Shown piece by piece: positions 1 through 31,424 of a stretch of DNA of 31,424 bases. The notes beneath the pieces are model-generated. The model saw only the letters and a list, made by a program, of their open reading frames with translations. It was not told the DNA's origin and made no database searches. A program made the position numbers and the translations under genes. Origin of the DNA: a virus; the IMG/VR virus record IMGVR_UViG_3300021376_000228, positions 1 through 31,424 of that record. One strand, 5' to 3'. The number at the start of each line of letters is the position of its first letter. The stretch's first letter is position 1.

Positions 1-122
1 CTGGGGTCTAACCAGTAGTCAGTCATTGTGCCACCAATACCATCTTCAATGTCTTTGGTTTGACACACTGTATTTGTAAACTGCTCGCCCAAATCATATG
101 ATGAGCGAAAATAATCAAACAT
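1..122 (-). CDS. conserved cyanophage protein of unknown function, partial (C-terminus off the left edge)
   Basis: Only the first 40 or so residues are present; they begin MFDYFRSSYDLGEQF and run off the window. I recall small cyanomyovirus proteins starting with a similar FDY..SSYDLG segment, but no function is known to me. An in-frame TTG lies two codons upstream at 128 and would give MGMFDYF; the strong ribosome site GGAGG is spaced better for that TTG (7 bases) than for the ATG, so the true start may be 128. It is the last gene seen in a leftward run of small genes. The gap to the next gene upstream (123-143) holds only this ribosome site. Confidence 0.6.
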   Translation of the reverse strand, partial: MFDYFRSSYDLGEQFTNTVCQTKDIEDGIGGTMTDYWLDP

Positions 123-143
123 TCCCAATTGCTTTCCTCCAAA

Positions 144-365
144 TCACAACAGGTTAGGGCACTTTGTAGCAACAACCGCAAGAGCAGTCACTTCAATCGC
201 AGGAGACTTATTGATTACTCTTCTCACATTATTCCCACCAAACTTATCATTTGCTTTGGAATAGGCAATAAGAACTGACTTAAGAGTATCCATACTTTGT
301 GCTTTGGCAGCACAGAAGTCACCAGCAACAAAGTTGAGCAATGTGAGTAGTGTGAGTTCAGTCAT
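144..365 (-). CDS. small hypothetical protein with hydrophobic N-terminus
   Basis: A 73-residue protein starting MTELTLLTLLNFVAGDFCAA and ending in KCPNLL. The first 16 residues are hydrophobic but lack a positive flank, so a signal peptide is not convincing. The rest is a mixed helix-like sequence containing NKFGG-type glycines and the stretch AIEVTALAVVATK. The ATG shares ATGA with the stop of the gene before it (4-base overlap), which supports the start and suggests translational coupling. I do not recognise a family and infer no function. Confidence 0.55.
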   Translation of the reverse strand: MTELTLLTLLNFVAGDFCAAKAQSMDTLKSVLIAYSKANDKFGGNNVRRVINKSPAIEVTALAVVATKCPNLL

Positions 366-550
366 CGTTTTAGATAGTGTGGTTGATCCGTATCAAAGGT
401 TGTCCATTTTGCTATTTTAAGGCACATTAGAATTGTTTGGTGCTCACGCCGATACAATTCCCAGTCACCTTTACACATAGCACTATATCGCCTTTGATAG
501 GCACACTGCCAGACATCCCTAAAGATTTTATCTTTTTCAGAGAGACTCAT
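362..550 (-). CDS. small hypothetical protein
   Basis: A 62-residue basic, cysteine-containing protein (MSLSEKDKIFRDVWQC...DQPHYLKR), probably helical. It starts one base after the stop of the gene upstream and ends in an ATGA overlap with the gene downstream. That regular chaining through at least seven small genes is the main support for it being real. There is no clear Shine-Dalgarno sequence, so expression is probably by re-initiation from the upstream gene. No family recognised. Confidence 0.5.
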   Translation of the reverse strand: MSLSEKDKIFRDVWQCAYQRRYSAMCKGDWELYRREHQTILMCLKIAKWTTFDTDQPHYLKR

Positions 551-551
551 T

Positions 552-800
552 TTAATATGGAAGTGCTTTTAGACCGTCCAAAACTTCTTGGAACTTATCG
601 GCACGAGTCTTGTGCTCCGCAGCATTCTGTCCAAGCACATCCACAATATCATCCAGGATTACATCCACTGGAGCATCAGTATCAAAGTATTGTTGGATTG
701 CTTCGGCAAGATATCTCTTCCGACTCCATTCCATACTATAGGGTTTGTAGTCCATGACGATAAAGTATTTGCTAGGTATTATAGGTCCTTTAATCTTCAT
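552..800 (-). CDS. small hypothetical protein
   Basis: An 82-residue protein beginning MKIKGPIIPSKYFIVMDYKPY, with an acidic helical C-terminal half (VILDDIVDVLGQNAAEHKTR). The open frame extends to a TTG two codons upstream, but the ATG at 800 is preferred. It lies inside the last codons of the upstream gene, giving an 11-base overlap typical of this gene string. No family recognised; a short soluble accessory protein is all the sequence supports. Confidence 0.5.
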   Translation of the reverse strand: MKIKGPIIPSKYFIVMDYKPYSMEWSRKRYLAEAIQQYFDTDAPVDVILDDIVDVLGQNAAEHKTRADKFQEVLDGLKALPY

Positions 801-945
801 TGTCAAGCTCTTTTAGATAATCAATCCACCATTGTGGGTCTTGCTGCATTTTCCAGTTGGGAACCTCAAGTCCACGCTCAAAATACCACTGCCAGATTGC
901 CTCTTCAATTATCTCTTTAGTTTCAATAATCTTCGCCTTCTTCAT
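790..945 (-). CDS. small hypothetical protein, tryptophan-rich
   Basis: A protein of about 51 residues from the chosen ATG (MKKAKIIETKEIIEEAIWQWY...), rich in tryptophan (WQWYF, PNWK, PQWWIDYL). The frame is open as far as an ATG at 1008, which would give 72 residues but an 86-base overlap with the next gene. I chose the ATG at 945 because GGAG lies six bases before it and the overlap shrinks to 23 bases. The longer form cannot be excluded. No family recognised. Confidence 0.5.
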   Translation of the reverse strand: MKKAKIIETKEIIEEAIWQWYFERGLEVPNWKMQQDPQWWIDYLKELDNED

Positions 946-1111
946 CAGCGTCTCCATATGGGTCTTCCACATAAGGTCCGTGTGGTCGTTTGGCGTCATC
1001 TCTGACATAAGTTTGCTCTTCGTTTACAGCGGCAATCCATAATGAGAGTTTCATCACTAACCATATCGTAAAAAGAGGAAAAAAGCAAGCAATAAGAATT
1101 AAAGGTTTCAT
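923..1111 (-). CDS. small predicted membrane protein
   Basis: A 62-residue protein starting MKPLILIACFFPLFTIWLV, with a clear N-terminal hydrophobic stretch of about 25 residues that reads as one membrane span or an uncleaved signal anchor. A charged, acidic tail follows (DPYGDADEEGEDY). The start at 1111 is supported by GGAG eight bases upstream and an ATGA overlap with the preceding stop. The likely location is the host inner membrane during infection; the role is unknown. Confidence 0.55.
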   Translation of the reverse strand: MKPLILIACFFPLFTIWLVMKLSLWIAAVNEEQTYVRDDAKRPHGPYVEDPYGDADEEGEDY

Positions 1112-1308
1112 TCTTCTATCTCCCAGCATTTTTGGAACTTATCTCTCAACTCATTGATTTTAACATTGTGTTGAAACTCCATAATGTGTTCTTTTATTTC
1201 CTTCTCTTCTTCCGTAAAGTCCATACGATATTTGAGTTTAGTATCAACAAGACGCACCATTTCCATGTAGAATGTAGTGCCTTTATGAATAAACTCTTCG
1301 TAAGTCAT
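1108..1308 (-). CDS. small hypothetical protein, helical
   Basis: A 66-residue protein (MTYEEFIHKGTTFYMEMVRL...) made almost entirely of charged, helix-forming sequence. The open frame extends 18 bases further up, but the ATG at 1308 sits in a TGATG stop-start junction with the preceding gene and follows a purine-rich AGAGAG, so it is the better start. It ends in an ATGA overlap with the membrane protein gene. No family recognised. Confidence 0.55.
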   Translation of the reverse strand: MTYEEFIHKGTTFYMEMVRLVDTKLKYRMDFTEEEKEIKEHIMEFQHNVKINELRDKFQKCWEIEE

Positions 1309-1625
1309 CAGTCTCTCTGACGCCAATCAGTTTCGTCTTCATCACGCTTAAACCAATCGTGTAAATCATCTGGACTATCAAAACCACGCCGACCAAAACG
1401 TTCGTGTCCTAAACCACCAATATCAAGTTGGTTCATAAAGTCATCCATATCGTCCATATCAGGGTTTTCTGCTCTTCTTCTTGCCTGACGAAGCATTGTT
1501 CCAGCAGAACGATTTGCTTTTGCAAGTTTCTCTGCCCAAATAATCTCATTCAGTTCAACTGTTTCACCTTTTACAATTCTGTCGCAAATTGCTTCAAGTC
1601 GCAGACGATATTGCGTAGAAAGCAT
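1308..1625 (-). CDS. conserved small phage protein of unknown function
   Basis: About 105 residues starting MLSTQYRLRLEAICDRIVKG. The N-terminal half is helical with a motif EIIWAEKLAKANRSAG that I associate with small conserved cyanomyovirus proteins. The C-terminal half is strongly charged and low in complexity (DMDDMDDFMNQ, DEDETDWRQRD). A TTG-initiated frame begins four codons earlier, but that codon overlaps the ribosome site: GGAGG lies five bases before the ATG at 1625, which fixes the start. Function unknown. Confidence 0.6.
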   Translation of the reverse strand: MLSTQYRLRLEAICDRIVKGETVELNEIIWAEKLAKANRSAGTMLRQARRRAENPDMDDMDDFMNQLDIGGLGHERFGRRGFDSPDDLHDWFKRDEDETDWRQRD

Positions 1626-1645
1626 ACACTCCTCCAAGTATGAGA

Positions 1646-1882
1646 CTATTTATTTTCGTCAAAGTATTTCTGTAACTCTTTGGCGAGTTTCATAGAACGA
1701 CGCCATATTAGATATTTTACCACAGGATTTTTGGGATTGTGCGTAGCCCACCACCATTTGCGTTGAATATATGCTTTTACTAACCTAAACACATAATAAA
1801 AAGCAGCAGCAATACTATCATCAGTTACGATGAAGTATGCCGCCACCATGAAGAGCAGTAACCATATGTAATAGGATTCCAT
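1646..1882 (-). CDS. small predicted membrane protein
   Basis: A 78-residue protein (MESYYIWLLLFMVAAYFIVTDD...) with one clear N-terminal membrane span, a second weaker hydrophobic stretch (IAAAFYYVFRLV) and a basic, tryptophan-rich tail (QRKWWWATHNPKNPVV). Similar short proteins with AYFIVTD and NP(R/K)NP segments occur in cyanomyoviruses, from memory, without known function. The start overlaps the stop of the upstream gene by one base (TAATG), and GAGGAG lies upstream within that gene. Confidence 0.6.
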   Translation of the reverse strand: MESYYIWLLLFMVAAYFIVTDDSIAAAFYYVFRLVKAYIQRKWWWATHNPKNPVVKYLIWRRSMKLAKELQKYFDENK

Positions 1883-2058
1883 TAACTAAACTCCTCACCT
1901 CTACGCGAGTTTAGATATTCTAGCACCTCTTGTCTCCATTCAAGGAGTTCATTGTAACACTTTTGATTGTGAGCACACTGTCTCAACTCATGGTCTGGTT
2001 TCAATACACTTTCAATAAAGAGTCCAAGAGCATCCTTGCGTTTCTGTTCTTTGTCCAT
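1882..2058 (-). CDS. small hypothetical protein
   Basis: A 58-residue ORF, read directly from the sequence: MDKEQKRKDALGLFIESVL at the start and LNSRRGEEFS at the end. It fills the gap between two better supported genes, and its TAA overlaps the next ATG by one base, which argues that it is translated. It is charged and helical with two cysteines (RQCAHNQKCY). The ribosome site is weak. No family recognised. Confidence 0.5.
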   Translation of the reverse strand: MDKEQKRKDALGLFIESVLKPDHELRQCAHNQKCYNELLEWRQEVLEYLNSRRGEEFS

Positions 2059-2085
2059 GAGTTGCTTTCAGTTATAGTATTTACA

Positions 2086-2316
2086 CTACTTCTTTTTGGA
2101 CTTTTTGATTTCCTTAAGAATGTAGTTTTTGGCAGCAGTGTAGTTCTGGGCAGTGTGAACTACGGAACCAAAGTTAATGATGGCAAACTTCTTGGAGTTA
2201 ATAATAGGCACTGCTGCCCACATTCCATCCTTTGTCACATAACCTTCTGGGTCTCCTGGTATTGGGTCAAGAATACCAGGACGGTCAATATGTGGTTTGA
2301 GAAACTTTTCGCTCAT
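2086..2316 (-). CDS. small hypothetical protein
   Basis: A 76-residue protein starting MSEKFLKPHIDRPGILDPIP and ending in a lysine-rich tail (LKEIKKSKKK). The middle holds short strand-like stretches (WAAVPIINSKKFAIINFGSVV). It starts in an ATGA overlap with the stop of the 47-residue gene upstream, so the two are probably translated together. The basic tail could bind nucleic acid, but this is only an inference. No family recognised. Confidence 0.55.
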   Translation of the reverse strand: MSEKFLKPHIDRPGILDPIPGDPEGYVTKDGMWAAVPIINSKKFAIINFGSVVHTAQNYTAAKNYILKEIKKSKKK

Positions 2317-2456
2317 CCAAATACCGCAGTAACACCCATAACTTTAGCACTTGGATTGCGTGCCAGAGCAGTTCGCTTGGCATCTTCATAGTCTCGTGCT
2401 TCTACGATCTCATTGAAGACCTTGCCAGCGACATAGAGTTGGACTTTGCAGCGCAT
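2313..2456 (-). CDS. very small conserved-looking protein
   Basis: A 47-residue ORF starting MRCKVQLYVAGKVFNEIVEA and containing ARDYEDAKRTALARNPSAKV. The strand-helix layout and the ARDYEDA..TALARNP motif resemble tiny cyanomyovirus proteins I remember, none with a known role. An AAGGA ribosome site precedes the ATG and an extended -10 promoter lies just upstream. It is therefore the first gene of the left-hand string of small genes. The stop overlaps the next start as ATGA. Confidence 0.6.
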   Translation of the reverse strand: MRCKVQLYVAGKVFNEIVEARDYEDAKRTALARNPSAKVMGVTAVFG

Positions 2457-2481
2457 TGTGGTTTCCTTTGATTACTTTAGT

Positions 2482-2490
2482 ATTATATCA
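2482..2490 (-). promoter_or_regulatory. extended -10 promoter for the small-gene string
   Basis: On the minus strand this reads TGATATAAT, a consensus extended -10 element. No -35 box is visible 17 bases upstream. Transcription would start about ten bases before the AAGGA ribosome site of the gene starting at 2456 and could serve all the small genes to the left. Confidence 0.5.
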
Positions 2491-2515
2491 GAGTTGGGAT
2501 GGTGTGGGGGCAGAG

Positions 2516-2526
2516 TGTGCCAGTTT
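2516..2526 (-). repeat. 11-base repeat at end of helicase gene (copy 1)
   Basis: Minus strand AAACTGGCACA, beginning at the last base of the helicase stop codon. The same 11 bases straddle the stop codon of the large helicase at 6000-6010. Here GGCA..TGCC (2509-2521) can form a short hairpin. Confidence 0.5.
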
Positions 2527-3707
2527 CAGCGGCGGACCACTGAAATGGCAGGTTGACCCTGACGGAACACGGTGTCTACCACCGCCTGAACGCTCTTGGC
2601 GGTGCTGATACCCACCTTATCGTAGACAGGCACGCAAACCAGACCAAAGGTCTTCTGGGCGCTTCCTAGGCGGATCACACGCCCAATGCTCTGGGAGATA
2701 CCAATGTAGTCCATATTCCGCATAAACAACACTGCCTCCAGACCTTGAACGTTGATGCCTTCAGACAGAATGCTATGGTGCAGCACCACAAACTTCTTGG
2801 CATCATCACGACCCCAAGCGTTGAGAGTGTCGAAGAACACCTCACGATCCACTTTCTTACCATCAATCACGGCACCAGTCTTGGCGGTGATATACATCCA
2901 AGAATAACCGCGATCCTTAAGGTCAGAGCAGAAGTCAGATTGTGATACCAGATTGACGATCTGTTTGGTAGAACGAGCACAAATCAGAACCTTACCCAGA
3001 CCATTATCGTCAATAGTCTCCAGCAGATTAGCAGAGTCACGGTCAGCAATCATCTGCTTATCTTGAACCATCTCAAGTTGCTTCACGACAACTTTAGGCG
3101 GCAATATGTAGCCTTGATCCACCATTTCAGGAGCAGGAACATTGCAGATGACATTGCCATAAACGGCAGCATCATTCATTCCAGGTTTAGAAACAGTGAT
3201 AGAATGCTTTGGAGTGGCAGTAAAGAAATAGCAGCGGTCAGCAGTGGCGGCAAAGTGCTCTGTCGCAGGAAAAAAGTTACGCTGGACGCTGTTGTGTGCC
3301 TCATCAAAGTAAATGATATCAACGTGAATATCTGCCTGCTGAATACGTTGTAGAGAGTTGTAGGTGGTGAAAATCAGTTGGTGCTTATAGGCACGACGGC
3401 ACCAGTTATGAATCTCACTGGGTTTGGTGGTGCTCTGGTGATGAGTCTCACCGCTGTGAACGTGCAGCACAGCAACGTTGGTGATAAACTCAAGGTACTC
3501 GGCAGACAACTGCTCCGCCAGGAGGATGCGGGGTGCCACCACCACAATGGTCTTGGGGGCATCGGACTGAAACTCACGCAGAGCATCAGCAATACCCACA
3601 AGAGTCTTGCCCGAACCAGTGGGCATAATCACCTGCCCCTTGACATACTCAAGCAGAGCATCCAGAGCACGTTGCTGGTGAGGTCGGAGTTGGATCACAG
3701 GTCTCAT
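2526..3707 (-). CDS. superfamily 2 DNA helicase (DEAH type)
   Basis: A 393-residue ATP-dependent helicase/translocase. Visible motifs: a Q-like RPHQQRALDAL near residue 8, Walker A PTGSGKT at 29-35, DEAH at 135-138, FTATP at 162-166, SEGINV near 315 and QSIGRVIRLG at 339-348. These cover both RecA lobes. This is the architecture of restriction-type and UvsW-like helicases, and single-subunit versions are common in cyanomyoviruses. It probably acts on phage DNA in replication or recombination, or with the cassette next to it. It has its own extended -10 promoter, and a terminator separates it from the methyltransferase genes upstream. Its base composition is visibly richer in G and C than the neighbouring cassette. 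Confidence 0.85.
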   Translation of the reverse strand: MRPVIQLRPHQQRALDALLEYVKGQVIMPTGSGKTLVGIADALREFQSDAPKTIVVVAPRILLAEQLSAEYLEFITNVAVLHVHSGETHHQSTTKPSEIHNWCRRAYKHQLIFTTYNSLQRIQQADIHVDIIYFDEAHNSVQRNFFPATEHFAATADRCYFFTATPKHSITVSKPGMNDAAVYGNVICNVPAPEMVDQGYILPPKVVVKQLEMVQDKQMIADRDSANLLETIDDNGLGKVLICARSTKQIVNLVSQSDFCSDLKDRGYSWMYITAKTGAVIDGKKVDREVFFDTLNAWGRDDAKKFVVLHHSILSEGINVQGLEAVLFMRNMDYIGISQSIGRVIRLGSAQKTFGLVCVPVYDKVGISTAKSVQAVVDTVFRQGQPAISVVRR

Positions 3708-3720
3708 CGCGTATGGGACT

Positions 3721-3729
3721 ATTATAGCA
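3721..3729 (-). promoter_or_regulatory. extended -10 promoter for the 393-residue helicase
   Basis: Minus strand TGCTATAAT. It follows directly on the poly-T of a stem-loop terminator, and transcription would begin just before the helicase ATG at 3707. The 15 bases TATTATAGCAGAAAA (plus strand, 3720-3734) recur exactly at 8314-8328. There is no -35 match. Confidence 0.55.
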
Positions 3730-3730
3730 G

Positions 3731-3753
3731 AAAAAGGGGTCCCGTAGGACCCC
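3731..3753 (-). terminator. Rho-independent terminator after the methyltransferase genes
   Basis: The minus strand forms GGGGTCC-TACG-GGACCCC, a perfect 7-bp GC-rich stem with a four-base loop, followed at once by five T residues. It lies eight bases past the stop codon at 3762 and would end transcription of the cassette coming from 8279. Confidence 0.8.
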
Positions 3754-3761
3754 CTGCGCCA

Positions 3762-4163
3762 CTAAAAGAACTGTTCCACCCCGACGGGTTCCCCAAACGA
3801 ATAATCATATGTAAGTGCATCATGGCACACATAATGGGGATGGTCAACGGATACTCCCACCCTTTCACACAATTCTTTATGATTATCTTCCATCAACTCA
3901 ACAGCATAAACCATGTGATCAACTACATGTCGTCTCTCATGATACTCTGAGAGCTTATTTATCAAAGCAATAATAAAATTGCCACATCCAGCAGAGTTAT
4001 CAAGAAAAGAGGATGTAGGATTTTTTAAAATATCTTCTGGAATTTCAGAAACCATCTCGGAACATAGTTCTGCGGGAGTAAAAACCTCACCAGTTTCACT
4101 AATTCTTTCATTGGATCTTTCAATATTTGATCCAACCAATTCATTGTGTTTATTCTTACTCAT
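3762..4163 (-). CDS. N6-adenine DNA methyltransferase fragment carrying the SAM-binding motifs only
   Basis: A 133-residue protein that matches only the N-terminal half of an N6-adenine methyltransferase. TGEVFTP at 24-30 is the usual motif before the SAM fold. DNSAGCGNF at 55-63 is the SAM-binding motif I, AVEL at 87-90 is motif II and HDALTYD near 119 resembles motif III. The catalytic NPPY/F motif IV is absent and the protein stops soon after motif III. In HsdM or Eco57I-type enzymes these motifs and NPPY lie on one chain. Here NPPY-type motifs are on the two genes transcribed just before it; its start overlaps the previous gene by eight bases. It may be a subunit of a split enzyme or a decayed remnant; the clean ends and coupling favour the former. 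Confidence 0.7.
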   Translation of the reverse strand: MSKNKHNELVGSNIERSNERISETGEVFTPAELCSEMVSEIPEDILKNPTSSFLDNSAGCGNFIIALINKLSEYHERRHVVDHMVYAVELMEDNHKELCERVGVSVDHPHYVCHDALTYDYSFGEPVGVEQFF

Positions 4164-4878
4164 TGGTATAAATCTCCACTATTTCTGGTTTGCTGATGTG
4201 AAATCTACCATTACATCCTGCTGCTTTACTTCGAAACTTTGGTTCAAGAGAAACCAATTTATCAATTACAGATTGATCATTAGCAAGGATAAAGTAATGA
4301 CCCTTAGCATAATGTGTAAAGTTTTCTGTTTTTACCCTACCAGAAGGACCACACCCATACTCACCAATAAACACATTGGCACGGAATCTATCTTCATATC
4401 GCAGAAACTCAAAATCATCATGTGTTCTGGATTTTTCAACCTTTTTACGTGGTTTATCGGTTTTGATCCATTTTTGTTTAACAGCACGAATACCATTAGG
4501 AAAGGTACTCTCTGGAAGAACTAGAGATTCTTCAATTTCAAAATCCAATCGCACTTTGTTTTGCACCGAGTCCTTCTCAAAAGAACGTGGAAGAACCATC
4601 CAAACATTATCGGAGAGATCACCTGCCTTATTCACAAACTTAATTGCAAGATTGGCACCAGCACCATAAGGTGGATTACCAATAACAATATCAAAGCGCA
4701 TGGTCCTATCCGATTGAAAATACTGAGTTTTGGTTATACAATTATAACCTATTTTTTGATAATAGTCACTATATGCTTCTAGGCAATCAACAACAGTTAC
4801 ATCTCCCTTAAGTGATGCTCTAGCAATTTCTTGTTTAACACCTTGATCTGGTTCTTTGGCGAGATAAAGAATTTTCAT
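4156..4878 (-). CDS. methyltransferase-like protein with NPPY motif
   Basis: A 240-residue protein. Its N-terminal 70 residues (MKILYLAKEPDQGV..., VVDCLEAYSDYY, GYNCI.K, TMRFDIVIGNPPY) closely match the start of the next gene upstream. NPPY at 68-71 is the catalytic motif IV of N6-adenine or N4-cytosine methyltransferases. A standard glycine-rich SAM motif I is not seen; the VVDCL segment may be a degenerate version. After NPPY it keeps a WMVLPRSF strand, then a basic segment (KWIKTDKPRKKVEKSR). It overlaps the upstream gene by ATGA and the downstream one by eight bases, so all three are translated as a coupled unit. It may need the 133-residue protein to supply SAM binding. Specificity is unknown. 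Confidence 0.7.
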   Translation of the reverse strand: MKILYLAKEPDQGVKQEIARASLKGDVTVVDCLEAYSDYYQKIGYNCITKTQYFQSDRTMRFDIVIGNPPYGAGANLAIKFVNKAGDLSDNVWMVLPRSFEKDSVQNKVRLDFEIEESLVLPESTFPNGIRAVKQKWIKTDKPRKKVEKSRTHDDFEFLRYEDRFRANVFIGEYGCGPSGRVKTENFTHYAKGHYFILANDQSVIDKLVSLEPKFRSKAAGCNGRFHISKPEIVEIYTNE

Positions 4879-5957
4879 AGTTGAGATTTTATGTAAGAGA
4901 GTTGATCTTCAGAAAGAACTTCTTCAATAGGAGCATTGGGAAATCTAGTGAGAATTGCTGTCGAGATTCTACCAGAAATTCTGATCTGTTCAATGATCCA
5001 TCTATAAATTGGATCGTCCAAAACTTTCTTTGCTTTTAATGCATCTTCCTCAGAATCAAAAAACTGAACATCACAACTTTGATCGGAAACCATAATATCA
5101 GAAACTATGATTTCATATTTGAAAGGAGATCCCATATGAGGAATCATCATTTTCCAGATCCCATGTGTAGTCCATTTCACCTTTCCGTATTTGATTTTAC
5201 CATTAGAGTTATATGGATACGGATATTCTTTTGTTTTTACTGTTCTATAATCCTTAGATATTTCATCTGCTTCTGATTTTGAGTACCCTCTTTTTTGTAA
5301 GAGTTTTGAAACAGATACCACTCTTGCAGCATCTTTGATCGAAATATTAAATTTTTCCCTATTCGAATCAAAAAGAGTTTGAATAATATCTTGAAAATTA
5401 TGATCGTTATAAATTTTGAGAGTTTTATCAGTATTTACAGAAATATTTCGATCAATAACGCACTGATTATTGGTAGTTATACTATTTTTTGCTGTCCAAT
5501 GACAGACTTTAATTCCAATGGAAGAAAAGTGATTATTTACATTAGTACTAACTTTTACCAAATCAAGTTGACGTTCTGGTCCGAGAACAATCTTACTAAA
5601 GGCATCTCCACCATTTAAAATATTAGTAGGGGTAATAAGACTTATTGTTCCTCCAGGTTTTAATAGAGTAATACTTTTTTGTGCAATTTTCCACCAGAGA
5701 GCACCAGTTCCAGATCCAGAAAGATCTCCATTGCCATTATTTGATTGAAAGGGAGGGTTACCTATAACAAAATCAAAACGCATAGTTCCATCCAATTCAA
5801 AAAATTTTATTTTACTTATACAATTATAACCTTTTTTCTTATAAAAGTCACCATAAGCACCTAAACAATCAACTACAATAACCTCTCCAGAAATTCTAGA
5901 GAGGTCATTAAGAACACCAAGATCGGGTTCCTTGGCAAGATAGAGAGTTCTTTTCAT
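4875..5957 (-). CDS. Eco57I-like DNA methyltransferase with NPPF motif
   Basis: A 360-residue protein with NPPF at 67-70 preceded by TMRFDFVIG. It is followed by the typical ALWWKIAQKSITLLKPGG and ISLITPTNIL, the layout of the Eco57I/TaqI methyltransferase catalytic region. The C-terminal half (KTKEYPYPYNSNGKIKYG...) resembles the target-recognition part of such enzymes. The N-terminus starts at MKRTLYLAKEPDLGV and lacks a clear SAM motif I. The first 70 residues are about 60% identical to those of the next gene downstream, pointing to duplication. The start has no ribosome site, and a TATAAT only seven bases before the ATG would make any transcript from it leaderless. It most likely methylates adenine with help from a partner. 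Confidence 0.75.
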   Translation of the reverse strand: MKRTLYLAKEPDLGVLNDLSRISGEVIVVDCLGAYGDFYKKKGYNCISKIKFFELDGTMRFDFVIGNPPFQSNNGNGDLSGSGTGALWWKIAQKSITLLKPGGTISLITPTNILNGGDAFSKIVLGPERQLDLVKVSTNVNNHFSSIGIKVCHWTAKNSITTNNQCVIDRNISVNTDKTLKIYNDHNFQDIIQTLFDSNREKFNISIKDAARVVSVSKLLQKRGYSKSEADEISKDYRTVKTKEYPYPYNSNGKIKYGKVKWTTHGIWKMMIPHMGSPFKYEIIVSDIMVSDQSCDVQFFDSEEDALKAKKVLDDPIYRWIIEQIRISGRISTAILTRFPNAPIEEVLSEDQLSYIKSQL

Positions 5958-5999
5958 GAAAAATATTATAGAACACTCATCACATAAACGAGAGCACCC

Positions 6000-6010
6000 T
6001 GTGCCAGTTT
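6000..6010 (-). repeat. 11-base repeat at end of helicase gene (copy 2)
   Basis: Minus strand AAACTGGCACA straddling the stop codon of the 756-residue gene, identical to 2516-2526. GGCAC-AGG-GTGCT can form a small hairpin just after the stop. Confidence 0.5.
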
Positions 6011-8279
6011 ACAAATTGAACAGATTCAAAGTAGAGTGCTTACTGGTGCTGCTAACAAAATTGTCCTGTGCATCAAATTGGTCTGCCTTCATAATAATCA
6101 TGTCCATAAACTTAGTCGGTAGATATTGATAAACATGATCAAGAACAGTTCTTGCATCAACACCAACCAACTTTTTGTATTCTGAGTTTTTATCCACATC
6201 ATTAGCAATATTTTCCAAACAATCTTTGAAATTACTGCTGTAGGGAGACATGTAGTAGGTGTTTGCAGAAGTTTCTACAATCGTATTGACCTTCTTAATA
6301 AGATCAACAATTGCTTTATTTTCTGGACTGATCTTTTTTTCTTTTCCGTTTCCAGTCTCGATGAAAGAAATTGCTTTTTCAATTACACCTTTCCACTCTT
6401 TCTTATTATCTTTGCCAGAATTCTTGGTGGAAATATTACGAAGCATCTCTCGAAGATCAATATTACTGATCAACCCCTCAACATCGATCTGAGCAGATGC
6501 CATATTGCTCAGATTTTCCTTAGAAGTAATGTACTCTAAAAAATCAGTTTCTGTCAAGTTCATCAAATAACCTTCCTCATCCTTCTTGAGGAAATCCATG
6601 AGACCATACACTCTGCGAATAGCAGAATCAGTGTCTGAAGAATTGGTACTAATCGCAGAAGAAATCAAGTCTGTCAAGAAAGAAGAGGTTTTTTCTGGAT
6701 TGAAAGAATACTTCACAACCAACCCAACATCCTTGCCACAACCAGGAGTAAAGCAGCGAGATGCTTCCTGAACAGCAGTTCCGATGGATCCACCATCTTT
6801 GCAATCAACCACAGCAATAATATTGGGTACTGAGAATGAACGAGCACCCATAGAGCAGGAAACAATCACAGTCCTCTCACCACCATTTGCAATAATTTCC
6901 TTTACTGCATCTTCAGCAATTCGATTGGTATAACTGTCACCATGTAGAGCGATCCAATTATAGTGTGGTGCAATCTGCTTGCCAATGGTAACAATGTTGT
7001 CAACGTCCTTTTTAGTTCCAGGAATAAACATCATCGCAGCAGGATGTTCAATAGGAGTGTACTTAGTATTATACAATCCAAAGATATCCGTATTGAATTG
7101 TTCATCGAAGAAAAGGGTACGAAGAACTTTACGGATGATATGAGAATTTCTCTTACCAAAGATTTTCGTCATATTGGGACGGTCCTTATCAAGCAGTTGG
7201 TTCAATTCCTCTACAAGTTCACTATCAACTTCAAGAGTGAGACAGGCAATCTCTACAATATCAGACAGAGAATTCATCCAATAAGATTGATTATCATAGC
7301 AGATACCTCCTGGTTCGAACAAGAAACCATGTCCATGCTTTGCTTCAAGTAGGTCAAGATATGAAAACACAATAGGATCTTGAATTTCACCCTTAGAACC
7401 AATCAATGCACGGTCAATATTCGTGCCAGTGGCAATACAAACCAGATTGTTTCCACCTTCAACGAAAGGATGAATATTATTCCGAGACCTGTTTCTCCAG
7501 GCACCATAATCTGCCTCATCAACATAGATGAGTTTGTTTAGATTGGACAGATAGTTAATGAGATCTCCATCGACTTTTTCCGCATCTTGGTGAAGTGAAA
7601 CGTCAATGATGACTCTCTTTCCTTTCTCAAGGGCATTCTTAAGTGCTTCAAGATCTGGTTTGATGATAGATACGTCAGAAACAATGTCATATGCTTGAAA
7701 CACTGCTTTTTCAAAGGATTCGTTTGCTGCCAACCAATAAGAAGCAACTACCATGACGTCAAGACCAGATTCTTTAAAGAGAGAAAGTGCCTGAAACGTC
7801 TTACCACAACGAGGACAAAGATACAGAGGCACGATAGTAGTCGACTGACCATTATACATGCTGAGAATCTTTTGATTCACCCATACTTGATGGGGACGGG
7901 GATTGAAAATATTAGAAAAAGGACGAATACCAGTTCTACGGCACTCTAGACAGTTTTCAATAGACTTCTTGAGATTAGAAACACACTCTTCATGAGTTTC
8001 TCCAGAGACTTTAAAGAGTTCTGGAGAGCGAGAACGACCCAGTTTCTTAAGATCAAGAATACCGTCCTTACGAATCCATTCATGATAGGGATGGTCCGTA
8101 TCACCACAAATATCATAAAACTCAACCCGCTCAACAAGATAGGGTAGTTTACGATACTCTGCGTCCTTACGCCAACGATCATAGGGATCTCTACCATCAA
8201 ATGTCATACCAACGTGAAAAATGTTGAATTCGTTGGTAGTGCCAATGTAAAGGATATTGCTCTTGAGGAGTGATGTCAT
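6009..8279 (-). CDS. GIY-YIG-type nuclease domain fused to SF2 helicase
   Basis: A 756-residue protein. Residues 8-110 fit the T5orf172/MUG113 branch of the GIY-YIG family: ILYIGTTNEF, then FHVGMT, an arginine-bearing helix (DPYDRWRKDAEY), HEWI and SPELFKVSGE, which supplies the usual conserved glutamate. An SF2 helicase core follows, with PRPHQ near 128, Walker A CPRCGKT at 155-161, VDEAD at 253-257, CIATGT at 281-286, SMGARSFSVPNI at 476-487 and QEASRCF at 504-510. A helical C-terminal region of about 200 residues is unassigned. A nuclease-translocase chain next to methyltransferase genes suggests a restriction-like subunit. It is the first gene of the cassette, with a promoter and terminator-like stem-loop just upstream. 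Catalytic activity is inferred. Confidence 0.75.
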   Translation of the reverse strand: MTSLLKSNILYIGTTNEFNIFHVGMTFDGRDPYDRWRKDAEYRKLPYLVERVEFYDICGDTDHPYHEWIRKDGILDLKKLGRSRSPELFKVSGETHEECVSNLKKSIENCLECRRTGIRPFSNIFNPRPHQVWVNQKILSMYNGQSTTIVPLYLCPRCGKTFQALSLFKESGLDVMVVASYWLAANESFEKAVFQAYDIVSDVSIIKPDLEALKNALEKGKRVIIDVSLHQDAEKVDGDLINYLSNLNKLIYVDEADYGAWRNRSRNNIHPFVEGGNNLVCIATGTNIDRALIGSKGEIQDPIVFSYLDLLEAKHGHGFLFEPGGICYDNQSYWMNSLSDIVEIACLTLEVDSELVEELNQLLDKDRPNMTKIFGKRNSHIIRKVLRTLFFDEQFNTDIFGLYNTKYTPIEHPAAMMFIPGTKKDVDNIVTIGKQIAPHYNWIALHGDSYTNRIAEDAVKEIIANGGERTVIVSCSMGARSFSVPNIIAVVDCKDGGSIGTAVQEASRCFTPGCGKDVGLVVKYSFNPEKTSSFLTDLISSAISTNSSDTDSAIRRVYGLMDFLKKDEEGYLMNLTETDFLEYITSKENLSNMASAQIDVEGLISNIDLREMLRNISTKNSGKDNKKEWKGVIEKAISFIETGNGKEKKISPENKAIVDLIKKVNTIVETSANTYYMSPYSSNFKDCLENIANDVDKNSEYKKLVGVDARTVLDHVYQYLPTKFMDMIIMKADQFDAQDNFVSSTSKHSTLNLFNL

Positions 8280-8314
8280 GATAAATGAGTCTTCTAGGAA
8301 TTCAGAATAGAGTT

Positions 8315-8323
8315 ATTATAGCA
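8315..8323 (-). promoter_or_regulatory. extended -10 promoter for the nuclease-methyltransferase cassette
   Basis: Minus strand TGCTATAAT, an extended -10 box 35 bases before the ATG at 8279. It sits directly after a stem-loop and T tract and shares 15 identical bases (8314-8328) with the promoter at the other end of the cassette. No -35 box. Confidence 0.6.
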
Positions 8324-8326
8324 GAA

Positions 8327-8349
8327 AAGGAACCCTTGTGAGGTTTCTT
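8327..8349 (-). terminator. weak stem-loop terminator between tail fibre gene and cassette
   Basis: Minus strand AAGAAACC-loop-GGTTCCTT forms an 8-bp stem with one mismatch (A opposite C), followed by TT then CTG. It lies about 80 bases past the stop of the fibre gene. On the plus strand the mismatch becomes a G-U pair. It is weaker than the terminator at 3731-3753 but occupies the same position relative to a promoter. The surrounding gap (8280-8430) contains nothing else I can identify. Confidence 0.45.
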
Positions 8350-8430
8350 ATCCACTTTATAAACTGTCATATCCGTTGTCTTCAACGACCACAAAGGTAT
8401 TCTACTGAGATTTTATAAGTTTGTCAAGTA

Positions 8431-9978
8431 TTATGAAAGTTTTAGAGTCGTTGTTCCCACTCCAGGGACAGAAATAATTAAATTAGAACCAGAAACTTGG
8501 AAACTAAATTGATTTCCACCCATACTTACTGCATTACAAGTAACAATACCAGCATTTCCAACAGTTACTGCTCCTGTTTTAAACTCTGCTGCCTCAACAC
8601 CATGCGATGCTTTGATATTGCCAGCAGATGCTATTCCAACACCAGCAGTAGAGGTTGGATTACCTCCAACTTGTAATGTGTAAGCAGGTGTTCCTGTAGT
8701 TCCAACAATTGCCGTTCCGTTTAGGATGGAATTTCCACTAACAGTTATATTATCTGGTTGAAGTGATCCAGTAACTTGAACGTCTCCACCAAAATAAGCA
8801 TTACCAGTTACTGTTGATGTTCCTACAACGTGTAATGTTCGATCTGGATTTGTTTTCCCTATACCCAGACTTCCATCCCAAGTAAGGGACATTCTTTCGG
8901 CAAGACTTTGACCATAAATCCATCCCCATCTTCCAGTATTAATACCAGAATTACCTAAGTGAAGATAATTATTGACACTTCCAGTATCATAATTTATAAT
9001 ATCAAGAGATTTAGAAGTGCTGGATGGATAAGATCCGTCAGCATTACCAAATTGAATATATCCATAACTAGAAGCTGCTCCAGTGATAGAACGTCCAAGA
9101 ACTAATCTTGATTCTGCTGTGGTACTAACGACCTGAATCGAAGAAATACCAGAACTTCTAATTTCAATATCTGCCTGAGGTGTAACATCACCAACTACTA
9201 GTTTTGCTCCGTCAACAACTCTTAGAGTATTATAAACCGTGGAAATTCCTGCGGTAGAATATCCAACATTCGATGCAACGATATTAATGTTTGCAGTTGG
9301 TAGTAAATCACTAGCAGTAGCAGCATTTCCAGTTAAAGCGCCTACAAAACTAGATGCAGTAAGAATACCCGTTGGTTTATTGATATTGGAAGGAAGTCTA
9401 TCATTATTAAGTGTTCCTGTTGCTATTGCATCAGCAGCATTTAATCCAGTAACACCAATACCGTAACCATAAATTTTGGTAATAGTTGCAATACCAGCAA
9501 CTGTTACGTCACCAACAGAACTAATACCAACACCACGGGAGAAACTTGAAAGATTATTATTTCCACCAACTTGGAAGGTAAATCTTGGATCTACTGTACC
9601 GACTCCAACATTACCAGCAGCGTATATACTCGTATATCCTAGTCCTACATCCGTATCTACCCACTGAGAAGTAGGCATTCCTTGCAAATATCTTGCATCA
9701 CCATAATAAGTTACAATACCACTGGTGCTGGTAGCAGTGATAATTCCAGAACGGAATGAAGTAATACCAACCTCTAATTTACTTTGTACTGTCGCAACAC
9801 CGATAAAAGCATCCCGAATTGTGGCAACACCAACAACTTTAAGAGAACCTCGTACATCTAGGAATTCGGTGGGAACCGATGTACCAATTCCCACCAAACC
9901 AACAGAGTTTACTATGAAGTTATCTTCATCTACCTGAACACCATTACGAAAGTTAAACGACTTCCTAAAATTTGCCAT
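8431..9978 (-). CDS. tail fibre-like structural protein with repeated GIGT motifs
   Basis: A 515-residue protein rich in G, S, T, A and V and nearly free of cysteine. It carries repeats of the type GIGT..P...L.V.G (VGIGTSVPTEFLDVRG, VGVGTVDPRFTFQVGG, LGIGKTNPDRTLHVVG, IVGTTGTPAYTLQVGG). These are typical of trimeric beta-structured fibres and head-attached fibres of cyanomyoviruses. The N-terminus (MANFRKSFNFRNGVQVDEDN) is the usual start of this family and may anchor it to the virion. No S74 or collar domain is present. It follows the 1807-residue fibre gene by 20 bases, and a late-promoter-like ATAAATA straddles that gene's stop codon. Exact position in the virion is unknown. Confidence 0.75.
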   Translation of the reverse strand: MANFRKSFNFRNGVQVDEDNFIVNSVGLVGIGTSVPTEFLDVRGSLKVVGVATIRDAFIGVATVQSKLEVGITSFRSGIITATSTSGIVTYYGDARYLQGMPTSQWVDTDVGLGYTSIYAAGNVGVGTVDPRFTFQVGGNNNLSSFSRGVGISSVGDVTVAGIATITKIYGYGIGVTGLNAADAIATGTLNNDRLPSNINKPTGILTASSFVGALTGNAATASDLLPTANINIVASNVGYSTAGISTVYNTLRVVDGAKLVVGDVTPQADIEIRSSGISSIQVVSTTAESRLVLGRSITGAASSYGYIQFGNADGSYPSSTSKSLDIINYDTGSVNNYLHLGNSGINTGRWGWIYGQSLAERMSLTWDGSLGIGKTNPDRTLHVVGTSTVTGNAYFGGDVQVTGSLQPDNITVSGNSILNGTAIVGTTGTPAYTLQVGGNPTSTAGVGIASAGNIKASHGVEAAEFKTGAVTVGNAGIVTCNAVSMGGNQFSFQVSGSNLIISVPGVGTTTLKLS

Positions 9979-9995
9979 CTTATATGGTTTTTAGT

Positions 9996-10002
9996 TATTT
10001 AT
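9996..10002 (-). promoter_or_regulatory. late-promoter-like box before the 515-residue fibre gene
   Basis: Minus strand CATAAATA, seven of eight matches to the T4 late consensus TATAAATA. The TAA inside it is the stop codon of the 1807-residue gene. It lies 17 bases before the ATG. Confidence 0.45.
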
Positions 10003-13000
10003 GATGTTCTCATGATGTAGCAAAGAGCATAATATGGGGGTCTATTTTCGTGTGCTGATCCGCCACCAGTATTATTAATAGATCCACTAATACTAGTACC
10101 ACTATTACTATATCCATGAGCACCAACAGCATCACCACCATATTGGAACACTTTGGTGGAGTCAATCAATGATTTGGTTGAACCACTAAGACTAAATGGG
10201 TGAGTGTGAGATGGCATTTCACTAGTTGTTAGCGTAACTGAGTTAGCACCACCTGTATCATTTACAGAATATCCAGATGTTCCAGAAACAGTGGCATTAT
10301 CACCACCAGCACCAACAACAAATCTTTCTCTAAGGTCTGGTGTTGTATATGCTCCAACAGTTTGTCCGTTACAGAGCGACCATCCAGATGGAATAGCACC
10401 AACAGCACCATACCAAAGGATGATAGAACCGATTGGGAATAATCCGGTTCCTTCAACAACAATGTTGCCCTTAACACGGAGATCTCCAGTGATTGAAGTT
10501 GCTCCGCCAACAGTTAGGTTTTCGGCAATACCAGCACCACCATCAATTTGAAGTGCTCCAGTATCTACATTTCCAAGCGTATTTCCTTGAGTTGATTGTA
10601 GTTTAACAAGATTATGGGTGGTTGTAACACCAACAATCTCAGCATTACCACGAACGTAAAGATCTCCGGAGATAGAAGAACCTGCACCAACATATAAATT
10701 CTTCTCAATTCCAACACCACCATCAACAATCAGTGCTCCAGTATCTTTAGATGTTGAGTTTGTGGTATTTGTAATTTCAACATGTCCACCAACTCTTAAA
10801 TTATCATTCAAACTAAGGATATCATTGAACTTGGTTTCACCATTAAATGTTACTGGTCCATCAAACTGAGAAAGAACTGTGCCAGAGTTTCCACCCTCAA
10901 CTCTCAATCTTTCTTTGATGATAACTTCATCAAATACAGCACTTAAGATGCTGGTTTCTTGACCAGTTGTTGTTGGAATCGGAGCATCAAAAGTTCTTTC
11001 TTGTCCAGTTGCAGAACTGACCCTCTTATTACCAATATAGAAATCACCATCATTGTTCATACCAGTGTAAACAATGATACCACCTGACTTTTCTTGAGAT
11101 TGTGAGAGGAATACTTCTCTCTCATTCAGGGATTTAGATTGAACCTGTGGTAAAGCTGTTGAATAGTTACCAGGTCCAAATCCAAGATATTCAAAAGTAT
11201 GACCAGAAGCACGGGCAATCGCAGGTCTTCTAACTTCAACAGGAATTGGTTTGATCTTGTTGATAGGTGATCCTGCTTTATGTTCGGAAACAATAGTTCC
11301 TAGAGCACCACGAATAACACTAATTTCATTATTACTAGAACCACTTAAAGTGCTACTAGTAATTCTCATAATTTCGCCACCACTTTGGATGAATGATCCA
11401 AGTGGAAATCTTGCTAAAGTTCCAATACCAGAATTTGGTAAAGACACTGCTAAGGTAGTTCCTGATACTGTAATATCACCAACTAAAGTTAGATAATCAT
11501 TTCCATAAGGAGTAAAACTCCTAATCGACAGATTTTCAATTGTTGAATCAGAAATGGCATCATTTGCTGAAATTCCATGTTTTAAGATATGGTTTGGTGA
11601 TCCAACTGATGCATTAGTATGAATTGTGAATGTATTGACACCAACTCTTTCTTTAACTAGGTAATCCCCAAGATTATTTCTACTAGAATCGATAAATCTA
11701 AATCTATTTCCAACAAACAGACCATGAGCACCTGAACACGTAATAGTTGATAATCCAGTTACAGAATCAAATGTTGTTATTGACGAAACTCTAATTGAAG
11801 GTCCAATGGGTAACACGTATGATCCAATAATTGTGAGAGGATCACCACTACTATGACCTATTGCAATTTGATTTTTAGCAGGGACTGATGAAATGCGGTA
11901 GTATCCATCGGTAGTTGTTCCAATACCAGTTACTTGAACAACATCGCCAATATTAGTCGAAATGCCAGAAGTTGCAATAGTAATATTTGCACTTGCAGAT
12001 CCACCGATTGTTCCACTGTCAAAGTAAAGTGTCTCACCATTGGCATAACCAGAACCACCAGCAATAATATCAGCAGCAACAACAGATCCTCCAGAAACAA
12101 CTACCTTAGCAGTTGCACCATCCCAATTAGAAAGACCAACTTCATTATAAAGTTTTACATTATGATAAGTTCCATTAGAATGTCCAGATCCACCATTCAG
12201 TGTCGAGTAAGTTGCAAGACCAGAAAATCCATGCTCTCTATCAAAAGTAATTGTAGAAATACCAGAAGAAGTTGTAACACCAGTAACTGATACTCCTTTA
12301 TGGAAAGTTTTAAGAGCTAAATCAATACTTTCCCTTGTAACACTTCTCTTAAGATCATTTGTTACAACTTCTCCAAGAGGAGATCTCTTAGCAAATGAAA
12401 CTGCAGAGGAAGGAGAATCATTTTGATTATCCTTATCCATTTGTGGATAGAGATCTTCAATTTGTTGACTATACTTATAATCTGTAAACTCAGTCAGGAT
12501 GGAGTTATTTGAGTTTGTTACATACAGATGATACACACCATCTTGTATTCCAAAGATGTATGGTGTTATTGCTTCTTTTCTATAAACATAAAGGTTCTTT
12601 TTAAGATCGTTTCTTTCAAATCTTGGTAAAGATGTCGATCTTACGTGAGTATTGTTGGTATATGTTCCTAAATTATGAACAACACCAGAAACATCTGTTG
12701 AACTATATGAGAAAGTATTAGCATTTGAAACTGTAGCAACTTCAAATGTACCATTAAATCCAATATTTTCTAAACCAGATGTATTGGTTGTACTAGTTAT
12801 ATTTTTAATAATTACTTGATCGCCGACATTAAGATCATGTGGAAGATCGCAAATTACTGTGACTGTAGAAGAGGCAACAGTACAAGTTGAAATGAATCTT
12901 GGATTTCTCTTATAATCATAATCTGATGATGTAATTGATGTTAAATTAAAATCAGAGTTACTTCTTGCTCCCGTAGTGCTTGTTTCCTGAATAATGAAAC

Positions 13001-15422
13001 CTTCTCCAGGATCTTTAGCACTTGGTACATCTTTTGAAATTACATATCTAACTTTAAATATTTTTTCATCCAAACTCCTATTATCTTCTACCCTAACAAC
13101 AAAGGCATCACCGGTTCTTTGACCAATTCCAGCAACTCCTTGGGAATTAATAACTCTATAAATTTCATTATTTTGATCTGATACAACAAACCAATTAGAA
13201 TATATGGAATCCCATTGTATAGGATGTCCAATTTCTCCAGGATTTTTATCAGATACTCTACTTTCTACACGAAGTTGAGAACCACCATAAATTGTGATTG
13301 GTATATTATTTTCAGCATTTGCTTTGGTTGCTGCAACTTTAATTTGTGATGTAGAAACTCTAATCGCATAGTAAATGGTATTTGAAGTTATATTTTCTGG
13401 GAGATCACCAGAATCACTTATAATACGGATTGTTTCTCCTGTTTGAATATAATGAAGACCAATTGTCAGTATATTTGAACTTGGACCACTTGTTACCTTA
13501 TGGAATTTCTCTGAAGTTACTGATCCGTATGCAACTGTTGAACTAGAACTAACGACATTATCTGTCATTCTAATTGGAGCTACGCTAGTTCCAGCACCAG
13601 CAACAACATGCAATTGATCATCCAACCTTGAACCAATTCTATATCCTTGAGTAATACTTGCTGGAGGGATGTCAGCATTATCATAACCATAGAGATATAA
13701 ATGGCTGGAAATGCCAATTTGAGTTGTGAGCCCAACATCAATAGAAACCCAATCAATTTGTTCTTGAGACGATGTGATTGCTCTTGGAGTGATAATATTG
13801 GTTATATAACCGTGAGTATCTTTGGTAAATGCTTCTTTTCTAAATCCTTCGGCATGTAGAGAGTGTTGACCAAAGTTAGAGTTTGAGTTAGTGATTGAAG
13901 CATCACCACCAGTTCTAATATCAAAGTGGAATGTAAATCCAATTGCGAAAACAGAAACAATCTGCACAAACGCATCATTAGTCATCTTAATGTGACTAGT
14001 TTCCCAACCACTTCTATAGATGGCATCAGAGTCTAAGTGATAGACTGTATCTGGGTTTGTTGAAGAAGATTGTGTAGATAGAGTAGATCCAGTTTGCTTT
14101 GTAATGGCAATCGAATCATATACCCTTGATGACTTATTGTATTTTACAAATGCTCTATCATCTTTCTGTAGTGAAACAGCAGTGAACTGAGCAACAACCA
14201 TCGAACGGAAACCAGATGCCTTGCTTCCATCGGCGTGCATACCCTGCATACCAAAAACTGAACGCAGAGAGATGTTAAAGATATATGGAGATGCACCAGA
14301 AACTGTATCAGTCTCGATGGTAACAGTTGCTGATGAAACACTAGGAGAAGCAGGTAAGTTTGCTCTTACAAAAGGAATAGCATAGGTAAATTGTGTTGCA
14401 TTCAGAACTGCCTGTACTTTACCTGAGACATTATAATCTGCTTCCGAAACACCTTTAATCTTAATTGGTGTATCTGCAGTTAAATTATGTTCTGTTGTAG
14501 TTGTAACTGTAATAACAGAACTTGGCGTAAAACCATCACCAGAAATAATCGAAGAAATTGAAATCGGATCTGCCGCAAAGGCACCAACAATTTCCCATTC
14601 TGGTCTTTGTGGATAGAAACCAAGTGGTTCGTCAGGATATTTTTGGTCAATATCTCTACCAGATGCCAAGTTAAAGGCATTTGATAGTTTACTATAGTAC
14701 ATCTGAAGATCTGTAAGATCATAACCAGATGGGAGATTTACACCATCAGCATACTCGAAGCAAGTAAGTTTATGGTGAGAAAATGTTGGTTTAGATTGAT
14801 TGTTTGCTGAAAAATCTACTGGATCTGTATAAACAGTTCCATCTTCTCTACCGTCAAAGATGGAGAACTGCCAGAAATAACAAGCACCAGTAACTCTGAA
14901 GATTGCAGATTGATCTACTACAGAATCTGTTGGGTTTGGAACATACTTAGGACGAATCTTAGTCTTTCTGAGGTCAAGACCAACGATTGAAGTTCCTCTA
15001 GGTACAACAACACCACCATGAATACTATTAAACTTATAGAGAATATTATCGCTTTGGGTTAAATCAAATACTGATTCTAAAGTGAGAGATAGTGTAGTTT
15101 GTGCCGCAGTTTGAGCACCAGAAGGAGATACCGCTGTTGCTGTTCCAGTAACGGATTTAATAGCAAATCCTGGACGGTTATCAATTAAATGCTCTCCAGG
15201 CATGAGAAGAATCGTTGTCTTCTCAGTAATATCGTTATTACTACCTCTCAAATATGAAAATCTTGCCGATTCAATCAATGCCCTTTGAATCGTTTTGAAA
15301 GGTTTTGTTAATGAATTACCTTGATTAGTTACATCATCACTAGAGTTAATGTCATTGGGATTAACATAGAGGATTCTCCCTTCAGTACTCTTAATAAAAT
15401 TTTCTAATTTATTTAATGGCAA
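9999..15422 (-). CDS. giant tail fibre protein with C-terminal tail collar domain
   Basis: A 1807-residue structural protein. The N-terminus (LENFIKSTEGRILYVNP..., KPFKTIQRALIESARFSYLRG) has the repeat style of right-handed beta-helix proteins. The long middle is beta-rich and full of S, T, G, N and V. The last 150 residues form a phage tail collar domain like the end of T4 gp12: GSIILWYGAVGAIPSGW, LCNGQT, PDLRERFVVGAG, MPSHTH, and ENRPPYYALCYIM. It probably forms a long fibre or a baseplate-attached adhesin that contacts the host. The start codon is TTG, preceded by GCGGA; the next in-frame methionine is far inside the conserved region, so TTG is needed. The upstream box GATAAATA suggests late expression. 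Confidence 0.8.
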   Translation of the reverse strand: MPLNKLENFIKSTEGRILYVNPNDINSSDDVTNQGNSLTKPFKTIQRALIESARFSYLRGSNNDITEKTTILLMPGEHLIDNRPGFAIKSVTGTATAVSPSGAQTAAQTTLSLTLESVFDLTQSDNILYKFNSIHGGVVVPRGTSIVGLDLRKTKIRPKYVPNPTDSVVDQSAIFRVTGACYFWQFSIFDGREDGTVYTDPVDFSANNQSKPTFSHHKLTCFEYADGVNLPSGYDLTDLQMYYSKLSNAFNLASGRDIDQKYPDEPLGFYPQRPEWEIVGAFAADPISISSIISGDGFTPSSVITVTTTTEHNLTADTPIKIKGVSEADYNVSGKVQAVLNATQFTYAIPFVRANLPASPSVSSATVTIETDTVSGASPYIFNISLRSVFGMQGMHADGSKASGFRSMVVAQFTAVSLQKDDRAFVKYNKSSRVYDSIAITKQTGSTLSTQSSSTNPDTVYHLDSDAIYRSGWETSHIKMTNDAFVQIVSVFAIGFTFHFDIRTGGDASITNSNSNFGQHSLHAEGFRKEAFTKDTHGYITNIITPRAITSSQEQIDWVSIDVGLTTQIGISSHLYLYGYDNADIPPASITQGYRIGSRLDDQLHVVAGAGTSVAPIRMTDNVVSSSSTVAYGSVTSEKFHKVTSGPSSNILTIGLHYIQTGETIRIISDSGDLPENITSNTIYYAIRVSTSQIKVAATKANAENNIPITIYGGSQLRVESRVSDKNPGEIGHPIQWDSIYSNWFVVSDQNNEIYRVINSQGVAGIGQRTGDAFVVRVEDNRSLDEKIFKVRYVISKDVPSAKDPGEGFIIQETSTTGARSNSDFNLTSITSSDYDYKRNPRFISTCTVASSTVTVICDLPHDLNVGDQVIIKNITSTTNTSGLENIGFNGTFEVATVSNANTFSYSSTDVSGVVHNLGTYTNNTHVRSTSLPRFERNDLKKNLYVYRKEAITPYIFGIQDGVYHLYVTNSNNSILTEFTDYKYSQQIEDLYPQMDKDNQNDSPSSAVSFAKRSPLGEVVTNDLKRSVTRESIDLALKTFHKGVSVTGVTTSSGISTITFDREHGFSGLATYSTLNGGSGHSNGTYHNVKLYNEVGLSNWDGATAKVVVSGGSVVAADIIAGGSGYANGETLYFDSGTIGGSASANITIATSGISTNIGDVVQVTGIGTTTDGYYRISSVPAKNQIAIGHSSGDPLTIIGSYVLPIGPSIRVSSITTFDSVTGLSTITCSGAHGLFVGNRFRFIDSSRNNLGDYLVKERVGVNTFTIHTNASVGSPNHILKHGISANDAISDSTIENLSIRSFTPYGNDYLTLVGDITVSGTTLAVSLPNSGIGTLARFPLGSFIQSGGEIMRITSSTLSGSSNNEISVIRGALGTIVSEHKAGSPINKIKPIPVEVRRPAIARASGHTFEYLGFGPGNYSTALPQVQSKSLNEREVFLSQSQEKSGGIIVYTGMNNDGDFYIGNKRVSSATGQERTFDAPIPTTTGQETSILSAVFDEVIIKERLRVEGGNSGTVLSQFDGPVTFNGETKFNDILSLNDNLRVGGHVEITNTTNSTSKDTGALIVDGGVGIEKNLYVGAGSSISGDLYVRGNAEIVGVTTTHNLVKLQSTQGNTLGNVDTGALQIDGGAGIAENLTVGGATSITGDLRVKGNIVVEGTGLFPIGSIILWYGAVGAIPSGWSLCNGQTVGAYTTPDLRERFVVGAGGDNATVSGTSGYSVNDTGGANSVTLTTSEMPSHTHPFSLSGSTKSLIDSTKVFQYGGDAVGAHGYSNSGTSISGSINNTGGGSAHENRPPYYALCYIMRTS

Positions 15423-15453
15423 TTTTCCGCACCAGGAACTTCTTTCTATCCAT

Positions 15454-15460
15454 TATTTAT
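15454..15460 (-). promoter_or_regulatory. late-promoter-like box before the giant fibre gene
   Basis: Minus strand GATAAATA, seven of eight matches to TATAAATA, containing the stop codon of the 101-residue gene and lying about 30 bases before the TTG start. Confidence 0.45.
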
Positions 15461-15762
15461 CCCATTAAATCTTCCTCATCATAATAATATTCGATTTCGT
15501 CTGGCATATCTTCTGGGTTTTCTAACTCAATAGGAAACATACAAGGATGTGCTTCCTCGTCTATAAGGTAGAAAGAACTTCTGTATAAGTCTTCTGGTTC
15601 GTATGACCTTTCTTTATCTGCTAATCTTTTAAGGTCATCATCTTCCAAGTGCCCATCAGGCATCTCATCAAAGGTAAATGGGACTTGATTAATAAAATAC
15701 ATCTTCACAATCATACTGCCGTTATCATACCAACAGTATGCTGTGTCAATTCTATAAGACAT
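15457..15762 (-). CDS. small acidic hypothetical protein
   Basis: A 101-residue, strongly acidic protein (MSYRIDTAYCWYDNGSMIVK...; DEIEYYYDEEDLMG at the end). Acidic phage proteins of this kind can mimic DNA or inhibit host enzymes, but nothing here proves that. It lies just downstream of the tRNA cluster, with an ATAAATA box 22 bases before the ATG and no clear ribosome site. It could also be read from the consensus promoter at 16451-16479. No family recognised. Confidence 0.6.
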   Translation of the reverse strand: MSYRIDTAYCWYDNGSMIVKMYFINQVPFTFDEMPDGHLEDDDLKRLADKERSYEPEDLYRSSFYLIDEEAHPCMFPIELENPEDMPDEIEYYYDEEDLMG

Positions 15763-15783
15763 AGGAGAGTGCCTGATATCTTA

Positions 15784-15790
15784 TATTTAT
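15784..15790 (-). promoter_or_regulatory. late-promoter-like box before the small acidic gene
   Basis: Minus strand AATAAATA in a very AT-rich stretch directly past the 3' end of tRNA-Leu, 22 bases before the ATG at 15762. Confidence 0.35.
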
Positions 15791-15795
15791 TTTTA

Positions 15796-15879
15796 TAGGA
15801 CGAGGGGGACTTGAACCCCCACGAGGTTACCCTCAACAGATTTTAAGTCTGGTGTGTCTACCACTTCCACCACCGTCCC
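15796..15879 (-). tRNA. tRNA-Leu (anticodon UAA)
   Basis: An 84-base cloverleaf on the minus strand. The acceptor GGGACGG pairs with TCGTCCT (two G-U pairs), the anticodon loop is CTTAAAA with UAA at positions 34-36, and the T arm is GGGGG-TTCAAGT-CCCCC. The long variable arm (TTGAGGGTAACCTCG) is diagnostic for leucine. CCA is not encoded. It reads UUA and UUG codons, which are frequent in these AT-rich genes. Confidence 0.9.
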
Positions 15880-15884
15880 TTAGG

Positions 15885-15957
15885 TGCCCGTTGTGAGGAT
15901 TGAACTCACCTCCCATCGATTATGAGTCGATTGCATTCACCAGATTGCTAAACGGGC
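15885..15957 (-). tRNA. tRNA with CAU anticodon (Met, or Ile2 after lysidine modification)
   Basis: A 73-base cloverleaf on the minus strand. The acceptor GCCCGTT pairs with AACGGGC, the anticodon arm is ATCGA-CTCATAA-TCGAT and the T arm is GTGAG-TTCAATC-CTCAC. It lacks the mismatched first pair of initiator tRNA, so it is an elongator Met or an Ile2 tRNA. The D stem is short (GCA/TGC), and sequence alone does not settle the identity. Only two bases separate it from tRNA-Ile and five from tRNA-Leu, so the three are cut from one transcript. Confidence 0.85.
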
Positions 15958-15959
15958 AA

Positions 15960-16031
15960 TAGGAATGTCGGGAATTGAACCCGATTCACTCCGTTATAAG
16001 CAGAGGGCCTTAACCATTAGGCGACATTCCC
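15960..16031 (-). tRNA. tRNA-Ile (anticodon UAU)
   Basis: A 72-base cloverleaf on the minus strand. The acceptor GGGAATG pairs with CATTCCT, the D arm is GCC..GGC, the anticodon arm is CTCTG-CTTATAA-CGGAG (one G-U pair) with anticodon UAU, and the T arm is TCGGG-TTCAATT-CCCGA. It reads AUA, a codon that is rare in many bacteria but present in the phage genes. Its first three bases also belong to an inverted repeat that extends into the antitoxin gene. Confidence 0.85.
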
Positions 16032-16098
16032 GCAGATGAACTTACTGAGCTTCGTTGTTTAAGTCAGTGTGTATTCGTATAAGTTCATCATCTGCGGG
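16029..16098 (-). repeat. inverted repeat linking antitoxin 3' end and tRNA-Ile 5' end
   Basis: Arms at 16029-16044 and 16080-16098 pair over 16 positions with one three-base bulge (CCCGCAGATGA..ACTTA against TAAGTTCATCTGCGGG). The loop is 35 bases. One arm includes the antitoxin stop codon and the first three bases of tRNA-Ile. Confidence 0.7.
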
Positions 16099-16215
16099 CA
16101 TCATCACTGCTGCTTTACCATCTTCTCCAATGATGCCAATGTGCTCTCCGTTTTCTACTCTTTCCAAGAGAGCATCAAAGTTTTCTTCCCACTCTTTCAC
16201 TGTAAATACTTCCAT
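16042..16215 (-). CDS. Phd/YefM-like antitoxin, no toxin partner seen
   Basis: A 57-residue protein read directly from the sequence: MEVFTVKEWEENFDALLERV, then ENGEHIGIIGEDGKAAVMM and PADDELIRIHTD. The F-T-V-x-E-W-x-x-x-F-D-x-L-x-x-R-V-E-x-G-E pattern is that of Phd/YefM antitoxins, which bind DNA through their N-terminus and neutralise a toxin through their C-terminus. The tail here is short. The neighbours are a small unknown gene 11 bases upstream and the tRNA cluster downstream; neither looks like a Doc, YoeB or RelE toxin. A free phage antitoxin could neutralise a host toxin triggered by infection, or act as a small regulator. It probably belongs to the transcript from the consensus promoter at 16451-16479. 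An AATAAATA box at 16224-16230 also lies upstream. Confidence 0.65.
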   Translation of the reverse strand: MEVFTVKEWEENFDALLERVENGEHIGIIGEDGKAAVMMPADDELIRIHTDLNNEAQ

Positions 16216-16226
16216 TTTTTTAATAT

Positions 16227-16424
16227 TTATTGGGCAATGGCGAGATCAGCATACTCAATCTGATCAGGTTCAAGGTTGGCAGTCACAACTTCTAGGACAT
16301 TCATAAACTCCTGAACAGTATCACACTCAACAAGTTTCTCATTACCTTCATCACTGATGAGAAGGAAGGAGCGAGTGCAAACATCAATCACAATGCCCAG
16401 AACAGATTCTTGTGCAGTGCTCAT
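16227..16424 (-). CDS. small hypothetical protein, first gene of the early island
   Basis: A 65-residue protein (MSTAQESVLGIVIDVCTRSF...) with a short strand-rich start, then an acidic helical end (NLEPDQIEYADLAIAQ). The frame opens at a GTG at 16448, but that codon lies at the expected transcription start of the promoter just upstream. The ATG at 16424, with GGAA about ten bases before it, is therefore preferred. No family recognised; the promoter implies expression early in infection. Confidence 0.6.
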   Translation of the reverse strand: MSTAQESVLGIVIDVCTRSFLLISDEGNEKLVECDTVQEFMNVLEVVTANLEPDQIEYADLAIAQ

Positions 16425-16450
16425 TAGGTGGTTCCGTTGATTACCCACAT

Positions 16451-16479
16451 ATTATAGGGGATCTTGGGTACGGTGTCAA
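16451..16479 (-). promoter_or_regulatory. perfect sigma-70 consensus promoter
   Basis: Minus strand TTGACA (16479-16474), exactly 17 bases, then TATAAT (16456-16451). Both boxes and the spacer match the consensus of the bacterial housekeeping sigma factor, as expected for a strong early phage promoter. The -35 box contains the TGA stop codon of the structural gene upstream. It should drive the small gene at 16424, the antitoxin and the tRNAs. Confidence 0.9.
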
Positions 16480-17453
16480 GTGGTTAGGTTGGTGATCGCA
16501 GAAAGGGCTCCAGCATTTTTGGTTTTTCTGTCGGTGACCTTCTGCCGGGTGTTTTTGGCACCCCAGTTTTGTAGTTCCTTTTCCTTCTTCACACCTTTAA
16601 CGGAATTCAGATCAGTTCTGCTTACGGCAGCATCTCTCTGAGATCTCAATGATGCGATTTGTGATTCTAAACTAGCAATCGAAGATGCGATTGAAACACA
16701 TACACTTTGACCAGCAGCACCAGTGATATTAGTGAGAGTAGCATCAGGCGCAACACCAACACCAGCATAAGCACGGAAAGCAGCAACATTTCTTGGACCA
16801 CTATGATCACTGGAAGTGCTAGAAACTGTTCTTGCGGTTCCTACGGTTGAACCACCATCATTGGCAATTACGTTCTGATATCCATAACCAATATTTGATG
16901 CTGTTAATTCAACAGTGCTGTCTGGATCAAATGGATTTGTTGCTGCATAATTTACACTGGGACCCCACATGGTTGGAAAGATTTTTATGTTATCAATATC
17001 TTGCTTGAGAGAGAAATCTCCACCAAAATTTTGAGTTAATGAGTTAATACCAGTATTTCTAGTAGTTCCACCAGATGTTGTTGTACTATAGGCAATACCT
17101 GGCCAACAATTTCTATTAATTGCCTCTGTTGATAATTGAACGATCTGAGTTTTTAATGCGTTGATCTGAGAGTCATATGAAAGAATTGTGTTGTCATATT
17201 CTCCACAAAACTGCTGCAGAACAATAACATCTTTTTCATATTGTGCTTCAATCTTATCGCCAGCATCCTCTGGGTAAAGTTCTGGGAATTCCTCTGTGTT
17301 CTCTTCCCATTGCCCAGATTCATTCTGGGTTATTTTTTTATTTGAAATTGATGTGGGAACACCCACATTACTTTGATTTTCATAAACACCATCAAGTTGA
17401 TCCTGTTCTTTCTCCAGGATTTCAATAACTTGATTTTTTAAGACAATGTCCAT
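16476..17453 (-). CDS. virion structural protein of unknown position
   Basis: About 325 residues starting MDIVLKNQVIEILEKEQDQL. It has helical, coiled-coil-like ends (QINALKTQIVQLSTEA; SIASLESQIASLRSQRDAAV) around a G/S/T/N-rich middle, and a basic C-terminus. The layout suggests an elongated structural or fibre-associated protein, and its place at the end of the baseplate operon fits. The frame extends two codons to a TTG (MGMDIVL); ATG at 17453 is preferred, with no strong ribosome site for either. The box AATAAATA at 17475-17481 overlaps the end of the upstream gene. Family and function are not recognised. Confidence 0.65.
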   Translation of the reverse strand: MDIVLKNQVIEILEKEQDQLDGVYENQSNVGVPTSISNKKITQNESGQWEENTEEFPELYPEDAGDKIEAQYEKDVIVLQQFCGEYDNTILSYDSQINALKTQIVQLSTEAINRNCWPGIAYSTTTSGGTTRNTGINSLTQNFGGDFSLKQDIDNIKIFPTMWGPSVNYAATNPFDPDSTVELTASNIGYGYQNVIANDGGSTVGTARTVSSTSSDHSGPRNVAAFRAYAGVGVAPDATLTNITGAAGQSVCVSIASSIASLESQIASLRSQRDAAVSRTDLNSVKGVKKEKELQNWGAKNTRQKVTDRKTKNAGALSAITNLTT

Positions 17454-17473
17454 GCCCAAGAATTATATTTTCT

Positions 17474-18268
17474 TTATTTATTTCCTTCTAGGGATGCCAC
17501 TCTTTCTTTCAGTTCTTCAATCTGCTGTTGTTGTTCTTTAATTGCTTCGATTAGAACAGAGACAAGATTTCCATATTCAACTGTTTTTAGATCTTCACCT
17601 TCGATCTTTTCTGTTACAACAACTTCTGGTATAACTTGTTCGACTTCCTGGGCAATTAAACCAACAGAAGATGCCTGTGCTTTTGCTTTTGCTGGAACCA
17701 CATCTGGGTTCCAATTAAAAGAAACACCTCTAAGACTTAATACCTTATCTAAAGATCCTTCAAGGTTAACTACGTTTGTTTTTGCTCTCTGATCAGATGG
17801 GCATGGAGCACAAATATTTGATCCATTATATAAGAATAGTCCATTTAGAGCACCTGCTGGACTATTAAATGCCATGGTAAATGCATTTTCAGTTAGAGTT
17901 GGTGCCGTGGCACTCCAAGAAGGAACAACTGAACTCTTTAACAAGTTTAGTTCAGAATTAACACCACTATAAGAAACGTCCAGTGCGCCAAATTTAAGGT
18001 CTGAACCAATTTTAATATCGGCACCAAATACATTTCTTACACCAGTCAGAACTTCGAGTCCAACTGTATTGATTGAAAGAGGTGAAGTTACTGATGGTCC
18101 AACATTAAGTGCGGCAAGAAAAGGTACAACTGTTGAACCCTGCCCAAAATGTCCTTTATGGACCGATAAAGTTCCTGGTTCCCAAAATCCTTTAGGAAAC
18201 TGTAAAGCACCACCAGCAATTGGTGATAGAACGTCAAGTGAATAGGAAGATAAGTGATCGAATGCCAT
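17474..18268 (-). CDS. fibre or baseplate protein with C-terminal S74 auto-cleaving chaperone domain
   Basis: A 264-residue protein whose last 110 residues are a peptidase S74 intramolecular chaperone. The signature SDQRAKTN at 158-165 gives the serine-lysine pair (S158, K163) and predicts self-cleavage just before S158. ALRGV-type and GLIAQEVEQVIPEVV segments follow, then a trimerising coiled coil (IKEQQQQIEELKERVASLEG). Such domains fold trimeric fibres and are then released. The N-terminal 157 residues, beta-rich with G, S and V, would be the mature product, probably a short fibre or tip protein. It starts two bases after the stop of the needle-like gene, suggesting a joint role at the baseplate. 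Confidence 0.8.
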   Translation of the reverse strand: MAFDHLSSYSLDVLSPIAGGALQFPKGFWEPGTLSVHKGHFGQGSTVVPFLAALNVGPSVTSPLSINTVGLEVLTGVRNVFGADIKIGSDLKFGALDVSYSGVNSELNLLKSSVVPSWSATAPTLTENAFTMAFNSPAGALNGLFLYNGSNICAPCPSDQRAKTNVVNLEGSLDKVLSLRGVSFNWNPDVVPAKAKAQASSVGLIAQEVEQVIPEVVVTEKIEGEDLKTVEYGNLVSVLIEAIKEQQQQIEELKERVASLEGNK

Positions 18269-18270
18269 AT

Positions 18271-18852
18271 TTACCTACAAGATTGAGTAACACCAGAAAT
18301 TAATTCTTTTATTGGACCAGGTAGAAGAGCCTCAATAATCGGATTCAATGGAGAAACTTTGTTTACATCAGCACAACTAAGATTTAAAAGACCAGGAGCA
18401 GTTATATTTACAGAATCAGCACTAGTTATACAAACTTTTGCTCCAGCAATATTAAGTTGTTCTCCAGCAACAAGACTAATATGATCGTTTGCATTTACAA
18501 GAAAATTTCCATTGCTATCATCACCGATTGCTTCGAAGTAAATATTCTTTGCTATAATTTTTAGATTACCTTGTTGGCAATTTATAAGCATATCACCATT
18601 TTCACAGATAATTGCCTTGGCAATATTCTCATTTTCACCATCTTTTCTTTCTTCGGTGAAGTCTCTACCACAATATTCCTCAGATTTCTTTGGAATTATA
18701 GTTGTTTTATTTCCATTATTATTATAATGTTCGTGGTGACCCTTCGTTGTGGCAACATTTAATACAGATCCATCACTTTTAGTGCCAGTTGGTCCAAAAA
18801 TAATAGCACCGTGTGGATTATTCGTTACTGTATGTTCTGGTATATTTGCCAT
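18271..18852 (-). CDS. gp5-like beta-helix needle protein (separate spike)
   Basis: A 193-residue protein whose middle and end carry repeats of the kind seen in the T4 gp5 needle and VgrG tips: NGDMLINCQQGNLKIIAKN, NDHISLVAGEQLNIAGAKV, DSVNITAPGLLNLSC. These predict a triple-stranded beta helix that pierces the outer membrane. The N-terminal part has histidine-rich GHHEHYNNNGN. In T4 the OB fold, lysozyme and needle are one gp5 chain. Here the OB fold is in the gene at 21494-22174, and no lysozyme domain is seen. Neighbouring starts and stops lie within a few bases, consistent with one transcript. Confidence 0.7.
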   Translation of the reverse strand: MANIPEHTVTNNPHGAIIFGPTGTKSDGSVLNVATTKGHHEHYNNNGNKTTIIPKKSEEYCGRDFTEERKDGENENIAKAIICENGDMLINCQQGNLKIIAKNIYFEAIGDDSNGNFLVNANDHISLVAGEQLNIAGAKVCITSADSVNITAPGLLNLSCADVNKVSPLNPIIEALLPGPIKELISGVTQSCR

Positions 18853-18855
18853 ATT

Positions 18856-21462
18856 TTATGAAACGCAATCAATAACGCGAACGAGATCTTGTGGAGCTGG
18901 AGCACCTGCCAAGCGATCAAAGTCTTCTATTCTTGTGAATGTAAGAATCGGTCTGACTTCAAGTCCACCACCAGTGAGACTATTTATTGTGATCTCAGGG
19001 ATCGTCGTTAAGTTACATACTTCTTCCAAAACATCAATTGCGATGATCTGGCCGTCTTGAGTCATCTTAACTCTTGCCTGTAGATTTGGTATATCTGGTG
19101 TAATCGTAATTTCATCGGTGGGTTGATATCCAATACCAGTGGAAACAACCTGTATCTCTTTCAGACAAACAACATAATCCGTGACCTTTTGCTCAACTGG
19201 GAATGGAACAGTTGTGTCTGCTGGATCATCATCAAACTCCGTGGTTCCATCAACGGTATTCATATAACCAGATCCGTTGTTAACCATTACAACTTCAGTT
19301 ATTTGACCATTATCATTAATCTTAGTATATCCACTGGCATATTCTCCTCTTCCACAAGAATCCATAAAGGTTACAAATGGAGGTCTAGTGTAGTTTGATC
19401 CACCAAACACTAGATCTACACCTAAAATCTGTCCAGCAGTATCAACAACTGCCGATCCAACAGCACCAAGTCCACCACCACCAAAGAATTCGACAGTTGG
19501 CGGACCACATCTAAATGGAGCAGTACTACAATCAGTAACACTTCCAGGTGCTGCTCCAATACTTTCTCCACCAACACCTTTATCAAGGAATCCTAGTCCA
19601 AGTGTGTTATTGAGGGTATCATTAATAAACTGTGTCGCTTCTCCAGCATCTAAATCTGGTGATGCTAAGAATTTCTCAAAGGCATTTGGATTTGTTGGTG
19701 ATGGTCCACCCCAAGGACCAGCGGCATATTCCTTAATCTCTGGACAATTTGGTTTGGCACATAAGAAAGATTCAAATCCTATAATAAAGTCTAGTGCCTC
19801 AAATATCTGACCGGCAAACTTTGTTGCTCCACCAAGAACATCACTGATTTCATCTAAAACTGGACCGATTGCTTCATCAATACTTGCACCAAGGTTGTTT
19901 ACCAGAGCATTTGTAAACTGCTCTGCCACACAGAAAGGAGCATTTGCGATCTTACCAATAAGTTCAAACAAGAAATCAATAACAAGATCTTTTAAACCTT
20001 TGATGATGTCTTTAAACTTACAAAGAATAGAGTCTACTATTTTTTGAATTACAGTATTTTTTAATTGTGATGCCAAATTGGGAAATAACTTATCAATAAC
20101 ATCGATGATACCTCTTCTTATCTTGTATAGAACATAGTTTCTAAATCTTTGAACTAGTCCTTTCAGAACTGAGGCAATAATAGTGGAAGTGCTTCTTACA
20201 AGACTTACAAGATTACTAGTTTTATTAACTATACCATTAACATATAAGTTACCATACTTTTTGATTCCTTTCAGTGTGATAAAAAACTTCTGAAGTTGGG
20301 TATTGATCTTTGCCATCTCAGAAGTTCCACAGGGATCTGGCATGGAGTACTTCTTCTGGGCAAGTGCTGCTAGATTATTTCCGATTACAGAATTTACAAA
20401 CTGTTCACACTCTGGCGTATCTGTAAATGTGTATGAGTTATCACTCTCTTTCTTAACACACTGTGGGTTTCTTTTTGCCCCCTCTGCCAAAATTACATTT
20501 CTTTCTGCTAAAAGTTCTTCATATAGTAGCTTTTGTCCTTCAGATAATGGTCCAGTTTGTTGACTAAAACGATTATTAAGTATATCTAACGCATTTTGGT
20601 TTTCTTTAATTAAATCAGAAAGTTCTTCATCGGTAAGAGTGCTAACATCCACCATTTCAACAGCAGTTTCTACAGGATCAGCAACTTCTACTGCTGTTGT
20701 TTGTGCTGTTGTTTGTGCTGTTGTTTGTGCTGTTGTTTGTGCTGTTGTTTGTGCTGTTGCTTGTGTTGATCCAATAGGTTTTCCACGAGGAGTTTGAGAA
20801 AAACCAAAATCTTCTGTTGTTGTCTTTCTAACGGATGTTAAAGTTGAATTATATCCTCTATCAATTTGTGTTTTAATCTCAGAATCAACGGCACTAACTC
20901 CACCAACATTACCCAATAAATGATCATAAATTGGTATAAATTGACCACCGGTATTGTATACTCCAACGGTTACACGATAACTACCATCTTTATATTCTGC
21001 AGAATATTCTCCTGCCGAAAGACCTCTGGCACTAAGTAATCTTTTATAACCATCATAGGTTTTTTTATCTACTTTTTGAAGTAAAAGTGTAGTTCCAGTC
21101 GATAAACCTTTTTCATTTTCCTGTTCATAAAGAACAAGTTCTTTACCACGGACGTTAACATATTTGATACCAGAAGTTGATTCTTGTTGTCCTGATTGTG
21201 GTTGTGTTGATTGTGGTTGTGTTGGTAGTGAGTTGGTTTCTTGTGTGACTACTTGTGTTACTGGTTGACTTCGCTCTATAACGATATCTTTTCTAACTGG
21301 AAATCCTGGTTCTGGCAACTTTCCTTCAGATTGAATTCTTCGTATTAAATCGGGGTTTTCTACAGAATAATACTTATTGTCATAAGCACGTTCGTACCAT
21401 ATAGTTCCAACTCTAGCATACTCTTTGCCAACAATAAATCTAGTTTCATCTACTCTTGCCAT
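18856..21462 (-). CDS. large virion structural protein of the baseplate cluster
   Basis: An 868-residue protein. The order is: a beta-rich N-terminus (FIVGKEYARVGTIWYERA), a low-complexity Q/T/S linker with TTAQ repeated (about residues 230-255), and a helical region ending in long amphipathic helices (LFPNLASQLKNTVIQKIVDS). The C-terminus carries two or more copies of a module like VFGGSNYTRPPFVTFMDSCG, VNNGSGY and VSTGIGY. Such GGS.Y..PP.V.F.D.CG modules are familiar in cyanomyovirus structural proteins without assigned function. It lies between the OB hub and needle genes. A very strong ribosome site (AAGGAGGTG, eight bases before the ATG) and a TAATAAATA box suggest high late expression. 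Confidence 0.7.
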   Translation of the reverse strand: MARVDETRFIVGKEYARVGTIWYERAYDNKYYSVENPDLIRRIQSEGKLPEPGFPVRKDIVIERSQPVTQVVTQETNSLPTQPQSTQPQSGQQESTSGIKYVNVRGKELVLYEQENEKGLSTGTTLLLQKVDKKTYDGYKRLLSARGLSAGEYSAEYKDGSYRVTVGVYNTGGQFIPIYDHLLGNVGGVSAVDSEIKTQIDRGYNSTLTSVRKTTTEDFGFSQTPRGKPIGSTQATAQTTAQTTAQTTAQTTAQTTAVEVADPVETAVEMVDVSTLTDEELSDLIKENQNALDILNNRFSQQTGPLSEGQKLLYEELLAERNVILAEGAKRNPQCVKKESDNSYTFTDTPECEQFVNSVIGNNLAALAQKKYSMPDPCGTSEMAKINTQLQKFFITLKGIKKYGNLYVNGIVNKTSNLVSLVRSTSTIIASVLKGLVQRFRNYVLYKIRRGIIDVIDKLFPNLASQLKNTVIQKIVDSILCKFKDIIKGLKDLVIDFLFELIGKIANAPFCVAEQFTNALVNNLGASIDEAIGPVLDEISDVLGGATKFAGQIFEALDFIIGFESFLCAKPNCPEIKEYAAGPWGGPSPTNPNAFEKFLASPDLDAGEATQFINDTLNNTLGLGFLDKGVGGESIGAAPGSVTDCSTAPFRCGPPTVEFFGGGGLGAVGSAVVDTAGQILGVDLVFGGSNYTRPPFVTFMDSCGRGEYASGYTKINDNGQITEVVMVNNGSGYMNTVDGTTEFDDDPADTTVPFPVEQKVTDYVVCLKEIQVVSTGIGYQPTDEITITPDIPNLQARVKMTQDGQIIAIDVLEEVCNLTTIPEITINSLTGGGLEVRPILTFTRIEDFDRLAGAPAPQDLVRVIDCVS
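20693..20764 (-). repeat. 12-bp coding tandem repeat (TTAQ)n
   Basis: Six tandem copies of GCTGTTGTTTGT on the plus strand, five perfect and the last with one change. In frame in the 868-residue protein they code for TTAQ repeats, a flexible linker. Copy number is likely to vary between relatives. Confidence 0.9.
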
Positions 21463-21487
21463 TTATACATTCACCTCCTTGTTCTGA

Positions 21488-21494
21488 TATTTAT
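21488..21494 (-). promoter_or_regulatory. late-promoter-like box before the 868-residue gene
   Basis: Minus strand AATAAATA, starting at the last base of the OB-hub stop codon and followed by the strong ribosome site AAGGAGGTG. Confidence 0.45.
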
Positions 21495-22174
21495 TAAACA
21501 CCACGAACTTGTCCACCAACACCATTAATACGATTAATAATTTGATCAATTTGTTCTCTTGGAATTGGACCAAGTTCACCTCTTTGAATCGATCTAAGAA
21601 GTAGTTTATCTTCTGCTTTATCTTTTGCTGTGTATTGTGCTACTGGTGTGGAAAGATCTTTTGTTAACTTACTTACATCAAACTTTGGTTCCGTCTTCGC
21701 ATCTTCCTTAATATCACTTCCAACTGGCAGTGTTCTTGGATCTGATTTCTTAGAACTACCACCGATCATTTGGTGATTGCCTGCCTGAAGACCACCATTG
21801 TATGTGCTTACATCTTTGAACTGTGTTGTGCCATTGTCCGATACTGTAATCTCCGGCATATTTGCTGCTCTACCAAAACTTCCAATGATAATTGGGTCCT
21901 GAGAAATTTTTGGATCACTGACACATAAAACCCATTCACCACCCCAAACTCCCGACGATCCTCTATTGAAGTGTCCATAATTGGTTGATTGCGTAACAAT
22001 TGCCCATGGCAAATCATCATCCTTTATTTCTGAAGACTCTGGATGTTTTCCTGGAATTCTTATTTTTACACGATTTCCCCAAGCATCATTCCAAGAAGCG
22101 CCTTTAACATATTGGTTTTGCCCTGGAGCAACTTGAGCAACGAAGATTTCATTACTACCGGTATTAATCTTCAT
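21494..22174 (-). CDS. gp5-like baseplate hub OB-fold protein
   Basis: A 226-residue protein whose first 110 residues resemble the OB-fold domain of T4 gp5: NEIFVAQVAPGQNQYVKGAS, then WGNRVKIRIPGKHP, LPWAIVTQS, GGEWVLCVSD and DPIIIGSFGR. This domain sits on the gp27 ring and carries the needle. The remainder (TQFKDVSTYNGGLQAGNHQM onward) is linker-like, and no lysozyme domain follows, unlike T4 gp5. It ends with IDQIINRINGVGGQVRGV, which may be helical. The start overlaps the gp27-like gene by ATGA. The needle part appears to be encoded separately at 18271-18852. Confidence 0.8.
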   Translation of the reverse strand: MKINTGSNEIFVAQVAPGQNQYVKGASWNDAWGNRVKIRIPGKHPESSEIKDDDLPWAIVTQSTNYGHFNRGSSGVWGGEWVLCVSDPKISQDPIIIGSFGRAANMPEITVSDNGTTQFKDVSTYNGGLQAGNHQMIGGSSKKSDPRTLPVGSDIKEDAKTEPKFDVSKLTKDLSTPVAQYTAKDKAEDKLLLRSIQRGELGPIPREQIDQIINRINGVGGQVRGV

Positions 22175-23457
22175 TTTTTATTTTTATTAGTATATAGACC
22201 ATAGGAGTCACGAACTAAAGTCATTGATGTAATTGAGTCTACTGGACCAAAATGATGACATAAATTCAAAATTAAATACTTGCCACTTTGAACTGGATCT
22301 GATCCCTGAACCTTACTACTTTGAGTAATCGGTTCAAAATCACAAATTATAGTGTCTCCTGCCATAAGTTGAGGATTACAAGGAACCTGAACATGTAAGA
22401 TTTGTGAGAACAATAGATTGTATCTCATTGTTGATAATGATCTCCATTTCACAGGATCATTAATAACTTCTCCTTTTGGTGCTGATTCATAGGTTCCTAT
22501 TGATTTTATGTAAAAACTTGTTTTAACGTAACTTTCTGTGTTTGGTGCATCAACAGTTTTTCCTAAAGATTTTTTCAATTGATCAAATTTATAAACAGTT
22601 CTTTCATACTTTCTACTTTTTAGATCTAAAACACCAACTTCTCTCTGAAAAACACCAGATTTTAGTGCTGTTATTACATCGTCACCTTTTATATCAGTTT
22701 TAAGAAGTATTTTAAAGTCATTTTCATCATTATCTAAATTTGCCCTTAGAGTTCCTCTTAGGAAATATTCCGCCTTTGGTTCTTGTGTGATTAAATCATC
22801 GATAGATCTAAAATTAAAACCATCTCTGGTCTCATAGAAGAAATATCCAGGATTTCCATCAACTGGAGAGGATTGTGGTGCTAATTCGCCAACAATAACC
22901 TCAAAAACTGATCTGTTTTCTCCAGCAAATTGATATGGTTCTCTAGTTGGCGAAATAGAAAGTTTGTCCGTCTTTAAATATTTTTTCACTAGTTTTGTAA
23001 CAGTATCTGCTATATTGCCAGAATACTTTTCTTTAACAGTATTTGATTGATTATTTTTTGCTCCTTGTGAAACCAATCCTATCATTAATGCTTGTTTGGT
23101 TGCCGACTGATCTGGGGATAGTTTTACATCATATACCAATGGGTTTCTAGTAAAATCCAAATTTCCATACTTATGAGAAATTTTAAATTTAACAGATACA
23201 TCTCCAGTTAATGGAAGGGCGGCACTTAATGTACTAAGTCTACCCTGATTATCATATTTTTCATCAATTGGATGAGAACCACCAGTATCCAGTATGGTCA
23301 ATATTGCCGTGATATTTGGAGATAAAAGACTTTCATAATAATCGAAAGACGTTGTTTTGGCACCTTCAGAAAACTGACCAGTAATATCTACTATCTTACC
23401 ATTTTTTTCAATCTGAAATATTTCGTATGCTGAGGCTTCTGCTGCTTTTCTTGCCAT
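22171..23457 (-). CDS. gp27-like baseplate hub protein
   Basis: A 428-residue protein fitting the gp27/gpD hub family in length, position and sequence style. It has beta-rich domains with ITAILTILDTGG near residue 50, a central NRSVFEVIVGELAPQ segment, and MAGDTIICDF followed by YLILNLCHHFGPVDSITSM near the end, as in hub proteins that form a trimeric, pseudo-hexameric ring below the tail tube. It is immediately followed by the OB-fold partner gene with an ATGA overlap, as expected for proteins that assemble together. The start follows the upstream stop by five bases. Confidence 0.75.
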   Translation of the reverse strand: MARKAAEASAYEIFQIEKNGKIVDITGQFSEGAKTTSFDYYESLLSPNITAILTILDTGGSHPIDEKYDNQGRLSTLSAALPLTGDVSVKFKISHKYGNLDFTRNPLVYDVKLSPDQSATKQALMIGLVSQGAKNNQSNTVKEKYSGNIADTVTKLVKKYLKTDKLSISPTREPYQFAGENRSVFEVIVGELAPQSSPVDGNPGYFFYETRDGFNFRSIDDLITQEPKAEYFLRGTLRANLDNDENDFKILLKTDIKGDDVITALKSGVFQREVGVLDLKSRKYERTVYKFDQLKKSLGKTVDAPNTESYVKTSFYIKSIGTYESAPKGEVINDPVKWRSLSTMRYNLLFSQILHVQVPCNPQLMAGDTIICDFEPITQSSKVQGSDPVQSGKYLILNLCHHFGPVDSITSMTLVRDSYGLYTNKNKK

Positions 23458-23462
23458 TTATC

Positions 23463-25106
23463 TTATACGCTCCATTCTGTTGGTAGTTTTCTTCTTTGAG
23501 ATGCAGATCTTACTGGTTGTTTTATTATTTGTGGAATTGGAATAGTAACGTATTTTTCAATTGGTTGAACCATAACAATGATGGTTTCATTTCCACCTTG
23601 ACTATTAGTATTTAATACTCTTCCACCCATACCATTTGGTTTATTGGCCGAAACAGGACCTTGATGTCTGTTAGATGGTAATGAATTTGCTGATTTGTTG
23701 CTAAGACTATTGATGTATGGTTGAGGGTCAATATGAGATCCATTTTTGTCTATTCTTTCATAATGTAAATGGCTATTTTGAGCATAACTAGTATTTCCAC
23801 CAACACCTCTTGGCCAATCTTTAACCCTACCAATTTTATCACCCTTCTTCACTTGAGTTCCAGCAACTCTATACTTATCATCAACTATAATATGTCCATA
23901 TACTCCGGTTGTTCCATCATTATATTTGACATATAATCCCTCTCCCCATGTTCCAAATAAACCAGATACACTTTGAACAACACCATTTTGTGTAGCAATA
24001 ACTGGAGAATTAGGATCGACTCCAATATCAACTCCATTATGTCCAGGTCTATTCTGTCGGAATCCTTCTCCTGGAGTATATGTTGGTCTTCCATAAGGTA
24101 AAAGAGATGCTAGAGCACCAACAGATGGTGTTGTTGAATATGGTCCTGGAGGTCTTCTTGGATTTCTTGGATTTCTTGGATTTCTTGGATTTCTTGGAGT
24201 ACGTCCGGGTTCATCACTTTCGAAAGAACTCCAGTCCCTAAACAACTTATTAAAGTCCGCAAGGGCTAACATATTCTCTTCACTAAGCTTGGTAATATCT
24301 CCTATGTTTTCGACTGATACAGAAAAATCATTGAATCCATTTGTCATGTTTGTTTTAGCTCTTCTTTGTTCTCCAGTTTGTCTTGGAGTTTTTGGAGCAT
24401 ATGGTTCTTTAGTTGTTCCACCCTTAGCAAGTTTTTGTGGTTCTACACTTTTTCCATTATCTTGTCTGGGGGGATTAAACTGCATTGAATCCATTGATCC
24501 AGGGGGAAGTCCTAATGGCGGCATTGCTGGTGGATTATTATCCTTAGGTTCTTTCTCTTTTTCTCTTTTTAATAACTCTGGTTCCAAAGCAGTAATATCT
24601 TTTTCTGCTTCATCAATACCCTTAAGATCTTCATCGAGATCACTACTAAGTTGTTTTAAATTATCGTCTATTTCTCTTTGTTTATTTGGTGTGATAACAC
24701 CTATTAATTCCCCAAGTTTTTGAAACCCAGATCCAATAACCTCAAGTACAGATCTAAGACCCTTTATAAATCCACTATTAAAAAATCCATCTATTGCCTC
24801 TACAATTTTAGGAAGTTCGCGGACTAATATTCCAAGAGCGATCAGTCCAAAAAAGTCTAGTATTTTATCAAAAATACTTCTTGCTGGAGATGTTACAGTA
24901 CTAATAATTTTAGAAAATCCAGCACCAATTCCAAGATTTTTAGTTTCTATACGCTTTTCTTCTTCACTTACTTCTTTCTGCTTACTGAGTTTGAAAAATA
25001 ATTCTTTTTTCTGCGTCCTAAGTCTCTTCAACTCTTTATTTGAGTTGATCAAATAACTCTTAATATTAGTAACATTAAGTTTTAAACTAGTTACTTGAGT
25101 TTCCAT
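23463..25106 (-). CDS. tape-measure-like protein with M23 peptidase domain
   Basis: A 547-residue protein. The N-terminus is a coiled coil (NSNKELKRLRTQKKELFFKL). Residues 73-93 (SPARSIFDKILDFFGLIALG) closely match a segment of the neighbouring 586-residue protein, followed by hydrophobic helices and a proline/asparagine-rich linker with RNP repeats. Residues about 350-465 are an M23 zinc endopeptidase: H356 and D360 (HNGVD), YGHI (H405) and HLHYE (H446, H448) supply the metal and catalytic residues. Such a domain cuts peptidoglycan cross-links during DNA entry and could replace the lysozyme missing from the gp5-like protein. It probably lies inside the tail tube or hub. Confidence 0.75.
   Translation of the reverse strand: METQVTSLKLNVTNIKSYLINSNKELKRLRTQKKELFFKLSKQKEVSEEEKRIETKNLGIGAGFSKIISTVTSPARSIFDKILDFFGLIALGILVRELPKIVEAIDGFFNSGFIKGLRSVLEVIGSGFQKLGELIGVITPNKQREIDDNLKQLSSDLDEDLKGIDEAEKDITALEPELLKREKEKEPKDNNPPAMPPLGLPPGSMDSMQFNPPRQDNGKSVEPQKLAKGGTTKEPYAPKTPRQTGEQRRAKTNMTNGFNDFSVSVENIGDITKLSEENMLALADFNKLFRDWSSFESDEPGRTPRNPRNPRNPRNPRRPPGPYSTTPSVGALASLLPYGRPTYTPGEGFRQNRPGHNGVDIGVDPNSPVIATQNGVVQSVSGLFGTWGEGLYVKYNDGTTGVYGHIIVDDKYRVAGTQVKKGDKIGRVKDWPRGVGGNTSYAQNSHLHYERIDKNGSHIDPQPYINSLSNKSANSLPSNRHQGPVSANKPNGMGGRVLNTNSQGGNETIIVMVQPIEKYVTIPIPQIIKQPVRSASQRRKLPTEWSV
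24151..24195 (-). repeat. 9-bp coding tandem repeat (RNP)n
   Basis: Five tandem 9-base units (GGATTTCTT on the plus strand; the first is GGTCTTCTT). They code for RNP repeats in the linker just before the M23 domain. Confidence 0.85.
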
Positions 25107-25109
25107 ATC

Positions 25110-26870
25110 TTATACGTATAACTGAATACCATACAATGAAGGAGATATTTCCATCCAAGGATTTGTTATATTTGATGGAGATATTACTATTGGATCAGTC
25201 TCTCTTCCCTGCATTTGTGGTATTGTTGGTGGTTTTGATTTTATCGCATTATTAATCATGGGAAGTACGGTTGTTCTCCTTCCACCAGATTGTTGAGCAA
25301 GAACTCTAGGAACCGAAACGTTAGGCATAATCACCAACGTTTTTGGTTTCGTGTTCATTGTATATGACCCGTTAGGTGGTGAAGGAGTATTTTGATTTTG
25401 ACGTTTTTTCTCAATATCCTCTCGAATATACTTATTATTATCTTCGATTACTTTTTGTTGCTCTTTAAATACTTCTTTTAAATAACCAATTGTTTCAAGG
25501 AGTTTTTGGACTGCCATGGAGAATTGTGCCCATATTCTCCCACCCTGATCATTGAGCATTTTTATTAAAGGTCTCCAAAGAGCTGAAGATCTTGCGTTGA
25601 CAACTTCTTCCCCAGGAGTTCCTAGTAATGGAGTAACATCTTTATTGACTTTTGGACCAGGGATCGTTCCTCCATTATTAAAAGAAAGTCCGCGTCTTTT
25701 GAATTCATTCCGTAATAAATTTAATCTACCAAATTCATATTCTTCAAAGGAAGATTGATTTCCTCCAAATGGTAGAGAAGATTGATCAGAATTATATTTG
25801 ACAAAACTCTTATAAGTTTCTTCGTATTGTTTTTTTAACTCTTCATCACTTAAATTTCCCATACCAATACCCATCTGATTATAAAGACCGCCCACAGCTT
25901 CTTGTATTTGTGGTGCAAATAATTGTGCTAATACAAAAGCAACGTTTCCAATAATTCCACCACCAACACCTTTAGGTTTTACTGGTGCATTCAATTTTGG
26001 TATTGATGGTGCTCTAGCAGGAGTTCCCCCCCGATATGCATCTATACCAGAACCCAGTAAAGGTTTACCGCCAGGACCAAGTATTGTTCCTGCCCCCGGT
26101 CTTGGCGCAGCACCTTTTCCTAGATCTCTTAATGCTTGTGGTTTTATTTTTGGCCTAGTCCTTGGATCTACTGCTGGTGCTGATAGTTTTGTCGGTCCTT
26201 TTATTCCAAGTATTTTTGCTAACCTACCAGGAAGTCTCCAAAACCATCTTGTAATTTTAAATAATCTGATTCCCCATTTAGCAAATTTATATCCAACTAT
26301 ACCAATTACCGCAGGAACAAATAACTTTCCTATCCAATCAAATATAGTAAATAACAGTTCTTTATTTTTATCGTCTTGCAACCACTTAAATGCTGCATTA
26401 TAAACAATACCAGTTAAAATTAATCCAAAAAATTCTTTTATCTTATCAAAAACATTTTTAATTGGTGCAGCAACTTTGGCTATCGCACCACCGAGAGCAC
26501 CACCTATTTTTTTAGTTGACTCTACTTCTGCTTCTTTTGCTGCAAATTTTCTTTTTGATTCTGCTGCTTTTATTTTTTTAATTGTCTCTTTCTCTTCTGC
26601 AATCCTCATTGCAAAGTCAAGAGAAAGTTGTTTCTGTATTTCTACAAGAATTCTATTAGTCTCAACAAGTGTTTCTGACACTTGTATTGGTGACGCTTCA
26701 CCTTTTAAGGTCTCTGCTGAGATCTTTGGTTTTACAAAACTAAATTTTGTTGTTTTTAATTTTGGCACTGCAGCAGTGGTCGCAGCAGCACCACGCAATA
26801 CCGAAGAAGATATAGTCTTCTTACCAAGTTTAGGTATCGATGGTGCTCTGTAAACCTGATTAATGTCCAC
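25110..26870 (-). CDS. tape-measure-like tail protein
   Basis: A 586-residue protein. It has a basic N-terminus, a helical region (LVEIQKQLSLDFAMRIAEEK), a segment at 135-155 (PIKNVFDKIKEFFGLILTGI) shared with the next gene, hydrophobic helices, and a glycine/proline-rich middle. It then has the motif NGGTIPGPKVNKDVTPLLGT followed by PGEEVVNARS. G-G-x-x-P-G...D.(V/T)P..L.PGE is a common signature of phage tape-measure proteins. The size is close to T4 gp29. The start codon is GTG, overlapping the 59-residue ORF by 11 bases with no strong ribosome site, so translation is probably coupled. It likely sets tail length inside the tube; the assignment rests on motif and position. Confidence 0.65.
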   Translation of the reverse strand: MDINQVYRAPSIPKLGKKTISSSVLRGAAATTAAVPKLKTTKFSFVKPKISAETLKGEASPIQVSETLVETNRILVEIQKQLSLDFAMRIAEEKETIKKIKAAESKRKFAAKEAEVESTKKIGGALGGAIAKVAAPIKNVFDKIKEFFGLILTGIVYNAAFKWLQDDKNKELLFTIFDWIGKLFVPAVIGIVGYKFAKWGIRLFKITRWFWRLPGRLAKILGIKGPTKLSAPAVDPRTRPKIKPQALRDLGKGAAPRPGAGTILGPGGKPLLGSGIDAYRGGTPARAPSIPKLNAPVKPKGVGGGIIGNVAFVLAQLFAPQIQEAVGGLYNQMGIGMGNLSDEELKKQYEETYKSFVKYNSDQSSLPFGGNQSSFEEYEFGRLNLLRNEFKRRGLSFNNGGTIPGPKVNKDVTPLLGTPGEEVVNARSSALWRPLIKMLNDQGGRIWAQFSMAVQKLLETIGYLKEVFKEQQKVIEDNNKYIREDIEKKRQNQNTPSPPNGSYTMNTKPKTLVIMPNVSVPRVLAQQSGGRRTTVLPMINNAIKSKPPTIPQMQGRETDPIVISPSNITNPWMEISPSLYGIQLYV

Positions 26871-27039
26871 TCTGCTGTTGTGCCTTTAGATTTTCCTCTT
26901 CAACGTGTTGTTCGAGTAAAGTAAGATATACTTCCCTCTCCCAAGGAATCATATTTTCGAGCTCTGTTAATGAATATTTATGGTGCTGCATCAAGGCAAA
27001 ATTAATTTTATAGTATGACTCAAGGTTAGTATGAGCCAT
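26860..27039 (-). CDS. 59-residue ORF, probable frameshift extension of gp26 (tail assembly chaperone-like)
   Basis: Read directly from the sequence: MAHTNLESYYKINFALMQH, then KYSLTELENMIPWEREVY and LTLLEQHVEEENLKAQQQ. It is helical, with an S-L-T-E-L..M...ER pattern reminiscent of the small extension parts of G/GT-type tail chaperones. It begins three bases after the gp26 stop, has no ribosome site of its own, and its ATG is buried in a stem-loop. A -1 shift on T TTT TTC at the end of gp26 would enter exactly this frame and give a product of about 301 residues. It ends inside the start of the tape-measure-like gene. Expression as a free 59-residue protein is less likely. Confidence 0.6.
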   Translation of the reverse strand: MAHTNLESYYKINFALMQHHKYSLTELENMIPWEREVYLTLLEQHVEEENLKAQQQSGH

Positions 27040-27069
27040 ACTTAACTGAAAAAACTTGCGAGTCCCTCC
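27028..27069 (-). other. programmed -1 ribosomal frameshift signal
   Basis: In minus-strand order: an SD-like GGAGGG (27069-27064), nine bases, the slippery heptamer T TTT TTC in the correct phase relative to gp26 codons (27054-27048), five bases, then a stem-loop AGTATG-GCT-CATACT (27042-27028). The same three parts with similar spacing stimulate the -1 shift in E. coli dnaX. The gp26 stop TAA lies just past the heptamer. Confidence 0.6.
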
Positions 27070-27764
27070 AGCACAATTTCACTTTCAACTTTTGTATTTG
27101 GATTCTTAACTTTTAACGTATGAGAAAGTTTGGGCATAGTCACAAAGAAAGTTTCAATTTCTTTAAACTGCTTTGTATTCAACTGATCTACAAATTCTTC
27201 TAGTTCTTTTTTACTGCAGTCAGAAGCACTCCAAGACTCTTCAGAATCATAAATCATATCAATACAAGAAGTAATCATACTAAGAGACTTATTTACATCA
27301 CTAACATCTTCGTTGGTCTCAAAATTATTTTCAACAAACTGATCTAATGAAGGATACCTCAACTTCATTGAAAGATTATCATCTAACTTGATTGTTTCTT
27401 TATGATCTTTGTTCTTCTGAACCTTAATGTCATCAATGGCGATTTCAACTTGAACTGTTGTCTCACCATCATCTGGACATGTGACATTAACTTCGACGGT
27501 TTCACCTACAGACTTAGCACGAACATTTAAGAACAAGTATTCGATATCAAAAGTTGATAGATCAGAAACTTTGATTCCCTTAGTCAGAATACAATCAGAA
27601 AGAATTTGAACAATAGCATCAGTAATCTGTTTCATGTTCTCAGATTCTAGTGCCATGATGAGGATTTTTTCTTCTCTTACTAGAAAGGGGCGATACTTAA
27701 TTTTCTTTCCAGTAGAAGGCAATTCCAACTCATATGTTGGAGTATTAATCTTTGGTAAAGGCAT
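27042..27764 (-). CDS. 26: gp26-like baseplate hub assembly protein
   Basis: A 240-residue protein of the T4 baseplate hub-assembly family that includes T4 gp26 and gp51. The N-terminus is LPKINTPTYELELPSTGKKI, then KYRPFLVREEKILIMALESE, ISDCILTKG-like and FDIEYLFLNVRAKSVGE, all characteristic. A zinc-ribbon-like stretch (VNVTCPDDGETT) has only one cysteine. In T4 these proteins act in hub assembly. Their position just before the tape measure matches the G/GT chaperones of other phages, and the frameshift signal at the 3' end strengthens that comparison. A GAATAAATA box straddles the gp54 stop codon upstream. Confidence 0.8.
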   Translation of the reverse strand: MPLPKINTPTYELELPSTGKKIKYRPFLVREEKILIMALESENMKQITDAIVQILSDCILTKGIKVSDLSTFDIEYLFLNVRAKSVGETVEVNVTCPDDGETTVQVEIAIDDIKVQKNKDHKETIKLDDNLSMKLRYPSLDQFVENNFETNEDVSDVNKSLSMITSCIDMIYDSEESWSASDCSKKELEEFVDQLNTKQFKEIETFFVTMPKLSHTLKVKNPNTKVESEIVLEGLASFFS

Positions 27765-27792
27765 AATAACCTATAAAAACTTCAGTTGTGAT

Positions 27793-27799
27793 TATTTAT
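27793..27799 (-). promoter_or_regulatory. late-promoter-like box before gp26
   Basis: Minus strand AATAAATA containing the gp54 stop codon TAA, about 30 bases before the gp26 ATG. Confidence 0.45.
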
Positions 27800-28644
27800 T
27801 CACCTCCCCGAGGTAAATCAGATGGTCTTTTTATTTTACCTTGACGGGCAGCCCAATACAATTCATCTAAAGATGCTTGAGAGTTCCCCAAACTTCTTGA
27901 TTTTGGAGGTCCTAAAAATCTTCCATTTTGAGTATCAAATTCTTCTGCCGAAGAATTTCCGTCTGAAACAACCCCTCCTGTTTCTCCTCGTTGAGCATTA
28001 CCACCTGTTGAGGTTAATTTATTTTTAGTTGCAATATAACGATCAAAATTAAATGTGACTGTTACCTTTAATAATTCTGCTGGACCATAAGAGACTGGTA
28101 TAGAAGTTAAACCCTTTGGAAAAGCATTTATGAAGTTATAAATTAATTCAGTATTGAATGATTTTTCAAATTTTGTAATTGTTAAATTATCAATCTTATA
28201 ATGATCCGGAAATTGAAATCTTCTATAGTAATGTTTACCACCATTAACTTGAGATAGTTCTCCTGCACCAGAAATAAAATCCATCCACCCTTCAAAAAAT
28301 CTTAATAACTCATAATTATCATCAACATAAAAAGTCATGTCCATATCAGTGTAAAGACGAGTGTGAGCAAACTCTTGTGTTACGCCCATATAATTATCTT
28401 TTACCTCAGCAGTCGCATATGATGAAACTGGAAGAGTAGCTTCTGAGCAAAAGAATCCTAGTTTACTGTTTACAAATGCAACGATACTAGCACCAACATC
28501 TTCTCTCTTATAAACTTTATCAAAATAGTCTTTTAGTGTTAGTGGAACTGGAATATTAACAAAATATTGATTCGTTTGAGCCAAATTGCCAATGAGGTAT
28601 TTGGCCTCCTTCATACTAAGTGATCTAAGAAGGGAATTGGACAC
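27796..28644 (-). CDS. 54: gp54-like baseplate-tail tube junction protein
   Basis: A 282-residue protein that fits the T4 gp54 tail-tube initiator family. It contains PLTLKDYFDKVYKREDVGAS, FFCSEATLPVSSYATAEV, then EFAHTRLYTDMDMTFYVD, RFFEGWMDFISG and YYRRFQFPDHYKID, the tube-like fold shared with gp19 and gp48. It primes tail-tube polymerisation on the baseplate. The C-terminal 60 residues are a glycine/serine-rich tail (GNAQRGETGGVVSDGNSS) of unknown role. It starts with GTG, preceded by AAGG eight bases upstream. It is transcribed away from gp4 out of a 41-base divergent promoter region. Confidence 0.8.
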   Translation of the reverse strand: MSNSLLRSLSMKEAKYLIGNLAQTNQYFVNIPVPLTLKDYFDKVYKREDVGASIVAFVNSKLGFFCSEATLPVSSYATAEVKDNYMGVTQEFAHTRLYTDMDMTFYVDDNYELLRFFEGWMDFISGAGELSQVNGGKHYYRRFQFPDHYKIDNLTITKFEKSFNTELIYNFINAFPKGLTSIPVSYGPAELLKVTVTFNFDRYIATKNKLTSTGGNAQRGETGGVVSDGNSSAEEFDTQNGRFLGPPKSRSLGNSQASLDELYWAARQGKIKRPSDLPRGGE

Positions 28645-28652
28645 TCTAAATA
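28645..28652 (+). promoter_or_regulatory. late-promoter-like box for the gp4-gp53 operon
   Basis: TCTAAATA on the plus strand, seven of eight matches to TATAAATA, 33 bases before the gp4 ATG. It mirrors an identical box on the other strand at 28679-28686. Confidence 0.5.
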
Positions 28653-28678
28653 CCTTATACGATTCTTATATTATTAAG

Positions 28679-28686
28679 TATTTAGA
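28679..28686 (-). promoter_or_regulatory. late-promoter-like box for gp54
   Basis: TCTAAATA on the minus strand, about 33 bases before the gp54 GTG. Together with the box at 28645-28652 it forms a symmetric divergent pair in the 41-base gap. Confidence 0.5.
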
Positions 28687-29123
28687 TGTCATATAAGGGA
28701 AAATTTCAACCATCATATCCAAAAAAATACAAGGGTGACCCAACAAACATAATTTATCGTTCTCTATGGGAGCGTAAGTTTATGGTGTATTGTGACACGA
28801 ACCAGAACATCCTTGAGTGGGGTAGTGAAGAAATCGCTCTTCCCTATCGTTCACCAATCGATAATAAAATTCACAGATACTTTCCCGACTTTTATATTAA
28901 AGTCCGAGAAGCAACTGGACAGATTAAGAAATACATTATTGAAATCAAACCCAAAAAGCAAACTGTTGAACCAAAAGTTCAAAAGAGAAAAACGAAAGGA
29001 TATATTTACGAAGTCTACGAGTATGCCAAGAACCAGGCAAAGTGGAAAGCAGCACGAGAATTCTGTAAAGATAGATTATGGGAGTTCAAAGTTATTACAG
29101 AAGACGAACTAGGTATTAAGTAA
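28686..29123 (+). CDS. 4: gp4-like head completion protein (TnsA-like nuclease fold)
   Basis: A 145-residue protein matching the T4 gp4 head-completion family: YRSLWERKFMVYCD, NILEWGSEEIALPY, HRYFPDFYIKV and KKYIIEIKPKKQ. E29, D68 and E86-x-K88 form the PD-(D/E)XK-type active site pattern of TnsA-like endonucleases. In T4, gp4 is needed to finish packaged heads before tail joining, and a nuclease role in trimming DNA has been suggested. It is the first gene of the plus-strand operon. Its TAA overlaps the next ATG by one base. Confidence 0.85.
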   Translation: MSYKGKFQPSYPKKYKGDPTNIIYRSLWERKFMVYCDTNQNILEWGSEEIALPYRSPIDNKIHRYFPDFYIKVREATGQIKKYIIEIKPKKQTVEPKVQKRKTKGYIYEVYEYAKNQAKWKAAREFCKDRLWEFKVITEDELGIK

Positions 29124-29524
29124 TGCCAAGAAAGACTCTCAAACAAAGAAAAGAAAAATATCCAACAGAGAATCAATATAATCGCATTCGTTCTGTGATG
29201 GATAATCTCAATGGAAAAGAAAGTTCAAGTGATGTAATGAGTGAACTTAGAAGTGCTTTGACTGGAAGTGGTAAAGTTCCAAGTGCTGGGAAGTATTATG
29301 TCTTTGTTTATAATCCCAAGACACCAAACATCACGTATGATCAGCACCCTCTAGTTGCGGTCACTGAAGTCTTTGATTGGGGATTTCGTGGTATTAACTA
29401 TCATTGGGGAGAAGTTCGTCAATATACTTGGAATGAAGTTGCTGACCAACTATATGAGATCTACCCAGAAGAACTTGCTGATGCCAGAGAACTGCCAATT
29501 AAGAAACTGCGTCTAAATAGTTAA
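29123..29524 (+). CDS. conserved phage protein of unknown function
   Basis: A 133-residue protein. It has a basic N-terminus (MPRKTLKQRKEKYPTENQYN), then a helical region, then a compact aromatic-rich domain (GKYYVFVYNPKTPNITYDQH, VFDWGFRGINYHW, RQYTWNEVADQLYEIYPEEL). Proteins of this size occur beside gp4 and baseplate genes in cyanomyoviruses, from memory, without known function. Its ATG overlaps the gp4 stop by one base, and a TCTAAATA box for gp48 lies in its last codons. A small structural or assembly factor is the simplest guess. Confidence 0.65.
   Translation: MPRKTLKQRKEKYPTENQYNRIRSVMDNLNGKESSSDVMSELRSALTGSGKVPSAGKYYVFVYNPKTPNITYDQHPLVAVTEVFDWGFRGINYHWGEVRQYTWNEVADQLYEIYPEELADARELPIKKLRLNS
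29512..29519 (+). promoter_or_regulatory. late-promoter-like box before gp48
   Basis: TCTAAATA within the last codons of the preceding gene, about 20 bases before the gp48 ATG; identical to the boxes in the gp54/gp4 gap. Confidence 0.4.
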
Positions 29525-29538
29525 AAAAGTAGGCAAAA

Positions 29539-30516
29539 ATGCCAATTTATAGATATCCTTTCACAGAAATAAATGAAAACTCCGATTTTTTAAAGATTGA
29601 AATAGCTAAATATACAGCTAATAGTTTGACACGAGAAAGCGGAACATCCACCCCTTCAGTAACGACTAGAACTCAAGGAGCTCAAGGAGTTCAGTCAACT
29701 ATAAGTACTCTTAAAGCTGGAAAACCTTTCACAGTAAAAAAAAGGACAAACGCAACAGTAATCGATGATACAATATATTTACCAATACCTTCAAATATAC
29801 AGGATGGAAATTCTGTAAAATATACAGAAGGAAGTCTTGATGGTTTAACTGCTGGTGCTTTGGGAGTTGTTTTAGATGCTTTCTATAATAAAGAAGATAA
29901 TCCTGGCCAGGTTCTTCAAACAATGCTAAAAGAAGCTACAGATCTTGGATTAGATCCCGCTGCTCGACAGTATTTTTTAAATAATCTAGCGGCTAGTGCG
30001 GCAAACATGCCATTTGGTGGAAATTTAACACCATCTCAGTTATTAGCAAGACAAACTGGGAATATTTTGAATCCAAATATGGAGTTATTATTTGATGGTG
30101 TTACTTTAAGGTCTTTTAAATTTTCTTTTAAATTAACACCAAGAAATGAAGGTGAAGCAAAGCAAGTAAAAAATATTATAAAAACACTAAAACAAAGTAT
30201 GGCACCTGGAACTAGCAACTTAGGATTTAGTGGAGAAGCAAGCGGTATTAACGGATTATACTTATCAACTCCAAAAATATTTAAACTTAACTATATGAGA
30301 GGAAGTCGAAATCATCCGTTCTTACATAAGTTTAAAGAATGTTTTCTTACAGATATGTCTGTGAATTATACTGGTGAGGGGACATATGCTACTTATGGAG
30401 GAGCTGATGAAGATGGTGGTGGAACTCCAGTTTCTATGATTATGGATTTGTCATTTAAGGAACTTGAACCAATTTATGCTGGTGATTATAATGGATTAAC
30501 AGGAGTAGGATTCTAA
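29539..30516 (+). CDS. 48: gp48-like baseplate tail tube cap protein
   Basis: A 325-residue protein (T4 gp48 is 364) with the family's central block NILNPNMELLFDGVTLRSF, FKFSFKLTPRNEGEAKQVKN and IIKTLKQSM, the tube-like fold that sits between baseplate hub and gp54. The N-terminus (PIYRYPFTEINENSDFLKIE) is also typical. The middle segment (QGAQGVQSTISTLKAG) is low complexity. Together with gp54, encoded on the other strand, it starts tail-tube growth. It is followed after two bases by gp53. Confidence 0.85.
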   Translation: MPIYRYPFTEINENSDFLKIEIAKYTANSLTRESGTSTPSVTTRTQGAQGVQSTISTLKAGKPFTVKKRTNATVIDDTIYLPIPSNIQDGNSVKYTEGSLDGLTAGALGVVLDAFYNKEDNPGQVLQTMLKEATDLGLDPAARQYFLNNLAASAANMPFGGNLTPSQLLARQTGNILNPNMELLFDGVTLRSFKFSFKLTPRNEGEAKQVKNIIKTLKQSMAPGTSNLGFSGEASGINGLYLSTPKIFKLNYMRGSRNHPFLHKFKECFLTDMSVNYTGEGTYATYGGADEDGGGTPVSMIMDLSFKELEPIYAGDYNGLTGVGF

Positions 30517-30517
30517 A

Positions 30518-31165
30518 ATGGGATACTTTAGAGAACTTCCAAATTTACTTTATCCTTCTTATCTGTCTGATAAGAACTCATCTCTTAACTATATCGAGGT
30601 CAAAAATCTCTTCCGTAGAGTTAAATTAAGAGATGATCTTCAGAATGTTTTTACTATCTTCAATAAATATGAGATCCCAGAAGGATCAAGACCAGAACTT
30701 GTTGCCGAAGAATTTTATGGTGATGCCCAACTAGATTGGGTGGTCCTTCTAACCGCAGGAATTATCAATGTGCGAGATGAATGGCCATTGTCAGATCGAG
30801 ATCTCTACAGATATTGCTACGAGAAATATGATACTGATCTAAACGAAACTCGTCACTATGAAACCACTCAAGTAAAAGATTCGAATGGTCGTTTAATTCT
30901 TCCAGCAGGTAAAGTTGTTGATGGTAATTTCACAATTCCAAATCCTGCTAATCCTTTACTAAGTCTAAATCCAGTTATTGGTATTAGTAACTATGAATAT
31001 GAAGTTCGTAAGAATGATAAAAAGAGAAGCATTTATCTATTAAAACCATCATATCTCCAACAGTTCTTAAATGATATGAGACAAATTATGATTTATGATG
31101 AGTCTTCTCAATACATCAACGAAAAGTATATTCAAACTGAGAATCTAAACATCACTCTTCCATAA
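30518..31165 (+). CDS. 53: gp53-like baseplate wedge protein
   Basis: A 215-residue protein matching T4 gp53 (196 residues): MGYFRELPNLLYPSYLSDKN, NLFRRVKLRDDLQNVFTIFN, YEIPEGSRPELVAEEFYGDA, DWVVLLTAGIINVRDEWPLS and the C-terminal KRSIYLLKPSYLQQFLNDMR. It joins neighbouring wedges around the hub during baseplate assembly. It starts two bases after the gp48 stop. Its last 21 bases overlap the end of the Mom-like gene on the opposite strand. Confidence 0.9.
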   Translation: MGYFRELPNLLYPSYLSDKNSSLNYIEVKNLFRRVKLRDDLQNVFTIFNKYEIPEGSRPELVAEEFYGDAQLDWVVLLTAGIINVRDEWPLSDRDLYRYCYEKYDTDLNETRHYETTQVKDSNGRLILPAGKVVDGNFTIPNPANPLLSLNPVIGISNYEYEVRKNDKKRSIYLLKPSYLQQFLNDMRQIMIYDESSQYINEKYIQTENLNITLP

Positions 31166-31423
31166 GAGTTCTAGTTTCTTATCAAACACCATTACATATC
31201 GGTGCTTGCGCGAGCGATCTTTCCATTCACCTTCAAATCCCTTAATTTTGCCTCTAGAGTGTTTAGTTCCGTCTGCATAGTAGAAATCTTTCTTTGGGTC
31301 TGAAAGTCCGCAATATTTAAAATTACAAGCGCGATAGATTGTACCATTATGGAAATCACTATCAGCGTAAGAGATGATTGCTTTAACTTCAGTATCCTTC
31401 CGTAACTGTCTAATCGCTCTTGA
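31145..31423 (-). CDS. Mom-like DNA adenine modification protein, partial (N-terminus off the right edge)
   Basis: The C-terminal 92 residues of a protein whose ending matches the Mom family of GNAT-fold adenine-modifying proteins: AIISYADSDFHNGTIYRACN, FKYCGL, DGTKHSRG, and RSRKHRYVMVFDKK near the end. The YAD...H.GTIY.A.NF.Y.G and basic RKHRYV blocks are the family's hallmarks. Mu Mom adds a carbamoylmethyl-type group to adenine, which protects phage DNA from restriction. The start is outside the window. It converges on gp53 with a 21-base overlap and no terminator between them. Confidence 0.7.
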   Translation of the reverse strand, partial: SRAIRQLRKDTEVKAIISYADSDFHNGTIYRACNFKYCGLSDPKKDFYYADGTKHSRGKIKGFEGEWKDRSRKHRYVMVFDKKLELLWKSDV

Positions 31424-31424
31424 A

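What the first reader, a model, noticed from the sequence alone, without database searches (positions are those of the whole stretch)
3762..8279. Self-contained restriction-modification-like cassette in a tail-gene neighbourhood
Four genes form one unit: a GIY-YIG domain fused to an SF2 helicase, an NPPF methyltransferase, an NPPY methyltransferase-like protein and a SAM-motif protein. They are bounded by an upstream promoter and a strong downstream terminator. The last three overlap by 4 and 8 bases. A nuclease-translocase with methyltransferase subunits is the composition of restriction or restriction-like defence, yet the subunit layout does not match Type I, III or ISP enzymes that I know. 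Carried by a lytic phage it could protect its own DNA, attack host or rival phage DNA, or counter host defences.
Basis: partly seen in the sequence, partly recalled or inferred. Interest (0 to 1): 0.85.

Follow-up and report, generated by a model that had tools for sequence, protein, structure and literature searches.

The report
Phage restriction system with split methyltransferase
A marine cyanobacterial virus carries what looks like a cut-or-spare DNA system whose methyl-transferring enzyme is broken into two proteins, a constant co-factor-binding half and exchangeable target-reading halves, and comparison with about 200 relatives shows that nature mixes and matches these parts around the constant half.

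Summary
D (3762-4163) is not a small extra methyltransferase: it is the SAM-binding half (motifs X, I-III; strands beta1-3) of an Eco57I/CamA-type m6A methyltransferase, ending where motif IV begins. B and C carry motif IV plus target recognition, each behind a ~58-aa degenerate SAM-half remnant. A is an SF2 translocase with a GIY-YIG-like N-domain.

Across cyanophages D is near-constant (median 68% identity) while its motif-IV partner varies (27%). Nearly every D with enough sequence has such a partner nearby, but restriction modules change: GIY-YIG/SF2, another SF2 family, fused, or none. The remnant type tracks the restriction module; the recognition half is exchanged between modules exactly at the motif-IV boundary, where a Met codon is conserved. 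In bacterial relatives that codon has a strong Shine-Dalgarno, suggesting a second, remnant-free product that pairs with D. Single-chain and permuted fusions, and three-gene D-R-motif-IV operons in Actinobacteria, support the split.

Best reading: a phage-borne, ATP-dependent, Type ISP-like restriction-modification system in split, modular form. No prior description was found in the open-access library; REBASE was not available.

The parts
6009..8279 (-). Gene A: restriction module, GIY-YIG-like N-domain + SF2 (helicase-fold) translocase + C-terminal helical region, 756 aa
7944..8279 (-). GIY-YIG-like nuclease domain of A (residues ~1-112; Y11 and E87 invariant among the 8 relatives of A2, E87 also in the 25 of A4)
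   Evidence: AlphaFold order beta-beta-alpha-beta-alpha-beta-alpha at pLDDT 41-65
6522..7922 (-). SF2 two-RecA-lobe translocase of A (residues ~120-586; PRCGKT, DEAD, QxxSR)
   Evidence: VIA Z 21.9 to RadD, 19.8 to LlaBIII 4xqk; Foldseek rank 1 LlaBIII
4875..5957 (-). Gene B: motif-IV (NPPF)/target-recognition half of a split m6A methyltransferase, 360 aa
   Evidence: Pfam Eco57I 1.7e-11, phrog_3689
5784..5957 (-). 58-aa N-terminal extension of B: degenerate SAM-half remnant of the class that goes with A-type restriction modules ('AKEP')
   Evidence: 14 of 14 A-type partners carry this class
5781..5783 (-). Candidate internal start codon (ATG) of B just before motif IV; short product 302 aa
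   Evidence: Met at this position in 55/62 phage genes; best Shine-Dalgarno of 10 in-frame candidates; translation not shown
4156..4878 (-). Gene C: second motif-IV (NPPY)/target-recognition half, 240 aa
   Evidence: Pfam Eco57I 1e-5, phrog_5172; orphan homologue PSSM2_036 starts at motif IV
4702..4878 (-). 59-aa N-terminal extension of C (degenerate SAM-half remnant, 'AKEP' class)
   Evidence: 55% identical to that of B; class matches A
4699..4701 (-). Candidate internal start codon (ATG) of C; short product 181 aa, the size of orphan NPPY proteins
   Evidence: rank 4 of 8
3762..4163 (-). Gene D: constant SAM-binding half (motifs X, I, II, III) of the split methyltransferase, 133 aa
   Evidence: motif-I-only ORF in all 80 viral-contig copies and all 10 cyanophage-record copies; profile hits CamA N-terminus; equals residues ~8-133 of the single-chain relative L208
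3975..4001 (-). SAM motif I DNSAGCGNF of D
8315..8342 (-). Promoter-like site upstream of A (extended -10, TGCTATAAT)
   Evidence: consensus match only
3734..3755 (-). Intrinsic-terminator-like hairpin after D (GGGGTCC-tacg-GGACCCC + T5)

Best explanation
A phage-borne, ATP-dependent, Type ISP-like restriction-modification system in split, modular form. D binds S-adenosylmethionine and completes the catalytic Rossmann domain in trans with the motif-IV/recognition half of B or C; the pair methylates adenine at the motif read by B (or C), marking phage DNA. A, a GIY-YIG nuclease on an SF2 translocase, docks to B and/or C through their N-terminal remnant and translocates on and cuts DNA lacking the mark. 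Because the recognition half is a cartridge joined at the motif-IV boundary and D is generic, specificity changes without re-evolving catalysis. Most likely use: excluding or destroying rival phage DNA (the diversifying recognition halves fit a contest with other phages), possibly also host chromosome breakdown. SHOWN BY COMPUTATION: the halves, their complementarity in relatives, the constant/variable pattern, the exchange at the motif-IV boundary, the match of remnant to restriction module. INFERRED: m6A activity, SAM binding, nuclease and translocase activity, remnant-A contact, biological target.
For: (1) D is always a motif-I-only ORF in the phage loci and aligns to the N-half of intact methyltransferases: L208 is one chain D(8-133)-NPPY(131), whose model (pLDDT 92-98 over the D half) puts beta1-3 in the D part and beta4-7 in the motif-IV part and matches CamA (VIA Z 21.0), HsdM, LlaGI and M.TaqI. 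(2) Permuted single-chain fusions (motif IV .. D) exist in L161 and in Aeromonas T4-like phages PX29 and ZPAH1, in the same order as the C-D genes here. (3) Of 91 D genes in phage loci, 62 have a motif-IV gene within 60 nt upstream, 17 within 1 kb, 9 run off the contig, and 2 of the remaining 3 have it downstream. (4) D median identity 0.68 against 0.27 for partner halves over 1871 locus pairs. (5) D tree: the label 'A-type module' needs at least 7 changes on well-supported branches; window D groups (100/99) with D genes serving another module class. (6) Remnant class matches module class (A 14/14, RTG 3/3, R708 15/16, the exception being an orphan second NPP gene) while recognition halves cross classes (L081 vs L085: 82%, remnants unalignable). 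(7) Bacterial chromosomes, mostly Actinobacteria: 21 of 80 loci have D - R (T5orf172-like + SF2, ~1100 aa) - motif-IV gene. (8) A matches LlaBIII and EcoR124I HsdR.
Against: The remnants of B and C keep E-P-x-x-G, so their own SAM binding cannot be excluded, and freshwater relatives pair an apparently intact methyltransferase (own motif I) with a separate D, so D could be more than a replacement half there. GIY-YIG in window A has no direct Pfam hit and the model of that domain is poor. No complex could be modelled. Nothing shows that the phage DNA is methylated or that A is expressed. The contest with rival phages rests on the pattern of variation only.
Confidence: 0.68

Rival explanations
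1. B and C are complete, self-sufficient methyltransferases using a variant motif I (E-P-x-x-G) in their own N-terminal extension; D is an accessory or regulatory SAM-domain protein.
For: The extensions have the strand-helix spacing of a Rossmann N-half; freshwater relatives have methyltransferases with canonical internal motif I plus a separate D.
Against: Orphan NPPY genes (P-SSM2 type) and actinobacterial motif-IV genes have no N-half at all yet keep D; D keeps motifs X and I intact across all classes; the extensions follow the restriction module, not the recognition half.
Confidence: 0.15
2. The cassette is kept mainly for modification (self-protection against host restriction); the restriction module is a passenger.
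For: Many cyanophages, P-SSM2 included, keep D + NPPY without any restriction module (of 12 orphan-type loci 9 have none despite enough sequence, 2 are on short contigs, 1 has one).
Against: A keeps all SF2 motifs and many invariant residues over 40-60% divergence; several kinds of restriction module recur next to D with repeated changes on the D tree; bacterial chromosomes keep R in the same operon.
Confidence: 0.2
3. The restriction module chiefly degrades the unmarked host chromosome to feed phage replication, as proposed for chlorovirus restriction enzymes, rather than rival phages.
For: Precedent: chlorovirus virion-packaged restriction enzymes are thought to degrade host chromatin, and were not responsible for mutual exclusion of viruses (PMC7019647).
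Against: Host degradation would not require the recognition half to diversify, which it does strongly.
Confidence: 0.25
4. The GIY-YIG-like domain makes this a homing or mobile-element module rather than restriction.
For: GIY-YIG domains are common in phage homing endonucleases (established knowledge); the cassette differs between relatives that share flanks (L060).
Against: The domain is fused to a translocase and co-occurs with methyltransferase halves in phages and in bacterial operons; exchange happens inside genes at the motif-IV boundary, not at gene ends.
Confidence: 0.04

Closest known systems
Type ISP restriction-modification enzymes (LlaGI, LlaBIII)
   Same: Nuclease + SF2 translocase + gamma-type adenine methyltransferase with its recognition domain; best structural match of A and among the matches of the methyltransferase model.
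   Different: LlaGI/LlaBIII are one polypeptide; here four genes, the methyltransferase itself is cut between beta3 and beta4, and the nuclease domain is GIY-YIG-like, not the Mrr-like domain of those enzymes (the latter from established knowledge).
PADLOC REase_MTase_IIG model PDLC03626 (1359 aa)
   Same: Bacterial relatives of R and of the motif-IV half match different parts of this fused-chain family; D matches it weakly.
   Different: The model is a single chain that includes the SAM half; window A gives no PADLOC hit.
Type I restriction-modification (HsdR/HsdM/HsdS)
   Same: Separate translocase subunit and exchangeable specificity; HsdM fold for the methyltransferase, HsdR for A.
   Different: No HsdS with two target domains; specificity exchange happens inside the methyltransferase fold, not in a separate S subunit.
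CamA / M.TaqI / Eco57I-type adenine methyltransferases
   Same: Sequence and fold of the joined halves.
   Different: Those are single chains with both halves.
Chlorovirus-encoded restriction-modification
   Same: Virus-encoded methyltransferase with companion nuclease (PMC7019647).
   Different: Small Type II enzymes, no translocase, no split methyltransferase; eukaryotic host.

Membership tests
gamma-type (Eco57I/N6_Mtase) adenine-N6 DNA methyltransferase | SAM motif I (D/N/E-x-x-x-G-x-G-x-F) and upstream F-T-P (motif X) present | tested here: met
   In D, nearly invariant over 16 diverse D proteins; but in a separate polypeptide
gamma-type (Eco57I/N6_Mtase) adenine-N6 DNA methyltransferase | Motif IV (N-P-P-Y/F) with Eco57I domain | tested here: met
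   B 1.7e-11, C 1e-5, both above the Pfam cut-off
gamma-type (Eco57I/N6_Mtase) adenine-N6 DNA methyltransferase | Both halves form one Rossmann fold | tested here: inconclusive
   Shown by model for the single-chain relative L208; the window's D with B or C could not be modelled together
Type ISP restriction-modification | Nuclease, SF2 translocase, methyltransferase and recognition domain in one polypeptide | tested here: not met
   Four separate ORFs; partial fusions in relatives (A-B in L030, L047) leave D separate
Type ISP restriction-modification | SF2 translocase core like LlaBIII | tested here: met
   Foldseek rank 1, E 1.8e-10; VIA Z 19.8, rmsd 5.1 over 397 residues
Type I restriction-modification | HsdS subunit with two target-recognition domains | tested here: not met
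   No HsdS-like family in the four proteins or the neighbouring ORFs scanned
Type III restriction-modification | Mod (single-chain methyltransferase) + Res with C-terminal nuclease | tested here: not met
   Catalytic halves are on separate genes; the nuclease-like domain is N-terminal in A
GIY-YIG nuclease superfamily | T5orf172/GIY-YIG domain above curated cut-off | tested here: inconclusive
   No hit for window A; met for relatives L047 and L068 (21.5 and 21.1 vs 20 bits) and for the split system of Klebsiella phage KpV477 (LEM-3 GIY-YIG 1.9e-15); window domain linked by profile comparison through intermediates
Restriction-modification (any type) | Modification protects DNA from cleavage by the cognate nuclease | not testable with these tools
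   needs protein or virion DNA

The most novel reading that the evidence does not exclude
One gene makes two specificity subunits: the full-length motif-IV protein, whose remnant docks to the translocase-nuclease (restriction form), and a short protein started at the conserved internal ATG before motif IV, which joins the constant D subunit (modification form). A single D serves several interchangeable recognition cartridges, so a phage can gain a new restriction specificity with its matching methylation by one recombination at the motif-IV boundary.
Probability: 0.35. Interest if true: 0.93.

Novelty: new variant of a known kind. Interest (0 to 1): 0.8.

Why it matters
A methyltransferase cut at the beta3/beta4 junction into a constant co-factor half and interchangeable recognition halves would be a natural plug-in specificity system: change the cartridge and both cutting and protection change together. 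It would explain how marine phages carry and diversify restriction systems, and would offer a modular tool for making new methylation and cleavage specificities. The same architecture in actinobacterial and Streptococcus/Lactobacillus chromosomes suggests a restriction family that is now filed as separate 'N-6 DNA methylase' and 'Eco57I domain' genes. The internal-start signal makes a clear, cheap prediction.

Tried and rejected
Pattern scan of viral contigs with protein A alone found no relative; the alignment-based scan did. Scan with the Klebsiella phage D found nothing. Modelling the permuted fusion L161 was dropped because MAFFT misplaced the partial rows; the linear single-chain L208 was used instead. 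Direct profile comparison of the window-type N-domain with the T5orf172 class failed (0.1%), and with the single Klebsiella GIY-YIG sequence too (2%); the link runs through intermediate classes. A as a member of any PADLOC or PHROG family: no hit. An Acb1 (anti-CBASS) hit of D (0.0038, below cut-off) was discarded as chance in favour of the methyltransferase evidence. The VIA comparison of A hardly tested the N-domain (rows span 120-586), so absence of a nuclease match there means nothing. H (2526-3707) was considered as part of the cassette and left out: it has its own promoter-like site after the terminator and accompanies D genes of every class. The ~190-aa ORF of the Bellamy-type loci was taken for a PD-(D/E)XK nuclease by eye only (GIDG..QxKxK); Pfam gives no hit. 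One family scan failed on wrong coordinates and was not repeated because a BLAST comparison answered the question. Literature: ten searches of the open-access library found no description of a split methyltransferase of this kind or of this cassette; subscription journals and REBASE were not searched.
Full report
OBSERVATION. The window is a 31,424-b IMG/VR virus record, a T4-like marine cyanophage fragment by its fibre matches to Prochlorococcus phage P-SSM2. They are bounded by an extended -10 promoter-like site and a G+C-rich hairpin with T-run, and B, C and D are under strong purifying selection (dN/dS 0.05-0.06).

WHAT D IS. Pfam and PHROGs see only a weak methyltransferase N-terminus in D (N6_Mtase 0.0017; phrog_4376, function unknown, over its full length). 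D holds motif X (E-V-F-T-P), motif I (D-N-S-A-G-C-G-N-F), II and III and stops. All 80 copies in the viral contigs fetched by D and all 10 copies in cyanophage records are motif-I-only ORFs. Its profile finds the N-terminus of the adenine methyltransferase CamA in the PDB (E 0.009). The motif-IV region (NPPF/NPPY, Eco57I) is in B and C. Joined natural versions exist: L208, one 413-aa chain with D at 8-133 and NPPY at 131; L161 and Aeromonas phage genes (PX29 gp083, ZPAH1 orf67), single chains in the permuted order motif IV .. D. The L208 model (pLDDT 92-98 in the D part) is a methyltransferase Rossmann fold in which D contributes beta1-3 and the motif-IV part beta4-7; the best PDB matches are CamA (Z 21.0, 337 residues, rmsd 5.4), HsdM, LlaGI, BsaXI and M.TaqI. 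So the cut lies between beta3 and beta4.

CONSTANT AND VARIABLE HALVES. Over 1871 locus pairs D identity has median 0.68, the motif-IV half 0.27. Of 91 D genes, 62 have a motif-IV gene within 60 nt upstream and 17 within 1 kb; 9 run off the contig; of the other three, two (ACG-2014f) have it downstream and one has only 670 nt of upstream sequence. Restriction modules differ: A-type; a second SF2 family ('AKCRAGKS', ~708 aa); fused module-motif-IV chains of ~1000-1180 aa; an H-like helicase with a ~190-aa ORF carrying a GIDG..QxKxK signature seen by eye (no Pfam hit); a GIY-YIG-like domain fused straight to NPPY (413-486 aa); or none, as in P-SSM2. On the D tree the A label needs at least 7 changes on well-supported branches and the window's D groups (100/99) with D genes that serve the other SF2 family (23 of the labels are unknown and the tree has few columns). 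Related phages with the same flanks carry different cassettes (L060 vs window: H 97% identical in protein, flank DNA 80%, different restriction gene).

THE REMNANT TRACKS THE RESTRICTION MODULE. B and C begin with ~58 aa of strand-helix-strand sequence ('LYLAKEPDxGV...VVDC...') before motif IV. This region falls into classes: 'KEP' with A-type modules (14/14), 'GDPxG' with the 708-aa family (11 by pattern, 4 more by eye, the sixteenth being an orphan second NPP without remnant), 'NALSG' with a third family (3/3). The motif-IV/recognition half does not follow: L081 (708-aa module) and L085 (A-type) share 82% identity after the boundary and nothing alignable before it; window B and L081 67%. Exchange therefore occurs at the beta3/beta4 boundary. 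In freshwater relatives the same region is longer and keeps motif I in varying states of decay, alongside a separate D, which suggests decay of an ancestral cis SAM half as D took over (inference).

INTERNAL START. Just before motif IV a Met codon is conserved (exactly at -8 from N-P-P in 55 of 62 phage genes, within -12..-7 in 61), the place where remnant-free genes start. In bacterial D-linked genes this codon is ATG, GTG (7 of 7 Val) or TTG in 33 of 38; upstream of the ATG cases there is a Shine-Dalgarno (mean -7.2 kcal/mol vs -2.6 for random codons, p 6e-11), and the site is in the top tenth of in-frame start codons in 27 of 33. Eco57I methyltransferases without a detected D in the same genomes have a start-type codon there in 3 of 19, SD -4.0 vs -8.8 in the D-linked set (rows are not phylogenetically independent, and 10 of the 20 D-linked rows were assigned because the fetched piece was short). 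In cyanophages the SD signal is weak (35% vs 15% under -5, p 0.046), as it is for the true starts of D. For the window: B -5.5 (best of 10), C -3.5. I read this as probable internal initiation in the bacterial genes and possible in the phage genes; a relic of gene fusion is the alternative.

WHAT A IS. SF2 core with LlaBIII (Type ISP) as Foldseek's first match and EcoR124I HsdR next; VIA Z 21.9 RadD, 19.8 LlaBIII. The N-domain has no Pfam hit in this protein; relatives with the same translocase carry a Pfam T5orf172 domain, N-domains of two subtypes are exchanged on the same translocase, and profile links tie the window's subtype to them through intermediates. Bacterial R proteins of the D-R-motif-IV operons show a T5orf172-like sequence by eye (Y-S-W...W-E-K-I-G-Y-T...R-I-x-Q-Q...F-H...E-W). 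I call it GIY-YIG-like, probable. Some distant A relatives stand beside a Mom-family DNA-modification protein instead of a methyltransferase, again a pairing with a DNA-modifying enzyme.

MECHANISM. D + motif-IV half = methyltransferase (m6A inferred from family); A + full-length B/C through the remnant = restriction complex (inferred from the remnant-module match and from the fused A-B chains L030 and L047); cleavage of unmarked DNA after translocation (inferred from Type ISP/I kinship). Diversifying recognition halves favour rival DNA as target; chloroviruses offer the precedent that host DNA can be the target (PMC7019647).

NOVELTY. No description found in ten open-access searches; subscription literature and REBASE not seen. 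The ingredients are known; the split at motif IV, the constant half, the cartridge exchange and the remnant-module rule look new. Graded as a new variant of restriction-modification.

Noticed in passing
L128:5518-9282 (also L127, L132, L134, L135, L136; diverged L137, L145, L156): Distant A relatives (~25% identity) sit directly before a ~290-aa protein (unknown) and a Mom-family protein (Pfam Mom 4.5e-19; BLAST): a restriction-type translocase paired with Mom-type adenine modification instead of a methyltransferase. The ~290-aa protein reads by eye like a motif-IV half that has lost NPPY.
   Followed up: partly
window 31145-31423 (-), open at the record end: Partial ORF 53% identical over 96 columns (E 1e-26) to those Mom-family proteins: the window phage probably carries its own Mom-like modification gene.
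   Followed up: no
window 3720-3733 and 8314-8327 (-): Exact 14-mer repeat TTTCTGCTATAATA upstream of A and right after the terminator of D (before H): the same extended -10 element at both ends of the cassette, a possible exchange or promoter module.
   Followed up: partly
L112, L130, L131, L140-L142, L144, L146-L150, L152, L154, L155; L002:4320-6627: A is recurrently split into ~300-400 and ~410-490 aa ORFs, apparently between the two RecA lobes, in many contigs.
   Followed up: no
L143:3311-8489: Four tandem paralogous methyltransferases with nearly identical N-halves and differing sequence after motif IV.
   Followed up: no
L001 (S-CAM7 KU686212): Two D genes in one phage, one after a restriction module + NPP gene and one after an NPPY gene.
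   Followed up: no
between D and H: L060:6455-7744, L007:6906-8294, L012:1780-2802: Different ORFs inserted between D and the downstream helicase H in relatives: an insertion hotspot; the P-SSM2 one ends in a weak DpnI_C (Dam-replacing HTH) hit.
   Followed up: no
window 15796-16031 (-): Cluster of tRNA-Leu(taa), tRNA-Met(cat), tRNA-Ile(tat).
   Followed up: no
window 2000-4000: G+C rises to 0.47-0.48 from ~0.37 over H and the end of D.
   Followed up: no
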